A DNA stretch of 64,000 nt from Acidobacteria bacterium RIFCSPLOWO2_12_FULL_66_21 (GCA_001767455.1 MELC01000080.1:20860-84859), one strand, 5' to 3'; shown: positions 1 through 64,000, numbered from the stretch's first letter. The notes: a model not told the origin generated them from the sequence alone. A program made the numbers and translations.

Positions 1-2
1 TG

Positions 3-821
3 CTCGACAGCCGGGGGCAGGTGCCGGAGGCGAACCGCACGGCGGTCGCCCACGCGATCGGTGCGGGCATCGACGTGGTGCTGGCGACGGGGCGGAGGTA
101 CGATTTCGCGCGGCCCATCGTCGACCGGCTGGAGGGCCCACTGACCCTCATTCTCAGCAACGGCGCCATGGTGAAGACGCGGGAAGGGCGGACGCTCATG
201 CGGCACCTGTTGCCGCGCGAGGTCGCGCGCGACGTGCTCGCGCGCGTCCCGCAGCACCGCGACAGCGCGGCGGTCATCTTCGATCGGCCGCGCGAGGGGC
301 AGGTCGTGTACGAGGCCATCGACTGGGAGCATCCGCAGCATCACCGTTTCTTCGCGTCGAACCGCCCGTTCCTTTCGGAGATCGCTCCGCTCGAGGCGTG
401 CCTGACGGAGGATCCCGTCCAGGTGATGTTCTCCGGCGGGTGCGCGCCGATGCGCGCGCTGTTCGACGAGCTCGCCGGCGTGGACGGGTCCGCCGCCGCG
501 TCGAGGTCGGCGCCGTACTCGGTCGCGCTGACGGAATACGGGCATCGTGATTTTTCCCTGGTCGACGTCGTCCGTGCCGGCTGCTCGAAAGGCACCGCGC
601 TCGGCGAATGGGCGCGTGCGCGTGGATTTGCGCCCGGCGAGGTCATGGCCATCGGCGACAACCTCAACGACCTGGCGATGCTGGAATTCGCCGGCACCCC
701 CATCCTGATGGGAAACGCGCTCGCCGAGCTGAAGGCGCGCGGATGGGCCGTCACATCGACGAACGACGAAGCCGGGGTCGCGTGCGCGATCGAGACGTTC
801 GTCTTTCCGAAGGCGTCCTGA
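3..821 (+). CDS. HAD-superfamily (Cof-type) phosphatase, 5' end outside the window
   Basis: The frame is open from the window edge and the first visible residues (LDSRGQVPEANR) match what follows the DxDGTLL motif of Cof-type HAD phosphatases, so the catalytic Asp pair lies just upstream. Visible landmarks are ATGRR near residue 27, a lysine in CSKGTAL, and the motif IV Asp pair in GDNLNDLAML near residue 215. Family members hydrolyse small phosphorylated metabolites in the cytoplasm; the substrate cannot be read from sequence. An internal GTG at 21 could be mistaken for the start but would remove the catalytic motif. The ABC exporter begins 1 nt after the stop, so the two are probably co-transcribed. 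Confidence 0.85.
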   Translation, partial: LDSRGQVPEANRTAVAHAIGAGIDVVLATGRRYDFARPIVDRLEGPLTLILSNGAMVKTREGRTLMRHLLPREVARDVLARVPQHRDSAAVIFDRPREGQVVYEAIDWEHPQHHRFFASNRPFLSEIAPLEACLTEDPVQVMFSGGCAPMRALFDELAGVDGSAAASRSAPYSVALTEYGHRDFSLVDVVRAGCSKGTALGEWARARGFAPGEVMAIGDNLNDLAMLEFAGTPILMGNALAELKARGWAVTSTNDEAGVACAIETFVFPKAS

Positions 822-822
822 C

Positions 823-2757
823 GTGGCAATGGGCATAGGCGGGCTGCGGCTCCCGAAGTCCGAGCGGACGCGCGGGTCCCGGGCGTTCGACAAGGGGCCC
901 GCGGCGGCCGCGCCGGAGCGGACGAAGACGAAGGCGCTGACCTCCGCCGCCTGGCAGGAGGCGAAGGCGCTCGTGTGGGGGCGCCGCGGGCGGCTCGCCG
1001 TCGGGCTGGCGCTGATGCTCGTCAACCGCCTGTCCGGCCTCGTGCTCCCCCTCACGTCGAAGTACCTGATCGACGACGTGATTGGGAAGTCGCGCGCCGA
1101 GCTGCTGATGCCGCTGGCCTTCGCGGCCGGCGCCGCCACTCTCGTCCAGGCCGTGACCTCGTTCGCGCTGTCCCAGGTGCTCGGCGTTGCGGCCCAGCGC
1201 GCCATCACCGACATGCGCCGCCGCGTGGAGGCGCACGTCGCGCGCCTGCCCATCACCTATTTCGATTCGACGCAGTCGGGCGTGCTCATCTCGCGCATCA
1301 TGACCGACGCCGAAGGGATCAGGAACCTGGTCGGCACCGGCCTCGTGCAGCTCACCGGCAGCGTCGTGACGGCCATCGCCGCGCTCGGGTACCTCTTCTA
1401 CCTCAATTGGTGGCTGACATCGGTCACGCTGCTGGCGCTCATCGTCTTCGGCGGCGCGATGGCGGTCGCCTTCAAGCGCCTGCGGCCGCTCTTCCGCGAA
1501 CGCGGCAAAATCAACGCGGAAGTCACCGGCCGGCTGAACGAGACGCTCGGCGGCATCCGCATCGTCAAGACGTATACGGCGGAGAAGCGCGAGGAGCTCG
1601 TGTTCACCAGGGGCGTGCATCGCCTCTATCGCAACATCGCGAAGTCGATCACGGGCGTCTCGTCCATCACCGCGTTCTCGACCGTCATCGTTGGCGCGAT
1701 CGGCGTGCTGATGATCGTCATGGGCGGCCGGTCGATTCTCGCGGGCCAGATGACGCTCGGCGAGTTCATCACCTACATCTTCTTCACCGGCCTGATGGCC
1801 GCGCCCGTCGTGCAGATTGCCTCCATCGGCACGCAGATCAGCGAGGCCTTCGCGGGCCTCGACCGCATTCACGAGCTGATGGCCATGCGGACCGAGGACG
1901 ACGAGGACAGCACGCGGGCGCCGCTCGGTGAGATCGACGGGGAGGTCGCGTTCGACCGCGTGAGCTTCGCGTACAACCCGGGCGTGCTCGTGCTGAAGGA
2001 GGTCAGCTTCCGGGCGCCCGCGGGCACCACGACCGCGCTCGTCGGCTCCAGCGGATCCGGCAAGAGCACGCTCATCAGCCTCGTGATGGCGTTCAACCGG
2101 CCGCTGACGGGCCGCGTGATTGTCGACGGCCGGGATCTCGCGACGATCAGGCTCCGCGACTTCCGGTCGCAGCTCGGCGTGGTGCTCCAGGACAATTTCC
2201 TGTTCGACGGGACGATTGGCGACAACATCCGCTACGGGCGCAAGGACGCGACGATGGAACAGATCCGGGAGGTGAGCCGGATCGCGCACGCCGACGAATT
2301 CATCGAGGAGTTCGAGCACAAGTACGAGACGGTCGTCGGCGAGCGGGGCGTGAAGCTGTCGGGCGGGCAGCGGCAGCGCGTCGCGATCGCGCGGGCGATC
2401 CTGGCCGATCCGCGCATCCTGGTGCTGGACGAAGCCACCTCGAGCCTCGACAGCGAGAGCGAGGCGCTCATCCAGGACGGCCTCCGATCGCTCCGCGCCG
2501 GGCGCACCACGTTCGTCATCGCGCACCGGCTGTCCACGATCCGCAGCGCGGACCAGATCCTCGTCCTCGAGCACGGCGAGATCGTCGAGCGCGGCACGCA
2601 CCACGAGCTGCTGGCCTTCGCCGGCCGCTACCGCACGCTCTACGACAAGCAGTACGACCTGGAGTCGGATCGCTTCATCAACCCGGGCGAGGATTTTACG
2701 CCGGAAGCGCCCAAGACGACGATCTCGGTCCCGGTACGTCCGGACCGGGCGCTTTAG
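823..2757 (+). CDS. ABC exporter, fused permease and ATPase (MsbA-like)
   Basis: A 644-residue half-transporter with the usual order: about six membrane helices (residues 60-340), then a nucleotide-binding domain with Walker A GSSGSGKST near 407, signature LSGGQ near 512, Walker B ILVLDEA near 532 and an H-loop histidine (IAHRLST). Members form homodimers that export lipids, peptides or drugs across the inner membrane; the substrate here is unknown. The start is GTG, 1 nt after the HAD gene stop, with an alternative ATG two codons later. The TAG stop is the first three bases of a tandem 7-bp repeat that runs to the ettA start. Confidence 0.9.
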   Translation: MAMGIGGLRLPKSERTRGSRAFDKGPAAAAPERTKTKALTSAAWQEAKALVWGRRGRLAVGLALMLVNRLSGLVLPLTSKYLIDDVIGKSRAELLMPLAFAAGAATLVQAVTSFALSQVLGVAAQRAITDMRRRVEAHVARLPITYFDSTQSGVLISRIMTDAEGIRNLVGTGLVQLTGSVVTAIAALGYLFYLNWWLTSVTLLALIVFGGAMAVAFKRLRPLFRERGKINAEVTGRLNETLGGIRIVKTYTAEKREELVFTRGVHRLYRNIAKSITGVSSITAFSTVIVGAIGVLMIVMGGRSILAGQMTLGEFITYIFFTGLMAAPVVQIASIGTQISEAFAGLDRIHELMAMRTEDDEDSTRAPLGEIDGEVAFDRVSFAYNPGVLVLKEVSFRAPAGTTTALVGSSGSGKSTLISLVMAFNRPLTGRVIVDGRDLATIRLRDFRSQLGVVLQDNFLFDGTIGDNIRYGRKDATMEQIREVSRIAHADEFIEEFEHKYETVVGERGVKLSGGQRQRVAIARAILADPRILVLDEATSSLDSESEALIQDGLRSLRAGRTTFVIAHRLSTIRSADQILVLEHGEIVERGTHHELLAFAGRYRTLYDKQYDLESDRFINPGEDFTPEAPKTTISVPVRPDRAL

Positions 2758-2817
2758 TCGATAGTCGATAGTCGATAGTCAAAGTCCAAGTCAAAGTCAA
2801 AGTCGAAGTCGAAGTCG
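2755..2817 (+). repeat. Tandem short repeat (7-bp then 6-bp units) filling a stop-to-start gap
   Basis: Three copies of TAGTCGA are followed by AAGTCA/AAGTCG hexamers. The array begins with the TAG stop of the ABC exporter and ends exactly at the ATG of ettA, so the whole intergenic space is repeat. No separate ribosome binding site other than the AAG-rich units is visible. Confidence 0.9.
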
Positions 2818-4491
<1,674 letters not shown>

Positions 4492-4523
4492 AGCGCCTGC
4501 GGCCCGAGCGAGCGGCCGGGGCC

Positions 4524-4620
4524 CCCAACGCGGCACCCGCGTTGGGATGGCCTAGCCGGAGGGCAGCCCGGCGAAGCCGGGCCCGGGAGCGAGCGCGCGT
4601 GGGGGTGGGGGCCCACGCGC
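4524..4620. repeat. Cluster of three perfect inverted repeats (REP-like)
   Basis: Three hairpins follow each other between ettA and the TAXI gene: CCCAACGCGG/CCGCGTTGGG (4524-4546, 10-bp stem, 3-nt loop), GCCCGGC/GCCGGGC (4566-4582, 3-nt loop) and GCGCGTGGG/CCCACGCGC (4595-4603 with 4612-4620). None is followed by a T run, so they look like REP-type palindromes rather than simple terminators, though they could protect or end the ettA transcript. Confidence 0.8.
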
Positions 4621-4656
4621 AGTGATGGATGCAGACAAGGGGGTCGAGACGGCACG

Positions 4657-5622
4657 ATGTTGATTACGCGCACGGCCGTGGCCGTAATTTGTGCCGCGTT
4701 GTCCACGGCCTGCGGCGGGGGCGGGGCCTCGCGGTCACAGTTCCTCTCCATCGCGACCGGCGGAACCGGTGGCGTGTACTACCCGTACGGCGGCGGCATC
4801 GCGAAGGTGCTGAACGAGAGCGTGCCGGGCGTGCGGGCGACCGCGGAAGTCACCGCGGCGTCGGTCGACAACCTCAAACTGATTCGCGCGGGCAAGGCGG
4901 ACATCGCGTTCGCGCTGGCCGACACGCTGGCCGACGCCGTGGCCGCGCGCGGGGCGTTCGCCGGCGGTGCGCCGGTACCGGCGGCCAGCCTGGCGGTCCT
5001 GTACTCCAACTACACTCAGCTCGTGACGCTCGCCTCGTCCGGCCTCAGCTCGGTCGCCGCGCTGCGGGGGAGAGTCGTGTCCACCGGTTCGCCGGGCAGC
5101 GGCACGGAGGTGATTGCGTTCCGCGTGCTGCGCGCCGCGGGCCTCGATCCGGATCGCGACGTCAGCCGGCAGGCGCTCGGCGTGTCCGAGTCGGCCGACG
5201 CGCTCAAAGACGGAAAGGTGGACGCGTTCTTCTGGAGCGGCGGCCTGCCCACCCCGTCCGTGCAGGATCTGTCGCACACCTCGGGCATCACCATTCGACT
5301 GATTCCGAGCGCGGACCTCGTGCCTGCCCTGCGGCGCGACTTCGGCAACCTGTACTTCCCGCTCGAGGTTCCCGGCGGCACCTATCCGGCTGTGAACGCG
5401 CCAATCCCCGTGGTGGGCGTCGCCAACGTGCTCGTGGTGCACCGCTCGATGCCCGACGATCTCGCGTACAGGATCACGCGCGCGCTGTTCGAGCACCAGG
5501 CGGAGCTTGCAGCGATTCACCCGGAGGCCCGGCACCTGTCCCTGGAAACAGCCGTTACCGGCTCCCCAGCGCCCCTCCATCCGGGCGCGCTCCGCTACTA
5601 CAACGAACGAGGCGTGAAATAA
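4657..5622 (+). CDS. TAXI-family TRAP transporter substrate-binding lipoprotein
   Basis: A 321-residue exported protein with a short hydrophobic leader ending in STAC (Cys19), followed by the TAXI hallmark TGGTGGVYYPYGG near residue 36. Later segments (VTAASVDNLKLI, a KVDAFFWSGG stretch) are typical of this periplasmic binding-protein family, which captures carboxylates such as glutamate or 2-oxoglutarate for a TRAP permease. The fused TRAP permease gene begins 71 nt downstream, so the two form one transporter. The lipobox is imperfect (Ser at -3), but soluble and lipidated forms both exist. Confidence 0.88.
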   Translation: MLITRTAVAVICAALSTACGGGGASRSQFLSIATGGTGGVYYPYGGGIAKVLNESVPGVRATAEVTAASVDNLKLIRAGKADIAFALADTLADAVAARGAFAGGAPVPAASLAVLYSNYTQLVTLASSGLSSVAALRGRVVSTGSPGSGTEVIAFRVLRAAGLDPDRDVSRQALGVSESADALKDGKVDAFFWSGGLPTPSVQDLSHTSGITIRLIPSADLVPALRRDFGNLYFPLEVPGGTYPAVNAPIPVVGVANVLVVHRSMPDDLAYRITRALFEHQAELAAIHPEARHLSLETAVTGSPAPLHPGALRYYNERGVK

Positions 5623-5693
5623 CCGGCCTGCGCTTCGCTCCGGCAGGGTTCGCCGTGCCATAGACGGATGCGGCATAATCACCGCATCTCAGC

Positions 5694-7616
5694 ATGCTCC
5701 CGGCGCCCGACCTCCCGATTCCGTCCGACGAAGCGCCCGTGCGGCAGCTTGCCGGCTTCGCGGGGCGCCTGGCGGCGGTGCTGTCCGTCGGGCTCTCCCT
5801 CTACGCGCTCTACTGGGTCCTCTTCGTCGTCCAGCCGCAGGTTTATCGTGTCAGCTTCCTGCTCGTCGCGCTCGTCCTGAGCTTTCTGCTCTTTCCACTG
5901 CGCAGGGGCGACCTTCGTGGCGTGTCGGGCTTCGACTGGGCCCTCGTCGCAGCGGCCGTGGTCACGCTCGCATGGCCGCTCGTCGATTTCAACGCGTTCA
6001 TCTATCGCGCCGCTGATCCGCGGCCGATCGACCTGGTGCTCGGCTCGGTGGCGATCCTGCTCGTGCTCGAGGCGACGCGCCGTTCGGTCGGCGCGATTCT
6101 CCCGGTCACCGCGGTCGTGTTCCTCATGTACGCCTACGCCGGCCCCTCCTTCGATCGCATCGGTCTGCCGCTTCTCGCGCATCGCGGGTACAACATCGAC
6201 CGTCTGATCGGGACGCTCTACATGACGCTCGAAGGCGTCTTCGGCGTTCCGCTCGACGTCGCCGCCACCTACATCATCCTCTTCACGATCTACGGCGCGG
6301 TGCTCGAGTACTCCGGCGCCGGCGGATTCTTCATCAACTGGGCCTTGGCGGCGATGGGGCGGTCCCGTTCCGGGGCGGGACCGGGACGCACGGTGACGCT
6401 CGCGGGCTTCCTGCTCGGCACCGTGTCGGGCAGCGGCGTGGCCACGACCGTGATGCTCGGATCGGTGTCGTGGCCGCTCCTGAAGCGCGCGGGTTACAAG
6501 CCCGAGACGGGGGGCGCGATCCTCTCTGCCGCCGGCATCGGCGCGCTGCTCTCGCCGCCGACGCTCGGCGCCGCCGCGTTCCTCATCGCGGAGTTCCTGC
6601 GGATCTCATACCTGCAGGTGCTCGTGATGGCCACCATCCCCACGATCCTGTACTACCTGTCCATCTTCCTGATGATCGAGGCGGACTCGCGGCGTCTCGG
6701 CACGCGTCCCGCGCCGGCGGATGCTCCGGGACTGTGGGAGCTGACCAGGACGTATTGGTACCATTTCTCGTCGCTCGCCGCGATCGCGGTGCTGATGGTG
6801 ATGGGCCTGTCGGCATTCCGCGCCGTGTTCTGGGCGACAGCGCTCGCCTTCGCTCTCAGCTTCGTTCGCCGCGAGACGGCGCTGACGCCGCGGCGCCTGC
6901 TGACGGCGCTCCGCGCGGGCGGCTCCGGTGTTCTCGGCGTCTCTGGAACGACCGCCACGGCCGGCATCATCGTCGGGGTGGTGACGCTGACGGGCCTCGG
7001 CCTGAAGATCGCAGGCATCATTGTCTCGCTCGCGGGAGGTCATCTGTTTCTGACGGTGGCGTACTCCGCCGTCGCCGTCTGGCTCCTCGGGCTGGCCGTG
7101 CCGGTGACCGCCTCCTACATCATCGCGGCCGTGATGGTCGCCCCGGCGCTCGTGCAGGCCGGGGTGCCGGAGGTCGCCGCGCACATGTTCATCTTCTACT
7201 ACGCCGTCCTCTCGGAGGTGAGTCCCCCGACGGCGCTGTCTCCGTTCGCGGCGGCCGCGATCACCGGTGGCAACCCGTTCACGACGATGATGCTGACGTG
7301 GAAGTACACGCTGCCGGCGTTTCTGGTGCCGTTCGTGTTCACGTTGAGCCGGGAAGGTCTCGGGGTGCTGCTGCAGGCGCCCGCGCGCGAGATCGTATCG
7401 GCATCGCTGACCGCAGCGATTGGTGTGGGCGCGCTGGCGGGCGGGTTCGGCGGATGGATCCGACGGGCGGCCTCAGCTCCCGAGCGCGTGGCGCTCGTCG
7501 CGAGCGGCTTGCTTCTGTTCTATGCCGCCCGATGGGCGGATGTCGCGGGCCTCACCATTACTGTCGTGGTCGTGTTCTTGCACTTTGCGAGGCAACCCAG
7601 GGTGAGTGACGTGTGA
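5694..7616 (+). CDS. TRAP transporter permease, fused small and large subunits (4TM/12TM)
   Basis: A 640-residue polytopic membrane protein with some 15-17 hydrophobic segments. The region after residue 160 carries the DctM-type large-subunit pattern, including GSGVATTVMLGS and ASYIIAAVMVAP. In TAXI-type TRAP systems the small and large membrane subunits are commonly fused, as here, and use a sodium gradient to import the substrate delivered by the binding protein encoded just upstream. ATG at 5694 follows a possible -10 (CATAAT) in a short ATGCGG/CCGCAT inverted repeat. Confidence 0.9.
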   Translation: MLPAPDLPIPSDEAPVRQLAGFAGRLAAVLSVGLSLYALYWVLFVVQPQVYRVSFLLVALVLSFLLFPLRRGDLRGVSGFDWALVAAAVVTLAWPLVDFNAFIYRAADPRPIDLVLGSVAILLVLEATRRSVGAILPVTAVVFLMYAYAGPSFDRIGLPLLAHRGYNIDRLIGTLYMTLEGVFGVPLDVAATYIILFTIYGAVLEYSGAGGFFINWALAAMGRSRSGAGPGRTVTLAGFLLGTVSGSGVATTVMLGSVSWPLLKRAGYKPETGGAILSAAGIGALLSPPTLGAAAFLIAEFLRISYLQVLVMATIPTILYYLSIFLMIEADSRRLGTRPAPADAPGLWELTRTYWYHFSSLAAIAVLMVMGLSAFRAVFWATALAFALSFVRRETALTPRRLLTALRAGGSGVLGVSGTTATAGIIVGVVTLTGLGLKIAGIIVSLAGGHLFLTVAYSAVAVWLLGLAVPVTASYIIAAVMVAPALVQAGVPEVAAHMFIFYYAVLSEVSPPTALSPFAAAAITGGNPFTTMMLTWKYTLPAFLVPFVFTLSREGLGVLLQAPAREIVSASLTAAIGVGALAGGFGGWIRRAASAPERVALVASGLLLFYAARWADVAGLTITVVVVFLHFARQPRVSDV

Positions 7617-7746
7617 AGACCGGCGGCAAAGCAAGACTGCGCAGGCACTTGCAGCCTGGCGTCGGATATCCGGAAGCGGACGGTTCACCGCGGCCGCGTT
7701 TTTTGGGCTGTCGAAAAGTGGCACCACTGCCGAGAATTGTCCACAG

Positions 7747-8337
7747 ATGACTGGACCCTTGCGAAGCAGGGAGAGTGCTGTCGAGGCGCCGGCGCGCCGC
7801 GCGCATCCGTCGCGCGAGGCCGGGTTCACGCTCATCGACATGCTCTTCGTGGTGGGCCTCATCGGCCTGCTCTCGTCGCTGGCGGTTCCCGGGCTGGTGC
7901 GCGCGCGAGGGGCCGCGCAAGCCACGTCGGCCATCGGGTCGCTGGGTCTCGTCAACAGCGGCGAGCTGAGCTACGCGATCACCTGCGGCCTAGGCTTCTA
8001 CGCGCCGGATTTGCCGACGCTCGGCATCCCCTCGCCTGGAATGACCGAGGCCTTTCTTCCCGCCGAGCTGACCCAGGGGGCGACAGTCATCAAGAGCGGC
8101 TTCATCCTGAGCCTCGCCGGAACGGTCCATCCCAGCTCGCCCGCCACGTGCAACGGCGTCGCGCCAGGCGGCTCGTCGGCCTCGTACGCCGCCGTAGCGG
8201 ACCCGATCGACCTCACTGGGCAGACCCCGCGGTTTTTCGGGACCAACAGCGACGGCCTGATCTATGAGGACGGCACGACGCTCTCCCTCACGATGCCTGA
8301 AACGGGCTCGCCTCCGAGCGGCCACCCGATAAGGTAA
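7747..8337 (+). CDS. Prepilin-type protein (type IV pilin / pseudopilin-like)
   Basis: The ATG at 7747 gives a 196-residue protein with a basic leader of 26 residues ending in Gly, followed by FTLIDMLFVVGLIGLLSSLA, a class III (prepilin peptidase) signal and hydrophobic N-terminal helix. The position-5 acidic residue is Asp instead of the usual Glu. The remaining globular domain (two cysteines, Gly/Ser/Thr-rich) resembles single pseudopilin-like proteins common in Acidobacteriota. The frame is open upstream to 7606, inside the TRAP gene, but that extension would place the signal far inside the protein. The export machinery is not encoded nearby. Confidence 0.75.
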   Translation: MTGPLRSRESAVEAPARRAHPSREAGFTLIDMLFVVGLIGLLSSLAVPGLVRARGAAQATSAIGSLGLVNSGELSYAITCGLGFYAPDLPTLGIPSPGMTEAFLPAELTQGATVIKSGFILSLAGTVHPSSPATCNGVAPGGSSASYAAVADPIDLTGQTPRFFGTNSDGLIYEDGTTLSLTMPETGSPPSGHPIR

Positions 8338-8393
8338 CGGGCCCGAACCGGAGGTTTTCTGGTATCGTTAGCGCTTCCATCTGGAGGCCAGCG

Positions 8394-11315
8394 ATGCTCA
8401 GACGCGCCACGCGTTCCGCATTCATATCGGTCGTGCTGCTTGCGGCCTTCGCCGCCCTGTCGGCCGCGCAGACGATCACCAGTCCGAAACAGCAGTTCGG
8501 GTTCACCATCGGCGATGATTACCATCTCGCCACCTACACGCAGTTCGTCGAGTACTGGCAGAAGCTCGATAAGGAATCCACCCGGATGCAGGTCATCGAG
8601 ATCGGCAAGACGGAGGAGGGCCGGCCGCACCTGGCGGCGATCGTAACGGCGCCAGAGAACTTCGCGAAACTGGATCGATACAAGCAGATTGCGCAGCAGA
8701 TGCACCGCGCGCGCGGCCTGACCGACGACCAGGCGCGGGCGCTCGCGAAGGAAGGCAAGGCGGTTGTCTGGATTGACGGCGGTCTGCATGCGACGGAAGT
8801 CGTCGGCGCGCACCAGTTGATGGAGACGGTGTACCAACTGGTGAGCCGGACGGACGAGGAGACGAACCGCATTCTCCGCGACGTCATCCTCATTGCCGTG
8901 CACGCGAATCCGGACGGGATGCAGATGGTCTCGAAGTGCTACATGCAGAATCCGGATCCCGCGCAGCGCCGGACCTGCAGCCCGCGGCTGTACAACAAGT
9001 ACGCCGGGCACGACAACAACCGCGACCTGTACATGTCGAACGTGAAGGAATCCCAGAACATGAACAAGCTCATGTACTGGGAGTGGCTGCCGCAGATCAT
9101 GTACAACCATCACCAGACCGGCCCGGCCGGCACGGTGCTCTTTTCGCCCCCCTTCCGCGATCCCTTCAACTACAACTTCGATCCGATGATCGTCACGGGC
9201 CTGGACATGGTCGGCGCGGCCATGCATCACCGCTTCCTGCAGGAAGGCAAGCCGGGCTTCACGATGCGCTCGGGCTCGTCCTACTCGACGTGGTGGAACG
9301 GCGGCCTGCGGACGACCGCGTACTTCCAGAACATCATCGGTCTCCTGACGGAGATCATCGGCAATCCGACGCCGATGGCGATCCCGCCGACGCCAGGCAT
9401 GATCCTTCCGCGCGGCGACCTGCCCGCGCCGATCGAGCCGCAGCAGTGGCACTTCCGGCAGTCGATTGATTACTCGGTCACCGCGAACTACGCGGTGCTC
9501 GACCTCGCGTCGCGCTACAAGGACCAGTTCCTCTACAACATCTACAAGATGGGCGCGAACCAGATCGAACGGGGGTCGCGCGACCACTGGACCATCTCCA
9601 ATGAGGATATGGTGCGGCTGCGGGCCGCCATGCCCACCCCCGCTTCCGCTCCTGCGGCAGGCGCCGGGCAGGGTGGCCGGGGCGGCCGAGGCGGCCGCGG
9701 CGCGGCTCCGGCTGCCGGTGGTGATGCGCCGGCCGGCGATACCGGCCAGGGCGGAGGCCGCGGCGGACGCGGCAGCGGGCTGACCCTCGCGACCTACAAC
9801 TCGGTGTTGAAGGATCCCGCCCGCCGTGACCCGCACGTTTTCGTCATTCCTTCAGAGCAGGCTGACCCGGCCACGGCGACGAAGTTCGTCAACGCCCTTC
9901 GCTACATCGGCGTCGAGGTCTCGCAGGCGACGGCGCCGTTGAGCGCCAGCGGCAAAACGTATCCCGCGGGCTCGTACGTCGTGAAGACGGCGCAAGCCGG
10001 GCGCGCGCACGTGCTCGACATGTTCGAGCCGCAGGATCATCCGAACGACATGGACGAGCGCGGGATCCCGCGGCGTCCGTACGACAACGCCGGGTGGACG
10101 CTCGCGTACCAGATGGGCGTGAAGTTCGATCGGCTGTTCGACGATGTGAACGGACCGCTCAAGGAGATTACGGGCCTCGCCACTCCGATCCCGGGCGCGA
10201 TTACCGGGACTGCGACCGCGGGCTATCTCCTGTCGCCGTCGATCAACGACTCCTTCACCATCGCCAACCGCGTGCTGAAGGCGAACGGCGACGTGTATCG
10301 CCTCGGCCCCCTCAACGCGGTCGGCAAGACGTATCCGGCCGGCTCGTTGTACGTGCCTGCCACGGCGATCTCGACGCCCATCGTGCAGAAGGGCGCGCAG
10401 GATCTCGGCGTGAACGTGGAACGCTTCGTGACAGCCGTTGGTGGCGCGACCAAGCTTGCCGTCCGGCGGATCGCGCTCTGGGACTCGCCGACCGGCTCGA
10501 TGCCATCCGGGTGGACACGGTTCCTGCTGGAACGCTTCGAGTTCCCGTTCACCGTCGTGTGCGGCGCCGGGTTCGATGACGCGAACCTGCGCGCGAAGTA
10601 CGACGTCATCGTGATGCCGTCCGGCGCGGCGTTCCGCGCGGGCGGCGGCGGAGGCCGCGGTGGTGGCGGCGGCGACGAGCCACCCGCGACACCCGGTGCT
10701 CCTGCGGCCGCGACCGCCGCGCGGTCGAGCGATCCCGATCTCCGGAGCCTGTGCGAGGTCACCTCGGGCACGGGCACCGGCGCGACGGCGGACGCGAACG
10801 TGAAGAAGTTCGTCGAGTCCGGCGGCACCGTCATCGCGGCGGGAAACGCCGCGCGCGCGATCGCCGACACGCTCGGCCTTCCGGTCACCGACTACCTCGT
10901 CGAACGTCAGCCCGGCGAGGAGGACCGTCACCTCGGCTCTGACAAGTTCTATGTGCCGGGCTCCATCCTGCGTGTCGCGGTTGACCCCGGCGCGCCTTCG
11001 GCGGCGGGCGCCGAGGATCATATCGACGTCTTCTTCAACAACAGCCCGGTGTTCCGCCTGGCGCCGAACGCCGCGGGACGCGGGATACGTCCGGTAATGT
11101 GGTTCGACTCCGATCGCCCGCTCCGCAGCGGGTGGGCGTGGGGACAGAATTACCTCGAGGGCGGCACGACCGCGTTCGAGGCCTCGGTGGGACAGGGCAC
11201 CGTCTACGCGTTCGGCCCGGAGATCACCTTCCGCGGGCAGCCGCACGGCACCTTCAAGTTCCTGTTCAACGGGATCTATCTGGCAGGGAAGAGCGGGGCC
11301 GGGGGAACGCAGTAA
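8394..11315 (+). CDS. Large secreted M14-family zinc carboxypeptidase-like protein
   Basis: A 973-residue protein with a Sec signal peptide (residues 1-26) and an M14 peptidase domain: zinc motif HATE at 132-135, then AVHANPDGMQ. Two low-complexity Gly/Arg stretches (near 423-462 and 749-765) separate the peptidase domain from a long C-terminal region that includes a Rossmann-like segment. Related giant M14 proteins are typical of Acidobacteriota and Gemmatimonadota and probably degrade exogenous peptides in the periplasm or outside. A clear GGAGG lies 7 nt upstream of ATG. A second member is at 49361-52360. The stop codon merges into a 7-bp repeat. Confidence 0.85.
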   Translation: MLRRATRSAFISVVLLAAFAALSAAQTITSPKQQFGFTIGDDYHLATYTQFVEYWQKLDKESTRMQVIEIGKTEEGRPHLAAIVTAPENFAKLDRYKQIAQQMHRARGLTDDQARALAKEGKAVVWIDGGLHATEVVGAHQLMETVYQLVSRTDEETNRILRDVILIAVHANPDGMQMVSKCYMQNPDPAQRRTCSPRLYNKYAGHDNNRDLYMSNVKESQNMNKLMYWEWLPQIMYNHHQTGPAGTVLFSPPFRDPFNYNFDPMIVTGLDMVGAAMHHRFLQEGKPGFTMRSGSSYSTWWNGGLRTTAYFQNIIGLLTEIIGNPTPMAIPPTPGMILPRGDLPAPIEPQQWHFRQSIDYSVTANYAVLDLASRYKDQFLYNIYKMGANQIERGSRDHWTISNEDMVRLRAAMPTPASAPAAGAGQGGRGGRGGRGAAPAAGGDAPAGDTGQGGGRGGRGSGLTLATYNSVLKDPARRDPHVFVIPSEQADPATATKFVNALRYIGVEVSQATAPLSASGKTYPAGSYVVKTAQAGRAHVLDMFEPQDHPNDMDERGIPRRPYDNAGWTLAYQMGVKFDRLFDDVNGPLKEITGLATPIPGAITGTATAGYLLSPSINDSFTIANRVLKANGDVYRLGPLNAVGKTYPAGSLYVPATAISTPIVQKGAQDLGVNVERFVTAVGGATKLAVRRIALWDSPTGSMPSGWTRFLLERFEFPFTVVCGAGFDDANLRAKYDVIVMPSGAAFRAGGGGGRGGGGGDEPPATPGAPAAATAARSSDPDLRSLCEVTSGTGTGATADANVKKFVESGGTVIAAGNAARAIADTLGLPVTDYLVERQPGEEDRHLGSDKFYVPGSILRVAVDPGAPSAAGAEDHIDVFFNNSPVFRLAPNAAGRGIRPVMWFDSDRPLRSGWAWGQNYLEGGTTAFEASVGQGTVYAFGPEITFRGQPHGTFKFLFNGIYLAGKSGAGGTQ

Positions 11316-11342
11316 CGTAGAACGTAGAAGGTAGAACGTAGA
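11315..11342 (+). repeat. Tandem 7-bp repeat, ACGTAGA type
   Basis: Four copies (ACGTAGA, ACGTAGA, AGGTAGA, ACGTAGA) start at the last base of the TAA stop of the M14 gene. The same unit recurs at 15079-15097, 29633-29652 and 31265-31292. Confidence 0.88.
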
Positions 11343-11345
11343 AAA

Positions 11346-11382
11346 GGGGCCGGTGCGAGATCGCGCCGGCCCCCGTTTGTTT
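11346..11382. terminator. Bidirectional terminator-like hairpin between convergent genes
   Basis: GGGGCCGG (11346-11353) pairs with CCGGCCCC (11366-11373) and is followed by CCGTTTGTTTC. It sits between the M14 gene stop and the convergent histone-like gene stop, and could serve both. Confidence 0.6.
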
Positions 11383-11868
11383 CTAGCGGCGGCGGGTCTT
11401 GCGGCCAGCGGCCTTCTTCGCCGCGGCCTTCTTCGCGGGCTTCCGCGCGGCCGTCTTCTTTGCCGCGCTCTTCTTCGCGCCTTTGCGCTTCGGCGCGGCC
11501 TTGCGCGCCGGCGCCGCCGCCTTCGCGCCGCGTCCCTTGGCCGGCTTCGTGCGGGCCTTCTTCGCCGCCTTCCGCGCGCTGCGCGCGGTCACCTTCACGA
11601 TCCGCTTCCCAACGCGGGCGGCGCGTTCCGCCGTACGCTGCACCGCGGGCGTCGCGGCGCGCGTGGCCGCAGCGGTCGCGTCGGTCGCCGCTGTCATCGC
11701 GGCGGTCGCCGCCGACGTCGCGGACTCGGCGGCGGCGGTCGCCATGCCCGCGGCGGTCTGCGCGCCCTGCATCACCGCGCGCGCGGCGCTGCCAAGCGTG
11801 CTGCCAATGGTTTCGGCCGCTTGCGTCAGGACGCTGTCGGCGTCGGTCGTCTTGTGTTCGTCAGCCAT
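11383..11868 (-). CDS. Histone H1-like Lys/Ala-rich DNA-binding protein
   Basis: A 161-residue protein with two halves: an N-terminal Ala/Thr-rich stretch with heptad-like AATAA runs, probably helical (residues 10-80), and a very basic C-terminal tail of KK/AAKK/RK repeats (residues 85-161) like eukaryotic H1 tails and bacterial AlgP/Hc1-type proteins. Such proteins bind and condense DNA without sequence specificity. Composition bias makes homology weak evidence, so the call rests on charge pattern. It lies between two peptidase genes; the M28 gene upstream on the same strand ends 37 nt before this start. Confidence 0.65.
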   Translation of the reverse strand: MADEHKTTDADSVLTQAAETIGSTLGSAARAVMQGAQTAAGMATAAAESATSAATAAMTAATDATAAATRAATPAVQRTAERAARVGKRIVKVTARSARKAAKKARTKPAKGRGAKAAAPARKAAPKRKGAKKSAAKKTAARKPAKKAAAKKAAGRKTRRR

Positions 11869-11905
11869 CGCTTCTCCTTAGTCTCCTCGCGAGAATGAGT
11901 CCCGT

Positions 11906-13516
11906 TTACCGCCCGGAGCCGGATCGCGCCGGGGCCGGCGGTGCCGGCATGTTCTCCTTGCTGAACCGCGGCAGCATCTCGTCACGCATCGCCAGGTGGT
12001 AGACCGCCGCCGCGATCGAGATCGCCGACTTCTTCGCGTCCTCCTCGATGATCCGCTCGTACGTGTCGAGCGACGTGTGCCACGTATACGTGCCGTACTC
12101 GATTGGATCCTGGCCCAGCCCGATTCCGGGCAGGCCGGCCGCGTTGAACGACGTGCTGTCGGTGCCCCCCGACCGCCGGCTGGTCGTCGCCAGGGCCCCT
12201 TCCATGCCGAGATCCTCGAACGGCGCGAACACGTCGCGCAGGACGGCGGCGGCGTCCGCCGGGCCGAACACGCTGGCGCCGCGGATCCGTCCCGTTCCGG
12301 AATCCACGTTGAAGTAGCCCGCGAAGGTCGCGAACTCCGGCTTCTGGCTCTCGTACGTGCCGAAGTGCTGCGCCACGTAGGCCTTGGAGCCGAGCAGCCC
12401 CTGCTCCTCGCCGCCCCACAGGGCCACGCGGATCGTGCGCCGCGGCGTGACCCCAATCGCCTTCAGGATCCGCGCGGCCTCCATCATGATCGCGGAGCCG
12501 ATGGCGTTGTCGGTCGCGCCCGTGGCCGCGTGCCACGAATCGAGGTGGCCGCCGAGCATCACCACTTCGCCTTTCTTGTCCGTGCCCGGGATCTCCGCGA
12601 TCGTGTTGTACGACGTCGTCCCCTCGGGGTACGTGCGATTGACGATCGTGAATTCGAGCGTGACGGGGGCGCCATCCGCCAGCAGCCGCGAGAGGCGGCC
12701 ATAGTCCTCGTTGCGCAGGATGACGGTCGGCACCGCCTTCGTCACGTCGTAGGTGCGGTTCTGGAACGCGCGGATCTGGCCGTGGTCGCGCCCGGCATCG
12801 TTCACGCGCACGAGCGCACCCGCCTCGACGAGCATCGCGTCCACGCGCTCGTTGACGACGTTGGGAGCCAGGCGACCCGCGGGAATCGGCTGCGCCGGTC
12901 CGCGCGCGTACGCGGGCGGCCCTTGCGGCGTCGCCGGCGACGCCGGATCGTACTGCCGACGGAGCTCGTCGGTGTCGCGCCGCAGCGGCGATTTCGCGAT
13001 CGTAACCGGCACCATCGTGTGGGCGCCGACCAGGACGATCTTGCCTGCGACCCTGGCTTTCGTCGCCGCCACCCACGCGTCCAGCTCGCCTTCGGTCGGC
13101 TGAGACGGCACGACGATCTGCACGGCGTCGCTTGTGGCCGTTCCCTTTGTGGACGGCGTCCAGCCCAGCACTTCGCCGACGAGGCTGTCCTTGACGGGGG
13201 AGACGACGAAACCGGAGAACCGTTCGTTGAGCCAGCCCGGATGTCCGAAGTCCCATGGCTCGAGATGCCCGTTCTCGAAGCCCCAGTCGGTCATCTGCTT
13301 GACGGCCCATTCGGCCGCCGCCTTGTGGTTCGGCGATCCGGTCAGCCTCGGACCATACACATCCGTCAGATAGTGCATCGTCTTCATGATCTGCGAGTGC
13401 TGGCGCGCTTCCGCGCGGATCTTCGCGTTCATTTCATGGTCGATACGTTCGGGGGTGCCAGCCGGCGCGGCAACCGCGACGGCAACGATGAGTGCGGCAG
13501 TGGTGGTTTTCAGCAT
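11906..13516 (-). CDS. Secreted M28-family zinc aminopeptidase
   Basis: A 536-residue protein with an N-terminal signal peptide (residues 1-20) and a C-terminal M28 domain. Zinc and catalytic landmarks are [26 protein letters not shown] and the final TWHTSLDT histidine, all in the expected order. The segment before them (about residues 120-270) fits the PA-type insert of many M28 enzymes. It would remove N-terminal residues from peptides outside the cytoplasm. It belongs with the M14 genes in a set of peptide-scavenging enzymes. Upstream of the start lies a three-copy 44-bp repeat. Confidence 0.9.
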
Positions 13517-13540
13517 GAAGGACCTTTAGAACATATGACG

Positions 13541-13704
13541 CCCGCGCGGCTCACGGCAGGCCTGAAGGCCTGCGCAACATGTGGCCCGCGCGGCTCACGA
13601 CAGGCCTGGAGGCCTTCGCAACATGTGGCCCGCGCGGCTCACGACAGGCCTGAAGGCCTGCGCCACATGTGGCCTGGGCTTGTTGCGCAGCCCTTCAGGG
13701 CTGC
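13541..13704. repeat. Three 44-bp tandem repeats plus one related palindrome
   Basis: Units start at 13541, 13585 and 13629 with period 44. Each carries a palindrome of the form CAGGCCTGAAGGCCTG (degenerate in unit 2) and ends in ACATGTGG. A single palindrome GCAGCCCTTCAGGGCTGC follows at 13687-13704. These share the CCTGAAGG (or CCTTCAGG) core with copies at 18210, 19344, 28820 and 45801. They lie between divergently transcribed genes. Confidence 0.9.
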
Positions 13705-13767
13705 CGGGCGAATAGTAGCAGACCGCCCGCCAAACGGCGCACTCAATGTACAGTGTGAGACAGCTTT

Positions 13768-14796
13768 ATGCGCGTGGTGGTTGTCCTCGCCGGGCTGCTG
13801 ATATTCGCCCATCCGGGGTGGACGCAGGTCCGGTTCGACGAGAGAGTGGACGTCGCGCGCGTGCTCGTCGACGCGAGGGTGGTCGACAGTCGCGGCCGCC
13901 CCTGCCGTGGCCTGGACGCGGCGGATTTCCGCGTCGAAATCGATGGCAGGCCGGCGCGCCTGCAGTCGGCGACGTGGATAGGCCTGCCCGCGCCGGCGGG
14001 CGGCGATGGAAGCGACGAACCGACCGCGGCACCTCAGCCGCGGGTGGGCCCTGCCGGGCGCCGTATTGTCTTCTTCGTCCAGTGGAGCCTGGAGCCGTCG
14101 CGCATCACGGGGATGCTGCAGATGCTCCGCGAGTCGGCCCGGTTCGTCGAGCGGCTTCAACCGGACGATCGCGCCGCCATCATGGTGTTCGACTACCACC
14201 TGCGCGTTCGCCAGGACTTTACGGGCGACCGGGCACGGCTCCGCGCCGCCCTGTATGGCGGAATCCTCTCCGATGCTCCCCGCACAACGCCCACAGATGG
14301 GGTCTCAATAAGGGCGCACCTCGATCCCGGGAAGGCGGCGCGGGCGGCAACGCCGGAGAAGGCGCTCGCGGTTCTTGCTGACGCGCTGCGGCCTGTCGAA
14401 GGGGCGAAGGACCTGGTCCTGCTGGGTCACGGGTTTGGACAGTACCGGCCGGTCATCGGATCGCTCGTGGGCACCGCCACGCTCGATCGTGATTACGACG
14501 CGGCGCGGGAAGCGTTGGTGCGCGCGCGTGTGACGGTTTTCGCGCTCGACGTCACCGACGCGGACCAGCACACGCTCGAAACAGCGCTCATGACCGCGGC
14601 CGACGACACCGGCGGCTTCTATCAGAAGGCGCACCAGTTCCAGGACCTCGCGATGGACCGCCTCGAGGGCGCGCTCCAGGGATACTACATGCTCGCGGTC
14701 GAACGGCCCGCGCGCAGGCGCGGGCGCCACACGATCAGCGTACACGTGAACAGGAAGGGAACGGACGTGCGGGCGCGCCGGTGCTACGTTGACTGA
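13768..14796 (+). CDS. VWFA-related Acidobacterial domain protein
   Basis: A 342-residue exported protein with a signal peptide (residues 1-20) and the N-terminal pattern of this family (VLVDARVVDSRGRP, then GLDAADFRVEIDG), followed by a von Willebrand A-like fold. The metal-binding DxSxS motif is not intact: the expected strand reads IVFFVQWSLEPS. The family is expanded in Acidobacteriota and has no assigned function; an envelope or secreted adhesive role is inferred only from the fold. The stop overlaps the TTG start of the next gene by 8 nt. A second family member is at 19426-20625. Confidence 0.8.
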   Translation: MRVVVVLAGLLIFAHPGWTQVRFDERVDVARVLVDARVVDSRGRPCRGLDAADFRVEIDGRPARLQSATWIGLPAPAGGDGSDEPTAAPQPRVGPAGRRIVFFVQWSLEPSRITGMLQMLRESARFVERLQPDDRAAIMVFDYHLRVRQDFTGDRARLRAALYGGILSDAPRTTPTDGVSIRAHLDPGKAARAATPEKALAVLADALRPVEGAKDLVLLGHGFGQYRPVIGSLVGTATLDRDYDAAREALVRARVTVFALDVTDADQHTLETALMTAADDTGGFYQKAHQFQDLAMDRLEGALQGYYMLAVERPARRRGRHTISVHVNRKGTDVRARRCYVD

Positions 14797-15040
14797 GATC
14801 CATACCTATCGCCAGCCGGTGCTCGACGAGCTCGCCCGCCACGGCCTGAAGCCGCTCCCGACGACCTCCCCCCAGGAGCTGCGGGACGTCGTCCGCGATC
14901 TTTACAAGTACGAGATCCGGCGGCTGAAAGGGGAGCTGCTCGCGCGGCGTTTTCCGCGCTCCCACTATGCCGGCCACGTGATCGAGCTCAGGAAGCGGTA
15001 CCGCCTGCTCTCGATCCCCATGGAGCTGTGGACCGTATGA
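14789..15040 (+). CDS. Small conserved-looking protein, unknown function, partner of a lost gene
   Basis: An 83-residue protein rich in charged residues (a helix with YKYEIRRLKGELL), without signal or membrane segment. It starts with TTG, overlapping the VWFA stop; no better start is in frame. Its TGA overlaps the ATG of the next reading frame (ATGA), the usual sign of translational coupling. That next frame breaks off after 15 codons (15037-15093), so this looks like the surviving half of a two-gene unit. I do not recognise a domain. Confidence 0.6.
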   Translation: MTEIHTYRQPVLDELARHGLKPLPTTSPQELRDVVRDLYKYEIRRLKGELLARRFPRSHYAGHVIELRKRYRLLSIPMELWTV

Positions 15041-15093
15041 AGGACTTCGAGAAGCTCGGACTGTTCTACCTCGGCCGCGAACGTAGAATGTAG
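15037..15093 (+). pseudogene. Truncated 5' end of an ATPase-like gene (possibly HerA/DUF87 type)
   Basis: The frame opens at an ATG coupled (ATGA) to the preceding gene and reads MKDFEKLGLFYLGRE before running into two ACGTAGA-type repeat units that bring a TAG stop. The beginning resembles, from memory, the N-terminus of bacterial HerA/DUF87-type ATPases, which continue into a Walker A motif missing here. The rest of the gene seems to have been deleted at the repeat, and the next gene starts from an ATG inside the same repeat. The family assignment is a guess; the truncation is visible. Confidence 0.5.
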
Positions 15094-15094
15094 A

Positions 15095-16045
15095 ATGCGT
15101 CGCCTGAGCGCAGCCGCTCTCTGCATCGCTTTTCTTGTCTCGGCGGCTGCCTGCGGCGGCTCGGATGTCCCGCCGTCCGCCGCGCGCGCCACCGGGACCC
15201 AGGTGCGGGAGCTGCACCCGGCTCCCGGCGAGCTGGCGCTGCCGCTCAAAGCCGGCTCCATTCGATTTGCGGTCATCGGCGACTCCGGGCGCGGAGATGC
15301 CGCGCAGCGTGAGGTTGCGGCGCAGATGGTCGCGTGGCGCGCGAAGTTCCCATTCGACTTCGCGATCATGCTGGGCGACAACATCTACCCTCCGCACACC
15401 CCGTCGGATTACGTCACGAAGTTCGAGGAGCCCTACAAGGCGCTCCTCGATGCGGGGGTGACCTTCCAGGCCGCCATCGGCAATCACGACGAGCCGAGTG
15501 CGCTCAATTACGCGAATTTCAACATGAAAGGGGAGAGGTACTACACGTTCCGCAAGTCCGAGCAGCGCCTCGCGGGCCTCACCGGAGCGGCGGCCCGCTT
15601 CTTCGTCCTCGACAGCCGCTCGTTCGATCCGGTGCAACTCGACTGGTTGCGCGCGCAGCTGGCGGCCTCGGGCAGCAACTGGAAGATCTGCTACTTCCAT
15701 CATCCGCTCTACACGTCGGGACGGTACGCCGCGGCGGCGCGCACGCTGCGTTCGGCGCTCGAGCCGATCCTGCTTGCCGGCGATGTCGACGTGGTCCTCA
15801 GCGGCCACGAGCACTTCTACGAACGGCTCGTGCCCCAGCACGGCATCTCGTATTTCATCTCGGGCGGCGCCGGGTCGCTGCGCCGCGGCGATATCCGGCG
15901 GCCGTCGGCCATCATGGCGCGCGGGTTCGATACCGACTACCACTTCCTGCTGATGGAGATCTCGGGCGACGAGCTGTACTTCCAGGCGATAAGCCGGGCG
16001 GGAGAGACGATCGATGCCGGGGTCGTCACGCGAAAACCCGAGTAA
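15095..16045 (+). CDS. Metallophosphoesterase lipoprotein (calcineurin-like / purple acid phosphatase-like)
   Basis: A 316-residue protein with a lipoprotein-type leader ending in AAACGG (Cys near 20). Metallophosphoesterase motifs follow in order: GDSGRGD, LGDNIYPP, a GNHDEP block, a later FHHPLYTSG and SGHEHFYER. It should hydrolyse phosphate esters in the periplasm using a two-metal centre. The ATG belongs to the last unit of a 7-bp repeat (GTAGAATG), with no good separate ribosome binding site, so expression may be weak or recently rewired. Confidence 0.88.
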   Translation: MRRLSAAALCIAFLVSAAACGGSDVPPSAARATGTQVRELHPAPGELALPLKAGSIRFAVIGDSGRGDAAQREVAAQMVAWRAKFPFDFAIMLGDNIYPPHTPSDYVTKFEEPYKALLDAGVTFQAAIGNHDEPSALNYANFNMKGERYYTFRKSEQRLAGLTGAAARFFVLDSRSFDPVQLDWLRAQLAASGSNWKICYFHHPLYTSGRYAAAARTLRSALEPILLAGDVDVVLSGHEHFYERLVPQHGISYFISGGAGSLRRGDIRRPSAIMARGFDTDYHFLLMEISGDELYFQAISRAGETIDAGVVTRKPE

Positions 16046-16062
16046 TCACAGAAGCAGGGAAG

Positions 16063-16080
16063 GAGGGGAGGCCCCTCTTT
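16063..16080 (+). terminator. Hairpin with T run after the metallophosphoesterase gene
   Basis: GAGGGG (16063-16068) pairs with CCCCTC (16072-16077) across a 3-nt loop, followed by TTT. It lies in a purine-rich stretch (16046-16118) between convergent genes. Confidence 0.55.
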
Positions 16081-16118
16081 CAGACTTGACAGAAGGAGGA
16101 AAGAACGGGAGGCTACCT

Positions 16119-17240
16119 TCAAGGAGCCTGCGGACATGGGCCGCCGTCCGCGATCTGGCGGATCTTGTTCCGGAACGCCTCCACCCACGGTGCGGCGCTC
16201 CGTGTCTCCGCGCTGATCTCGTCGTACTCGATGACGCGTGACGCGGTGAACAGGTCGGTGAGCTGCCCGCTCGAGAGCTGTTCGAGCAGCCCCGTCAGCA
16301 TCTGACGTCCTGCCTCGGAGATGCGCCGATCTGGAAACGTGGCGCCGCCGTACGGCAGGCTCTTCATGCTGACGGTGCAGGTCGCGCGATCGGCCCACAC
16401 GGGCGTGCGGCGCCAGTTGGGCAGGTCGAGTTTGACGGGCCCGAACGTCGCGCCGAGATCCTGCACGAAGGCGAACGGCTTCGTGCATCCGCCGCCGGCA
16501 CGATCGCCGCCGGGAAGACACACGAGCCGCTGGTTCGCTGCCTTGTTGTCCCAGTGCGACAGAAAGACCGCCATGAGCCGCAGCGCGTCCACTTCCGCGC
16601 GCGACGAGCCGCCCGCGGCCGGATCGATGCGATCGAGCTCATACCACGCCCAGCCCGGGTTCTCGGCCGTCTCGATCTTGCGTCCGTCGAAGTGCCGTTC
16701 GACCACCGTCGGATCGAACGTGGCGCTGCGGCCGTAGTCGATCGGTCCGGCGAAGCAGGCGGCCAGCAGGCCCGTCCGGTCGTAGCACTTCAGGGATTCG
16801 AAGGGAAAGGCAGGGCAGCCGGCGCACCGCACGCGGCGGACGACGTACATGCGATCGGCGCCGAAGCCGAGCGCGGTCAACAGGCGGGTCGCCGCGACTT
16901 CCGCGTGCAGCTCAGGGTTGTTGCCGCCGTACTTGATCTTGACGAGGTCGCCGTCGGGCAGCTTGCATTCGAACTTCGGCGTGGTGCCGCTCGTTCTCGT
17001 GAGTTCGAAGCGGCAGTCGAGATCGTCGTCGGGTCTGAGGGCGCGCGGCCCGGCGGGGTTGCCCGCGAAATCGACCCGCGCGATGGGCGTGGCGGGTGGA
17101 CGCCACACGCGCGCCGATCGAAGCGCCTCGTCGCGCAGCGATATCGCACGGCTGTCCGCGACGTGCGCGACAGGCGCCCCGCGATTACAGGCGGTTGCCA
17201 GCGCGGTCGCGGCGAGGAACACAGCGGCACGGCGGCTCAT
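16119..17240 (-). CDS. Secreted lipoprotein with atypical protein-kinase-like motifs
   Basis: A 373-residue protein with a lipobox (LATAC, Cys18). The body shows an ordered set of residues seen in atypical kinases of the HipA/Fam20 type: basic strand LVKIKYG (Lys101/103), an acidic helix (Glu110 or Glu114), a catalytic-loop-like segment SHWDNKAANQRL (Asp231, Asn232, Asn236) and a metal-binding-like FVQDLGATFG (Asp261). A cysteine cluster (CAGC...C, 139-152) may form disulfides. No family name is recognised with certainty; kinase function is an inference from motif order. It is convergent with the metallophosphoesterase and divergent from the TatT-like gene. Confidence 0.6.
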   Translation of the reverse strand: MSRRAAVFLAATALATACNRGAPVAHVADSRAISLRDEALRSARVWRPPATPIARVDFAGNPAGPRALRPDDDLDCRFELTRTSGTTPKFECKLPDGDLVKIKYGGNNPELHAEVAATRLLTALGFGADRMYVVRRVRCAGCPAFPFESLKCYDRTGLLAACFAGPIDYGRSATFDPTVVERHFDGRKIETAENPGWAWYELDRIDPAAGGSSRAEVDALRLMAVFLSHWDNKAANQRLVCLPGGDRAGGGCTKPFAFVQDLGATFGPVKLDLPNWRRTPVWADRATCTVSMKSLPYGGATFPDRRISEAGRQMLTGLLEQLSSGQLTDLFTASRVIEYDEISAETRSAAPWVEAFRNKIRQIADGGPCPQAP

Positions 17241-17299
17241 CGGCTTCCGCCTCCGCAGTGCAAAGGCGGGGCCAATCGTTCATGTTATCGTGATGCCTC

Positions 17300-18208
17300 A
17301 TGTCCCCGCGTGTGCTCCCTGTCAGTGCAGTGCTGCTCGCTGCGGTCCTTGTCAGCTCCTGCTCCACGAAGCGCATCGGCATCAGCCGCATGGCTGACGC
17401 GGTATCGTCCACAGCCAGCGCGTATGCGCGCGACGACGACCCGGAGTTCGTGCGGCTGGCGGCCCCGTCGACGCTGAAGATGGTGGAGATGCTGCTCGAC
17501 GGCCAGCCGCGGCACCGGGGCCTGCTCATGACGGCGTGCAGCGGCTTCGCGCAGTACGCGTACGGGTTCCTGCAAGTCGAGTCCGAGAAGCGCGCGCGTG
17601 ACAATCCGGAGGAATCACGCGATCTGCGCGACCGGGCGATCCACATGTACGATCGCGCGCGCGGCTACTGTCTCCGCGGGCTCGATGCCGCGCATCCGGG
17701 CCTCAGCGCCGCGCTCGCCCGCGATCCGCAGACGGCGCTCGCGGCCGCAACCCAGGCTGATGTGCCCGCGTTGTACTGGACGGGAATCGCGTGGGGCGGA
17801 GCCCTGTCGCTCTCGGACAATCTGCTGGCGCGGGTGGGCGAGCTGGTCGCGGTGCGCACGCTTCTCGGGCGGGCGCTGGCGCTCGACGAGACGTGGGAGG
17901 ACGGCGCCATCCACGAAACCCTGATTGTCTTCGACGGCATGCCTGTGCTGCTCGGAGGCTCGGCGTCACGCGCCCGTGCGCATTTCGATCGCGCCGTGGC
18001 GCTGTCGAACGGCGAGTCGGCGTTCGCGTACGTCACGCTCGCGACGAGCGTCGCGCTGCGCGCCAAGGACAGGCAGGAGTTCGAGCGCCTGCTCGGCGCG
18101 GCGCTCGCGATAGACCCCTCGCGCCGGCCGCGCATCCGCCTGGCGAACCTGATCGCGCAGGCGTACGCCCGCGCGCTGCTGAAAGACGCCGACAGATTGT
18201 TTCGGTAG
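17300..18208 (+). CDS. TatT-like TRAP-associated lipoprotein (T component)
   Basis: A 302-residue lipoprotein (lipobox VSSC, Cys21) that is almost entirely helical and matches the TRAP transporter T-component family: LDGQPRHRGLLMTACSGFAQYAYGF near residue 57 in shorter runs, then TPR-like helices to the end. The Treponema homologue is a periplasmic trimer that docks with a TRAP binding protein. No DctP-type binding protein or permease is adjacent; the only TRAP genes here are the TAXI pair 10 kb away. The TAG stop is the first codon of a CCTTCAGG-core palindrome. Confidence 0.75.
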   Translation: MSPRVLPVSAVLLAAVLVSSCSTKRIGISRMADAVSSTASAYARDDDPEFVRLAAPSTLKMVEMLLDGQPRHRGLLMTACSGFAQYAYGFLQVESEKRARDNPEESRDLRDRAIHMYDRARGYCLRGLDAAHPGLSAALARDPQTALAAATQADVPALYWTGIAWGGALSLSDNLLARVGELVAVRTLLGRALALDETWEDGAIHETLIVFDGMPVLLGGSASRARAHFDRAVALSNGESAFAYVTLATSVALRAKDRQEFERLLGAALAIDPSRRPRIRLANLIAQAYARALLKDADRLFR

Positions 18209-18230
18209 CGCAGCCCTTCAGGGCTGCCGA
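18206..18230. repeat. CCTTCAGG-core palindrome overlapping a stop codon
   Basis: TAGCGCAGCCCTTCAGGG continues to GCTGCC; the perfect 18-bp palindrome GCAGCCCTTCAGGGCTGC is at 18210-18227. The leading TAG is the stop of the TatT-like gene. Opposite-strand gene 18234-18959 ends 4 nt further on, so it may also end both transcripts. Confidence 0.85.
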
Positions 18231-18233
18231 ACG

Positions 18234-18959
18234 TCAGTGCTGACCGCGGCCGGCCGAACTGATGCGGCGCGCCGCAAGACTGACCGGGCGTCCGTTGATG
18301 CTCTCGTACTCGTACTGGACGTCCAGTTGCGAGACCCCGGCGAACTTGACCTTGGCCGTCGACTCGGTCGCGATCGGCACGCGGACGCCGTCGAGCCGCG
18401 CGTAATGGCGGATGACGTTGACGAGGCTCGTCCAGAACGACGGGTTCTTCGACAGCCGTCCCTCGACGCGCAGCAATTCCCCACCGTCGCGGCTGAGCAC
18501 CATCCGGCCGTCCAGCAGCAGAACGTCCTTGCGCTTCGGGCGGATCGAGACGTACTTCTCGTCGGGCCCGTCGATGACGGTGTTGCTGAACACGTAATTG
18601 TCCGCGGTCAGCCCGGCCTTCGCGCACTCGCCCGCCGCGACGAGCTCCTGCTCGCGCTTGAGCATCGCCTTCAGCACCTTGCCTCGGATGTAGTCGGATC
18701 CGCGCTCCGACACGACGTCGTAGCGGAACTTGCCGGCCTCCAGTTCCGTCCAGGCTTCCATCCAGGCTTCCTGGTTGAACCGATCGCTGTGGGCGTGCAT
18801 GCGCCGGTAGGCGCGGTACTGCGTCAGCGGCTCTTCATGCGTGGGGGTGGAGACGCGCGCGGCTGCCGCGGGCGCGTCGCGCGCGACGAGTGGAGGTCCC
18901 GCAATCGCGAGGCCGACGACTGTGAAGCTGGCGGCACAGAGGGTACGGAGCCGCACCAT
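18234..18959 (-). CDS. Exported protein of unknown function
   Basis: Read from the ATG at 18959 this is a 241-residue protein with a signal peptide (hydrophobic run AASFTVVGLAIAG) and no further membrane segment. A longer frame opens at 19013 but would bury the signal. The middle contains a segment (FRYDVVSERGSDYIRGKVL) and beta-rich repeats reminiscent of lipoprotein-carrier or sigma-E-regulator type periplasmic folds, without enough similarity to name one. No catalytic motif is seen. It is convergent with the TatT-like gene. Confidence 0.6.
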   Translation of the reverse strand: MVRLRTLCAASFTVVGLAIAGPPLVARDAPAAAARVSTPTHEEPLTQYRAYRRMHAHSDRFNQEAWMEAWTELEAGKFRYDVVSERGSDYIRGKVLKAMLKREQELVAAGECAKAGLTADNYVFSNTVIDGPDEKYVSIRPKRKDVLLLDGRMVLSRDGGELLRVEGRLSKNPSFWTSLVNVIRHYARLDGVRVPIATESTAKVKFAGVSQLDVQYEYESINGRPVSLAARRISSAGRGQH

Positions 18960-19068
18960 CTTGCGGCGCGCGTCGATCCTTCTCAGCCGGCCGGCGGACC
19001 CTCCCTGGTGCATTCCACGCTCCGGCGATCACCTGTCGCAAGAAGCGTGCTCACGACCAGCCCGGGCA

Positions 19069-19099
19069 TTGGAAGCTCAACCGTTCGGTGGGGTATAGT
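19069..19099 (+). promoter_or_regulatory. Possible sigma-70 type promoter for the PspC gene
   Basis: TTGGAA at 19069-19074 and TATAGT at 19094-19099, 19 nt apart (longer than optimal). The -10 box is 21 nt before the ATG of the PspC-domain gene. Confidence 0.35.
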
Positions 19100-19120
19100 C
19101 GCCCGAGAGGCGAAAACGCT

Positions 19121-19306
19121 ATGGCATTGCTGCGATCGCGCACCGACACGGTGCTCGGCGGTGTGTGCGGGGGGATCGCCAAGTCCCTCGGCTGGGACAC
19201 GACCACCGTCCGGATCCTCTATGTGATCGTGTCGATCCTTTCGGTGGCCTTCCCGGGAACGCTCGTCTACATCATTCTGTGGATCGTGATGCCCCAGGAG
19301 CCGTAG
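19121..19306 (+). CDS. Small PspC-domain membrane protein
   Basis: A 61-residue protein that is nearly all PspC domain: RTDTVLGGVCGGIAKSLGWD, then a membrane helix (LYVIVSILSVAF and LVYIILWIVMP). PspC proteins sit in the inner membrane and respond to envelope stress; stand-alone short forms like this are common and of unsettled role. The ATG at 19121 follows GAGAGG by about 10 nt; an upstream in-frame GTG or ATG at 19088 would only add non-homologous residues. Confidence 0.85.
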   Translation: MALLRSRTDTVLGGVCGGIAKSLGWDTTTVRILYVIVSILSVAFPGTLVYIILWIVMPQEP

Positions 19307-19343
19307 GGCTCCTCGGGCTGCGCTCATCTCGATCAGATTCCCG

Positions 19344-19421
19344 GTAGCGCAGCCCTTCCGCCTTCGCGCGCAGCGCTTCGGCGAGACTCGCCGTAGCCTG
19401 GCGCAGGCGGTCAGGGCTGCC
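19344..19421. repeat. CCTTCAGG-core palindrome split by a ~52-bp inverted-repeat element
   Basis: The left half (GTAGCGCAGCCCTTC, 19344-19358) and right half (TCAGGGCTGCC, 19411-19421) match the intact palindrome at 18206-18230. Between them lies a 52-bp insert whose ends (CGCCTTCGC and GCGCAGGCGG) are near-inverted repeats. The bases TC occur at both junctions, as in a 2-bp target duplication. Confidence 0.75.
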
Positions 19422-19425
19422 ACTG

Positions 19426-20625
19426 TCATCGCGGAATGGTGACAATACGTCTGTAGCGAATGGTCGCGCCTTTTTGTTTCACCGCCACGCGAATGAAGTG
19501 GTCCTTTCCGTCGTGATCCTCCGGCTCAGCCCGGACGGCCAGCACATAAGCGGCTGACGTCTCGCGGAGTGCACGGTCGACAAACGGATCGGAGTCCACT
19601 TCGACCTGAAAGAAGCCCCCGCCGCCGCTGTCAGCGAACTTTTCGAGTCCGTAGCCGAACAGGGAGATGTCGTCGAAGATCGAGGAGTTCTTCTTCCCGT
19701 ACTCTGGTGAAAAGTACCTGAGGAAGTGGATGTTCATGTAGAGGACATACAGATTGACGTTCGCCGCCGCGGCGCGGCGCCCGATGCGGGTGGTCTCGGC
19801 GTCGAGAGCCAACCTGCCGCCCGATCGATTTGACATGGGGAGACCAGCGCTGATCAGCATGAGCGTCTTGCGCCCCGGCAGCGGCGTCATCGCGTCCAGG
19901 ACTCCGTCGATGCCGGCAACCGCCAGTATGGCCTGTTGTTCGAGGATATCAGCGATGGCGCCGCCTTCCTGCATCACCTGCTGGGGGCAGACCGGATCGA
20001 GACGATCCTTGCACTCGCGGCCGATGATCTCCTTCGTCGTGACGGATTCTCGCGACTTCAGGACGACCGCATCGGCCGCCGACAGATTGAACCGGGACGA
20101 GAGCGCCTCGACGCGAAGACCGGAAACGCTCTCGAGTGCCTCACGGACGGGGCTGCGATCGCGCGTCGGCGCGATTTCTATCGATCCCGGAAACGCGATC
20201 AGTCCCAGATAGTCCTCCGGGGCGACGCGATCGACCACGCGTGTCGCGGCCTCTCGCGCGGAGGCACGCGCCGAAGACGGAAAGCTCGCCTGATCGATCG
20301 CGAGCACGATGATGCGTCCGTTCCTGGCTTGCGGGGATTCTGGCCGGATCGCTCGTCGGCCAACGTCCGAAGATGATTCGGTGGCTCGCGAGAACTCGGC
20401 CGACACAACAGGGCGGCGCCGACCGTCGATGAAGACTTCGAACTGGTCGGCCTTCAGGCCCTGGATGGGGGTGCCGTCCTTTGCCACGACCTGCGTGTCG
20501 ATCAGGACGATCTCGGTTGACGTGCGAAAGGTCGGCGGCTGCTGGGAAGGATTCTGACGAACAGCGGCGACGATCGCGGGGAGTATCGCCAGCCCAAGCG
20601 CCGTCGCACCGACGATCTTCGTCAT
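19426..20625 (-). CDS. VWFA-related Acidobacterial domain protein
   Basis: Starting at ATG 20625 this is a 399-residue exported protein: signal peptide (GATALGLAILPAIVAAV), family-specific N-terminus (VLIDTQVVAKDGTPIQGL, then ADQFEVFIDG), and a VWA-like region with IIVLAIDQASF instead of the classical DxSxS motif. A GGAGGG precedes the start by 14 nt; an alternative in-frame ATG at 20646 lies closer to the upstream gene. The upstream gene 20653-21540 ends 27 nt before, so the two look like an operon. Function unknown; exported. Confidence 0.8.
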   Translation of the reverse strand: MTKIVGATALGLAILPAIVAAVRQNPSQQPPTFRTSTEIVLIDTQVVAKDGTPIQGLKADQFEVFIDGRRRPVVSAEFSRATESSSDVGRRAIRPESPQARNGRIIVLAIDQASFPSSARASAREAATRVVDRVAPEDYLGLIAFPGSIEIAPTRDRSPVREALESVSGLRVEALSSRFNLSAADAVVLKSRESVTTKEIIGRECKDRLDPVCPQQVMQEGGAIADILEQQAILAVAGIDGVLDAMTPLPGRKTLMLISAGLPMSNRSGGRLALDAETTRIGRRAAAANVNLYVLYMNIHFLRYFSPEYGKKNSSIFDDISLFGYGLEKFADSGGGGFFQVEVDSDPFVDRALRETSAAYVLAVRAEPEDHDGKDHFIRVAVKQKGATIRYRRIVTIPR

Positions 20626-20652
20626 GCTCGCCCAACCCTCCGCCATTACCAA

Positions 20653-21540
20653 TCAGCGGATGATGATCTTCGTGTTGACCGAGAATCTCTTGAAATCGGT
20701 ATATGTGGCGTCGCCCTCTAGAACGGTCGTACTGCCCCGAGACTTGCCCGTCAGTTCGACGTCGAGTGCGCCAGTCGTTTGGGACCCCTGCGCCTCGTAC
20801 GACTCCCTCATATGGGTCGGGACCCACAGCGAAAGTTCCTCCTGCCTGGCGTAACTCGTCGTGAGCACGCCCGCAACGCCCAGGGAACTGATTCTGAGTT
20901 CTGTCCGCACGATCGTCCCGGTTTCTGGCACGACCCAAAAACGTCCGGCCGCCGCTGCATTGTCTTTCGTGACGATCATCCGCGGCGTCGCCGTTTCCTC
21001 AAACCAGAGTTCGAGTGTCTCGAGGCCTTCAATCGCGCGGGCGTCGCCAAGCCGGAAAACCGAGCGCGACTGGTTCTCCACACGGATGAAGTCCAGCGCC
21101 TGTGTTGGCGTATTCAATGTGCGCGTGATCGGACCCAGATTGTACCGGGCGCCTTCGTCCACGATGCGCTTCGCTTGCAGTCCCAGGTTGGACGTCGGCT
21201 TCATGAACAGCGCCGCCAGGCGGTCCCCCCGGTCGGCGAGCGCGTTGCCATCGACTTCGTGCACATCTCGAAACAGGACCCACGCCGCGTCGTCCAAGGC
21301 AACCAGCGCGACTTCCGATCGAAGGTCTCGCGTATCCAACCGACCCTCGACACGAGCGCGCTGCACGTAGTGCTCTCGAGACAGCACCGCCGAAAACGAT
21401 TGTTCGTACTCGTGAACGTAGCGGCCAGCAGATTTGAGGAGATCCGCCAGCCGATCTTCGCGTTGCGCAGTCGGCTGACCGGCAGACGCCGCTGCAAGGC
21501 CGGCGCAGGCGATCGCAGGCAATCGGCAGAACAACGCCAT
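20653..21540 (-). CDS. Exported protein of unknown function, upstream of a VWFA protein
   Basis: A 295-residue protein with a signal peptide (residues 1-22) and a beta-rich body. Features such as SFSAVLSREHYVQR, then an ALADRGDRLAALF segment and a terminal EGDATYTDFKRFSV, recur in Acidobacteriota proteins that accompany VWFA-domain genes. The fold may resemble outer-membrane lipoprotein carrier-type beta sheets but I cannot assign a family. AGGAG lies 8 nt upstream of the ATG. It is the first gene of a two-gene unit with the VWFA protein. Confidence 0.7.
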   Translation of the reverse strand: MALFCRLPAIACAGLAAASAGQPTAQREDRLADLLKSAGRYVHEYEQSFSAVLSREHYVQRARVEGRLDTRDLRSEVALVALDDAAWVLFRDVHEVDGNALADRGDRLAALFMKPTSNLGLQAKRIVDEGARYNLGPITRTLNTPTQALDFIRVENQSRSVFRLGDARAIEGLETLELWFEETATPRMIVTKDNAAAAGRFWVVPETGTIVRTELRISSLGVAGVLTTSYARQEELSLWVPTHMRESYEAQGSQTTGALDVELTGKSRGSTTVLEGDATYTDFKRFSVNTKIIIR

Positions 21541-21720
21541 GTACCGGCTCCTGATGAACGCGCGCGGTGCCAGCGGGTCGTGGACCGAGACGGTTTAGCA
21601 CACTAACTGCTGGGGTTCAATGCGCGCGTTCGTGTGGGTAGTAGACGCGGGGCTGACGCACATCCAGTCCTGCCAAGCCGACTGTCACGATCAACAGACG
21701 GGTCGCGAACCCTGCGTGAG

Positions 21721-22518
21721 TCACCATGACTTAACGTCAACCCGATCAACTGCCAAGTTCGGGTTGCTGAATGAGAGGCGAACTTCCATTCCCCCGGTCG
21801 GCAGCCGCCGTATCTGCGTGGGCCGCACAGCGCGGGCTGGCTCTTCCCCCGTTGCTGTTTGCGAGACCAACAGTGAAACGTCCAAGGGTTTGTGGACTAT
21901 TCGGCTGACTCGCCCATTGGGCAGGAATTCTGCCGCTACGACGGCGACTTTCCCGTCAGCATAATCGACGAACGCGAGCACACCCGTTGCGACTCAGACA
22001 AGGTCGGACTGCCGGGCGTGTCTTGCATTGTCCTGTGGATAGAACTGTTGCCCCGGGGTGTCGCCGTCTACGTCACCTTCTGTGACGTCATAGATGCTGT
22101 ACCGCGTGACCGGATGGAGTTCACCTCTCGGCATGAGGTGCTGATAGGCGATCAAGCGACCATCCTTCGATACCGCTGCCGTATCCGCCAGGAACGGCCG
22201 CGTCGTGTTGCCCTGGTGGTCGGCGACAATGACAATGACGCCGTTGTTCGTATCCCCGATTATCACGGCGCGTCGCTTGCCGGCGACAGGCCGCACCTCG
22301 AGCGGCCGAATCACGCGTGAATCGAGAACCGACTCATGCGATGTCTGAGTGTCGGGGTCTGTGACGGTCGCCACCCAAACGCGCCCTTTCGGCCCTATGC
22401 GCGACGCGATCTTGATATCGATGGCCATTGGTTGCTGCGCCGCCCCGATTGGTACATCTGCAGCGCTGATAGCAGCCACAAAGGCGACCCCCACGAGCGT
22501 TATGTGTTGTTTTCGCAT
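21721..22518 (-). pseudogene. Exported protein of unknown function interrupted by an in-frame TGA
   Basis: From ATG 22518 (AGAGGTG just upstream) the frame encodes a signal peptide (ITLVGVAFVAAISAA) and a beta-rich exported protein, then meets TGA at 21994-21996. The same frame continues without a shift to 21721 (VATGVLAFVDYADGK onward), giving about 265 codons in all. A single CGA-to-TGA change would explain it. Sequencing error, a real nonsense mutation, or two separate genes (the second from GTG 21981) are all possible; recoding is unlikely because no selenocysteine context is evident. Confidence 0.6.
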
Positions 22519-22539
22519 TGAGCACCTCTTAGCCGTCGT

Positions 22540-22561
22540 GGTAGTGGGTCGATCCACTACC
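22540..22561 (-). terminator. Hairpin overlapping the stop of the GT87 gene
   Basis: GGTAGTGG (22540-22547) pairs with CCACTACC (22554-22561) across 6 nt. On the minus strand the TAG stop of the glycosyltransferase gene lies inside the first arm. There is no T run. Confidence 0.4.
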
Positions 22562-23861
22562 GTTCGTGTGAACCTGTCGTCTCCGGCCGGGCGTCTTCAC
22601 GTCCGCGCCGTCCGCGCCACGCAAGTGACGCGGCGATCGCCGCGACGACGATGGCGTATTCAGCGATCATCACCCCGGCGGGCACCCTCCACCGTCCACC
22701 GTGCCGCGATAGTTCCCAGACTGTGTAGACAGGCAGCGCGCTGAAGGTCCACGCGATGAGCGGCGCGGCCGCCGCGGTGAACAGGAACGGCGTGAAGTAG
22801 AGCAGGTACCATGGATAGATCACCGGCGCCCAGGCCAGCGCGATCGCCATCGGCCAGGCCCACGCGGCCGGCTCGCTGACGGGCCACTTCCACCTGGCCC
22901 ACGCCGCCACCAGCAGCCCCAGCACAACCGCGACGGCCGCCGCGGCAGATGGGGAGCTCAGCCCGGCGATCGCCCTGAACAGCGGTCCGTTGAACCTGAT
23001 GTGCTGCACGACGTTCGGGACCGCGCCGAGCGGCACGCCCGAGCCCTCGCGGAATGGCGCGTAAAGCAGCGCGAACACGACAGCCGCCACCAAGGCATCG
23101 CGCGGACGCACGCGTTTCCAGAACAGCGGCAGCAGCACGATCGGCAGCAGCTTGGTCGCGACGGCCAGCACGAAGGCGAGCGAGGCGAGCAGCGTCCGCC
23201 GCCGAGTCAGCCAGAAGGCCGACGCGACGATCCACAGCGCGCCGAGCGCGTCGATGTGACCGCTGTGCGCCACCTCGAGCACGACGAGCGGGTTCCACGC
23301 GTACGCGAGGGCCAGCCATTCGTTCCGGCCTGTGACGACCAGCCAGCGCCAGAGGACGAGAATCGTCAGGAGATCGCAGCCAACCAGCGCGAGCTTCATC
23401 GCCCGCGACGAGTCGTGAATCGTGACGACCAGCCGGAAAAACAACTGCGCGCCGGGCGGATAGGGCGTGTGCGCCCGCCCGCTTGGCATTTGGCTTGTTT
23501 CATGCGTGTGAGTGGCTGTCATGGCCGGGTCCGCCGGGACGACGGTGTAGGGGTTGTAGCCCAGCCGTTGGACGCGTCCGTCCCACAGGTACCGCACCAT
23601 GTCGTTGTCGGCATTGACGCGGGGCGCCGCGAGCGGAACGCGGAACGCGACGGCCAGCGCAAGGGCGGCGAGCAACAGCCGCCTGGATGCGGTCGGTACG
23701 TTCCAGACGCGGACAAGGATTACGACGTACGCGGCGCCGACGAGCGCCGCGAGGGCGAAGAAGAGGGGCGAGCCGAGGGGAGTCTGCGTGACCGCCAGCG
23801 CGATCGTGGAGGCCAGGAACAGCGCGCCGGTCGAGACGACGTAGATGGACAACGATTTCAT
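22557..23861 (-). CDS. GT87-type polyprenyl-phosphate-mannose-dependent glycosyltransferase
   Basis: A 434-residue integral membrane protein with about 10-12 helices. The first periplasmic loop carries the acidic motif NADNDMVRYLWDGRVQ, typical of GT-C fold enzymes, followed by GYNPY and YPPGAQLFFR. GT87/DUF2029 members use polyprenyl-phosphate mannose to extend glycans on the outer face of the membrane. It is divergent from the beta-barrel gene, with starts only 24 nt apart, so the two share a promoter region. Acceptor unknown. Confidence 0.8.
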   Translation of the reverse strand: MKSLSIYVVSTGALFLASTIALAVTQTPLGSPLFFALAALVGAAYVVILVRVWNVPTASRRLLLAALALAVAFRVPLAAPRVNADNDMVRYLWDGRVQRLGYNPYTVVPADPAMTATHTHETSQMPSGRAHTPYPPGAQLFFRLVVTIHDSSRAMKLALVGCDLLTILVLWRWLVVTGRNEWLALAYAWNPLVVLEVAHSGHIDALGALWIVASAFWLTRRRTLLASLAFVLAVATKLLPIVLLPLFWKRVRPRDALVAAVVFALLYAPFREGSGVPLGAVPNVVQHIRFNGPLFRAIAGLSSPSAAAAVAVVLGLLVAAWARWKWPVSEPAAWAWPMAIALAWAPVIYPWYLLYFTPFLFTAAAAPLIAWTFSALPVYTVWELSRHGGRWRVPAGVMIAEYAIVVAAIAASLAWRGRRGREDARPETTGSHER

Positions 23862-23885
23862 GAATATGCGATCGGGAGATTATAA

Positions 23886-25061
23886 GTGAGGTCGTCCACC
23901 GGACGCGTGAGCTCGATTTTCGTCGCCGCCCTGATCGTCGCGGGCTCCGCGGCCGCTCAGGAGCGACCGCAGCCCTCCGACGAGCAGAGGCAGCGGGAGA
24001 ACGTGACGGCGCCACCCGAAGAGCCCGGCTGGTTCGAGCGCAGGATCCGATCGTTGAGCAAGCCGTCGGGCAGCCGTACAGGGTTCTTTGTCGCGTTCGG
24101 CGGGATCAAGACCGGCTCGGGCGTCGCGCTCGGGCCCGGCTTCCGCCTCGTGAGCCCCAGCGGAGCGATGCTCGAGTCGAAGGCGGGCTACTCCGTGCGC
24201 AACTTCAAGCTCGCGCAGGTCGCCGTCACGTCACGGCCGCTCGGTCCGCATGCGCTGACCTTCGGCGCCAGGGCCCGCTGGCAGGATGCGCCGCTGCTCC
24301 CGGTCCACGCCCTCGGAAACGTGTCCGACCGCACGCGGGGAGACTACGCCGAAAGGAAGACCGAAGCGAGCATCAATGCGTCGATGGACCCGTGGCGGTT
24401 GAGGCTGGACGCATCAGCCGGCTTCGAGCGTTTCGATACCGGGCCGTCGCATTCCAGGAACCCGCCGCTCGACGCTGTCTTCCCCAATATCCCCGGGTTG
24501 TACGCGAATCCGGATTACCTGCACGGAGCCGCAGGCCTTGCCTTCGACACGCGCGACGGGGAGAGTTACGCGCGTCGCGGATCGCGCCTGGGCGTGTCGC
24601 TGCACCGGTACCACCAGCAGAACGCCGGCTCGTTGTCGTTCGATCGCGCCGATCTGGAGGGCGAGCGATACCTGCCGTTCGACCGGCTGCACGCGGTGGT
24701 GTTCCTCGGCGCGCGCGCCTCGTTCACGTCTCCGCGGCCCGGAAACGGCGTGCCGTTCTTCCTGATGCCGACGCTCGGCGGCGGCAGCGCGCTGCGGGGC
24801 TACAGCAACTATCGATTCCGCGATCGGCACGCGCTGCTGTTGACGGGCGAGTACCGATGGCTCGCCGGCCGCTCCATCGACGTCGCCGTGTTCTACGACG
24901 CAGGGAAAGTGGCCGCCACGCGCGCGGGCCTGAATCTGCGCGGGCTCCATCGCGACGTTGGCGTCGGCGTGCGGCTGCACGGCGCGAAGACGACGGCCCT
25001 CCGGCTCGAGGTGGCGCGCGGCACGGAGGGGCTGCGGGTGGTTCTCGCCTTCGGGAAATAG
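23886..25061 (+). CDS. Omp85/BamA-type outer-membrane beta-barrel protein without POTRA domains
   Basis: A 391-residue protein with a signal peptide (residues 1-24) and alternating amphipathic strands. Near the C-terminus the sequence GGGSALRGYSNYRFRDRHAL matches the conserved surface-antigen (D15) barrel segment. There is no room for POTRA domains, so this is a short barrel-only relative rather than BamA itself; passive transport or envelope protein secretion is possible. The start is GTG, 24 nt from the divergent glycosyltransferase. The TAG stop begins a large array of 7-bp repeats. Confidence 0.75.
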   Translation: MRSSTGRVSSIFVAALIVAGSAAAQERPQPSDEQRQRENVTAPPEEPGWFERRIRSLSKPSGSRTGFFVAFGGIKTGSGVALGPGFRLVSPSGAMLESKAGYSVRNFKLAQVAVTSRPLGPHALTFGARARWQDAPLLPVHALGNVSDRTRGDYAERKTEASINASMDPWRLRLDASAGFERFDTGPSHSRNPPLDAVFPNIPGLYANPDYLHGAAGLAFDTRDGESYARRGSRLGVSLHRYHQQNAGSLSFDRADLEGERYLPFDRLHAVVFLGARASFTSPRPGNGVPFFLMPTLGGGSALRGYSNYRFRDRHALLLTGEYRWLAGRSIDVAVFYDAGKVAATRAGLNLRGLHRDVGVGVRLHGAKTTALRLEVARGTEGLRVVLAFGK

Positions 25062-25286
25062 CAGGCAGCGGGCGGCAGGCGGCAGGCAGTGGATCACACT
25101 GCGAAAAGCAGGCAGCTGGCAGCTGGCAGCAGGCAGTGGATCACACTGCGAAAAGCAGGCAGTAGGCAGCAGGCAGTAGGCAGGAAAACAGCAGGCAGCT
25201 GGCAGCAGACAGTGAGCCGCGCTGTCCAGCTGTTTCAGCGTGTCAGCGTGATTCACTGCCAGCTGCGTGCTGCCCGCTGCCAGCTA
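25059..25286. repeat. Large 7-bp repeat region between two convergent genes, stop codons at both ends
   Basis: Units CAGCAGG, CAGCTGG, CAGTAGG and CGGCAGG repeat from 25059 to about 25220. A 26-bp segment beginning CAGTGGATCACACTGCG occurs twice unchanged (25087 and 25134). From about 25256 to 25286 the same units appear in opposite orientation. The plus-strand gene ends in TAG(CAGG) at 25059 and the minus-strand gene ends in TAG(CTGG) at 25286, so both stops are part of the repeat. Confidence 0.88.
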
Positions 25287-27206
25287 TCTTGAGGCAGTCG
25301 TCTGCCGCCTCAGCGCCTCGGCCAGTTCCACCAGGCGCACGAACTCGGCGCGATACCCGTCCGGATCCGCGCCACGGAATTTTTGCGCAAGGGCCACGGC
25401 GTCGCTGAAGGTGGCCGATCCGCGATGCTCGGACTTGCGAAGGAGCATGCCGAACTCCGCGACGGCCGCCGCGAACCCGACGTTCGGCGACAGTTCCCCC
25501 GCGCGGTTCTTGAGCGGTACGGAGATCAGCTTGCTCGTGTCGCCGTCCGGCGCCTTGTAGCGGAGCTTGACGGTCATCAGTTCGTCGCGCGCGATCCCGT
25601 CCTGGGGCCGCGGCGCGGGACGCTGGTACTTCAATGGATCGACACCGGGCACGTCGAGCGGCACACCAATCGGCACGATCTCGTAGAGCGCCGTGACGGT
25701 GTGTCCGGCGCCGATCTCCCCGGCGTCCTTGCGATCGTTGTTGAAATCCTCGTTCCGCAGCACGCGGTTCTCGTACCCGATCAGCCGGTAGCCGGCGACG
25801 TTCACGGGATTGAACTCGACCTGGATCTTCACGTCCTTCGCAACCGTCACCAGCGTCGCGCCCGCCTCGTGCACCAGCACTTTGCGCGCCTCGTGCAGCG
25901 AATCGAGGTAGGCATAGTTGCCGTTCCCCTTGTCCGCCAGCTTCTCCATCGTCGAATCCTTGACGTTGCCCGTGCCGACGCCGAGGACCGACAGGAAGAT
26001 GCCGCTTTCGCGCTTCTCCTCGATGAGGCGGGTCAGATCTCCCTGGTTGGTGACGCCGACGTTGAAGTCGCCGTCGGTCGCGAGGATGACGCGGTTGATC
26101 CCCTTCTTGACGAACTGTTCCTGCGCGATCTGATAGGCGAGTGTGATGCCCGCGCCGCCGTTGGTCGAGCCACCGGCCTCGAGCCGCGCGATCGCTTCGT
26201 GGATGCGGTCCTTGCGATCCCCGGTCGTCGACGGCAGCACGACACCGCTCGCGCCCGCGTAGACGACAATCGCGATCCGGTCGCGTTCGGTGAGCGTGTC
26301 CACGAGCATCCGCATCGCGGTTTTCACGAGCGGCAGTTTGTCGGACGGCATCATCGAGCCGGACACATCCAGCAGGAACACGAGATTGCGCGCGGGCATC
26401 GATTCAGTGTCGATGGGTTTCGCCTGGAGCCCGATGAGCGCGAGCTTGTGCTTGCCGTTCCACGGGCACGGTGCCAGCTCGGTCGTGACAGAGAACGGGA
26501 CCGCGCCGGACGGCCGGGGATACTCGAACCGGAAGTAGTTGATCAGCTCTTCGATCCGCACCGCGTCGGGAGGGGGGAGCGCGCCGGTGTTGAGGAACCG
26601 CCGCACGTTGGCGTACGAAGCGGTGTCCACGTCTATCGAGAACGTCGAGAGCGGATCCTGCGTGACCAGCCGGAACGGATTGTCCTCGATGCGATCGTAC
26701 GCTTCGGTATTGAACTGGCCGCCGCGCCGGATTCCCGGGCTGACTGATCCCGGCGGTGGCGGCGGCGGGGGAGCTCCAGCAAGTCCGCCCACAACCCCGC
26801 CGACGACGCCCCCGGCAACCGCCGAGATTCTCCCTCCGACGATCGGACTGGCGTTGCCCACCGTGACCGTCTCGGCCACGCCGGCGATCTGCAGCGTCAG
26901 CGACACCGCGGAGGTGCCTTCACGGACCGTCACGCGCCTGGTGAGTCGAGAGAATCCGGCCAGGGCCGCCGTGAGGTCATACGCCCCGGCAGGGACGTTC
27001 TGGAACGTGAACTCCCCCTTGACGTCCGTGACTGTCGTCAGCGGGCTTCGAGCGCCGTTGGTCGGACTCAGAGTCACGGTGACGCCGGGCAGCACTGCGC
27101 CGGCCGCATCCTTGACCACGCCGGTGAGCGTGCCGGCACCTTTTTGTGCCGAAGGAGAAGCAGCGAGGGCCAGACACACGACAGTAGCAAGCGCGAGGGC
27201 ACGCAT
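25284..27206 (-). CDS. Exported VWA-domain protein with carboxypeptidase-regulatory-like N-terminus (YfbK type)
   Basis: From ATG 27206 (AGGAGGA 6 nt upstream) the protein has 640 residues: signal peptide, a CarboxypepD_reg-like beta domain (TLTGVVKDAAGAVLPGV), a proline/glycine hinge (PPPPPPPG), a VWA N-terminal domain (NPFRLVTQDPLSTFSIDVD), the VWA domain with an intact metal motif DVSGSM, and a C-terminal DUF3520-type region. Bacterial YfbK-like proteins of this layout are cell-surface or periplasmic with unclear function. An upstream in-frame start at 27254 would hide the signal peptide. Confidence 0.88.
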   Translation of the reverse strand: MRALALATVVCLALAASPSAQKGAGTLTGVVKDAAGAVLPGVTVTLSPTNGARSPLTTVTDVKGEFTFQNVPAGAYDLTAALAGFSRLTRRVTVREGTSAVSLTLQIAGVAETVTVGNASPIVGGRISAVAGGVVGGVVGGLAGAPPPPPPPGSVSPGIRRGGQFNTEAYDRIEDNPFRLVTQDPLSTFSIDVDTASYANVRRFLNTGALPPPDAVRIEELINYFRFEYPRPSGAVPFSVTTELAPCPWNGKHKLALIGLQAKPIDTESMPARNLVFLLDVSGSMMPSDKLPLVKTAMRMLVDTLTERDRIAIVVYAGASGVVLPSTTGDRKDRIHEAIARLEAGGSTNGGAGITLAYQIAQEQFVKKGINRVILATDGDFNVGVTNQGDLTRLIEEKRESGIFLSVLGVGTGNVKDSTMEKLADKGNGNYAYLDSLHEARKVLVHEAGATLVTVAKDVKIQVEFNPVNVAGYRLIGYENRVLRNEDFNNDRKDAGEIGAGHTVTALYEIVPIGVPLDVPGVDPLKYQRPAPRPQDGIARDELMTVKLRYKAPDGDTSKLISVPLKNRAGELSPNVGFAAAVAEFGMLLRKSEHRGSATFSDAVALAQKFRGADPDGYRAEFVRLVELAEALRRQTTASR

Positions 27207-27401
27207 GGGGTCCTCCTGGCGGAAAGCACAAACAAGGGTGAAGCCGCCCTTCACTCTTACGTGAGTTTAGACACCGGCAGGCGTGTTTCGGTCGGGCTGG
27301 CCAGGGAACGAGCGCCGCACGTCGTGGCTTCAGAGATCCTCGACGCGGCCGTCATTGGGCTCATCAGTGCCTCGAGGAGGGCAGCCGGAGCGTGATCATC
27401 A

Positions 27402-27608
27402 TCAATTACTCTTGCCGGCCGTGACAGGAATCCCATGTCGCACGAGCATCGCCAGCGCGTCTCGCGAAAGACCCTTGCCGTGCTCGAAGGAGTTCAGATC
27501 CTTTGGCACCGGCGATGGAGCGGTGCCAACGAACCGCGTCTGGAGGAAAACTGCAGGTTTGCTTCCAGTTGCGGGATAGAGCCGGCCGCCTCTCCGCGTC
27601 CCGGCCAC
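27402..27608 (-). CDS. Hypothetical small protein downstream of metB; flanking DNA has nothing recognisable
   Basis: A 68-codon frame starts with GTG 14 nt after the cystathionine-synthase stop on the same strand, so it could be the last member of the SAM-controlled operon. It has no signal, membrane helix or known motif, and third-position G/C is lower than in neighbouring genes. It may be a gene remnant or chance ORF. The stretch 27207-27401 upstream of the VWA gene holds only that gene's leader; I see no other feature there. Confidence 0.3.
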   Translation of the reverse strand: MAGTRRGGRLYPATGSKPAVFLQTRFVGTAPSPVPKDLNSFEHGKGLSRDALAMLVRHGIPVTAGKSN

Positions 27609-27621
27609 ATTGGAACCCCTG

Positions 27622-28806
27622 CTACACGTCCGCGAAGGCGGTGCGGGCTTCGCGCGCGCGCTGCACGGCGTCGAGCCCCGCGACGAGATCCTGGACGAGG
27701 TCCTTCTTGTGCTCGCATCCCGGCGACAGGCGAATCAACATGTCCGAAAGGCCGAGCGATGCGCGGACGTCGGGTGGAACCGACGCATGCGTCATGCGCG
27801 CGGGATGGCAGACGAGGGACTTCACGCCGCCCAGGCTCTCGCCGAGCGCGAAGAACTGTCGCGAGGATACAAAGGACACGACTTCCTCAACGCTGCCGTC
27901 GAGCTCGAACGAGACCATTCCGCCAAACCCGGTCATCTGCCTCGATGCGATGTCGTGGCCCGGGTGATCCGGCAGGCCAGGAAAGTACACGCGCCGGACC
28001 AGCGGATGCGCGTGCAGCGCTGCGGCGATCGCCTGCGCGTTCTCCGCGTGCCGCTGCATGCGCAGCTCGAGCGTCTTCAGCCCTCGAAGCGTGAGCCAGC
28101 AGTCGAATGGAGACGGCACCGCGCCGGTGGCGTTCTGGAGAAACTTGATCGGCTCGAACACGGCCGGGTCCTTCGCCAGCACCGCCCCCTGGACCAGGTC
28201 CGAGTGGCCCGCCAGGTATTTCGTGACGCTGTGCACGACGATGTCGGCGCCGAGTGTGAAGGGCTGCTGGAAGTACGGCGTCGCGAAGGTGTTGTCGACG
28301 ACGAGGAGCGCGCCGCGCGCGTGCGCGGCCCCGGCGATCGCCGCGATGTCGTACACGAGCAGGCGCGGATTGGTGGGCGACTCGATCCACACCAGCTTCG
28401 TGCGATCGGTCAGCGCGCCGGAGAGCGCGGCGGGATCGGCGATATCGATCTGCCGCACCACGCAGCCCTGGGGCTGGAACACGCGGTTCAGGATTCGATA
28501 CGTGCCGCCGTATACGTCGAGCGGCACGACGATCTCGTCTCCCGGCCGCAGGTAGGCCTGCAGCACCGCGTTCTCGGCCGCCAGGCCGGTCGCGAATGCG
28601 GCGGCATGGGGCACGCCCTCCAGATCGGCGAGCACCGCCTCCAGCCGCGCGCGCGTCGGATTGTTCGTGCGCGAGTAGTCGAACCCGCGATGGCATCCCG
28701 GCGCATCCTGCTCGTAGGTCGATGTCTGGAAGATCGGCGCGATCAGCGCACCGGTTCCGGGCTCCGACGGCTGTCCCGCATGAATCGTCCGTGTTGAGAA
28801 TTCCAT
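27622..28806 (-). CDS. metB: Trans-sulfuration PLP enzyme (cystathionine gamma-synthase type)
   Basis: A 394-residue protein of the Cys/Met metabolism PLP family: FDYSRTNNPTRA near residue 42, phosphate-binding and aspartate region VVDNTFATPYFQQP, and the PLP lysine in HSVTKYLAGHSD near residue 205. These enzymes join activated homoserine and cysteine or cleave cystathionine; gamma-synthase, gamma-lyase and sulfhydrylase cannot be separated by motif alone. Its place behind hom and aspartokinase, under a SAM riboswitch, favours cystathionine gamma-synthase or direct sulfhydrylation for methionine synthesis. Confidence 0.82.
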   Translation of the reverse strand: MEFSTRTIHAGQPSEPGTGALIAPIFQTSTYEQDAPGCHRGFDYSRTNNPTRARLEAVLADLEGVPHAAAFATGLAAENAVLQAYLRPGDEIVVPLDVYGGTYRILNRVFQPQGCVVRQIDIADPAALSGALTDRTKLVWIESPTNPRLLVYDIAAIAGAAHARGALLVVDNTFATPYFQQPFTLGADIVVHSVTKYLAGHSDLVQGAVLAKDPAVFEPIKFLQNATGAVPSPFDCWLTLRGLKTLELRMQRHAENAQAIAAALHAHPLVRRVYFPGLPDHPGHDIASRQMTGFGGMVSFELDGSVEEVVSFVSSRQFFALGESLGGVKSLVCHPARMTHASVPPDVRASLGLSDMLIRLSPGCEHKKDLVQDLVAGLDAVQRAREARTAFADV

Positions 28807-28819
28807 GTCGTGTCTCCAG

Positions 28820-28837
28820 GCAGCCCTGAAGGGCTGC
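28820..28837. repeat. CCTGAAGG-core palindrome inside the methionine operon
   Basis: Perfect 18-bp palindrome GCAGCCCTGAAGGGCTGC in the 48-nt gap between aspartokinase and metB, same family as 13687, 18210 and 19344. In the transcript it would form a strong hairpin just before the metB start. Confidence 0.88.
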
Positions 28838-28854
28838 GCTACTGCGTGGTTTTG

Positions 28855-29604
28855 TCAGCCGACCACAGTGGCGCTCGTGCCCTCGAGCGCCCGAATCACC
28901 AGCGGCACGCCCGACGCCCGGGCCGCCTCGAGCGCACGCCGCTGCACCAGATCGCAGCCCGCGTCGGCCATCGCGAGGGCTTCACAGAAATCAATGGCGG
29001 GCAGGTGCCGCGCGTCCGGATCGCGGTGCGGGTCCGCCGAGAAATAGCCGGGCACATCCTTGAGCAGCTCGCACCGCGCCGCGCCAAGGCCGGCGGCGAG
29101 CAGCACCGCCGTCAGATCGGACCCGCCCCGGCCGAGCGAGACCATGCCGTCCCCGGCGCTTCGCGCCAGGAATCCGGGCGCGACGACGACGTCCACCGCG
29201 GCGAGGGCGGCGCGCAGGCGCAGCGCGCGGAGCCGCGCGCGTCCCGGACCGCGATCCCGCTCGTCCTCGACGAGGCCCGCCTGGTGCACGTTGAGCGCCG
29301 CCGCTCGGATGCCCATCGCATGAAGGCACAGCGTGAGCAGCGCCGCCGATCGAATCTCTCCCGTGGACCACAACAAGTCGAGCGTCGCGGGATCCGGCGT
29401 CTCGACGAGTTGCCGCGCCGCCTCGAGGAGCGCATCCGTCGTCCCCTCTTCCGCGGAAACGACCAGCACCAGCTTCTCGCCGGCACGATCGCGGAGACGT
29501 TCCGCGACGAAAGCGGCGACACGCCGATACGCCGGCATTCCGGTGAGGACGGATCCGCCGATTTTGATCACCGCGACGGCTGCGTCTGTGTCGTGTATGA
29601 GCAT
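28855..29604 (-). CDS. Aspartokinase catalytic domain without ACT domains
   Basis: A 249-residue amino acid kinase: N-terminal KIGGSVL, a glycine loop GRGGSDLTAVLLAAGLGA near residue 165, then GYFSADPHRDPDA and EALAMADAGCDLVQRRALEAA, all matching aspartokinase catalytic domains. Ordinary aspartokinases carry two C-terminal ACT domains (about 400+ residues) for feedback by lysine or threonine; these are missing. Position between homoserine dehydrogenase and metB indicates that it phosphorylates aspartate for the methionine branch, with control shifted to the SAM riboswitch. Other amino acid kinases are less likely. Confidence 0.75.
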   Translation of the reverse strand: MLIHDTDAAVAVIKIGGSVLTGMPAYRRVAAFVAERLRDRAGEKLVLVVSAEEGTTDALLEAARQLVETPDPATLDLLWSTGEIRSAALLTLCLHAMGIRAAALNVHQAGLVEDERDRGPGRARLRALRLRAALAAVDVVVAPGFLARSAGDGMVSLGRGGSDLTAVLLAAGLGAARCELLKDVPGYFSADPHRDPDARHLPAIDFCEALAMADAGCDLVQRRALEAARASGVPLVIRALEGTSATVVG

Positions 29605-29632
29605 CGATGTCCTTGCTACTGCCCGTGATTCA

Positions 29633-29652
29633 GCCTTCTACGTTCTACGTTC
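29633..29652 (-). repeat. Two ACGTAGA-type 7-bp repeats between hom and aspartokinase
   Basis: On the minus strand the sequence reads ACGTAGA ACGTAGA AGG shortly after the TAG stop of hom. Same unit as at 11315, 15079 and 31265. Confidence 0.8.
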
Positions 29653-29659
29653 GTCAGAC

Positions 29660-30955
29660 CTACCTTCTCCCGTCTACTTCGATCGCCCTCATCACGCGAA
29701 CCTCGGCACCTGCGGCGGCGTGAAGCACGCCTGCCGCCCTCTCCACCCGTTCGCGTGAACACGAGTAGGTGAGCGCACCGATCGTCTGCCGGCCATCGCG
29801 CGTGTGAAGCAGGGACGTGCGGCGCAGCCAGACGCCATGTGACCCGAGCAGGTCCGCCATCTCGTCCGCCGGCGGCAGTCCGGCGGCGCCGACCCGGAGC
29901 ATCCACGACGTGGCGGGCGCCTGCGGCCTGACACTGCGCACCGCTTCGTCCCGCTTGTGCGCCGTCCCCTCCGCGGCCTCGACCACATCGTCGAGGATCG
30001 TCGTCGCGGTCGCGGCAGGCCCCGCGCCCGGACCGCTGAACAGCAGCTCGCCGGTCGTGTTGCGCAGCACGACGGCGTTCTCGACGCCGTCGATGCGCGA
30101 GAGCTTGTGCGGCCAAGGGACGAAAGCGGGTCCTACGAAGGCACCGATGCTGTCGCCGCTGCGCTCCGCATGAACGAGCGGTTTGACCGTGCCGCCCAGA
30201 TCCGCCGCGAGGAAGAAGTCGAGGTGGTCGAGCGCGTCGATGCCTCGCGTTTCGATGGCCGCCGGATGAATGCTCCCGAACCCGAAATGCCGCGCGAGCA
30301 CGGCGAGTTTCTCCGCCGCGTCGATGCCCTTGACGTCAGCGCCCGGATCCGGCTCGGCAAAACCAAGCCGCTGCGCCTCGGCGAGCGCGGTCGCACAGTC
30401 CCCGCCGCCTTTCTGGGCGGCCGTCAGGATGAAGTTGCTCGTGCCGTTGACGATGCCGGTCATGCTGGAGAGGGCCGCGGCGCGCGGCCGCCGCGCGAAA
30501 GCGCCGAGGAACGGCACACCCGCAAGCACGGCGGCTTCATACAGAAGCGGCGCGCCCGTCTCACTCGCGATCCGCAGCAACTCGTCGCCATGCACGGCCA
30601 TCAGCGACTTGTTGGCCGTGACCACCGCGATGCCGCGTTCAAGAGCGGTTCGCACCAGCGTGCGGGCCGGTTCGAGGCCGCCGAGAACTTCGACGACGAC
30701 GTCGGGAGAGCGATCGAGGAGGGAGAGGCCGTCGCTGGTGAGTGGCGTGCCGGCGACTCGCGCGTCGCGCGGCCGATCGCGATTCCGCACGAGCGCGCCG
30801 ACAACACGGATGAGCTGGTTGGTCGCCTCATCAGCCCGCGACCGCGCCGCGACCTCCGTGCCGACCGTGCCAAGGCCGAGAAGGGCCACGTCGATCGCTG
30901 CGGGTTCAGCCGCGATCGCTCGCCGTTCGACCGACTCGAAGAGGGTAGTACCCAT
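29660..30955 (-). CDS. hom: Homoserine dehydrogenase
   Basis: From ATG 30955 (GGGAGG 8 nt upstream) a 431-residue protein with an NAD(P)-binding N-terminus (VALLGLGTVG), then VVTANKSLMAVHG, the catalytic domain with GIVNGTSNFIL and FAEPDPGADVKGIDAAEKL, and a C-terminal ACT-like domain (about residues 340-431). It reduces aspartate semialdehyde to homoserine. It is the first gene behind a SAM-I riboswitch, followed by an aspartokinase and a metB-type gene, so it serves methionine synthesis. A longer frame opens at 31030 but lacks a ribosome binding site. Confidence 0.92.
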   Translation of the reverse strand: MGTTLFESVERRAIAAEPAAIDVALLGLGTVGTEVAARSRADEATNQLIRVVGALVRNRDRPRDARVAGTPLTSDGLSLLDRSPDVVVEVLGGLEPARTLVRTALERGIAVVTANKSLMAVHGDELLRIASETGAPLLYEAAVLAGVPFLGAFARRPRAAALSSMTGIVNGTSNFILTAAQKGGGDCATALAEAQRLGFAEPDPGADVKGIDAAEKLAVLARHFGFGSIHPAAIETRGIDALDHLDFFLAADLGGTVKPLVHAERSGDSIGAFVGPAFVPWPHKLSRIDGVENAVVLRNTTGELLFSGPGAGPAATATTILDDVVEAAEGTAHKRDEAVRSVRPQAPATSWMLRVGAAGLPPADEMADLLGSHGVWLRRTSLLHTRDGRQTIGALTYSCSRERVERAAGVLHAAAGAEVRVMRAIEVDGRR

Positions 30956-31093
30956 GGGGATCGCCTCCCATCCGCCGCGCGGATCGGCAACAACGCCGCG
31001 GCGCGGCAGGACGCACCAACGGCGCGACACTGCTCAGCCGCAAAACAACACGAATGGGAGCGAGAACGTTCCGCAGACCGGATGGTCTACCGA

Positions 31094-31200
31094 GGCTCTT
31101 ATCTCTCCCGGTTATCGGGCAGGAAGTAGCACCTGGGCTCTCGCGCCTGGTTGCTGTGGCTTCGTCGGGCCTGTTCCCTCAGCCACTCTGGATAAGCGTC
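31094..31200 (-). promoter_or_regulatory. SAM-I riboswitch (S-box)
   Basis: On the minus strand the aptamer shows helix P1 (CTTATC 31191-31196 with GATAAG 31098-31103), AGAGTGGCTGAGGGA, GGCCCGACGAAGCC, CAGCAACC and GGTGCTA followed by TTCC, all in S-box order. It lies about 140 nt upstream of the hom start. No obvious terminator hairpin with a T run follows; an ATCCGC/GCGGAT hairpin abuts the hom ribosome binding site, so translational control is plausible. The 330-nt stretch 30956-31286 is accounted for by this leader, its promoter and the repeat before LysE. Confidence 0.93.
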
Positions 31201-31223
31201 TGCAGCGAGCGCAGACAAACGTG

Positions 31224-31253
31224 ACAGTAAGCCAGCGGCCGGCCCGCTGTCAA
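31224..31253 (-). promoter_or_regulatory. Promoter of the SAM-riboswitch operon
   Basis: Perfect -35 TTGACA (31248-31253) and -10-like TACTGT (31224-31229) 18 nt apart on the minus strand; transcription would start about 20 nt before the riboswitch P1 helix. Confidence 0.6.
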
Positions 31254-31264
31254 GGGGGGAGTGA

Positions 31265-31292
31265 AACGTAGGAGGTAGAACGTAGAATGCAG
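31265..31292 (+). repeat. ACGTAGA-type 7-bp repeats supplying RBS and start codon
   Basis: Units ACGTAGG, AGGTAGA, ACGTAGA, ATGCAGA. The junction of the first two makes AGGAGG and the last contains the ATG of the LysE gene, so translation signals are built from repeat DNA. Confidence 0.85.
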
Positions 31293-31913
31293 AGAGTGTC
31301 ACCCTGGGGTTTCGTTGCCGTCACCGTCCCGCTCGTACTGACGCCGGGCATGTCCACCGCTGTCGTGCTGCGCAACAGCATCGAGGGAGGCACGCGCGCC
31401 GGGCTGGTGACGACCATCGGCATCAACACCGGCTCCTTCTGTTACGGACTGCTTACGGCGTTCGGGTTCGGGCTGGCGCTGCAACGCTGGCCATCGGCGT
31501 GGCCGGGTCTGCGTTTTGGCGGCGCGGTGTACCTGATGTGGCTCGGCGCGCAGTCGCTTCGCAGGGCCGCCAGGCCGTCATCGATGGCGCTGTCGTCTGA
31601 CACGAGCCGCGGACCGCAGGGCGCCTGGGAGAGTCTCGCGGAAGGTTTCATGACCAACGTCCTGAATCCCTCGATCGCGACCTTCTACCTCATCCTCCTG
31701 CCGCAGTTCATTCCGCCCGGGGCGCCCATTGCGCGGACCGCGCTGGCGCTGACCGCCATCCACATCACGCTGGCCGCGACGTGGCACAGCACGTGGGCCG
31801 TGGCGGGCGGCACGCTGGCCCGCGCGCTCGCGACGGGCCGTCCGCGGCAGATCCTCGAAGCGACTGCGGGGGCCGCGCTCATCGGCCTGGCGGTCAGCAT
31901 CCTGGTTCACTGA
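31287..31913 (+). CDS. LysE/RhtB-family amino acid exporter
   Basis: A 208-residue membrane protein with about six helices. The N-terminal VTVPLVLTPGMSTAVVLRN and the following GLVTTIGINTGSF are the typical LysE signature. Members export amino acids such as lysine, threonine, homoserine or leucine. It is divergent from the hom operon with a shared regulatory gap, which fits a role in releasing excess homoserine- or methionine-related amino acids, but the substrate is not shown by the sequence. A perfect ACCGGCG/CGCCGGT hairpin (31913-31929) follows the stop. Confidence 0.87.
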   Translation: MQRVSPWGFVAVTVPLVLTPGMSTAVVLRNSIEGGTRAGLVTTIGINTGSFCYGLLTAFGFGLALQRWPSAWPGLRFGGAVYLMWLGAQSLRRAARPSSMALSSDTSRGPQGAWESLAEGFMTNVLNPSIATFYLILLPQFIPPGAPIARTALALTAIHITLAATWHSTWAVAGGTLARALATGRPRQILEATAGAALIGLAVSILVH

Positions 31914-32047
31914 CCGGCGCTGCGCCGGTTTCCCGTCGCCCCACCGCCCCCGGCCCGCGCGGGTTTCCGTCAGAACTGCTGCGAAGTCCAAGCGAATCAA
32001 GCGGTTTGGGTGGCAGTGGCCTTGCTCTGTCACACGGCGTCGCATCC

Positions 32048-33700
32048 ATGCAGACGCTCCTCATTCCGTGGTGGCATCGCCTCAGCGTCAAGCTCGCGGC
32101 CGCCATTGCGCTCGTCAGCGTGATCACGCTGAGCCTGTTCCTGTTCCTGGTGCTCGGGAGCCAGCAGCGTCACCTGATGGTCCAGGCGCGGCGCAGCGCG
32201 GCGGTTGTGAACGACATGATCACCAGCAGCATCGAGCGCGACATGCTGCTGGATCGCCGCGAAGAGGCGTACCAGATCATGGGGCGCATCGGCCAGCAGG
32301 ATCAGATCGATCGGCTGCGCCTGTTCGATGCCACCGGGCGAATCCGGTTTTCGAAAGACTCCGCCGAGACGGGACTCGTTCCTGACATCAAGGCCGAAGC
32401 GTGCTCGCCGTGTCACGGTTCGGGCAAGTCGAAGCTGCCGCTCTCGGTCGTCGATCGCACGCACGTCTCGACGCGCAACGGCCGGCACATCCTGGGCGCG
32501 ATCACGCCGATCTACAACCAGCCGTCCTGCTCGACCGCGGCCTGCCACGTCCACCCGGCCTCGCAGCGCGTGGTCGGGGTCGTCGAGCTCGGACTGCGGC
32601 TGGATTCGATCGACCAGGAGAGCGTCACGCTGCGCAGAACGACGATGGGGCTGACGCTGCTGGCGACGCTGATGGTGGCGTCGCTGACCTTCGCCTTGAC
32701 GCGGCGCCTCGTGGTCCGGCCGGTGCGCTACCTCGTCGCCGGTACGAACCGGGTGAGCGTCGGCAAGCTCGACGTCCGGGTGCCGATCAGCGGGACGGGC
32801 GAGCTCGCGGTGCTCGAGTCCTCGTTCAACGAAATGTCGCGGGGGCTCGCCGCGGCGCGCGCGGAGCGCGACGAGCTGCTGCAGGGCCTCGAGCGTCAGG
32901 TGCGCGAGCGCACCGAAGCGCTCGAGCGCGCGCAGGCGCAGTTGATCCAGACCGAGAAGCTGTCGTCGCTCGGCAAGCTGTCCGCCTCCATCGCGCATGA
33001 GATCAACAACCCGCTCGCCGGGATCCTCACGACGTCGAAGCTGCTGATCCGGACGGTCGGCGAGGATCCGCGGGATCCGAAGTCCGCCTCGATCGTCCGG
33101 CTGCTGAAGCTCGTGCAGCGTGAGACCGAACGGTGCACGGCGATCGTCCGCAACCTGCTCGGCTTCGCGCGGGAGCGCGCGCTGACGCTCACCGACGCCG
33201 ACGTCAACGCCGCGCTCGACGAGGCCCTGTTCCTGATCGCCAACCAGATCGCGCTGCTCAACGTCACGCTCGAGCGCGACCTGGCGCCGCTGCCGCCCGT
33301 GCGCGCCGACTTCGGTCAGCTCCGGCAGGCCTTCGCGAACATCCTGATCAACGCGTGCGACGCGATGCCGCGCGGGGGAGTCCTGCGCGTGCGCTCACGG
33401 CTCGTCGAGGCGGAACGGTCCATCGTGCTCGAGATTGCCGACACCGGCGTCGGCATCCCGAAGGAACAGCTGTCGAAGGTGCTCGATCCGTTCTTCACCA
33501 CCAAGGAGAAGGGCACGGGGCTGGGATTGTCGGTCGTCTACGGGGTCATTCAGCGGCACGGCGGCCGGCTGACGCTCGACAGCACCCCCGGAGTCGGCAC
33601 GACGGTGACCATCCGCCTGCCGCTGTCGGCCGCGCCCGCCTCGCGCGCGGCGGCCATCGAAGGGCCGGCGGCGCAGGGTGTGGCGCGTGGAGCGCCCTGA
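32048..33700 (+). CDS. Sensor histidine kinase with c-type heme motifs in the periplasmic domain
   Basis: From ATG 32048 a 550-residue kinase: membrane helix at 13-35, periplasmic domain to about 200 with CSPCH (119-123) and CSTAACH (161-167, CX4CH), second helix 200-217, HAMP domain, coiled coil, H-box SIAHEINNPLAG (His near 316), and an ATPase domain with NILINACDAM, DTGVGIP and GTGLGLS. The heme motifs suggest redox or gas sensing outside the membrane. The frame is open upstream to 31781 inside the LysE gene, which is not the real start. It overlaps the protease gene and shares an operon with an NtrC-type regulator. Confidence 0.88.
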   Translation: MQTLLIPWWHRLSVKLAAAIALVSVITLSLFLFLVLGSQQRHLMVQARRSAAVVNDMITSSIERDMLLDRREEAYQIMGRIGQQDQIDRLRLFDATGRIRFSKDSAETGLVPDIKAEACSPCHGSGKSKLPLSVVDRTHVSTRNGRHILGAITPIYNQPSCSTAACHVHPASQRVVGVVELGLRLDSIDQESVTLRRTTMGLTLLATLMVASLTFALTRRLVVRPVRYLVAGTNRVSVGKLDVRVPISGTGELAVLESSFNEMSRGLAAARAERDELLQGLERQVRERTEALERAQAQLIQTEKLSSLGKLSASIAHEINNPLAGILTTSKLLIRTVGEDPRDPKSASIVRLLKLVQRETERCTAIVRNLLGFARERALTLTDADVNAALDEALFLIANQIALLNVTLERDLAPLPPVRADFGQLRQAFANILINACDAMPRGGVLRVRSRLVEAERSIVLEIADTGVGIPKEQLSKVLDPFFTTKEKGTGLGLSVVYGVIQRHGGRLTLDSTPGVGTTVTIRLPLSAAPASRAAAIEGPAAQGVARGAP

Positions 33701-34272
33701 CGGCCAGGCGCGGCTGCCCGGGCCGATCGCCCTGTGGTGGATCGGCGAGGCGGCCGTCGACGGAGACGTGGTGAAGACCGTGGCCGAGCGCGTCGCGCGC
33801 GAGTTCGCGCGCGAGGTGGCCGTGCAGACGCCGATCGAGCGGCCCGCCGGCACGCTCGACGCGAAGCGGCGGCAGCACTCGTCGCGCGAGATGTTGAAGT
33901 GGCTGGTCGCGCACGCTCCGGCGGACGCGTCGCGGGTGCTGGGGCTGACCGACGTCGACCTGTTCATCCCGGTGCTGACCTTCGTCTTCGGCGAGGCACA
34001 GCTCGAGGGGGTGGCCGCGGTGGTTTCGGCGGCCCGGCTCGCCGCCCCGGCCGATCGGCGGCTGACCGCGGCGCGGCTGGCGCGCGAGGCGGTACACGAG
34101 CTGGGACACACGTTCGGACTGGTGCACTGCGACGCGCTCGAAGACGAAGACGGCCGCGCGGCGCCGTGCGTGATGGCGCGCTCGCCCAGCGTCCGCGCCG
34201 TCGACGCAAAGAGCGCGCGTCTCTGCCCGGGATGCCGGGCCAGGTATGTCACGTTTCAGCAGGATGGATCCC

Positions 34273-35634
<1,362 letters not shown>

Positions 35635-35643
35635 CGCGGCACC

Positions 35644-36174
35644 CTACCGCGACGGGGGCTGTTTCTCTAGTGAGACGACGGCGCCGCCCGCGACACTGAC
35701 AAGCTCGATGTCGCGCAGCATGCCCGGAATCTCAAGGGCACGACGCTCGAGCTCGTCGGCGAACGTCTCGCACCAGGCGAAGTCCCGCGCTGCGGCCACG
35801 GTGATGTGAGGCGCGAACGGGATGTCCCCGCGAAAATGGCGCTTGAACACACCCTCGTAGAGTCGATCGTGCAGCCACGCGATCTCGCGCGAGCCCTCTT
35901 CGGGCACGAGAAAGACGTGGCCTCTTCTGTGGAAGACATCGCGAACCGCCCTCGCAGCCCGAATGACGAACGGAATTGGACGGACGGAACCGGCGACGGC
36001 CGCAATCTCCTCCGCTACGCGATCGGACGCGACCTCCGCGGGAAACACGAGCGTGAAGTGAGCGGCGAGTCTGGCCGCCTGCGGGTCGCGCGTGGCGCGG
36101 ATCGACTCAATCCAGTCTCGATCGGCCGCCCTGAGCGCCGGGTACGAAATAACGGCGAGCCGTGGCATCGTCAA
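35644..36174 (-). CDS. 2'-5' RNA ligase / 2H phosphoesterase family protein
   Basis: A 176-residue cytosolic protein with the two HxT/S motifs of the 2H family, HFTLVFP (near residue 39) and HITVAA (near 124). Members hydrolyse or form 2',5' or cyclic phosphodiester bonds in RNA or nucleotides; the physiological substrate is unknown. ATG 36174 or 36168. Stop lies 9 nt from the convergent regulator gene stop. Confidence 0.8.
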   Translation of the reverse strand: MTMPRLAVISYPALRAADRDWIESIRATRDPQAARLAAHFTLVFPAEVASDRVAEEIAAVAGSVRPIPFVIRAARAVRDVFHRRGHVFLVPEEGSREIAWLHDRLYEGVFKRHFRGDIPFAPHITVAAARDFAWCETFADELERRALEIPGMLRDIELVSVAGGAVVSLEKQPPSR

Positions 36175-36205
36175 TCCCGCGGTTCGACGAGAACCAAGAG
36201 CGGAA

Positions 36206-37045
36206 TCATCGGTGTCGGAACTTCTGATACAGGTCCGGACACATTCCGCAGCTCTGCTGGGACCGCGTCAGATTCAGCACGTCGGCCTGGGACATGCCGG
36301 TCCGTGCGGTGCACTGGGCCGTTCCATAGTGATCGTAGTTTCCTTCGGTCCCAAACGGGTGCATGAACTCGTGCACGATGCTGCAGCCGGTGAAGTAGTC
36401 CGGATCCGCATACAGATCGTGCAGCGCATCCGGGCACATCCAGTACCGGCCGTTGTCCACGCAGGCGAGCCCCGACCGGTTCCGGCACTCGCCGCCAAAC
36501 GATGTGTCGCTGACGCGGTTGCCCGCGTCGTCGTAGCCGCAGCGCGCGTACTTGTGAAAAAAATCCACGACCGCCAGATAGACTTTTCCCGCGCCCAGGA
36601 CTGGTGAAGGAACGCGATTCTGGCTCGGCGGAGGCAGGCTGAACGTCTGAGAGTACCCGCCGTAGCTGGTGGCGGTTTCGTCGTCGGACAGCGCGATGAT
36701 CCCGTCGGGTGGGGCGCTCGCGTGGGCGCTTACGTACCCCATTCCCTGCTCCAGAGCGGAACCTGGGCCGACGTTGACGACATCGGTCTGGGTCATGCGT
36801 TCGCCAGTCTTCTGCAGCAGGATGCCATTCGCCCGCGCAAACACCCGCGTGACGTCTTCAGTGGCCGGCGCGCGCGACGCGCTGAGCAGCACGGCCACCC
36901 TGAACAGGGCATCCTCGCCTCCGCCTGGTGTGGGGTTGGTCGAAGGGCCGCTCGATGGACTTGTCGGCGCCGCGCCGCCGCAGCCAGCAATCATGGCCGC
37001 AACCATCACGACGCAGATCGCAGATAAGACCTGACGCATGATCAT
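36206..37045 (-). CDS. Lipoprotein with a zincin-type metalloprotease motif
   Basis: A 279-residue lipoprotein (IAGCGG, Cys22) with a Pro/Ser-rich linker and a body containing SIVHEFMHPFGTEGNYDH, an HExxH motif with a later Asp-His as in gluzincin/metzincin-type peptidases. About ten cysteines suggest disulfides. I cannot place it in a named peptidase family. Its ATG overlaps the TGA of a 79-residue upstream frame (ATGA), which supports 37045 as the start and coupling of the two. Confidence 0.65.
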   Translation of the reverse strand: MIMRQVLSAICVVMVAAMIAGCGGAAPTSPSSGPSTNPTPGGGEDALFRVAVLLSASRAPATEDVTRVFARANGILLQKTGERMTQTDVVNVGPGSALEQGMGYVSAHASAPPDGIIALSDDETATSYGGYSQTFSLPPPSQNRVPSPVLGAGKVYLAVVDFFHKYARCGYDDAGNRVSDTSFGGECRNRSGLACVDNGRYWMCPDALHDLYADPDYFTGCSIVHEFMHPFGTEGNYDHYGTAQCTARTGMSQADVLNLTRSQQSCGMCPDLYQKFRHR

Positions 37046-37281
37046 CCGCGCCAGCGCTGCGAGCTCCGGCCGACGGCACGCACATCGCGCTGCGGGTCCG
37101 GTTCTTCGACGGCGACGGCCGAATCGCGGCCGCCAGGCCGGCTGCGGCGCGGCTCGCGCACCCCGCAGTCAGGATCATCGAGCGGACCCGAGGCGGGAGG
37201 CTGCCAACGGCGGAGCCGCACGGCCAGTGGAGGCTGGGAACGGCGGAGCCGCGCGGCCAGTTCTTTGAGCCACTCGAACAT
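37042..37281 (-). CDS. Small hypothetical protein coupled to the zincin lipoprotein
   Basis: A 79-codon frame with a strong ribosome binding site (GGAAGGAGG 6 nt before ATG) reading MFEWLKELAARLRRSQPPL, very rich in Arg and Pro, with an internal 32-bp duplication (LRRSQPPLAVRLRRWQPP). Its stop overlaps the next start by ATGA. Low complexity makes coding uncertain, but the translation signals are good. No function can be given. Confidence 0.45.
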   Translation of the reverse strand: MFEWLKELAARLRRSQPPLAVRLRRWQPPASGPLDDPDCGVREPRRSRPGGRDSAVAVEEPDPQRDVRAVGRSSQRWRG

Positions 37282-37324
37282 CGATCCTCCTTCCACTCTC
37301 AGTGGGCCGGCACGCGCGCCATCG

Positions 37325-37846
37325 TCAGCCGGGAACCTCGTACTCGCTCTGCACGAGCCCGCTGGCGTACTGCCGGGTGGCGATGTGCTTGAGACGCACA
37401 TCGTGGTCAAGCGGACCAAACAAGGGAATGCCGCTGCCGATCAGCACGGGCACGCGCGTAATGATGAGGCGCTGAATCACGCCCGCCCGGAGAAACCGCT
37501 GAATCGTGATCCCGCCGTCGACGTAAACGTGCCCGACGCCGCGCGCGCCGAGCTGCGACGCGATATCAACTGGATCGCCTGACATGCGCTCCACGATGGC
37601 CCCGGGCGGCGGCGTGGCAAGCGGCCGCGTGCTGAGTACGAAGACGGGTTTCCGATCGTAGGGCCAGGCGTCGAAGGCCAGCACCGTCTCGTACGTGTGG
37701 CGGCCGATGACGAGCGCATCGACGGTGGCCATGAACTCGTCGTAGCCGTGCGGCTCGCCGCCACCCGGCGGCAGAAAGTCGAGGCCGCCGCTCGCGCGGG
37801 CGATGAAGCCGTCGACGCTGGTGCCAATAAAAACGGATGCCTTCAT
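37325..37846 (-). CDS. Dihydrofolate reductase-like (RibD C-terminal) family protein
   Basis: A 173-residue protein with SVFIGTSVDGFIA at the N-terminus, a VDALVIGRHTYETVL block and VYVDGGITIQRFLRAG, matching the YyaP/YwjB branch of RibD C-terminal/DHFR-fold reductases. These bind NADPH, but the substrate is usually unknown and they are not canonical folate enzymes. Single gene; the small membrane protein upstream on the same strand ends 47 nt before. Confidence 0.85.
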   Translation of the reverse strand: MKASVFIGTSVDGFIARASGGLDFLPPGGGEPHGYDEFMATVDALVIGRHTYETVLAFDAWPYDRKPVFVLSTRPLATPPPGAIVERMSGDPVDIASQLGARGVGHVYVDGGITIQRFLRAGVIQRLIITRVPVLIGSGIPLFGPLDHDVRLKHIATRQYASGLVQSEYEVPG

Positions 37847-37893
37847 TCCCGGGCCCTCCCACCTGTCCTGCAGGACTGAGTGACTCTGCCCGA

Positions 37894-38064
37894 TCAGGAT
37901 CCGAACGCGTACATCAAGTACACCAGTCCCGCCACGATGCCCAGACCCACAGCCCCTTCAGGCAAGCGGTCGTTCCGGGTGCCGCCGCGATACCTGCCAA
38001 GTGTCACCAGCCGCAGTGCGGCATACCCGATCCAGCGAATGAGCTCCTCGACGACGTCCTGCAC
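37894..38064 (-). CDS. Small membrane protein of unknown function
   Basis: A 56-residue frame with GTG start reads VQDVVEELIRWIGYAALRLV, then a basic turn (GRYRGGTRNDRLPEG) and a second hydrophobic segment AVGLGIVAGLVYLMYAFG. Two amphipathic or membrane segments around a positively charged loop argue for a real inner-membrane peptide. GGGAGG lies about 12 nt upstream. It would be missed by a search limited to ATG starts or longer ORFs. Upstream, 38065-38320 holds nothing I recognise beyond a possible leader. Confidence 0.55.
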   Translation of the reverse strand: MQDVVEELIRWIGYAALRLVTLGRYRGGTRNDRLPEGAVGLGIVAGLVYLMYAFGS

Positions 38065-38320
38065 GGCTGCGTCTGTCCTCCCTGTCGGACGTGCGATGCC
38101 TTCAATTGTGGACGCTGTTTTCCACCCGATGCGGGAACCCGCAGCCCTTCAGCCTAATATCACCGGTCTCCCGTCGAACCGAATGGCCGCACGGGTTGCC
38201 GGTCGACACAACCGGCGTGCGCGACAAGTCGGCGATGCGTTCCCCGAGACAACACCCGCCGCGGGGCACTTCAGGGTGGTGCGGTCGCGGACCGGTCAAC
38301 GCGCGAACGGCGCTGCTCAT

Positions 38321-39356
38321 TCATCGTTGCTGCTCTTTCAGAATACTCGCGTCGGCTGCGCCGAACCACAACTTCGCCTCGTGTCGGTTGTGGGCGGCGC
38401 CGGAGCTGGAGGTTATCGACCGTCGCCTCGCCACCATCAGCAAACGGGATCAGATGGTGCACCTCCAGAAAACCACGTTCCGTGCATCGGCCGTGGGTGC
38501 CGACAAACGCACAGCGGCCCTCGTCGCGTTTCCAGACGACGCGTTTGACTTCGGCGGGAATGTGCCGCGAACCGGACGTGACTGGGAGACGTTGGTGCCG
38601 CGGATGGATGGTTGCGGCGAGCCTCTTCTTCTCGAGATCTTCGACGAGTAATGCGAGCGCGCGCTCGAAGATCACCGCGAGGCTGCCATTCGGGACGCCG
38701 TGGCGCATCAGATCCTGAGCGCGCCGGAGATTATCGTGCCCCTCACGCGATAACGTGAACTGCACTTTGAACAGCTCTGGCGCCAGGGGCTGCACGATCG
38801 CCCGTCGCTCGGTCGCTGAATCAGCCGAGGCAGGGGCTGGTGCGGGCGATCGCGTCGCAGACGCTTCCGACGTCACGTCCGGCGCGATTGAAATCACGGG
38901 CCGCTCTACGGGCGCAGGCATCTTCCGCAGCGTTTCCGGCGCGGGCGCCTGCGGGCGCACTCGCGCGACCAGTTGCTCGACCTCGCGTTTGCTCCTGTGA
39001 CATGCGGACTCGAGCAGTTCCGCGGAATTGTCTTCCGTCAGCACCGGCGCGAGCAGGCTGACCGACGTCAGCGTCAAGGAGCCATCGATCAGGCGCTCGA
39101 GGATACGGGGATGGTGCCGCGCGGTTCGAGCCGCCGTGATGCGCGCGGAAGCGGCGCTTTCCGATAGACGCAGCACTTGCGTGCAGTAGGTAAACAGTGA
39201 CGAGCAGCCCGCGCCAAGGTACAGCCGACGCGCGTCCAGTTCCGCCAGGGACACGATCGGTTCGGCCGTCGCGGATCGCTCGCTGGCCGCAAGAACACCG
39301 ACGCGTGCGACCAGATCAGCATCGGACAGGTACCTGAAGTCTCTTGTTATCGCCAT
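38321..39356 (-). pseudogene. HNH endonuclease gene frameshifted inside the HNH domain
   Basis: From ATG 39356 the frame encodes a DUF222-like N-terminal region (LDARRLYLGAGCSSLFTYC) and an HNH domain start (CAFVGTHGRCTERGFLEVHH). Just after VDNLQL, near 38395, the reading frame shifts: the expected ending HNRHEAKLWFGAADASILKE is encoded in another frame and stops at 38321. One base gained or two lost explains it. In the undisrupted frame the protein runs on with unrelated residues to 38271. Such HNH proteins are abundant in Acidobacteriota and Actinobacteria, often in multiple copies. Confidence 0.75.
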
Positions 39357-39371
39357 GCCCCTTTGTAACAT

Positions 39372-39749
39372 CGTCGTTTTCGCGGCACGACGGTGGACGA
39401 CGGCGCGTGGTCGATCGCGAGGGGATGATTTGTGTCGGAGATGGTCGAAAAGTCGTTCAGGCGGCGCTGCAGGCGTGGCTGTCGGCACGTGTGGATTGGA
39501 CGTCAGTCGCTGATTGTTGTCGCTGTGAGAACCTGTCAAGTACTTTCTTGTACTTTCTTGCGCGCGCAAAAAGATTCTTGTGAACTCCGTCCGGACGGAG
39601 CTCGATGACCAACAGCGCCACGATGTCGACACGTCCGAATTCCGTCTGCCCTGGCGTCGCGCCACCTTGTGGCGAGCTGCTGGAAGCGCGACAATGAGGT
39701 CGGCGGCTGTTCGACGAGGCAAACTTCTGTGAGTGCACGCAACGCGTTG
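39372..39749. other. Stretch without recognised genes
   Basis: About 380 bp between the HNH remnant and the endonuclease/phosphatase gene. Reading frames here are short and lack motifs; it contains a small direct repeat TACTTTCTTG (twice, 39540-39559). Probably decayed DNA. Confidence 0.5.
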
Positions 39750-40592
39750 TCACGGCCACTCGAAGTCAGCCCAGACGGGTAGATGATCGGACGCGTGGTC
39801 ACCGAGAGAGTTGATGGCCTTCCACCCAAGTAGCTCGGCAAGGGAACGGCTCGGGGCCGTTCGGCTTGCGTCGAGTGATTTTATCGCTTCAAGCGTACTG
39901 GAGGACCGGAGAGCCGGCTGAAGATCCCGCGACGCGAACACGTAGTCGATCCGCGCGCTGGGATCCCACGCGGGCACCGTGAATCCCTCCTTTTCCGCGT
40001 TGCACGCCCGATAGCAATCGACGTACCCGGCGTCGGTGAGCCGCTTCAACGCCCAGCGCGGGGTCCGTCCGCCCTGGAGCAGCGACTGAGCCCGGACCCA
40101 CACAGGTGCACCCTCCCGGCGCTGCAGGTCCCGACCAATCAGCGCATTGAAGTCGCCCGCGACGATGTGCGCGGCAACAGTGGGAGCTGACAGCCGTTTC
40201 AGCAGAAAGCGGACTTCCCAACGCCGCCACAACTCAAACGGCCAGAGCGGTTGTGGCACGAGGTGAACACCGTGAACGGTGAGTGGCGAGCCGCCAAAAG
40301 GTTCCAGCGTCGCCTCAACCCACTTCCGAGTTGCCCACGGCGGCCCGTGTAGAGCCGATTGCACAATCGGCCAGCGGCTCACGATCACCGGATACTCACG
40401 CGCATGCCGCCCTTCCCGGCCGGCGCGGTAGGGGCCAACCGCCTCCGCAATGCACTCGAACGAATCGGCGTCGGTCACCTCGGTGAAGATGCCGATGTCG
40501 GGACGAACGGCATTCACGACGTCACGGATCAATTGTTCCCGTCCAACACCTCCGTAGAGGATGTTGTAGGTCATGACGCGGAGTGTTGGCAT
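39750..40592 (-). CDS. Endonuclease/exonuclease/phosphatase family protein
   Basis: A 280-residue protein with the EEP motif order: RVMTYNILYGG at the start, IGIFTEVTDAD, HIVAGDFNALIG (catalytic Asp-Asn) near residue 145, RIDYVFASRDL near 215 and GDHASDHLPV at the end. No signal peptide is seen, so it should act in the cytoplasm on DNA, phospholipid headgroups or sugar phosphates. Single gene between two decayed neighbours. Confidence 0.87.
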   Translation of the reverse strand: MPTLRVMTYNILYGGVGREQLIRDVVNAVRPDIGIFTEVTDADSFECIAEAVGPYRAGREGRHAREYPVIVSRWPIVQSALHGPPWATRKWVEATLEPFGGSPLTVHGVHLVPQPLWPFELWRRWEVRFLLKRLSAPTVAAHIVAGDFNALIGRDLQRREGAPVWVRAQSLLQGGRTPRWALKRLTDAGYVDCYRACNAEKEGFTVPAWDPSARIDYVFASRDLQPALRSSSTLEAIKSLDASRTAPSRSLAELLGWKAINSLGDHASDHLPVWADFEWP

Positions 40593-40605
40593 TGGGATCG
40601 GCCGT

Positions 40606-40816
40606 CTTACGTCCCCAGTCGGGGCTCGTGTGCTTGCGTCCGCGGAGGAGGCCCATGCGCGTCACGGCCGCCGTCGCCGCGCAGATGGCCGCGATCGGCA
40701 CCTCTTGCGCATCGAGACGGCGCAGCAGCGCCTCGATCCCGTGCTCGGCCGGCGCCGCCTCCCATCGATCGCCACCAGGAACAATCAGTACGCGACGTCC
40801 GCGGGATCGACCGTAG
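40606..40816 (-). pseudogene. Fragment of a DJ-1/PfpI (glutamine amidotransferase-like) gene
   Basis: The minus strand encodes GRRVLIVPGGDRWEAAP followed by VPIAAICAATAAVTRMGLL and GRKHTSPD, the central part of a DJ-1/PfpI protein including the nucleophile-elbow cysteine (AAICAAT). N-terminal strands and the C-terminal part are missing and there is no start codon in place, so this is a remnant between two intact genes. Confidence 0.65.
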
Positions 40817-40825
40817 GGTGAAGAC

Positions 40826-41287
40826 TCACGCGCGCGTCGCGAGATGGGCGCAAATCCATTCCTGCCAGCGATTCATCTTCTCCGCATAGGCGTCAACGGT
40901 CATGGCCGCGATCTCGCCGTTCCCCTCACGCGTCAGCCCGACAAAGGCGTACGCGGTGGTCACCTTCGTGCTGGCGTCGCCGGACGCGATGCACCTCACG
41001 CGCACGCGCGCGACGTATCGATCCGGTTCGACCCGGTGATACTCGACCTGGTGGGCGTCGCGATCGAGGCGGGTGACAATCCAGATCGCATCTCCCGTCT
41101 CCTCGCGCGTGCGGAACACTTGCCCCGGCTGCCAGAGGACACCTGGCGGATGGAGCAGCTCAGGATCCCACCCGGGAACCCACGCACGCTCGCCGAGCGG
41201 CGAGAATAGTTCGAAGACGGCCTCGATAGGCGCGGGAATCGAAAGCGTCCCCGTAAGCTCACGCGCCTCTGCGATGAATGCCTTCAC
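40826..41287 (-). CDS. SRPBCC (START-like) domain protein
   Basis: A 153-residue protein with the polyketide-cyclase/START-like pattern: LTGTLSIPAPIEAVFELFSP, GWDPELLHPPG, and a final helix (DAYAEKMNRWQEWICAHL). Such proteins bind hydrophobic ligands in a helix-grip pocket; function unknown. Single gene. Confidence 0.75.
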   Translation of the reverse strand: MKAFIAEARELTGTLSIPAPIEAVFELFSPLGERAWVPGWDPELLHPPGVLWQPGQVFRTREETGDAIWIVTRLDRDAHQVEYHRVEPDRYVARVRVRCIASGDASTKVTTAYAFVGLTREGNGEIAAMTVDAYAEKMNRWQEWICAHLATRA

Positions 41288-41379
41288 GCTCTCTTCCGGT
41301 TCTCAGCGAGTATTCGCGACGAGGTCACGATCGCGGTCATCCTAGCACCTCCGACGCCAGAGCCACGAACGACGCGAGA

Positions 41380-41640
41380 TCAGCCGCAGTGCTGCGGCTG
41401 CTTTCTGACAAAGCCCGCGCCGACCCACAGGTCTGCCTCGTATCGATCGTGCGCACAGCGAAGCTGGAGATTGCTGACGGTCATCTCACCGCGATCGGCG
41501 AACGGAATCAGGTGATGGGTCCGCAGGAGCCCACGTTCCGCGCATCGGCCCTCGGTGCCCACGAATGCACAGCGACCCTGGTCGCGTTTCCACACCTCCC
41601 GTTTGACTGCCGCGGGGATGTGACGTGAACCGGGTGTCGC
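41380..41640 (-). pseudogene. C-terminal fragment of a second HNH endonuclease
   Basis: The frame encodes GSRHIPAAVKREVWKRDQGR, CAFVGTEGRC, HHLIPFADRGEMTVSNLQL and YEADLWVG, nearly the same as the HNH end of the remnant at 38321-39356. No N-terminal part is found upstream on this strand. It shows what the frameshifted copy should look like after NLQL. Confidence 0.75.
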
Positions 41641-41775
41641 TTGCCCGCCTTGACGCCTCGGTGGCGCGCATCGTCGGGCGACCGAGGTGAGCCCGCGCTG
41701 AAATGTGTCGAGAAGATTCCGACGTCCTGGGCGATCTACGCGAGCGACTGCGTCCGCCGCCCGGTACTGAAGGCG

Positions 41776-42090
41776 CTACCTGAAGTCTTCAACCAGGACG
41801 GTCCAGGAGAACGTCCCGCCGTCGGCAAGTGTCTTTTGCTGTCGACCGAGCGGCATCCGCGCGAGGAGCTCGCCCGTATCGCTGTCGATGACTTCGACAT
41901 AGGACGCGGTTTCGTCAGTGATCAATGGCTGCGTGACAGAGCTGACATATACGGAGACGACCAGCTCGTGTGATCCGGGCGCGACGACGGTATTGGCTAA
42001 GTCCTCAGCTACGCGGCGTGGTGGGCGATCGATTGCACGACGCGGCTGCGACGGCTAGGATGAGCCACGCGATAGTTGCAGGCCCTTCAT
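41776..42090 (-). pseudogene. Frameshifted lipoprotein gene
   Basis: Three segments in different frames line up as one exported protein: an ATG at 42090 (MKGLQL), a lipoprotein leader IAWLILAVAAASCNR with lipobox AASC in a second frame, and the mature part NTVVAPGSHELVVSVYV to WTVLVEDFR in a third, ending at TAG 41776. Two indels therefore break the gene. A run of eight C on the minus strand lies just upstream of the ATG. Function unknown. Confidence 0.6.
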
Positions 42091-42152
42091 ACGGACCACG
42101 CTACACCCGGGGGGGGTGATCGCAAGCATCAGCGCGCCTGGGAAGGCACGGC

Positions 42153-42187
42153 GCGAGCCGCGAGCCGCGAGTTGCGAGCTGCGAGGT
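42153..42187 (+). repeat. Five 7-bp repeats, GCGAGCC/GCGAGTT type
   Basis: GCGAGCC, GCGAGCC, GCGAGTT, GCGAGCT, GCGAGGT in tandem. The reverse complement of this unit (GCTCGCA) forms the array at 46274-46300, so the two arrays bracket most of the redox operon in opposite orientation. Confidence 0.88.
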
Positions 42188-42285
42188 GCGTTGACATTAT
42201 CTACGCCACGTTGAGGTCCTCATCACTCCCCTGAATCGCGAAATCGCTCAGCAAAACCACGCGAATCGCAAAGCGCAACGATCAG

Positions 42286-42306
42286 GCTGTTGAAGTTCTC
42301 AACAGC
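42286..42306. promoter_or_regulatory. Operator-like palindrome upstream of the redox operon
   Basis: GCTGTTGA (42286-42293) and TCAACAGC (42299-42306) form a perfect 8-bp inverted repeat around AGTTC, about 225 nt before the first redox gene. It could bind a dimeric regulator. The rest of 42188-42432 shows no gene; a TTGACA at 42191 has no matching -10. Confidence 0.35.
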
Positions 42307-42432
42307 GGCGCTCTTCACCGCGTGTGACGCGTGATCGGTCTGATCGCGCTAACTCCTCTCTCGACAACAGGTTCTCGTCACTGGTGTCGCGCGCGTGCGC
42401 ATGGCGCGGCCGTTGCCGTACACGGAAGCGAG

Positions 42433-42511
42433 TGATGCCGCCCGCCTTCGCGCAGGGAGCAAGAGCGCTACGGCGGGCAAGCCGCCCTCGCGAAGGACGA
42501 CTCAGGCATCA
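42433..42511. repeat. 79-bp imperfect inverted repeat just upstream of the redox operon
   Basis: Outer arms TGATGCC/GGCATCA and inner arms CCTTCGCG (42445-42452) / CGCGAAGG (42489-42496). The inner arms resemble the ends of the element inserted at 19359-19410, suggesting a common small mobile repeat. It ends 18 nt before the first operon start codon. Confidence 0.7.
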
Positions 42512-42529
42512 CGGAAATGGATCGAGAAC

Positions 42530-42757
42530 ATGGCATGCCCGTACCTCAAAGAAGTCGTGATGCTCTTCTGCGACGCCTATCCCGTCAAAAAGATGCTGCC
42601 GCTGGATCGGATCGTCTCCGCGAATCCGTGCCTCGGTGAGTTTCACGGCTGCCCGCTGTTCCAGGACATCCTGACTCGAGTCGCCGCCGCGGGCGCCGCC
42701 GCAGCCGTGCCTTCCGCACACGCCGCCGCGCTCGTCCACAAGGAGGGATCGCGATGA
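42530..42757 (+). CDS. Small four-cysteine protein, first gene of the redox operon
   Basis: A 75-residue protein beginning MACPYLKEVVMLFCDAYPVK with cysteines at 3, 14, 34 and 41 (NPCLGEFHGCPLF), a spacing that could hold a metal or iron-sulfur centre, followed by an Ala-rich tail. No signal peptide or membrane helix. The ATG at 42530 is chosen because the cysteine region starts there; the longer frame from 42395 runs through an inverted repeat. Its stop overlaps the next small gene by ATGA. I know no named function; context suggests an accessory or subunit of the HybA/HybB-like complex. Confidence 0.7.
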   Translation: MACPYLKEVVMLFCDAYPVKKMLPLDRIVSANPCLGEFHGCPLFQDILTRVAAAGAAAAVPSAHAAALVHKEGSR

Positions 42758-42843
42758 TCCTCTTGCTTCCACTCTCGCTCGCTGGTGTCGTCGTGATGGC
42801 CATCAGCCTGGCGCTCGCACACCGCCATAGCCCAGCTCGGTGA
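42754..42843 (+). CDS. 29-residue membrane peptide in the redox operon
   Basis: ATG 42754 overlaps the previous stop (ATGA) and has a strong AAGGAGG 7 nt upstream. The peptide, MILLLPLSLAGVVVMAISLA followed by LAHRHSPAR, is one membrane helix with a basic end. Size and position recall the tiny subunits of respiratory complexes (CydX-like), so a stabilising role for the NrfD-like protein is plausible but unproven. Confidence 0.65.
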   Translation: MILLLPLSLAGVVVMAISLALAHRHSPAR

Positions 42844-42853
42844 GGACACCGTC

Positions 42854-43762
42854 ATGAAGCTCACTCGCCGCACGTTCTTCAAAGTGAACGCCATAGGGGC
42901 CGTCACGCTGGCCGCCGGGGCATCAGCGACATCGGCCGCGACGGCTGCGGCCAGCACCGACACCGTCGGCGTGCTCGTCGATACCACCCGGTGCGTCGGC
43001 TGCCGCGCCTGCGAGGCGGCCTGCGCGGAAGCCAACGGGTTGCCGGAGCCGGACCAGTCCGGCGACGTGCCGGGCGCGGCGCCGCGCCAGACCTCCGAGA
43101 AGCAGTGGACCGCAGTCCGTCGTTACGACACGCGCCACGGCGAGGTCTTCGTCAAGACGCAGTGCATGCACTGCGTCCAGCCGGCATGCGTTGCCGGCTG
43201 TCTGACCAGAGCGCTCGAAAGGCAAGACAACGGCGCGGTGACCTGGAACGGTGACAGGTGCATGGGCTGCCGCTTCTGCATGATCGCCTGTCCGTTCGAC
43301 GTGCCGAAGTTCGAGTACCAGAGCTGGAATCCGAGAATCCAGAAATGCCGGCTCTGCGTGGATCGACTGCGAGAGGGGGAGTCACCGGCCTGCGTAGAGG
43401 TCTGCCCGGCCGAGGCGCTGACATTCGGCAAGCGCAGCGCGCTCCTCGAGCTCGCCCGGCAGCGGATCTACCAGAATCCCGGCGCCTACGTGCCGCACGT
43501 TTACGGCGAGGACGAAGTCGGCGGGACCGGCTGGCTGTACATCTCGCGCGTGCCCTTTGAGGAGCTGGGATTCCGCATGGACCTCGGTACGACAGCCGTC
43601 CCGGAAACGACGCGCGACTTTCTGACCGCGGTGCCCCTCGTGCTTGTCGCGGGGCCGGCGATGCTGCTGGCGTTGCGTCGCGCCAGCGCCGAGAAGGAGC
43701 GAGCGGAGCTCCCGGTGGCGGGAGGAGCGCGAAGGCGCTTTCCGGTTGGAGAGGAGATCTGA
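42854..43762 (+). CDS. HybA/DmsB-like ferredoxin subunit with Tat signal
   Basis: A 302-residue protein with a Tat motif (TRRTFFK, residues 4-10), then four cysteine clusters for [4Fe-4S] centres: CVGCRACEAAC near 47, CMHCVQPACVAGC near 105, CMGCRFCMIAC near 136, and CRLC with CVEVC near 165-185. A membrane helix near 257-275 anchors the C-terminus. It should pass electrons on the outer face of the membrane between a partner and the NrfD-like quinone site encoded 1 nt downstream. No catalytic hydrogenase or molybdopterin subunit is in the operon. Confidence 0.88.
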   Translation: MKLTRRTFFKVNAIGAVTLAAGASATSAATAAASTDTVGVLVDTTRCVGCRACEAACAEANGLPEPDQSGDVPGAAPRQTSEKQWTAVRRYDTRHGEVFVKTQCMHCVQPACVAGCLTRALERQDNGAVTWNGDRCMGCRFCMIACPFDVPKFEYQSWNPRIQKCRLCVDRLREGESPACVEVCPAEALTFGKRSALLELARQRIYQNPGAYVPHVYGEDEVGGTGWLYISRVPFEELGFRMDLGTTAVPETTRDFLTAVPLVLVAGPAMLLALRRASAEKERAELPVAGGARRRFPVGEEI

Positions 43763-43763
43763 C

Positions 43764-45026
43764 ATGGATGCCAGACCATCCGCGCAGACGCCGCCGGTGA
43801 CACAGAGCAAGTGGGCGTTTCTCCGCGGTGAACTTCGGCCAAAGGGCAAGGTGCTCACCGCGTTCAATGTACTCACGATCCCGATTCTGGTGGCGGCAGC
43901 CGTCATCCTCTACTTCCGTTTCACGCGGGGGCTGGGCGCGGTGACGAACCTGGACCAGAACTTTCCCTGGGGGCTGTGGATTGGACTCGACGTAATGACC
44001 GGCGTCGCTTTCGCTGGCGGCGCGTACGTCTTGTGCTTTCTCGTCTACGTGCTTCGGTTGGAGCAGTACCACCCGATTGTCCGCGTGACGGTCCTCAACG
44101 GATTCCTGTCCTACGTCTTCTATGCCGGCGCCCTGCTGCTCGATCTAGGACGGCCGTGGCACGTCGTGAACCCGATCATCGGCAACTCGTTCGGCCTGAC
44201 GGCCGTGCTGTTTCTGGTCGCCTGGCATTTCATGCTCTACATGTTGGCCGAGCTGGTCGAGTTCTCGCCGGCGATCGCCGAGTGGCTCGACTTGCGCCGC
44301 GTTCATCGGATGCTGAGCAGCCTGACCGTCGGCGCGGTGGTCTTGGGCATCACCCTCTCGACACTGCACCAGTCGGCGTTGGGTGCGCTGTTCCTCGTCG
44401 CCGAGAACAAGATTCACCCCCTCTGGTATTCGGAGCTCATTCCGGTCCTGTTCTTCGTCTCGAGCATCTTCGCCGGGCTGGCGATGGTGATCTTCGAAGG
44501 GAGCATCTCGCATCGCGTCTTCTACGATCGCGTCGGCCCCGCGCTGCGGGCGCGGCACGACGAGATCGTCTTCGGGCTTGCGCGGATCGCTGGCGGCGCG
44601 ATGTTCGTGTACCTGTTCCTCCAGCTCCTCGCCTTCGTCCACGGCCAGAACTGGGTGCACCTCACTGGCCGATGGGGCGCGTGGTACGTGTTCGAAATCG
44701 TCGGACTGGTCGCGGTTCCAATGATGATGCTGCTCGTCGGCCACAAGCATCGCAATATGACGCTCGTTCGCGTCGCGTCGCTCGTGACGATGCTCGGCGT
44801 CGTTGTCAATCGCCTGAATGTCTCGATCATCGCGTTCAAGTGGTACGCGCCGCGGCACTACGTCCCGAGCTGGATGGAGGTTGTCGTCACGGCGGCGGTG
44901 ATCTCGGCCGAACTGTGGGTCTTCCGCTGGATCGTCCGGCGCATGCCGGTGCTCGGGTTCGAGCCTGCCTGGGCGAAGCCCGCGGGGCGTGAAGCGGCAG
45001 ACGAGATGGTGGCGCGCACGATGTAG
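43764..45026 (+). CDS. NrfD/HybB-family polytopic membrane protein
   Basis: From ATG 43764 a 420-residue protein with about ten membrane helices and the conserved start of HybB/NrfD proteins (NFPWGLWIGLDVMTGVAFAGGAY). It should exchange electrons with the quinone pool as the membrane partner of the HybA-like ferredoxin. The open frame continues upstream inside the ferredoxin gene to 43644, but the ATG at 43764 follows GAGGAG and is only 1 nt after the ferredoxin stop. Confidence 0.9.
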   Translation: MDARPSAQTPPVTQSKWAFLRGELRPKGKVLTAFNVLTIPILVAAAVILYFRFTRGLGAVTNLDQNFPWGLWIGLDVMTGVAFAGGAYVLCFLVYVLRLEQYHPIVRVTVLNGFLSYVFYAGALLLDLGRPWHVVNPIIGNSFGLTAVLFLVAWHFMLYMLAELVEFSPAIAEWLDLRRVHRMLSSLTVGAVVLGITLSTLHQSALGALFLVAENKIHPLWYSELIPVLFFVSSIFAGLAMVIFEGSISHRVFYDRVGPALRARHDEIVFGLARIAGGAMFVYLFLQLLAFVHGQNWVHLTGRWGAWYVFEIVGLVAVPMMMLLVGHKHRNMTLVRVASLVTMLGVVVNRLNVSIIAFKWYAPRHYVPSWMEVVVTAAVISAELWVFRWIVRRMPVLGFEPAWAKPAGREAADEMVARTM

Positions 45027-45064
45027 TGTCCCGCCTCCGACATCCCTGGCGCATCGACGCCGCT

Positions 45065-45092
45065 GAGGCGAGGCGCGAGGAGCGAAGAGCGA
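45065..45092 (+). repeat. Four 7-bp repeats (GAGGCGA type) before the lipoyl-protein gene
   Basis: GAGGCGA, GGCGCGA, GGAGCGA, AGAGCGA, running into AAAAGGGGG, which is the ribosome binding site of the H-like gene at 45105. Confidence 0.7.
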
Positions 45093-45104
45093 AAAGGGGG
45101 TTCC

Positions 45105-45896
45105 GTGGACTTCCTGCCAAGCAAAGGCATCGAGTATCTGCTGGTGATCGGCTATCTGGCGCTGCTCATCCCGTTCTGGAGGCTGTTTCTGCGCGGCGAG
45201 CGGGCGCCGGCAATGGCCCGCCTCGCCGCGCGGCTCCCGCGGCTCGACATGTTCCAGATACCGGACGGCGTGATGTTCCATCTCGGCCACGCCTGGGCGC
45301 GCGCCGACGGGCCGGATCTCGTGACGATCGGCATGGACGATTTCGCACAGCAGCTCGTCGGACCCCTCGCCGGAATCGTCACGCCCGATGTGGGGAGCCG
45401 CGTGGAACAGGGTGCGCCCGTCGCCACCCTGCGCGCCGACTCCAAGAGCGTGGACCTGCTCTCCCCGATCTCGGGTCACGTGGCCGCGGTGAACGACGAT
45501 GCGAAAGGGACGCCGCGCGCGATCAACGACGACCCCTACGGGCGCGGGTGGTTGATCAAGGTGCGGACGCCGCGGTGGCCGCTCGACAGCAAGCAACTAC
45601 TGCACGGCTCGCTGGCGCGCCGCTGGATGTCATCGTCCTGGGACGAGCTGTCCACGATGCTGACGCCGGAACTCGGCACGATCATGCACGACGGCGGCAC
45701 GCCGATTCATGGCCTCGCGCGCGGCATCGACGAAGCGCACTGGGACGAGATCGCCCGGCGCTTCCTGCTCACCGATGCTCCCGACGTGATGACTGGAACG
45801 CCCGACCTGAAGGTCGGGCCTACTGGACCGGCCGACCTGAAGGTCGGGCCTGCTGGAACGCCCGACGTGACCGGGCCTGCGGGGTCGGAGGCGTAA
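45105..45896 (+). CDS. Membrane-anchored glycine-cleavage H-like (lipoyl) protein
   Basis: A 263-residue protein with an N-terminal membrane helix (residues 10-28) and a lipoyl domain of the GcvH type: HAWARADGPDLVTIGMDDFA, then DSKSVDLLSPISGHV with Lys114 at the lipoylation position, and DPYGRGWLIKV. No glycine-cleavage P or T gene is nearby. In the redox operon it may act as a swinging dithiol carrier at the membrane. The last 30 residues contain a 10-residue repeat (DLKVGP units) encoded by palindromic repeat DNA. GTG start, AAGGGGG upstream. Confidence 0.85.
   Translation: MDFLPSKGIEYLLVIGYLALLIPFWRLFLRGERAPAMARLAARLPRLDMFQIPDGVMFHLGHAWARADGPDLVTIGMDDFAQQLVGPLAGIVTPDVGSRVEQGAPVATLRADSKSVDLLSPISGHVAAVNDDAKGTPRAINDDPYGRGWLIKVRTPRWPLDSKQLLHGSLARRWMSSSWDELSTMLTPELGTIMHDGGTPIHGLARGIDEAHWDEIARRFLLTDAPDVMTGTPDLKVGPTGPADLKVGPAGTPDVTGPAGSEA
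45795..45880 (+). repeat. Three ~30-bp CCTGAAGG-core palindromic units inside a coding tail
   Basis: Units at 45795-45824, 45825-45854 and a shorter 45855-45880. The first two contain CCCGACCTGAAGGTCGGG (45801-45818) and CCGACCTGAAGGTCGG (45832-45847). They are read in frame as ten-residue repeats at the C-terminus of the lipoyl protein. Confidence 0.88.
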
Positions 45897-46262
45897 ATGG
45901 AGACCACGATGAACAGGCACAAGGCCGTGTGGTGCAGGGTTGCCGTGGCGGCGCTCGTCGGCGTCTGGGGGCTCAGCGTCACGGCCGCGTCGCTGCCGCG
46001 CCTGCCAGGTCCGCTGGCGATGCCGCAGTCGGCCGACAGCCCGGGGCCTGTCACGTTCAACCACGTGAGCCACGTCGACGAGGCGAAGCCCACGTGCACG
46101 ACATGCCATCCGCGCGAGTTCAGGATCCTGAAGGCGAACGCCGGCAAGCGGCCCATCCGCCATGCGGACATGGAGAAGGGACGCCAGTGCGGCGCCTGTC
46201 ACGACGGCAAGAAGTCGTTTGCGATGACCGACGACTGCGCGCTTTGCCACAAAACAAGTTGA
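45897..46262 (+). CDS. Periplasmic triheme c7-type cytochrome
   Basis: A 121-residue protein with a signal peptide (about residues 1-32) and three heme-binding motifs CTTCH (67-71), CGACH (98-102) and CALCH (114-118), plus extra histidines (FNHVSH) for bis-His ligation, as in small c7/PpcA-like cytochromes. It should carry electrons in the periplasm to or from the HybA/NrfD-like complex. ATG follows the previous stop directly with GGAGG 6 nt upstream; ATG 45909 is an alternative. Confidence 0.88.
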   Translation: METTMNRHKAVWCRVAVAALVGVWGLSVTAASLPRLPGPLAMPQSADSPGPVTFNHVSHVDEAKPTCTTCHPREFRILKANAGKRPIRHADMEKGRQCGACHDGKKSFAMTDDCALCHKTS

Positions 46263-46273
46263 CGCTTGCCGTT

Positions 46274-46300
46274 GCTCGCAGCTCGCAGTTCGCAGTCCGG
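46274..46300 (+). repeat. 7-bp repeats GCTCGCA, inverted relative to those at 42153
   Basis: GCTCGCA, GCTCGCA, GTTCGCA, GTCCGGA starting 11 nt after the cytochrome stop. Reverse complement of the 42153-42187 unit. Confidence 0.8.
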
Positions 46301-46316
46301 ATAACGGAGAACGATC

Positions 46317-47018
46317 ATGTTGGACTCTCTCATTCAGTGGCTTTCCACACCGCTCCTGTTCGTCGCCGGTCTCGTCGTGCGGGCGCTGGTGGCGATCCTG
46401 ATACTCGCGGTCATCGTGATTCCGCTGGCCGGACTGATTGCCGGGTGGACGTGGCTGATGCGGGGCGTCGACCGGGCGGCCGGTCTTCACACAGTGGGGC
46501 ACGTCCGCTGGCGCCGCGGCTGCTACTACACGCCCGGACATCTCTGGCTGCGGCCGCGCGCCGGGGCGGTTCGCATCGGGCTGGACGACGTGGCGCAGCG
46601 CGTGCTGCCGGAGATCGCGGAGGTGGCGCTGGCGGTTGAAGGGACGACGGTCCACCGGGGGGATGCGCTCGGCCGGATCCGGTGCGCGGACGGGACCGTG
46701 GTGCTGCGCGCGCCCGTCGCGGGGGTTGTCGCGGGGATCAACCACCGGCTCGAGAAGACGCCGGCGCTGCTGCACCGCGACCCGTATCGGCGCGCGTGGC
46801 TGGTCGACGTGCGTCCCAAGGACGTGGACTACACGACGCTGCCCTCTGACGACCGCGCGCGTGAGTGGATCGCCAGCGAAGATCGGCGCCTCACCGAATT
46901 TCTCGAGCACCAGCTCGGCGTCGCGGCGGCCGACGGCGGCGAATTGACGGTTCCGCCGCATCGCCTGCTCACGCCCGCGCAGTGGGACGCGGTCAGGGCG
47001 GGATTCCTGGGGGGATAG
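46317..47018 (+). CDS. Second membrane-anchored H-like protein, lipoylation lysine absent
   Basis: A 233-residue protein with one or two N-terminal membrane helices (residues 12-45) and a GcvH-like domain: YYTPGHLWLRPRAGAVRIGL, then RCADGTVVLRAPVAGVVAGI and DPYRRAWLVDV. The position of the lipoyl lysine is occupied by CADGTV, so it cannot carry the cofactor in the usual way. It probably arose by duplication from the lipoyl protein three genes upstream and may be a structural or docking subunit. Ends the redox operon; the stop is followed by a repeat hairpin. Confidence 0.82.
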   Translation: MLDSLIQWLSTPLLFVAGLVVRALVAILILAVIVIPLAGLIAGWTWLMRGVDRAAGLHTVGHVRWRRGCYYTPGHLWLRPRAGAVRIGLDDVAQRVLPEIAEVALAVEGTTVHRGDALGRIRCADGTVVLRAPVAGVVAGINHRLEKTPALLHRDPYRRAWLVDVRPKDVDYTTLPSDDRAREWIASEDRRLTEFLEHQLGVAAADGGELTVPPHRLLTPAQWDAVRAGFLGG

Positions 47019-47090
47019 CTCACAGCTTCCAGCTTCCAGCTTCCAGTTCCCAGCTCCAGGCTGGAAGCTGGCAGCTGGCGACTGGAAGCT
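47016..47090. repeat. 7-bp repeats AGCTTCC in inverted arrangement between convergent genes
   Basis: From the TAG stop (TAGCTCAC) the units AGCTTCC run three times, then AGTTCCC, AGCTCC, and the reverse complement (CTGGAAGCTGG, ACTGGAAGCT) follows. The two arms can fold into a long hairpin that may terminate both the redox operon and the convergent holin-like gene. Confidence 0.85.
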
Positions 47091-47094
47091 ACGC

Positions 47095-47451
47095 CTAGCG
47101 CCTCCTGTCCTCCTTCTCCACCAACAGCGCGTTGAGCACCCAGCTCACAATCGTCACCACAATCGATCCGAGCAGCGCGGCGAAGAACCCGTCGAGGTCG
47201 AAGCCCGCGACCAGCCCCGCGGTCAGCGCGAAGCAGATCGCGTTGACGACAAAGATGAACAGGCCGAGGGTGACCAGCGTGAACGGCAGCGTGAGCAGCA
47301 GAAGGACGGGACGGACGAGCGCGTTGACGAACCCGAGGATGAGCCCGCCGGCCAGCGCGGGCAGCGGACCCGTCACGCGCACGCCGGGGACGAACCAGGC
47401 GGCGGCCATGATGGCCATCGCATTCAGCAGGACGCGCAGCAGGAAATGCAT
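47095..47451 (-). CDS. Small membrane protein of the phage holin 4_2 / YvlD family
   Basis: A 118-residue protein with four hydrophobic segments and the family pattern GGLILGFVNALVRPVLLLL then LPFTLVTLGLFIFVVNAI. Despite the name, chromosomal members of this family are not phage genes; they are inner-membrane proteins possibly tied to envelope stress. Convergent with the redox operon. Confidence 0.85.
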   Translation of the reverse strand: MHFLLRVLLNAMAIMAAAWFVPGVRVTGPLPALAGGLILGFVNALVRPVLLLLTLPFTLVTLGLFIFVVNAICFALTAGLVAGFDLDGFFAALLGSIVVTIVSWVLNALLVEKEDRRR

Positions 47452-47479
47452 GGCGGAATGGTATATCGTGTGAGGTCAA

Positions 47480-47917
47480 ATGTCCGATCGCCCACAGACC
47501 TTCGAGAACCACGCGCGGATCGTCCCCCTGTTCCACATCGTCGCGCTGCCGATCCTGGCGCTCAATTTTCTCTGGAGCCTGTACCGCGTCGTCACGCGCT
47601 TCGGCATGGACAGCGTCGTGGCGTTGCTCGTCGCCTTCGCGCTGATCGTCGTCGCCCTGTTCGCGCGGGTGTTCGCGCTGACGGCGCAGGACCGCGTGAT
47701 CCGACTCGAGATGCGGCTCCGCATGCGCGAGCTGCTCCCGGCCGACCTCCAGCCGCGCATCGGCGAATTCACCGTCGCGCAGCTCGTCTCGCTGCGGTTT
47801 GCCGCCGATGACGAGCTGCCGGCGCTGGCGCGTCGCGTGCTCGAGGAGCGCCTCACCGACCGCAAGGCGATCAAACGCCTGGTGCGCGACTGGCAGGCGG
47901 ACAACCTGCGGGTCTGA
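47480..47917 (+). CDS. DUF6526-family membrane protein
   Basis: A 145-residue protein with two membrane helices (about 16-36 and 45-65) and a cytoplasmic tail with conserved QDRVIRLEMRLRMRELLP and a final RLVRDWQADNLR. This matches the small DUF6526 family, of unknown function. Starts 28 nt from the divergent holin-like gene; the next gene follows 8 nt after the stop. Confidence 0.75.
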   Translation: MSDRPQTFENHARIVPLFHIVALPILALNFLWSLYRVVTRFGMDSVVALLVAFALIVVALFARVFALTAQDRVIRLEMRLRMRELLPADLQPRIGEFTVAQLVSLRFAADDELPALARRVLEERLTDRKAIKRLVRDWQADNLRV

Positions 47918-47925
47918 CCTCCACA

Positions 47926-48507
47926 ATGCAGACGCTCGGGCGCTGGCTCTTCAAATATCGGTCGTTTGTCCCGATTCCCGTCGCGCTGGCGCTCGTGTTC
48001 GTGCGCTGGCGCGCCACGTCGTCGGCCTGGGTGCTCACCGCCGGGCCGCTGCTGGTGGCGCTCGGGCAGGGCCTGCGCATCTGGGCGGTGCGCCACATCG
48101 GCACGATTTCCCGCACGCGCAGCACACGGCTGGGACCGCTCGTCACCGGCGGCCCCTACGCGCTCATCCGCAATCCGCTTTACGTGGGCAACCTGTTTCT
48201 CTGGACCGGATTCGCCGTGTGGTCCGGACTTCTCTGGATGATCCCGCTCGTATGGCTGATCTTCGTCATCGAATACACCGCGATCGAACGATGGGAGGCC
48301 GCATCGCTGCAGGGGCAGTTCAGTGCCGCCTACGAGGAATACATCCGCACCGTGCCCAAGTGGATCCCGCGTTGGAGCCGCATCGGGGAGGCGCTGAGGT
48401 CGCGAGGCCCGCACCCCTGGCGCGAGGTGTTCTTCAGCGAACGGGGGACGCTGCTGGCGGCAGCGCTGATGTCAGCGCTGATGGTCTGGCGGCACCTGGG
48501 CGATTAA
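47926..48507 (+). CDS. Isoprenylcysteine carboxyl methyltransferase-like membrane protein
   Basis: A 193-residue protein with about four or five membrane helices and the C-terminal methyltransferase pattern GPYALIRNPLYVGNLFLWTG followed by a conserved Glu (IEYTAIERWE) and YEEYIRTVPKWIP. Bacterial members (ICMT/PEMT-like) methylate lipids or small isoprenoid acceptors using SAM; substrate unknown. Operon with the DUF6526 gene. Confidence 0.8.
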   Translation: MQTLGRWLFKYRSFVPIPVALALVFVRWRATSSAWVLTAGPLLVALGQGLRIWAVRHIGTISRTRSTRLGPLVTGGPYALIRNPLYVGNLFLWTGFAVWSGLLWMIPLVWLIFVIEYTAIERWEAASLQGQFSAAYEEYIRTVPKWIPRWSRIGEALRSRGPHPWREVFFSERGTLLAAALMSALMVWRHLGD

Positions 48508-48545
48508 CCCCTTCTTCCGTCCTCCTGTTCGAATACCGGCACGCT

Positions 48546-48559
48546 GCCGAAATTTCGGC
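48546..48559. repeat. Perfect 14-bp palindrome
   Basis: GCCGAAATTTCGGC in the 196-bp gap between the methyltransferase-like gene and ybaK. It could be an operator or a terminator stem; no T run follows. Confidence 0.45.
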
Positions 48560-48703
48560 GCGGTAATCCGTCGTTCTCCCGGAAGGCGCTGCAAACAGCC
48601 TGATTTCCTGCGTGCACACGACCGGTCCGCCGTTCCCGAGTCTTGCAGTGCCCTCACTGGCGACCGCACGGATGGCCGAGCTTCGGCTTGGCGAGGAGGC
48701 TGC

Positions 48704-49180
48704 ATGGCAGTGACGGCATCGGTCCAGGAATTCCTCCGGCGCTCCAACGTGTCCTACACGGTCTTCCCGCACCTGCCGGCGTATACGGCGCAGGAGGAAG
48801 CGGCCATTACGCACGTGCCCGGCCGCGACTGGGCGAAGGCGGTCGTCTGCTTTGCCGACGGCGAGCCGATCCAGGCCGTGCTGCCAGCCGACCTCGACGT
48901 GGATCTCGGGAGGCTCCTCGTGCTGGCGGGAGCCGAAACGCTGCGGCTCGCGCGCGAGGACGAGCTCGAGTGGCTGTATCCGGATTGCGAGCGCGGCGCG
49001 ATGCCGCCGCTCGGCCCGCTCTACAAGCAACGCGTGTTCGTCGACGAGTCGCTGGCTGCCGAGCCGCAGATCGTCTTCAACGGCGGTACGCATGGCGACG
49101 CGGTCTGCATGCGTTACGAGGACTTCGACGCGATCACCCGCCCGGTCGTCGGCAAGTTCGCCTCGCGTGTGCGCCGGTGA
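48704..49180 (+). CDS. YbaK/ProX-type aminoacyl-tRNA deacylase
   Basis: A 158-residue protein of the YbaK/EbsC fold: YTVFPHLPAYTAQEEA near residue 17, AKAVVCFADGEP with the conserved lysine near 45, and GPLYKQRVFVDESL then VFNGGTHGDAVCM near the end. These proteins hydrolyse mischarged tRNAs (for example Cys- or Ala-tRNA(Pro)) in trans. GGAGG precedes the ATG by about 6 nt. Confidence 0.87.
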   Translation: MAVTASVQEFLRRSNVSYTVFPHLPAYTAQEEAAITHVPGRDWAKAVVCFADGEPIQAVLPADLDVDLGRLLVLAGAETLRLAREDELEWLYPDCERGAMPPLGPLYKQRVFVDESLAAEPQIVFNGGTHGDAVCMRYEDFDAITRPVVGKFASRVRR

Positions 49181-49360
49181 GGCGCGAGCGCTGGAACGTC
49201 GTGACCTTCGCGGTCTTCGTGCAAGAAATGCCGTCGGCGCGTGCGGCGTGATCTTCTCCGTTTCACCGCGCGCCACGCGGCAAGCGCTTGCGCCCGACAC
49301 TCAGCGCTTGTAAGATCCCCCCCGCCTTCGTCCCCGGGCCCCCCTCAAGGAGTTGATCGG

Positions 49361-52360
49361 ATGAGAGTCGAGCACAGGTCACGCCGCGCGTGGCGCGGGT
49401 CGGCCGTTGCCCTGGCGATGGTCCTGGCCGCCGCCGCCCCGTTCGCGCAGCCGATGGTGACCGAGACGCGCGATCCGGCGCAGCCGCAGGACGAGGAGTT
49501 CGCGCGCCTGGTGAAGGAGTGGACCCCCCAGTCGTACTTCATGAGCCCGCTCGTCGACCATCTGCCGAAGGTCAAGGGGGTCCCGTCGCCGAAGGACGTG
49601 CTGGGGTATCACATCGGCGCACCGGCGAAGCTGACCTACTACGCCGACATCCTGAAGTACTACCGCGCGCTGGCAAAGGCGACCCCGCGCGTCCGCGTGG
49701 AGACGATTGGCAAGTCCGACGAGGATCGCGAGCTCGTCGTGGTCTGGGTCTCGTCGGACGAGAACATGAAGACCCTGCAGAAGAACCGCGACAGCCTGGC
49801 GAAGATCGCGGACCCGCGCGGTCTTCCCGCGGATCAGATCAAGCAGCTCATCGCGACGACCAAGCCGCAGTATCACCTGATAGGAGGGCTGCACAGCGGC
49901 GAGACCGGACCGTCGGAGATGCTGATGGAGCTGGTGTACCGGCTCGCGACCGAAACCTCGCCGCTCATCACGCAGATTCGCAGCAACGTCTACGTGTCGG
50001 TCACGCCGGTCGCCGATGCGGATGGCCGCGACCGTAACGTCGACTGGTTCTACCGCGGGTTGGAAACCGGCCTGACGGCGGCGGCACCGGTCGCCGATGC
50101 CGCGCCTTCGCCGGGTCAGCGCGGCGCGGGAGCGCCCGAGGCGGCCGAAGGCGGCGCGGGTCGTGGCGGCGGGCGCGGCGCGTCCGTGCCGTATTGGGGC
50201 AAGTACGTCTATCACGACAACAACCGCGACATCAATCTCTCGCAGGTCTCGATGCGCGCGCTCGTGGACTGGTACTTCACCGCGCATCCGCCGATCATGC
50301 ACGACCTGCACGAATCGCAGCCGCTCCTCTACACCTACAGCGGGGGGCCGCCCCAGAATCCGAATCTCGACCCGATCCTGTTCGCCGAGCTGCCATTCTT
50401 CTCGAACTTCGAGCTGGAACAGATGACGAAGTGGGGCATGCCCGGCGTGTACACGCATGCCTTCATGGACGGGTGGTCCCCCGGCTACCTCGGATCCGTC
50501 GCGTACAACCACAACGGCATGATGCGCATGTACGAGACGCAGTCGGGACGCGATCTGCCCGCCCCCGGCGCGCCGGCCGCGGACGCCGGGCGAGGCCGCG
50601 GCCCTTCGACAGGCTCAGGGCAGGGCGGACGCGGCGCCGGCGAGAATCAGGCCGCCGCGCCGGCCGCCGGGCTCCGCGCCGGTGGACCCGGCGCCGCGGG
50701 GCGAGGCGCGTCAGGTCCGCCCACGGGCCGCGGCGGCGGGCAGCCGCGCGAGTGGTATCGCGGGCTGCCGATTCCTCCCGGCGCGGCCAACAGCTTCACG
50801 CGCCGCGCGAACACCAACTACATGGAGACGGGCGTGCTCAGCGGGCTGCAGCTCACCGCCATGTTCCCCAATCTCGTCGTCGAGAATTTCCACAAGAAGA
50901 CACAGAACTCGATCGACGCGGGAACGACGGAGGCTCCCTTCGGCTACGTCATTCCGGTCCAGCGTGACATGACCCGCGTCGCCGAGCTCGTCAACATCCT
51001 GCGCGCCCAGCGCATCGAGATCGGCCGGGCGGCCTCCGAGATCAAGATTGGAGACGCCACGTTCCCGGCGGGCTCGTACGTCATCAAGCGCAATCAGCCG
51101 TACGGCCGGCTCGCCAAGAACCTGCTCGAGAAGCAGAACTACCCGCACCCGGATCTGCGCACCTACGACGACAGCGGCTGGACGATGGGGTTCGCGATGC
51201 GGGTGGACGTGAAGGAGATCAAGGAGAAAGCGATCCTCGACGTGGCGGCGGCCCCGGTGGACAAGGCCTCGGTGAAGGGAAAGATCACCGGGAGCGGCAC
51301 GGCCGGCCTGGCCGTCGCGCATCTGGGGTCGAACAACATGATCGCGCTCCGCTACAGGCTGCGGAGCCTGCCGATGCGGATCGCTGACAAGAGCTTCACC
51401 GCCGACGGCGTGGAGCTCCCGGCGGGGTCGTTCGTGATCGGTCCGCCGGCGGATCTCGCGGCCGCGCGCGCGGCGATCGAGGAGCTCGGGCTGACCGCCG
51501 TCGCGCTGTCGTCCATGCCCGGCGCGGGGATGCACGACGCGGACGCGCCGCGCGTCGCGATCTACTCGACGTGGAACGGCACGCAGGAAATCGGCTGGGT
51601 GCGGTACACGTTCGACCGGTTCGGGATCCCCTACGACCTGATCTACAAGGAACGCGCCCGGAAGGGGAACCTGCGCGCCGACTACGACGTCATCGTCATG
51701 CCGACACAGGCGGCAAGCCGGCAGGCCGTCTTCCAGCCGCCGGCGGCGCGTCCCGTGCCCTACCAGAAGAGCGAGAAGTACCGGTTCCTCGGGATGTACG
51801 GAGAGTCCCCCGACATCACCGGCGGCATGGGCGGCGAGGGGGTCGATGCGTTCGCGAAGTTCCTCGACTCAGGCGGTACGCTCGTCGCGATGGGCGAGGC
51901 CGTGCGCTTCCCGGCGGAGATGGGTCTCGCGCGGACCGCGGACACGTCGGCCTCGACGACTCGCGATTTCTACGCGCCGCGGCCGCTCGTCAACGCGGAG
52001 ATCCTCCGTCTCGATCACCCCGTGTTCTACGGCTACACGGACAAGATCATGGCGGTCAAGTATCTCGGCGGCCCGCTGATGAGCGTGGCACAGCCGGATC
52101 AGGGAGCGGTGCTCGCGCGTTACGTGGGCGGCGCGGACTCGGTGCTGAGCGGATTGATGAAAGGGGCGGACGAAATCCGCCAGCGCCCCTTCGCGATCGA
52201 TCTGCCGGGCGGCTATTCCGGCAAGGGCCGCGTGGTGCTGTTCTCGAACAACCCGATCTACCGCTGGCAGAACCACGCCGAGTTCAACATGGTGTTCAAC
52301 GCCATCCTGAACTGGAACGACCTGGCTGGGCCGGCAAAGCCGCCGGCGGCAGGTTCCTAG
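49361..52360 (+). CDS. Second giant secreted M14-family zinc carboxypeptidase-like protein
   Basis: From ATG 49361 (AAGGAG 9 nt upstream) a 999-residue protein with a signal peptide (residues 1-30), an M14 domain with zinc motif HSGE near 178 and VTPVADADGRDRN further on, and Gly/Arg/Ala-rich inserts near 245-275 and 405-465. The C-terminal half parallels the protein at 8394-11315, including repeated sequences such as ATFPAGSYVIKRNQPYGRL, so the two are diverged paralogues. An upstream in-frame start at 49241 would hide the signal peptide. Confidence 0.87.
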   Translation: MRVEHRSRRAWRGSAVALAMVLAAAAPFAQPMVTETRDPAQPQDEEFARLVKEWTPQSYFMSPLVDHLPKVKGVPSPKDVLGYHIGAPAKLTYYADILKYYRALAKATPRVRVETIGKSDEDRELVVVWVSSDENMKTLQKNRDSLAKIADPRGLPADQIKQLIATTKPQYHLIGGLHSGETGPSEMLMELVYRLATETSPLITQIRSNVYVSVTPVADADGRDRNVDWFYRGLETGLTAAAPVADAAPSPGQRGAGAPEAAEGGAGRGGGRGASVPYWGKYVYHDNNRDINLSQVSMRALVDWYFTAHPPIMHDLHESQPLLYTYSGGPPQNPNLDPILFAELPFFSNFELEQMTKWGMPGVYTHAFMDGWSPGYLGSVAYNHNGMMRMYETQSGRDLPAPGAPAADAGRGRGPSTGSGQGGRGAGENQAAAPAAGLRAGGPGAAGRGASGPPTGRGGGQPREWYRGLPIPPGAANSFTRRANTNYMETGVLSGLQLTAMFPNLVVENFHKKTQNSIDAGTTEAPFGYVIPVQRDMTRVAELVNILRAQRIEIGRAASEIKIGDATFPAGSYVIKRNQPYGRLAKNLLEKQNYPHPDLRTYDDSGWTMGFAMRVDVKEIKEKAILDVAAAPVDKASVKGKITGSGTAGLAVAHLGSNNMIALRYRLRSLPMRIADKSFTADGVELPAGSFVIGPPADLAAARAAIEELGLTAVALSSMPGAGMHDADAPRVAIYSTWNGTQEIGWVRYTFDRFGIPYDLIYKERARKGNLRADYDVIVMPTQAASRQAVFQPPAARPVPYQKSEKYRFLGMYGESPDITGGMGGEGVDAFAKFLDSGGTLVAMGEAVRFPAEMGLARTADTSASTTRDFYAPRPLVNAEILRLDHPVFYGYTDKIMAVKYLGGPLMSVAQPDQGAVLARYVGGADSVLSGLMKGADEIRQRPFAIDLPGGYSGKGRVVLFSNNPIYRWQNHAEFNMVFNAILNWNDLAGPAKPPAAGS

Positions 52361-52364
52361 GGTT

Positions 52365-52530
52365 CTAGAACCTGCTGGAGCCCCGTGACGTCGCCGCGGC
52401 GATGAACGCGATCAATCCGGCGGCGCTGACGGCGGAGGCGACTTCGAGCGGCAGGTGCGGCGCGTGTTGCCAGAGCCATCCGCCGATCAGCCCGCCCGGA
52501 ACGCCGCGGGCATTTCCGCGACATAGACAA
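52365..52530 (-). pseudogene. C-terminal remnant of an MFS transporter gene
   Basis: The minus strand encodes VYVAEMPAAFR and, after a frameshift, GGLIGGWLWQHAPHLPLEVA and a final hydrophobic helix ending in TSRGSSRF and TAG. This is the usual end of a major facilitator protein (last two helices). Everything before is gone, replaced by the terminator hairpin of the citrate synthase gene. Confidence 0.55.
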
Positions 52531-52565
52531 GAAGGCCGGCGCCCGGCTTACGCCGGACGCCGGCC
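52526..52565 (-). terminator. Terminator hairpin after citrate synthase
   Basis: A 14-bp nearly perfect stem (52534-52547 with 52552-52565, loop TTAC) rich in G/C, followed on the minus strand by TTCTTGTC, 23 nt after the gltA stop. Confidence 0.65.
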
Positions 52566-52587
52566 CGTTCCGTGACTCGACGCGTCG

Positions 52588-53898
52588 TCAGACGATCGTC
52601 GTGGCCTTGCTCGTCGAGACCTTGGCGATCGTGAGGTCACGCCGCTTCGGCCCGATGAACACCTGACGCGGCCGGGTGATCTTCTGCTCCGGGTCCAGCA
52701 GCATCTCTTCCCACTGCGCGAGCCAGCCCGCCGTGCGCGGAATGGCGAACAGCACCGGGAACATGTCCACCGGGAATCCCATGGCCTGATAGATCAGGCC
52801 GGAGTAGAAGTCGACGTTCGGGTACAGCTTGCGGGACACGAAGTAGTCGTCCTGCAGCGCGATGCGCTCGAGCTCGACGGCGATGTCGATGAGCGGGTTG
52901 CGGCCGCAGACCTCGAACACCTCGTGCGCCATGTTCTTGAGGATCTTGGCGCGCGGGTCGTAGTTCTTGTAGACGCGGTGCCCGAATCCCATCAGCTTGC
53001 CCTTGCCCTGCTTCACGTCGGTGATGAACTCGAGGATCCGGTCCTTGGAGCCGATGAGCGCCAGCATGCGCAGCACCTGCTCGTTCGCTCCGCCGTGCAG
53101 CGGGCCGTAGAGCGCGGCGGCCGCGCCGGCGAGCGACGAGTACGGATCGGCGTGCGAGCTGCCGATCGCGCGCATCGCGCTCGTGCTGCAATTCTGCTCG
53201 TGGTCGGCGTGCAGGATGAACAGCACGTCCAGCGCGCGCTCGAGCACGGGGCTCGGCTTGTACTTCAGCTCGGTCATCTTGAACAGCATGTTCAGGAAGT
53301 TGCCGGGGAAGCTCAGGTCGTTGTCCGGCAGCACGTACGGCATGCCGATGCTGTGACGGTAGGCGTAGGCCGCGATGGTCGGCACCTTGGCGATCAGCCG
53401 GTGAATCTGCCGCCGCCGGATGTCCTCGCTGAAGATGTTCTTCGCGTCCGGGTAGAAGGTCGACAGGGCGCCCACCGTGCTCAGGAACATGCCCATCGGG
53501 TGCGCGTCGTGCTGGAACCCGTCCACGAACTTCTTGATGTTCTCGTGCACGATCGTGTGGGTCGTGATCTGGCGGGTCCAGGACGTCTTCTGGTCCGGGC
53601 TCGGCAGCTCCCCGAACAGCAGCAGGTACGCCACGTCGAGATACGTGCAGTGCTCGGCCAGCTGGTCGATCGGATACCCGCGATACTCCAGGATGCCACG
53701 GTCCCCGTCGATGAACGTGATCTTGCTGCGGCAGCTTGCCGTGTTGAGATACGCCGGGTCGTAGGACATCAGGCCGAAATCCTCGGTCGATGTCTTGATC
53801 TTGCGCAGCTCCGGGGCGGGAATCGTCCCATCGGTGATGGGGATCTCGTACTGCCGGCCGGTGCGATTGTCCGTAACGCTCAGGGTGTCTTTCGCCAT
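52588..53898 (-). CDS. gltA: Citrate synthase (type II)
   Basis: A 436-residue protein with the catalytic regions of hexameric type II citrate synthases: LHADHEQNCSTS (first His), GPLHGGANEQVLRML (second His), GFGHRVYKNYDPRA and the Asp in PNVDFYSG. The N-terminal beta domain (residues 1-60) is also typical of the type II, NADH-sensitive group. It condenses acetyl-CoA and oxaloacetate in the TCA cycle. Stands alone; GGAGGACC lies just upstream of the ATG. Confidence 0.97.
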   Translation of the reverse strand: MAKDTLSVTDNRTGRQYEIPITDGTIPAPELRKIKTSTEDFGLMSYDPAYLNTASCRSKITFIDGDRGILEYRGYPIDQLAEHCTYLDVAYLLLFGELPSPDQKTSWTRQITTHTIVHENIKKFVDGFQHDAHPMGMFLSTVGALSTFYPDAKNIFSEDIRRRQIHRLIAKVPTIAAYAYRHSIGMPYVLPDNDLSFPGNFLNMLFKMTELKYKPSPVLERALDVLFILHADHEQNCSTSAMRAIGSSHADPYSSLAGAAAALYGPLHGGANEQVLRMLALIGSKDRILEFITDVKQGKGKLMGFGHRVYKNYDPRAKILKNMAHEVFEVCGRNPLIDIAVELERIALQDDYFVSRKLYPNVDFYSGLIYQAMGFPVDMFPVLFAIPRTAGWLAQWEEMLLDPEQKITRPRQVFIGPKRRDLTIAKVSTSKATTIV

Positions 53899-54110
53899 GC
53901 GGTCCTCCTCCGGCAGTCGGGTCCGACGCCGGATTGTCGTCGCTGCCGGATTTCCGTTGGGTCACCGAATGAATGAGTGCGTAAAGATGCGAGAACCCGG
54001 CGCGACAGGCCAACCAATGCAAGATCCGGCACATCCGAAAACGCTGGCACCCGGCCGGCCGTCTTGCTACGCTCGGGCCACCGCGCCTCACACAAACCGG
54101 AGCCGTACCG

Positions 54111-54308
54111 ATGGGTGACGAAACCGAATCTCCGCAGCCCAGGTGGGAACAACTGAACAAGTGTCCGGAATGCGGGGCTGACATGCACCGGGATCTCGCC
54201 GTGGGAGAGCGGATCGGTCTGTTCTACCTCTGCGACGAGCACGGCCGTTTCCGATACTCCTGGGACGACGATCGGCTGGAGCCGGATCCGGATTCGAAGA
54301 AGCGATGA
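54111..54308 (+). CDS. Small zinc-ribbon protein
   Basis: A 65-residue acidic protein with CPECGADMHRD near residue 18 and a later CDEH, a likely zinc-binding knuckle pair. No family is recognised. Its TGA overlaps the ATG of the UroD-type gene (ATGA), so the two are translationally coupled and it may serve the corrinoid methyltransferase cluster. The 212 bp upstream, shared with gltA, show no further gene. Confidence 0.65.
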   Translation: MGDETESPQPRWEQLNKCPECGADMHRDLAVGERIGLFYLCDEHGRFRYSWDDDRLEPDPDSKKR

Positions 54309-55480
54309 CCAGCCGCGAACGCATGGCGATCGCCATGCATCCGGCCCGCGGACGGCCGGACCGGGTCCCCGTCATGTGCCAGCTCGCCCTGGGGCATTAC
54401 TTCCTCAACGCCGGTCTGGACGCCGTGGATGTCTGGCACGACACCGCCGCGTTCGCCTCTTCGCTGATCGCGTTGCAGCGGCGGTATCGCTTCGACGGCA
54501 TTCTCGTGAATCTCCCTGGTCGCGACCCCCGCTGGCGCCGGTTCGTGCGTTCGATCGAGAATCGGCGCGGGCGCCGGGTGATCCACTGGCCTGGCGACCG
54601 CCTGACCATCGTCGCGCCGGACGACAATCCGCGCGTCGTGCTCGCCGCGACATGGAAGCGCCATGAGCCGGCGCCCGCGGACGTCGATCCGGATCGGTTG
54701 TTCTATGTCGAACCGCACGACATTGCCGGTCCGACCTATCCGCAGACGTGGGGCTTCGAGGCGCAGCCCGCGGACCCGGGCGGCGCGTTCTTTCCACCCT
54801 GGCACTGGGACACGCTCAAAGCGGTGCGCGCCGCGGCCCCGGACGCCTCCGTCCACGCGGAAGTCTTCTCGCCGTTCTCGCAGTGGATGGAGCTTGTCGG
54901 GTGCTCGGCCGGGATGATGTCGCTCGTCCAGGACGCAGGCAGAGTGCACGCCGCGCTCGATCGGTTGACCGCCGGAGCCATCGCGCTCGCGCGCGGACAC
55001 GTCGCCGGGGGCGCCGATGCCGTGCTGATCTCCTCCGCTTTTGCCGGCGGCGGGCTGATCTCCCGCAAGGACTACCGGGCATTCGTTCTGCCGTACGAGC
55101 AGCGGCTGATCGCCGCGCTCAAGCGCGAGCACCCCGGCACGCCGGTCTACACGCACACGTGCGGCGCGATCGGCGACCGCCTCGATCTCATGACCGAGAC
55201 CGGCACCGATGGGATTGACACGCTGGATCCGCCGCCGCTCGGCACCGTCGATCTTGCGGACGCGCGGCGGCAGCTCGGCCACGGCTGCTTCATCAAGGGC
55301 AATATCGATCCGGTCAACACCGTGCTTCGCGGCACGCCCGAGGACTGCTATCGCGACGCGCGCGCCCGGATGGCGATTGCCGGCCGCGCGGGCGCGTACA
55401 TCCTGAGCACCGCCTGCTCGGTACCGCCGCACGCGCCGCCCGAGAACGTCGAACAGCTCGTCCGGGCCGCCGAGTCCTGA
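54305..55480 (+). CDS. UroD-family corrinoid methyltransferase-like protein (MtaA/CmuA type)
   Basis: A 391-residue protein of the uroporphyrinogen decarboxylase fold. Unlike true UroD it carries a zinc-site pattern found in methyl-corrinoid methyltransferases: THTCGAIGD (Cys near 286) and a distant STACSVPP cysteine (near 370). It probably moves a methyl group between a small donor and the corrinoid protein encoded 1 kb downstream. The donor (for example a methylated amine, methoxy compound or halide) cannot be read from the sequence. Confidence 0.8.
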   Translation: MTSRERMAIAMHPARGRPDRVPVMCQLALGHYFLNAGLDAVDVWHDTAAFASSLIALQRRYRFDGILVNLPGRDPRWRRFVRSIENRRGRRVIHWPGDRLTIVAPDDNPRVVLAATWKRHEPAPADVDPDRLFYVEPHDIAGPTYPQTWGFEAQPADPGGAFFPPWHWDTLKAVRAAAPDASVHAEVFSPFSQWMELVGCSAGMMSLVQDAGRVHAALDRLTAGAIALARGHVAGGADAVLISSAFAGGGLISRKDYRAFVLPYEQRLIAALKREHPGTPVYTHTCGAIGDRLDLMTETGTDGIDTLDPPPLGTVDLADARRQLGHGCFIKGNIDPVNTVLRGTPEDCYRDARARMAIAGRAGAYILSTACSVPPHAPPENVEQLVRAAES

Positions 55481-55485
55481 CAGGA

Positions 55486-55665
55486 GCAGGGAAGCAGGGG
55501 AGGCTTGTCACGAATTGAACAGGAGGAGGGAAGTAGGGAAGGCTTCTATTGGTTTTCCCAAAAAACAGAAGTCCCTCCCTTCTTCCCTTCTCCGGTTGAA
55601 CATCTGTCTTTCCTTCTTTCCTGCTTCTGTTGAACATCCGTCTCTCTTTCTTCCCTTCCCCTGTG
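55486..55665. repeat. Purine/pyrimidine-rich repeat region with inverted arms
   Basis: Degenerate AGGAG/GGGAAG units (55490-55545) are followed by their complements CTTCCC/CTTCTTCCC (55570-55660); short boxes TTGAAC recur at 55515, 55594 and 55630. It resembles the purine-rich stretch at 16046-16080. It separates the UroD-type gene from the rest of the methyl-transfer cluster. Confidence 0.65.
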
Positions 55666-55714
55666 AGTGCGCGGCACGCCGTTCGGCGTATACTTCAGCC
55701 GTCCCCAACTCTCG

Positions 55715-56428
55715 ATGAGACGCCTGGTTCGCTTCACATGCGACGACGTGCGGCCGGGTCGCGCCGAGGTGCTGCGCCGTATGCAGATGCCCGAGGACAC
55801 GCCTGTGTCCGCGCGGCTCGAAGCGCTCGAGGGCGCCGCCGCCACGGCGTTCGAGAAGCTCGCGCGTCCCGTGGGCGTGTTCGAAGCGGTGTCCGCCGAA
55901 GAGTTCCTGCGTCTGTACGCCGACGCGCGCGGCAGCGCCGGCGACACGCCGCTGCACCACGTCGTGCCCCGCGCCGGCGCGCTCGCCCTGTTCGCGGCGA
56001 CGCTCGGCGCGGGCGTCGACGCGGAGATCCGCCAGCGATTTCGCGCGGGCGATGCGCCGTCGGGCTGGGCGCTCGACGCGTTCGCGTCCGCCGCCGCCGA
56101 GCGCGTGGCGGATCGGCTGGGCGAATGCTACAGGCTCGCGCTCGGCGACACGGGGCCGGCACCCGGCCTGCGCGTCCTGCCGTACAGCCCGGGCTACTGC
56201 GGCTGGGACGTCAGCGGCCAGGCGGCGCTCTTCCGCGCGCTGGTGCCAATCGAGATCGGCATCACCTTGTCGGCTCGCTGCCTGATGCAGCCGATCAAGT
56301 CCGTGTCGGGCGTCCTCGTGGCCGGCTCTCCTGACACGCACACGTTCCGTCCAACGTTCGACTTCTGTGAACCGTGTCTCACCAAGGACTGCTGCCGCCG
56401 GATGGCTTCGGTGCGCCGGCAAGGATGA
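55715..56428 (+). CDS. Vitamin B12-dependent methionine synthase activation-domain-like protein
   Basis: From ATG 55715 a 237-residue protein whose second half matches the activation domain of MetH: RVLPYSPGYCGWDVSGQ, then LMQPIKSVSGVLVAG. That domain binds SAM to re-methylate inactive cob(II)alamin. The C-terminus carries a cysteine group (FCEPCLTKDCCRR) that may hold an iron-sulfur centre for the reduction, as in stand-alone corrinoid activators. It lies 7 nt before the corrinoid-protein gene. Confidence 0.7.
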   Translation: MRRLVRFTCDDVRPGRAEVLRRMQMPEDTPVSARLEALEGAAATAFEKLARPVGVFEAVSAEEFLRLYADARGSAGDTPLHHVVPRAGALALFAATLGAGVDAEIRQRFRAGDAPSGWALDAFASAAAERVADRLGECYRLALGDTGPAPGLRVLPYSPGYCGWDVSGQAALFRALVPIEIGITLSARCLMQPIKSVSGVLVAGSPDTHTFRPTFDFCEPCLTKDCCRRMASVRRQG

Positions 56429-56435
56429 TGTGACC

Positions 56436-57074
56436 ATGCTCGACCTGCTCTCGCAACGGCTCCAGGAGGGGGACGATGCCGCCGTCCGCGAGTTGACGGC
56501 CCGCGCGATTGCCGGCGCGGTGGCGCCGGCCGCCATCCTCGAGGGCGGCCTTCTGGCGGGGATGGCGGTGATCGGCCGCCGTTTCCGCGACCGCGAGATC
56601 TTCCTGCCCGACGTACTGCTCGCCGCCCGCGCGATGCAGGCCGGCATGGCGCTGCTCGAGCCGCTGCTCGTCGGAAACGCCGCGCGCTCGGCGGGCACCG
56701 TCGTCATCGGCACGGTGAGCGGCGACGTGCACGATATCGGCAAGAACCTCGTGGGCATCATGCTGCAGGGGGCCGGCTTTCGCGTGGTGGATCTGGGCGC
56801 CGACGTGGCGCCGGAGCGCTTCGCCCAGACGGCCGCCGAGGAGCGGGCGGACGTCGTCGGCCTGTCCGCGCTGCTGACGACGACGATGACCGGCATGCAG
56901 GACACGATCGAGCAACTGCGCGAGGACGCGGCGACCGCGACGGTTCGGACGATCGTCGGCGGGGCGCCGTTGACGGCGGAGTTCGCGCGCGAGATTGGCG
57001 CGGACGCGTACGCCCCGGACGCCCAGCACGCGGTCGAGGGCGTCCGCGCGCTCGTCCAGGCGCGCCGGTCGTGA
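56436..57074 (+). CDS. Corrinoid (B12-binding) methyl carrier protein
   Basis: From ATG 56436 a 212-residue protein: a four-helix cap domain (residues 1-85) and a Rossmann B12-binding domain with GDVHDIGKNLVGIML (cobalt-ligating His in DxHxxG), a Ser in LSALLTTTMTGM and GGAPL. This is the MtaC/MetH-cap type carrier. It should shuttle the methyl group from the UroD-type enzyme to the homocysteine methyltransferase encoded next (4-nt GTGA overlap). Confidence 0.93.
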   Translation: MLDLLSQRLQEGDDAAVRELTARAIAGAVAPAAILEGGLLAGMAVIGRRFRDREIFLPDVLLAARAMQAGMALLEPLLVGNAARSAGTVVIGTVSGDVHDIGKNLVGIMLQGAGFRVVDLGADVAPERFAQTAAEERADVVGLSALLTTTMTGMQDTIEQLREDAATATVRTIVGGAPLTAEFAREIGADAYAPDAQHAVEGVRALVQARRS

Positions 57075-57955
57075 TTCCATTCGTCGAGCGGCTGCGGCGC
57101 GGGGTGATTCTCGCCGACGGGGCCTGGGGCTCGATGCTCATGTCGCGCGGCCTGCCGCCCAATCAATCCCCCGAGACGTGGACGCTCGAACGCCCGGAAA
57201 TCCTGCGCGCGATCGCTCGCGAATACCTCGAGGCGGGGGCCGAGATCCTCACCACCAACACGTTCGGAGGCACGACCCTCGCGCTCAGCCGCCATCGGCT
57301 CGAGCAGCGCGCGGTGGAGATCAACGCGACCGGCGTCGCGATTCTGCGCGACATCGCGGAAGGGCGCGCATACGTGTCGGCTTCGATTGGCCCGACCGGC
57401 CGGCTGCTCGCGCCGCTCGGCGACCTTCGGCCCGACGCCGCCGAGGCGGCCTTCGCGGCGCAGATAGAGACGATCGCGGAGGCGGGAGCGGACCTCCTGT
57501 GCATCGAGACGATGAGCGATCCGGCCGAAGCGGTGCTCGCGATCCACGCGGCAAAGCGCGTGGCGCCCGCACTTCCGGTGATCGCCACGATGACCTTCGA
57601 GCTGACGCCGCGGGGGCCCTACACGTTGATGGGGACGTCGGTGGAAGCGGCCGCGCGGCTGCTCGCCGAAGCCGGCGCGGATGTCGTCGGCGCGAACTGC
57701 GGCGAGGGCGTGCGGCAGATGACCGTCGTCGCCGAGGCCTTCGCGGCGCATTCGCGCCTGCCAGTGGCCATCCGCCCGAATGCCGGGCTGCCGCTCCGGC
57801 AGGGGCGCCAGCTCGTCTACGCCGAGTTGCCTGAAGACTTTGCGAAGGCCGCCGCGGCGCTGCTGCAGCCTGGCGTGGCGGTGCTCGGCGGCTGCTGCGG
57901 CACCACGCCCGCCCATATCCGCGCACTTCGGTCGGTGCTGGCTGCGCGCGTCTGA
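57071..57955 (+). CDS. Homocysteine S-methyltransferase domain protein (MetH N-terminal type)
   Basis: A 294-residue TIM-barrel protein with the zinc ligands of the Hcy-binding family: GANCGEG (first Cys, near 217) and GGCCGTTP (Cys pair near 273), plus DGAWGSMLMSRG at the start. In MetH this domain takes a methyl group from methylcobalamin to homocysteine. With the separate corrinoid and activation proteins it makes up a split methionine synthase. GTG start overlaps the upstream stop. Confidence 0.9.
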   Translation: MIPFVERLRRGVILADGAWGSMLMSRGLPPNQSPETWTLERPEILRAIAREYLEAGAEILTTNTFGGTTLALSRHRLEQRAVEINATGVAILRDIAEGRAYVSASIGPTGRLLAPLGDLRPDAAEAAFAAQIETIAEAGADLLCIETMSDPAEAVLAIHAAKRVAPALPVIATMTFELTPRGPYTLMGTSVEAAARLLAEAGADVVGANCGEGVRQMTVVAEAFAAHSRLPVAIRPNAGLPLRQGRQLVYAELPEDFAKAAAALLQPGVAVLGGCCGTTPAHIRALRSVLAARV

Positions 57956-58063
57956 CGCCCGCCGGCCTCGACGCTCGCAGCTTCAGCGTATTTTCAGAGT
58001 TCCTTCATCCCGGGCGAAGGACTTACCGCCCGCCGCCCGCGTATCCTTCCGGGTGGAGGGATG

Positions 58064-58600
58064 ATGACCCGTTACATGTTCGCGCTGCTCCCGCTTCTCT
58101 GGTCCGCCACTGCTTTGGCGCAGGACACGGCGCCGGCGCCCGGTCTCAGGACCAGTGCCCTGTCAACCGTATACGTCCGGGACGAGGCGGGAGTCGAGAC
58201 GGCGGGGAAGCTGCTGCGCCTCGACAGTACATCGGTGGTGATGCTCGTGGACGGGCGCGAGCGCGAGTTCGATCTCGGGCACGTCTGGAGCGTTCAGAAG
58301 CGCGGCGACTCGCTCAAGAACGGCGCCATCATTGGATCGGTCGCCGGGCTGGGAATGGGGTTGCTCGGCGGCGCGATAGCGGATTGCAGCAACTCCAGCG
58401 GCCACATCGGCGGGTGCGGCGCCGGCACGCGCATCGCGTTCGCGGTGATGTCGACCGCATTGTACGGCTCGGTCGGCGTCGGCATCGACGCGTTGATCCA
58501 GGGACGCACGACGCTCTATCAGCGACCGATGATGTCGAGCGCGTCTCTCGCGCCCTCGCGTGGCGCCGCCGTCAGATTTGCCGTCCGCTGGGAGCCGTAA
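58064..58600 (+). CDS. Exported glycine-zipper protein
   Basis: A 178-residue protein (ATG 58064; 58061 also possible) with a signal peptide (residues 1-20), a small beta domain (GVETAGKLLRLDSTSVVML) and a glycine-zipper hydrophobic stretch (IIGSVAGLGMGLLGGAI) that may insert in a membrane. Two disulfide-capable cysteines follow. Unknown function, envelope location likely. GGAGGG precedes the start. Confidence 0.65.
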   Translation: MTRYMFALLPLLWSATALAQDTAPAPGLRTSALSTVYVRDEAGVETAGKLLRLDSTSVVMLVDGREREFDLGHVWSVQKRGDSLKNGAIIGSVAGLGMGLLGGAIADCSNSSGHIGGCGAGTRIAFAVMSTALYGSVGVGIDALIQGRTTLYQRPMMSSASLAPSRGAAVRFAVRWEP

Positions 58601-58630
58601 GCACTGCACCCCGCATGAACGGCCGCCTGC

Positions 58631-59014
58631 TCAGGCGCGCCAGTCGCCCATCGGATTGCCCAGGCACTTTCGTACCGTGGCGATGAGCTTGTCGGGACCG
58701 ACCGGCTTGCTCAGCAGGCACGCGACGGATCCCTCGTCCACCGCCTGCACGGAGCCCGTCACGACGACGATGGGGATCTGACGTGTGTCGGCGCGCGAGG
58801 TGAGATCCTCCAGCACGTTCTGCCCGCTGATGGTGGGAAGGCCGAGATCCAGCACGATCAAATCCGGCAGGTCCCGCTCGATCTGCCGCAGCGCCTCGAG
58901 GCCATCCCCCGCTTCGGCCGTCGCGTAGCCGGCCAACGTCAGCGCGACGCGGTACATCCCTCGCAGATCGGCGTCGTCTTCCACGATGAGGATGTACCGC
59001 TGCGCTGTTGCCAT
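58631..59014 (-). CDS. Single-domain response regulator (receiver only)
   Basis: From ATG 59014 a 127-residue CheY-like receiver: acidic pocket LIVEDDADL, phosphorylated Asp in LIVLDLGLP (near 54), Thr in VVVTGS and Lys in LLSKPVG. No output domain, so it acts through protein contacts. The frame is open far upstream to 59347 and beyond, but the receiver begins here. A sigma-54-like promoter lies about 185 nt upstream. Confidence 0.87.
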   Translation of the reverse strand: MATAQRYILIVEDDADLRGMYRVALTLAGYATAEAGDGLEALRQIERDLPDLIVLDLGLPTISGQNVLEDLTSRADTRQIPIVVVTGSVQAVDEGSVACLLSKPVGPDKLIATVRKCLGNPMGDWRA

Positions 59015-59197
59015 GGCGCGTCGTGACCCTGCCGGATAATACGTAGACGGCCGCGCTCGATGCCCCCAGGGGCCGAGGCGAGCGGGCTGCCATGTAAGAC
59101 TGATGCACAATGTGGCGCGCCGCGTTCCACGCACGCGCCGAAAGCGTGTAGCGGGAGTGCCACTCCTGGGCCTGCACGAATCCTGGCAGGTGCCTGC

Positions 59198-59213
59198 TGC
59201 CACATTCGTGCCA
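59198..59213 (-). promoter_or_regulatory. Possible sigma-54 (-24/-12) promoter
   Basis: On the minus strand TGGCACGAATGTGGCA matches the TGGCACG-N4-TTGCA consensus with correct GG-to-GC spacing and one change (TGGC for TTGC at -12). A strong hairpin (arms GCACGAAT/ATTCGTGC, 59174-59212) overlaps it. Downstream gene is the receiver protein. Confidence 0.45.
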
Positions 59214-59227
59214 TCCCCAATCGTTGC

Positions 59228-59298
59228 CCAGCTTCCAACTTCCAACCCTCGGGCTCGATCTTGGGAATCGGGAGTTGGCGGTTGGGAGTTGGGAGTTG
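59228..59298. repeat. 7-bp repeats (CAACTTC / GGGAGTT) in inverted arms
   Basis: CTTCCAA twice (59231-59245), then GGAGTTG, GCGGTTG, GGAGTTG, GGAGTTG (59271-59298), the reverse-complement type. The 331-bp region 59015-59345 otherwise holds only the promoter-like site and the short leader of the next gene. Confidence 0.75.
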
Positions 59299-59345
59299 TA
59301 TCGCGAAGCTTCAGCTTGGATGCGTTTCCGTAGTAACGTGTGCCC

Positions 59346-59717
59346 ATGCCTCACATCATCGAGCATCGGCACGGCCCGGATCGCCGTCATCAGCCGCGCG
59401 GCGGGCGCCGCCCCGAGGACCGCCCCGGCTACGCTCCGCTCGTGCTGCTCGTCGGCGACGACGCGGAGGTCAAGGATCAGTCGGAAGCGATACTCGCGAA
59501 GCTCCGGTTCGCGGTGGCGACCAGCACGACCGCGGAAGAGGCGCTGCGCGTGCTGCCCGCCCTTCGTCCCGATCTCGTCATCGCGCCGGAGGGAGACGTC
59601 TCGAGGCTTCGTGACGAGGGACCGGCGAACCTGCGGGTGATGGTGATGAACCGCGACATGGAGGAGAGCCCGGAGGAGCTGATCGCCGAGGTGCTCCGCT
59701 CCGTGCGGCGCAGATAG
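59346..59717 (+). CDS. Degenerate receiver-domain protein
   Basis: A 123-residue protein: a basic N-terminus (HIIEHRHGPDRR, RGGRRP) and a receiver-like fold PLVLLVGDDAEVKDQSEAIL in which the phosphorylation Asp site reads DLVIAPEGD and the Lys motif is lost. It is likely a pseudo-receiver working by protein contact. Divergent from the intact receiver gene across the repeat and promoter-like region. Confidence 0.65.
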   Translation: MPHIIEHRHGPDRRHQPRGGRRPEDRPGYAPLVLLVGDDAEVKDQSEAILAKLRFAVATSTTAEEALRVLPALRPDLVIAPEGDVSRLRDEGPANLRVMVMNRDMEESPEELIAEVLRSVRRR

Positions 59718-59724
59718 CCTGCCG

Positions 59725-60714
59725 ATGAGACCTCCTCTTTGTTCGACGTCGGCGGCGGCCCTCCTCGCGGCCGGTGTCATGCTGCAGGCGGGCCAGGCGC
59801 CGACCCGGCACTGGTACAAAGGCAACACCCACACCCACACGCTGAACAGCGACGGCGACAGCACGCCCGACGACGTGGTGCGCTGGTACCGCGAGCACGG
59901 CTATCAGTTCCTCGTGCTGACGGATCACAACCACCTGACGTCGGTGGACGGCCTCAACGCGCTGCACGGCGCCGACGAGAAATTCCTGATCGTCAAAGGC
60001 GAAGAAGTGAGCGATCGTTTCGCCGGCAAGCAGCTGCACGTCAACGGCCTCGATGTTGCGCACAAGGTGGATCCCCAGGGCGGTCAGTCGGTCGTCGACG
60101 TCCTGCAGCGCAACGTGGACGCGATTCGGCGCGAGCAGGGCGTGCCGCACATCAACCACCCGAACTTCCGCTGGGCGATCACCGCCGACGACCTGAAGCA
60201 GGTCAGGAACAACAAGCTGTTCGAGATCTACAACGGGCATCCTCAGGTGAACAACGCCGGCGGCGGCACCGTGCCTGGCCTCGAAGAGGTATGGGACGCG
60301 CTCCTGTCGAGCGGCGTCCGGCTGTACGGGATCGCGGTGGACGACGCGCACGTATTCAAGGACCCGGGCAATCCGCTCGCCTCCGGTCCCGGGCGCGGAT
60401 GGGTCGTGGTGCGCGCGGCGAAGCTGGAGGCGCGCGCTCTGCTGGAAGCGATGGAGCGGGGTGATTTCTACGCGTCGACGGGCGTCGAGCTGAGCGACTA
60501 TCAGGTGGACGCGACGTCGATGACCGTAACCGTGAAGGCGACCACGTTCTCGAAGTACCGGATCCAGTTCATCGGCGCCGGCGGTCAGATCCTGAAGACG
60601 GCGACCGCCAGCCCAGCCACCTATGCGTTCACGGGCGCCGAGCCCTACGTGCGCGCCAAGGTCCTCGAGAGCAACGGCCAGGTCGCGTGGTGCCAGCCGG
60701 TGTTTCCGCGCTAG
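59725..60714 (+). CDS. Exported PHP-domain metal-dependent hydrolase
   Basis: A 329-residue protein with a signal peptide (residues 1-24) and the PHP phosphoesterase motif order: GNTHTHTLNSDGD near 33, VLTDHNHLTS near 70, GEEVSD, HINHPN and DDAHVF. It binds two or three metals and probably cleaves a phosphate ester outside the cytoplasm. The C-terminal 90 residues form a beta domain. Follows the degenerate receiver gene by 7 nt. Confidence 0.85.
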   Translation: MRPPLCSTSAAALLAAGVMLQAGQAPTRHWYKGNTHTHTLNSDGDSTPDDVVRWYREHGYQFLVLTDHNHLTSVDGLNALHGADEKFLIVKGEEVSDRFAGKQLHVNGLDVAHKVDPQGGQSVVDVLQRNVDAIRREQGVPHINHPNFRWAITADDLKQVRNNKLFEIYNGHPQVNNAGGGTVPGLEEVWDALLSSGVRLYGIAVDDAHVFKDPGNPLASGPGRGWVVVRAAKLEARALLEAMERGDFYASTGVELSDYQVDATSMTVTVKATTFSKYRIQFIGAGGQILKTATASPATYAFTGAEPYVRAKVLESNGQVAWCQPVFPR

Positions 60715-60907
60715 ATCGTCAGGGGGCGGGCTCGAGTGGCACGCGCGGTTTCCTACCGTTGGCGGTCGTTTCTCAGCCTTCATAGAGAAACGCCGCTTCG
60801 TAAATTGCGGGTCCTCCGGACCCTTCAGGGGATCAACCATCTCTGGTGTCGCTGTCCGGCCACCTCGGTGTATATGACTGCCGTCATAGCACTCGAACAG
60901 GCTCGTG

Positions 60908-60948
60908 CCCGCCGGGCGTACCCGCGCGAGCCGTTCGGGCGGGTTTTT
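60908..60948 (+). terminator. Intrinsic terminator with alternative pairing
   Basis: ACCCGC (60920-60925) pairs with GCGGGT (60939-60944), followed by TTTTT (60944-60948). CCCGCC (60908-60913) can instead pair with GGCGGG (60938-60943). It lies 23 nt before the next start codon; the 256-bp gap before it shows no gene. Confidence 0.6.
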
Positions 60949-60970
60949 ACGCCTTTACGTGCAGAGGCTG

Positions 60971-61615
60971 ATGATGCGATGTGCTCGACAGATTGTGCTG
61001 GCGGCGGTGGCGCTCGGCATCGCGATGCCGATCGCGGCGCAGGATCCGCCGCAGGAGCGCGTCAGCGTGAGTGCCGGAGGCGGGATCGCGGACCCGTGGC
61101 ACGGCGATCTCCAGTTCCAGGCCGCCGCGTGGACCGCGGGCGTACGCATGGCGACGTCCGATCACGTCCGCGTCGAGGTGTTCGCCGGCGAATGGCGGCA
61201 CTCGTCCGGGGAGGTCCGCACGAACGTGACGTTCCAGGGGCCAAACGGGCCGGAGGGCACCGTCGATCGTCTGACGCAGCGCACGCAGTGGGTCACGAGC
61301 GCATACGGATTCAACGTCCTCGCGTCCGGATCGAGCGGCGGGGTCACGCTGTCCGCGGGCGGCGGACCAGGTTTCATGCAGCTCCATCGGGCCTTCACCC
61401 AAACGCTGGAAGGCTGCCACGGCGCGGTGTCGTGTACGAGTTACACCAACCGTTTCAGCAACGGCGCCTTGTCCGTGCAGGCGGTGGTCACCCTTGACCT
61501 TGCCATCGCCTCGCGTGTCGGCGCCTTCGGCCAGTATCAGATTGTCATACCTACCAGGGACGTCGGCTCAGGCCACGGCGCATTCCTCGGCGGCGTGCGA
61601 ATCAGGTTGATGTGA
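60971..61615 (+). CDS. Outer-membrane beta-barrel-like exported protein
   Basis: A 214-residue protein (ATG 60971 or 60974, AGAGG upstream) with a signal peptide (RQIVLAAVALGIAMPIAAQ) and alternating short strands rich in Gly, Val and Thr ending in an aromatic-poor RIRLM. The pattern fits a small 8-strand outer-membrane barrel of the OmpA/OmpW type. No specific family is recognised. Confidence 0.6.
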   Translation: MMRCARQIVLAAVALGIAMPIAAQDPPQERVSVSAGGGIADPWHGDLQFQAAAWTAGVRMATSDHVRVEVFAGEWRHSSGEVRTNVTFQGPNGPEGTVDRLTQRTQWVTSAYGFNVLASGSSGGVTLSAGGGPGFMQLHRAFTQTLEGCHGAVSCTSYTNRFSNGALSVQAVVTLDLAIASRVGAFGQYQIVIPTRDVGSGHGAFLGGVRIRLM

Positions 61616-62292
61616 GTGGATCGCGACCTCCTGCTGGAGGGCCCGCGCATCATTCGGGAAGAGCTAATCGCCCACTCGGTAACGCCCCGGACGTCGCCGC
61701 CTTCTACGCCACGCGCGCCTCGCTGGTGGAACTCGCCGGCGGCGATGCCGAGGCGGATCTCCTCCAGGCGGAGCGGCTGGCCGGCGCGGATCGGAACATT
61801 CGCATCCCGATTGTCCGGTACTACCAGCAGAAGCGCCGCTGGAGCGATGCGCTGGCGGCGTCGGAACGCGCGCGCGAACGGTTCCCGAGCGACTTCAACC
61901 TCGATCTGCTGCACGTGCGATCACTCGTCAACCTGGATCGCGCGGCCGAAGCCATTGCGATCCTCGACAAGACGCACGTGCTGCCGTCTGAGAATTCGCG
62001 TGAAAGCCACCAACTGTACGTGCAGGCGCACACGGTGGCGGCCTTCACCGCGATCGAGTCCAGCCGATTCGACGGGGCATACGCGCATCTGGAAGCCGCG
62101 CTCGAGTGGCCCGAGCACCTCGGCCAGGGTAAACCGTACGATCCGGACGAGCGCCTGATCCGTTTTCTCATGGCGTGGGTGGATGAGCGCCGCGGCCGGA
62201 GTACCCAGTCGCCGGCGCGCGGGAACCTTCCGCCCGCCGACCCGAAGCGGGCTGACGATCTCGACCAGAAGCTGCTCCGTCGCGCGTTGTGA
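61616..62292 (+). pseudogene. N-terminally truncated and frameshifted TPR-protein remnant
   Basis: Directly after the previous stop, one frame reads DRDLLLEGPRIIREELIAHS, and the next frame continues GNAPDVAAFYATRASLVELA through TPR-like helices to LPPADPKRADDLDQ. The two join across a one-base shift near 61681, and the N-terminal bulk of the protein is missing. The ending (GKPYDPDERLIRF) recalls DUF5107-type tetratricopeptide proteins from memory. Confidence 0.55.
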
Positions 62293-62507
62293 CTCCCCGA
62301 AGCGCCTCGACTCCATCGCGCCCCGGCGATCTCGAGCGTGATCGACGGCGCTTCAACCCGCCGCCGAGATCGACCCGCGGGCGGTCGTCGTGCCTGCGAA
62401 ACAAGGCCTCTTCCTGCGAGTGACGCCGTCGCATCAGCCGACGACGACGCGGCCTCGGAACTGACGACCCGGAGGGGTGTATCATCAAGTGGCCCCCAGC
62501 AGTTGAA

Positions 62508-62537
62508 CTTCCGTGTTCTTCCGTGTGCTTCCGTGGT
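62508..62537 (+). repeat. Three 10-bp direct repeats upstream of a protease gene
   Basis: CTTCCGTGTT, CTTCCGTGTG, CTTCCGTGGT in tandem, 30 nt before the ATG of the trypsin-like gene. A 10-bp period places the copies on one face of the helix. The rest of 62293-62566 contains no recognised gene. Confidence 0.8.
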
Positions 62538-62566
62538 TGTAATTGCTGTCCACTTGGAGCGACCCG

Positions 62567-63964
62567 ATGCCCGACGGATCAGCCCAGTTCTCGCGGCAGT
62601 GTCCGCGCTGTCAACGAGTCGTTCCGAAGCACGTGCGGCAGTGTCGCTGCGGTGAAGTCTTCGCTTCTGAGGCGCCGCCGCTCGTCGCCGAAGACGCGGC
62701 GTCGCCGGCCCCCATTCGATCCGTTCGTGCCTCGAGCGCCGCGATTGCCGGCTGGGGGATTGCCGCTGTTCTGGCAGTGGCTCTTGGCTGGTTGTTGTTG
62801 CATGACGCCGTGCAGGTTCGCGGAGGAGCTCCCTCCGTGAAGGCGAGTCCGGACAAGATCGCCACGCCGCCGGCTCCTCCGCTCCCCGAATCCGCCAGGA
62901 CGCTGCCGGTCCCTGTCGGGTCTCCTGCGGCTCCTCGTGCGGACGCGGGCGCGCCTCCTGACACAGTCGCCGCGGGGTCGGCTTCGCAAGTCGAGGACAT
63001 CGTGAGGCGCGCGCTCCCCGCCGTCGTGTCGCTGCGCTCCGGCAATGTCAGCGGAAGCGGGTTCTTTGTGACCGACGACATGCTGGTGACGAATGAGCAT
63101 GTCGTCTCGGGGCATACGGAGGTGCTCGTCCGGCTGTACGACGGATCCCAGCAGATTGGCCGCGTCGTGACCCGGCAGGCCGCTGTCGATCTTGCCACGG
63201 TAAGAGTCGAACGCTCGTCCGGGCGGCACGGCGTCCTCACGCTCGGGCGGCTGGGCGACGTCCGTGTCGGACAGGAGGTCCTGGCCATCGGCTCGCCGCT
63301 CGGCATCGACAACACTGTCACCCGGGGCATCGTGAGCGGCCTTCGGACGGTTACCGGGATCACGCTGCTGCAGACCGACGCCGCCATCAATCCAGGCAAC
63401 AGTGGCGGACCGCTGCTGGACCGAAGGGGCCTGGTGATCGGCATCACCACCATGAAGCTCATGCGAGCGGAGCAGCTCGCCTTCGCCGTCGCGGTCGACT
63501 ACGCGATTCCGCTTCTGGAAGGCCGCCAGTCGGTTTTGCCGACGCAGTCGTCGCTCGCCTCCCTGGTGCCCGGCGTTCGTTCGGACGATCAGCCGTCAGA
63601 GCTGGACGTCGCGCGAGTGCGTGCGGATCGTATGTTCAGCACGTCGCTCACAAGGTGCCGGAAGCTGACCGAGGAGTTCGCCGCGAACTTCGATCGCTAC
63701 ACGGCCGCGTGCGCGGGCAGGCGGACGGACTGGCTGGTTCCGTTTGGTTCGCCGGGCGGCTCCGGAACCATACAGACCGCGAACGAGTCCACGCCCACCT
63801 GCCGGATCCTGTGGTCGGACGTGACCGCCGCCGCCCAGGACATCAAGGCCATGATTCGAGATATCGAGGAGAGGGCGCGCCAAGCTGGCGTCCTGCCCGG
63901 CGTGATGCGGGATCTTCTCGAGCGGTACGGCCTCGAAGAAGTGGCGGCTGCGGCCAACCGGTAG
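62567..63964 (+). CDS. Membrane-anchored trypsin-like serine protease (S1C/HtrA-like) with zinc ribbon
   Basis: From ATG 62567 (GGAG upstream) a 465-residue protein: zinc ribbon CPRC...CRCG (residues 12-30), one membrane helix (about 60-80), a Pro/Ala linker, and a trypsin-like protease domain with His in VTNEHVVS, Asp in AAVDLATVRV and Ser in NPGNSGGPLL (near 285). A C-terminal helical region (350-465) replaces the PDZ domain of HtrA proteins. The protease would face the periplasm and the zinc ribbon the cytoplasm, a possible signal relay. Three 10-bp repeats lie upstream. Confidence 0.87.
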   Translation: MPDGSAQFSRQCPRCQRVVPKHVRQCRCGEVFASEAPPLVAEDAASPAPIRSVRASSAAIAGWGIAAVLAVALGWLLLHDAVQVRGGAPSVKASPDKIATPPAPPLPESARTLPVPVGSPAAPRADAGAPPDTVAAGSASQVEDIVRRALPAVVSLRSGNVSGSGFFVTDDMLVTNEHVVSGHTEVLVRLYDGSQQIGRVVTRQAAVDLATVRVERSSGRHGVLTLGRLGDVRVGQEVLAIGSPLGIDNTVTRGIVSGLRTVTGITLLQTDAAINPGNSGGPLLDRRGLVIGITTMKLMRAEQLAFAVAVDYAIPLLEGRQSVLPTQSSLASLVPGVRSDDQPSELDVARVRADRMFSTSLTRCRKLTEEFAANFDRYTAACAGRRTDWLVPFGSPGGSGTIQTANESTPTCRILWSDVTAAAQDIKAMIRDIEERARQAGVLPGVMRDLLERYGLEEVAAAANR

Positions 63965-64000
63965 CATAATCTCCCCGATCGCTCGTGTTTGTCCCGACAG

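Follow-up and report, generated by a model that had tools for sequence, protein, structure and literature searches.

Positions 42530–47018 of a 64,000 nucleotide stretch of DNA from Acidobacteria bacterium RIFCSPLOWO2_12_FULL_66_21 (the whole stretch is termed the window) carry an operon that probably encodes a self-regulated, quinone-linked periplasmic electron-transfer complex. The complex would be a variant of Hmc and Nhc in which H-fold domains that are not lipoylated serve in docking, assembly or signal relay. Its control would be by a linked heme kinase, and an archaemetzincin would be an accessory protein.

The operon

The operon consists of seven open reading frames on the + strand with intergenic gaps of −4, 10, 1, 78, 0 and 54 bases. 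The seven closely spaced genes read in the preliminary description, with their coordinates and short gaps, are thus all borne out. The genes are as follows.

42530–42757, + strand: four-cysteine (Cys4) protein, CPxLKEVVMLYCDA...PC...CPLY; six neighborhood homologues, and a fusion in locus L099
42754–42843, + strand: 29-residue peptide with a single transmembrane (TM) segment; 4-base overlap with the Cys4 stop codon; equivalents in six relatives
42854–43762, + strand: HmcB/NhcB/HybA-like, Tat-exported 4x[4Fe-4S] protein with a C-terminal TM tail (NF045715, HybA, 16 Cys)
43764–45026, + strand: HmcC/NhcC/HybB-like quinone-reactive membrane subunit of the NrfD family (PF03916, NF045714)
45105–45896, + strand: H1, an HmcD-like TM anchor with a GcvH-like domain and a C-terminal helical extension (PF01597, AF2 model)
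45897–46262, + strand: exported triheme cytochrome of the c7 type (TIGR04257, PF14522, three CxxCH)
46317–47018, + strand: H2, a second membrane-anchored GcvH-like protein (PF01597; TM 23–41)

Neither the Cys4 protein nor the 29-residue peptide has a match in any family library searched. The Cys4 protein is found at the same position in six related genomes, and in L099 it is fused to the N-terminus of a GcvH-like protein. A short hydrophobic open reading frame begins at or beside the Cys4 stop codon in 7/7 genomes, the window included. The possibility that the 29-residue open reading frame is spurious was rejected because all six Cys4-bearing relatives have an equivalent.

The triheme cytochrome scores 75.6 bits with TIGR04257 (cut-off 40) and 5e-15 with PF14522, and displays three CxxCH motifs. 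The window contig (C80) shows no match to PF00374, the NiFe large subunit, which agrees with the earlier reading that a hydrogenase subunit is not part of the operon.

Conservation of the gene neighborhood

A scan with the NrfD protein, in which loci were picked regardless of H-like genes, gave 80 loci in other genomes; together with loci from related genomes there are 95 loci with an HmcC homologue. The sample consists of the nearest relatives of a single protein, most of them from metagenome bins. Homologues of the operon genes stand together in about 90 loci, thus their grouping is beyond chance. A GcvH-like gene is close by in all 48 loci whose flanks reach 6.5 kb or more on each side. In 42 of these 48, genes for a histidine kinase, a sigma-54 response regulator and an archaemetzincin of family M54 are all present as well, within an allowed distance of 9 kb (for the window, 14 kb). 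Carriers were found among Bacteroidota, Calditrichota, Chlorobiota, Gemmatimonadota, Planctomycetota, Neomarinimicrobiota, Nitrospirota and other groups; a cultivated one is Maribellus luteus XSD2 (L089). The view that the genes form one conserved unit therefore stands: the genes recur as a group in different phyla, and the H-like ones are located away from glycine-cleavage genes.

Among loci flanked on each side by more than 5.2 kb, a heme kinase or archaemetzincin is present in 49 of the 52 that have an H domain and in none of the three that lack it. Although the negatives are few, this suggests a place for the H domain in the signalling part of the system and not in the electron-transfer core. 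Loci with HmcBC that have no H domain at all do exist (L113, L098, L076, L106 and L107), thus the domain appears dispensable for the electron-transfer core. L106 and L107, from Krumholzibacteria, display two facing copies of HmcBC with 13-heme cytochromes.

The FeS protein and the NrfD-type subunit

Profile searches with the FeS protein show a Fer4_11 match and E-values of 5.8e-98 for HmcB (NF045715) and 8.9e-72 for HybA. The sequence has 16 Cys and a Tat motif, and its C-terminal tail forms a TM segment at positions 256–274. The NrfD-type subunit matches PF03916 and, with an E-value of 7.7e-114, HmcC (NF045714). These scores are strong, yet they fall below the NCBIfam equivalog cut-offs (327.8 of 420 bits for HmcB and 380.9 of 550 bits for HmcC). 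Thus, judged by sequence, the two proteins are clear homologues of HmcB and HmcC that are outside the Desulfovibrio equivalog subfamily.

Alignment of the NrfD-type subunit with HybB shows that HybB residues D58, D109, R89, Y99, E148 and H184 are conserved, while S105, S129 and E133 are not. The equivalents of D58, R89, Y99, E148 and H184 in the window protein are D76, R107, Y117, E166 and H202. Mutations at these same five HybB positions impair the E. coli protein (PMC8076601, PMC13059093). Cytochromes with 3 to 21 hemes are encoded nearby in 29 of the 95 loci with an HmcC homologue.

The H-like proteins

Both H proteins score over the cut-off with PF01597 (GCV_H), with E-values of 4.8e-22 for H1 and 5.4e-17 for H2. 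In the AF2 model of H1 a membrane helix precedes the GcvH fold and a helical extension follows it at the C-terminus, and in Foldseek searches the model matches GcvH structures with a target-normalised TM score of about 0.9. The H1 anchor occupies the HmcD position, after HmcC. Its similarity to HmcD (NF045712) is weak, with E = 0.0068, and that of the corresponding anchor in L034 is 3.5e-4, both under the cut-off. An HmcD-like anchor alone, without an H domain, is found in several loci.

At the position of the canonical lipoyl lysine, H1 has Ser and H2 has Asp (aligned to 3ift and 1onl for H2). A one-residue slip of the alignment was considered as the cause and rejected, as the hairpin aligns ungapped with GcvH sequences from the PDB. 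Most of the associated H-like proteins have Gly here, and the canonical Lys is gone in nearly all. The ESVK-type lipoylation motif is present in 0 of 190 associated H-like proteins, versus 22 of 22 true GcvH controls, which include the GcvH of the window's own genome. H1 has a Lys directly after the canonical position. This +1 residue in the HmcD-type set is Lys in 47 and Arg in 7 of 64 proteins, and His or other residues also occur. In mutants of lipoyl domains, a lysine shifted by one residue is not known to be lipoylated. Lipoylation of H1 is unlikely from its sequence.

Residue charges around the TM helix show the H-domain side to be the more positive one in 53 proteins versus 3, and in 41 versus 2. 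The H domains are accordingly predicted to be cytoplasmic, on the opposite face of the membrane from the exported HmcB-like protein and c7 cytochrome. The genes were initially read as lipoyl H-proteins, and of this the GcvH fold and the membrane anchor hold while the lipoyl lysine does not. The further proposal, that a membrane-bound lipoyl dithiol feeds or drains electrons through the FeS and heme centers, fails because the lysine is missing and because the H domains would lie across the membrane from the carriers; lipoyl electron transfer was rejected on these two grounds.

The true gcvH of this genome is on another contig (C81), beside a gcvT homologue. Homologues of GCV_T are found on C81, C30 and C41, and none is on the window contig.

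In L090 (7399–9102) and other Bacteroidota, the upstream H-like protein has an additional periplasmic part fused to it, a domain of some 300 residues with a signal peptide. This domain is weakly PBP-like (E = 0.03, in L042). Two other loci (L142 and L143) have an anchored H-like gene without HmcBC, located a few kb from a gene that reads as a putative 2-oxoacid:ferredoxin oxidoreductase subunit.

The linked kinase, archaemetzincin and regulator

Three further genes are found 6.9 kb upstream of the operon in the window, at 32048–35634, and a predicted promoter element is located shortly before the first operon gene.

32048–33700, + strand: c-heme sensor histidine kinase (Pfam HATPase_c, HisKA and HAMP; heme motifs; AF2 model)
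33678–34307, + strand: M54 archaemetzincin with HELGHTFGLVH...C...CVM...CPGC intact, start codon uncertain (PF07998)
34273–35634, + strand: NtrC-type sigma-54-dependent response regulator with receiver, GAFTGA AAA+ and Fis HTH (Response_reg, Sigma54_activat, HTH_8)
42402–42417, + strand: sigma-54 (−24/−12)-like site TGGCGCGGCCGTTGCC, upstream of the operon, predicted from sequence

The preliminary description had missed the three genes at 32–35.6 kb. In the close relatives L135, L136, L137, L139 and L141 the kinase, regulator and archaemetzincin genes adjoin the operon. In the window they are split from it by unrelated minus-strand genes at 35644–41287 (2′-5′ RNA ligase-like, RibD_C, HNH, exo/endonuclease/phosphatase and SRPBCC-like).

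The kinase has a TM segment, a periplasmic Cache-fold domain with CSPCH and CSTAACH motifs, a second TM segment, HAMP, HisKA and HATPase. CxxCH together with Cx4CH is present in 67 of 71 kinase homologues. The AF2 model has a pLDDT of 90, and its structural matches are to Cache folds, including GSU0935. PF21563 is matched by 19 of 36 kinase homologues and weakly by the window kinase, which shows no Pfam match to PF11845 (DUF3365) at E 0.01. Cache domains with c-heme display NO-sensor properties when fused to signalling modules (preprint, PMC12889525). The sensors of the sCache_heme/GSU0935 type described there share the Cache fold and the CxxCH motif with the window kinase. The window kinase differs in its extra Cx4CH heme motif and in not matching DUF3365.

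The archaemetzincin scores 55 bits with PF07998 (cut-off 24.4). It matches the HExxHxxGxxHC...CxM...CxxC motif with a longer Cys spacer, and the full motif is kept in 54 of 58 homologues. For intact bacterial archaemetzincins the biological role is little known (PMC3427221). The gene is absent from all bacterial control genomes. In 199 genomes from the window's phylum it is found at 69 places, 25 of them within 15 kb of an HmcC homologue.

Sigma-54-like sites precede 20 of 86 homologous operons, versus 2.8 expected from the same loci. They are rare in Bacteroidota (2 of 30 loci).

Mosaic history of the locus

In a quick tree the window regulator groups with the regulators of the relatives' loci (99% support). 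HmcC of the window groups instead with L138, L108 and L047 (96% support) and not with the HmcC of those same relatives. Pairwise identities give a similar picture: the kinase, regulator, protease, c7 and H2 have their nearest counterparts in the relatives, whereas HmcB and HmcC do not. From these comparisons the core pair, HmcB and HmcC (HmcC at 43764–45026), seems to have been replaced in place.

Comparison with known systems

Nhc of Desulfovibrio desulfuricans (NhcABCD) has an NrfD-type subunit, a 4x[4Fe-4S] protein, a small D subunit and a periplasmic multiheme cytochrome, and it has no HmcE or HmcF (PMC8076601, PMC4215793). The window likewise has B- and C-type subunits, likely a D-type one, and a periplasmic multiheme cytochrome, again without HmcE or HmcF. 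However NhcA has nine hemes where the window has a triheme c7 (other loci have other cytochromes). The window also adds the GcvH-like domain on the D-like anchor, the extra H-like protein, the heme kinase, the sigma-54 regulator and the archaemetzincin.

The likeness to Hmc of Desulfovibrio vulgaris (HmcABCDEF) is in the homologous B and C subunits followed by a likely D-type anchor, in the same order. Unlike the window, Hmc has a 16-heme HmcA, HmcE and HmcF, and its regulators Rrf1 and Rrf2 differ from those found here. Homologues of HmcE (NarI-like) and HmcF (CCG-type) are missing from the window contig and have matches on other contigs only. A full Hmc complex or a hydrogenase was therefore rejected, as neither HmcE, HmcF nor a NiFe homologue is on the window contig. 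Elsewhere in the genome, at G000:C5:86477-88617, NarI-like and CCG-domain genes are near each other and may be an HmcE/HmcF-like or Dsr/Hdr-like unit. A second HmcC-like gene at G000:C58:66704-67915 appears to be in two adjoining pieces, perhaps a frameshift or a pseudogene.

Modules of a Tat-exported, tail-anchored ferredoxin, a HybB-like quinol oxidase and cytochromes have been described as having no conserved flanking genes (PMC10924467). The window has the same ferredoxin-NrfD pair and periplasmic cytochrome, but here conserved genes flank it, those for the H-like proteins, the kinase, the regulator and the protease. HybA and HybB of E. coli hydrogenase 2 share their subunit types and the HybB proton-path residues with the window, and the hydrogenase subunit is not shared. 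With GcvH the window H proteins have the fold in common; they differ in having no lipoyl lysine and no gcvP or gcvT neighbors, in their TM anchor and, for H1, in the C-terminal extension.

Hmc, Nhc and pairs of tail-anchored ferredoxin and HybB-like protein with cytochromes are thus already known. A search of the open-access literature found no paper that connects NrfD and GcvH, nor any that connects archaemetzincin and histidine kinases. As a unit, the gene set is apparently undescribed in the literature searched.

Proposed function

The NrfD-type subunit would exchange electrons with the quinone pool. In the periplasm, the four-cluster HmcB-like protein may link it with the exported triheme c7, with electrons flowing in one direction or the other. 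On the cytoplasmic side, the HmcD-like anchor would bear its GcvH-fold domain, which has no lipoyl lysine, with the second such protein alongside. Rather than being electron carriers, these domains may be a cytoplasmic part for docking, assembly or signal relay in what we infer to be a physical complex. Expression of the operon would be under the linked periplasmic c-heme Cache kinase and the sigma-54 response regulator, a pair that probably reports the periplasmic redox state or nitric oxide. The cytoplasmic archaemetzincin may be an accessory protease that has the complex or the regulator as its substrate. Computation bears out the subunit identities, the shared neighborhood, the lost lipoyl site, the kept NrfD residues, the heme motifs and fold of the sensor, and the sigma-54-like sites. 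Weighing against this reading are the HmcB, HmcC and HmcD scores under the cut-offs, the rarity of the sigma-54-like site in Bacteroidota, the 6.9 kb with unrelated genes between the regulatory genes and the operon, the HmcBC loci that have no H domain, and the Lys that often follows the canonical position.

A different emphasis is conceivable but rather doubtful, namely that the complex is mainly a sensor. Its HmcBCD-type core would then signal the redox state of quinone or cytochrome to the heme kinase by way of the H-fold domains, and the archaemetzincin would cleave a component in response. The co-occurrence of the H domain with the kinase, regulator and protease (49/52 versus 0/3) and its absence from HmcBC loci without them would suit a sensor, as would its predicted cytoplasmic location, its lack of a cofactor site and the weakly PBP-like periplasmic domain fused to it in Bacteroidota. 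However the negative loci number only three, and the intact proton-path residues together with the cytochromes of 3 to 21 hemes (29/95 loci) favor a real throughput of electrons. An improbable reading is that of a plain Hmc or Nhc complex, in which the H-like proteins merely assist assembly in a passive way, while the kinase, regulator and archaemetzincin are neighbors by chance. The 6.9 kb between the two gene sets in the window and the different histories of HmcBC and the regulator speak for it; against it, the three genes recur beside HmcBC in many phyla, and the archaemetzincin, found in no bacterial control genome, has 25 of its 69 copies in the phylum at most 15 kb from HmcC.

That a lipoylated H protein trades electrons with the FeS and heme centers, as was first proposed, is hardly credible. 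The fold is truly that of GcvH and the +1 residue is often Lys or Arg, but the canonical Lys is lost in nearly all of the proteins, the ESVK motif is found in none of the 190, Arg, His or others are frequent at +1, and the H domain is predicted to be across the membrane from the carriers. The self-regulated electron-transfer complex is the reading preferred here.

Significance

The genes constitute a conserved set, found in many phyla, in which a respiratory core of the Hmc/Nhc type is accompanied by repurposed H-protein domains and a dedicated heme-sensing sigma-54 system. Bacterial archaemetzincins with intact motifs gain a testable setting from this association. Annotations of "glycine cleavage H protein" beside NrfD genes probably denote non-lipoylated structural or signalling domains. 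A bolder and quite tentative idea is that of a widespread redox-signalling complex, in which the degenerate, non-lipoylated H domain is a cytoplasmic relay between the oxidoreductase, the heme kinase and a regulatory archaemetzincin. If true, this would provide a function for bacterial archaemetzincins with intact sites and for GcvH-like domains outside of lipoyl chemistry.
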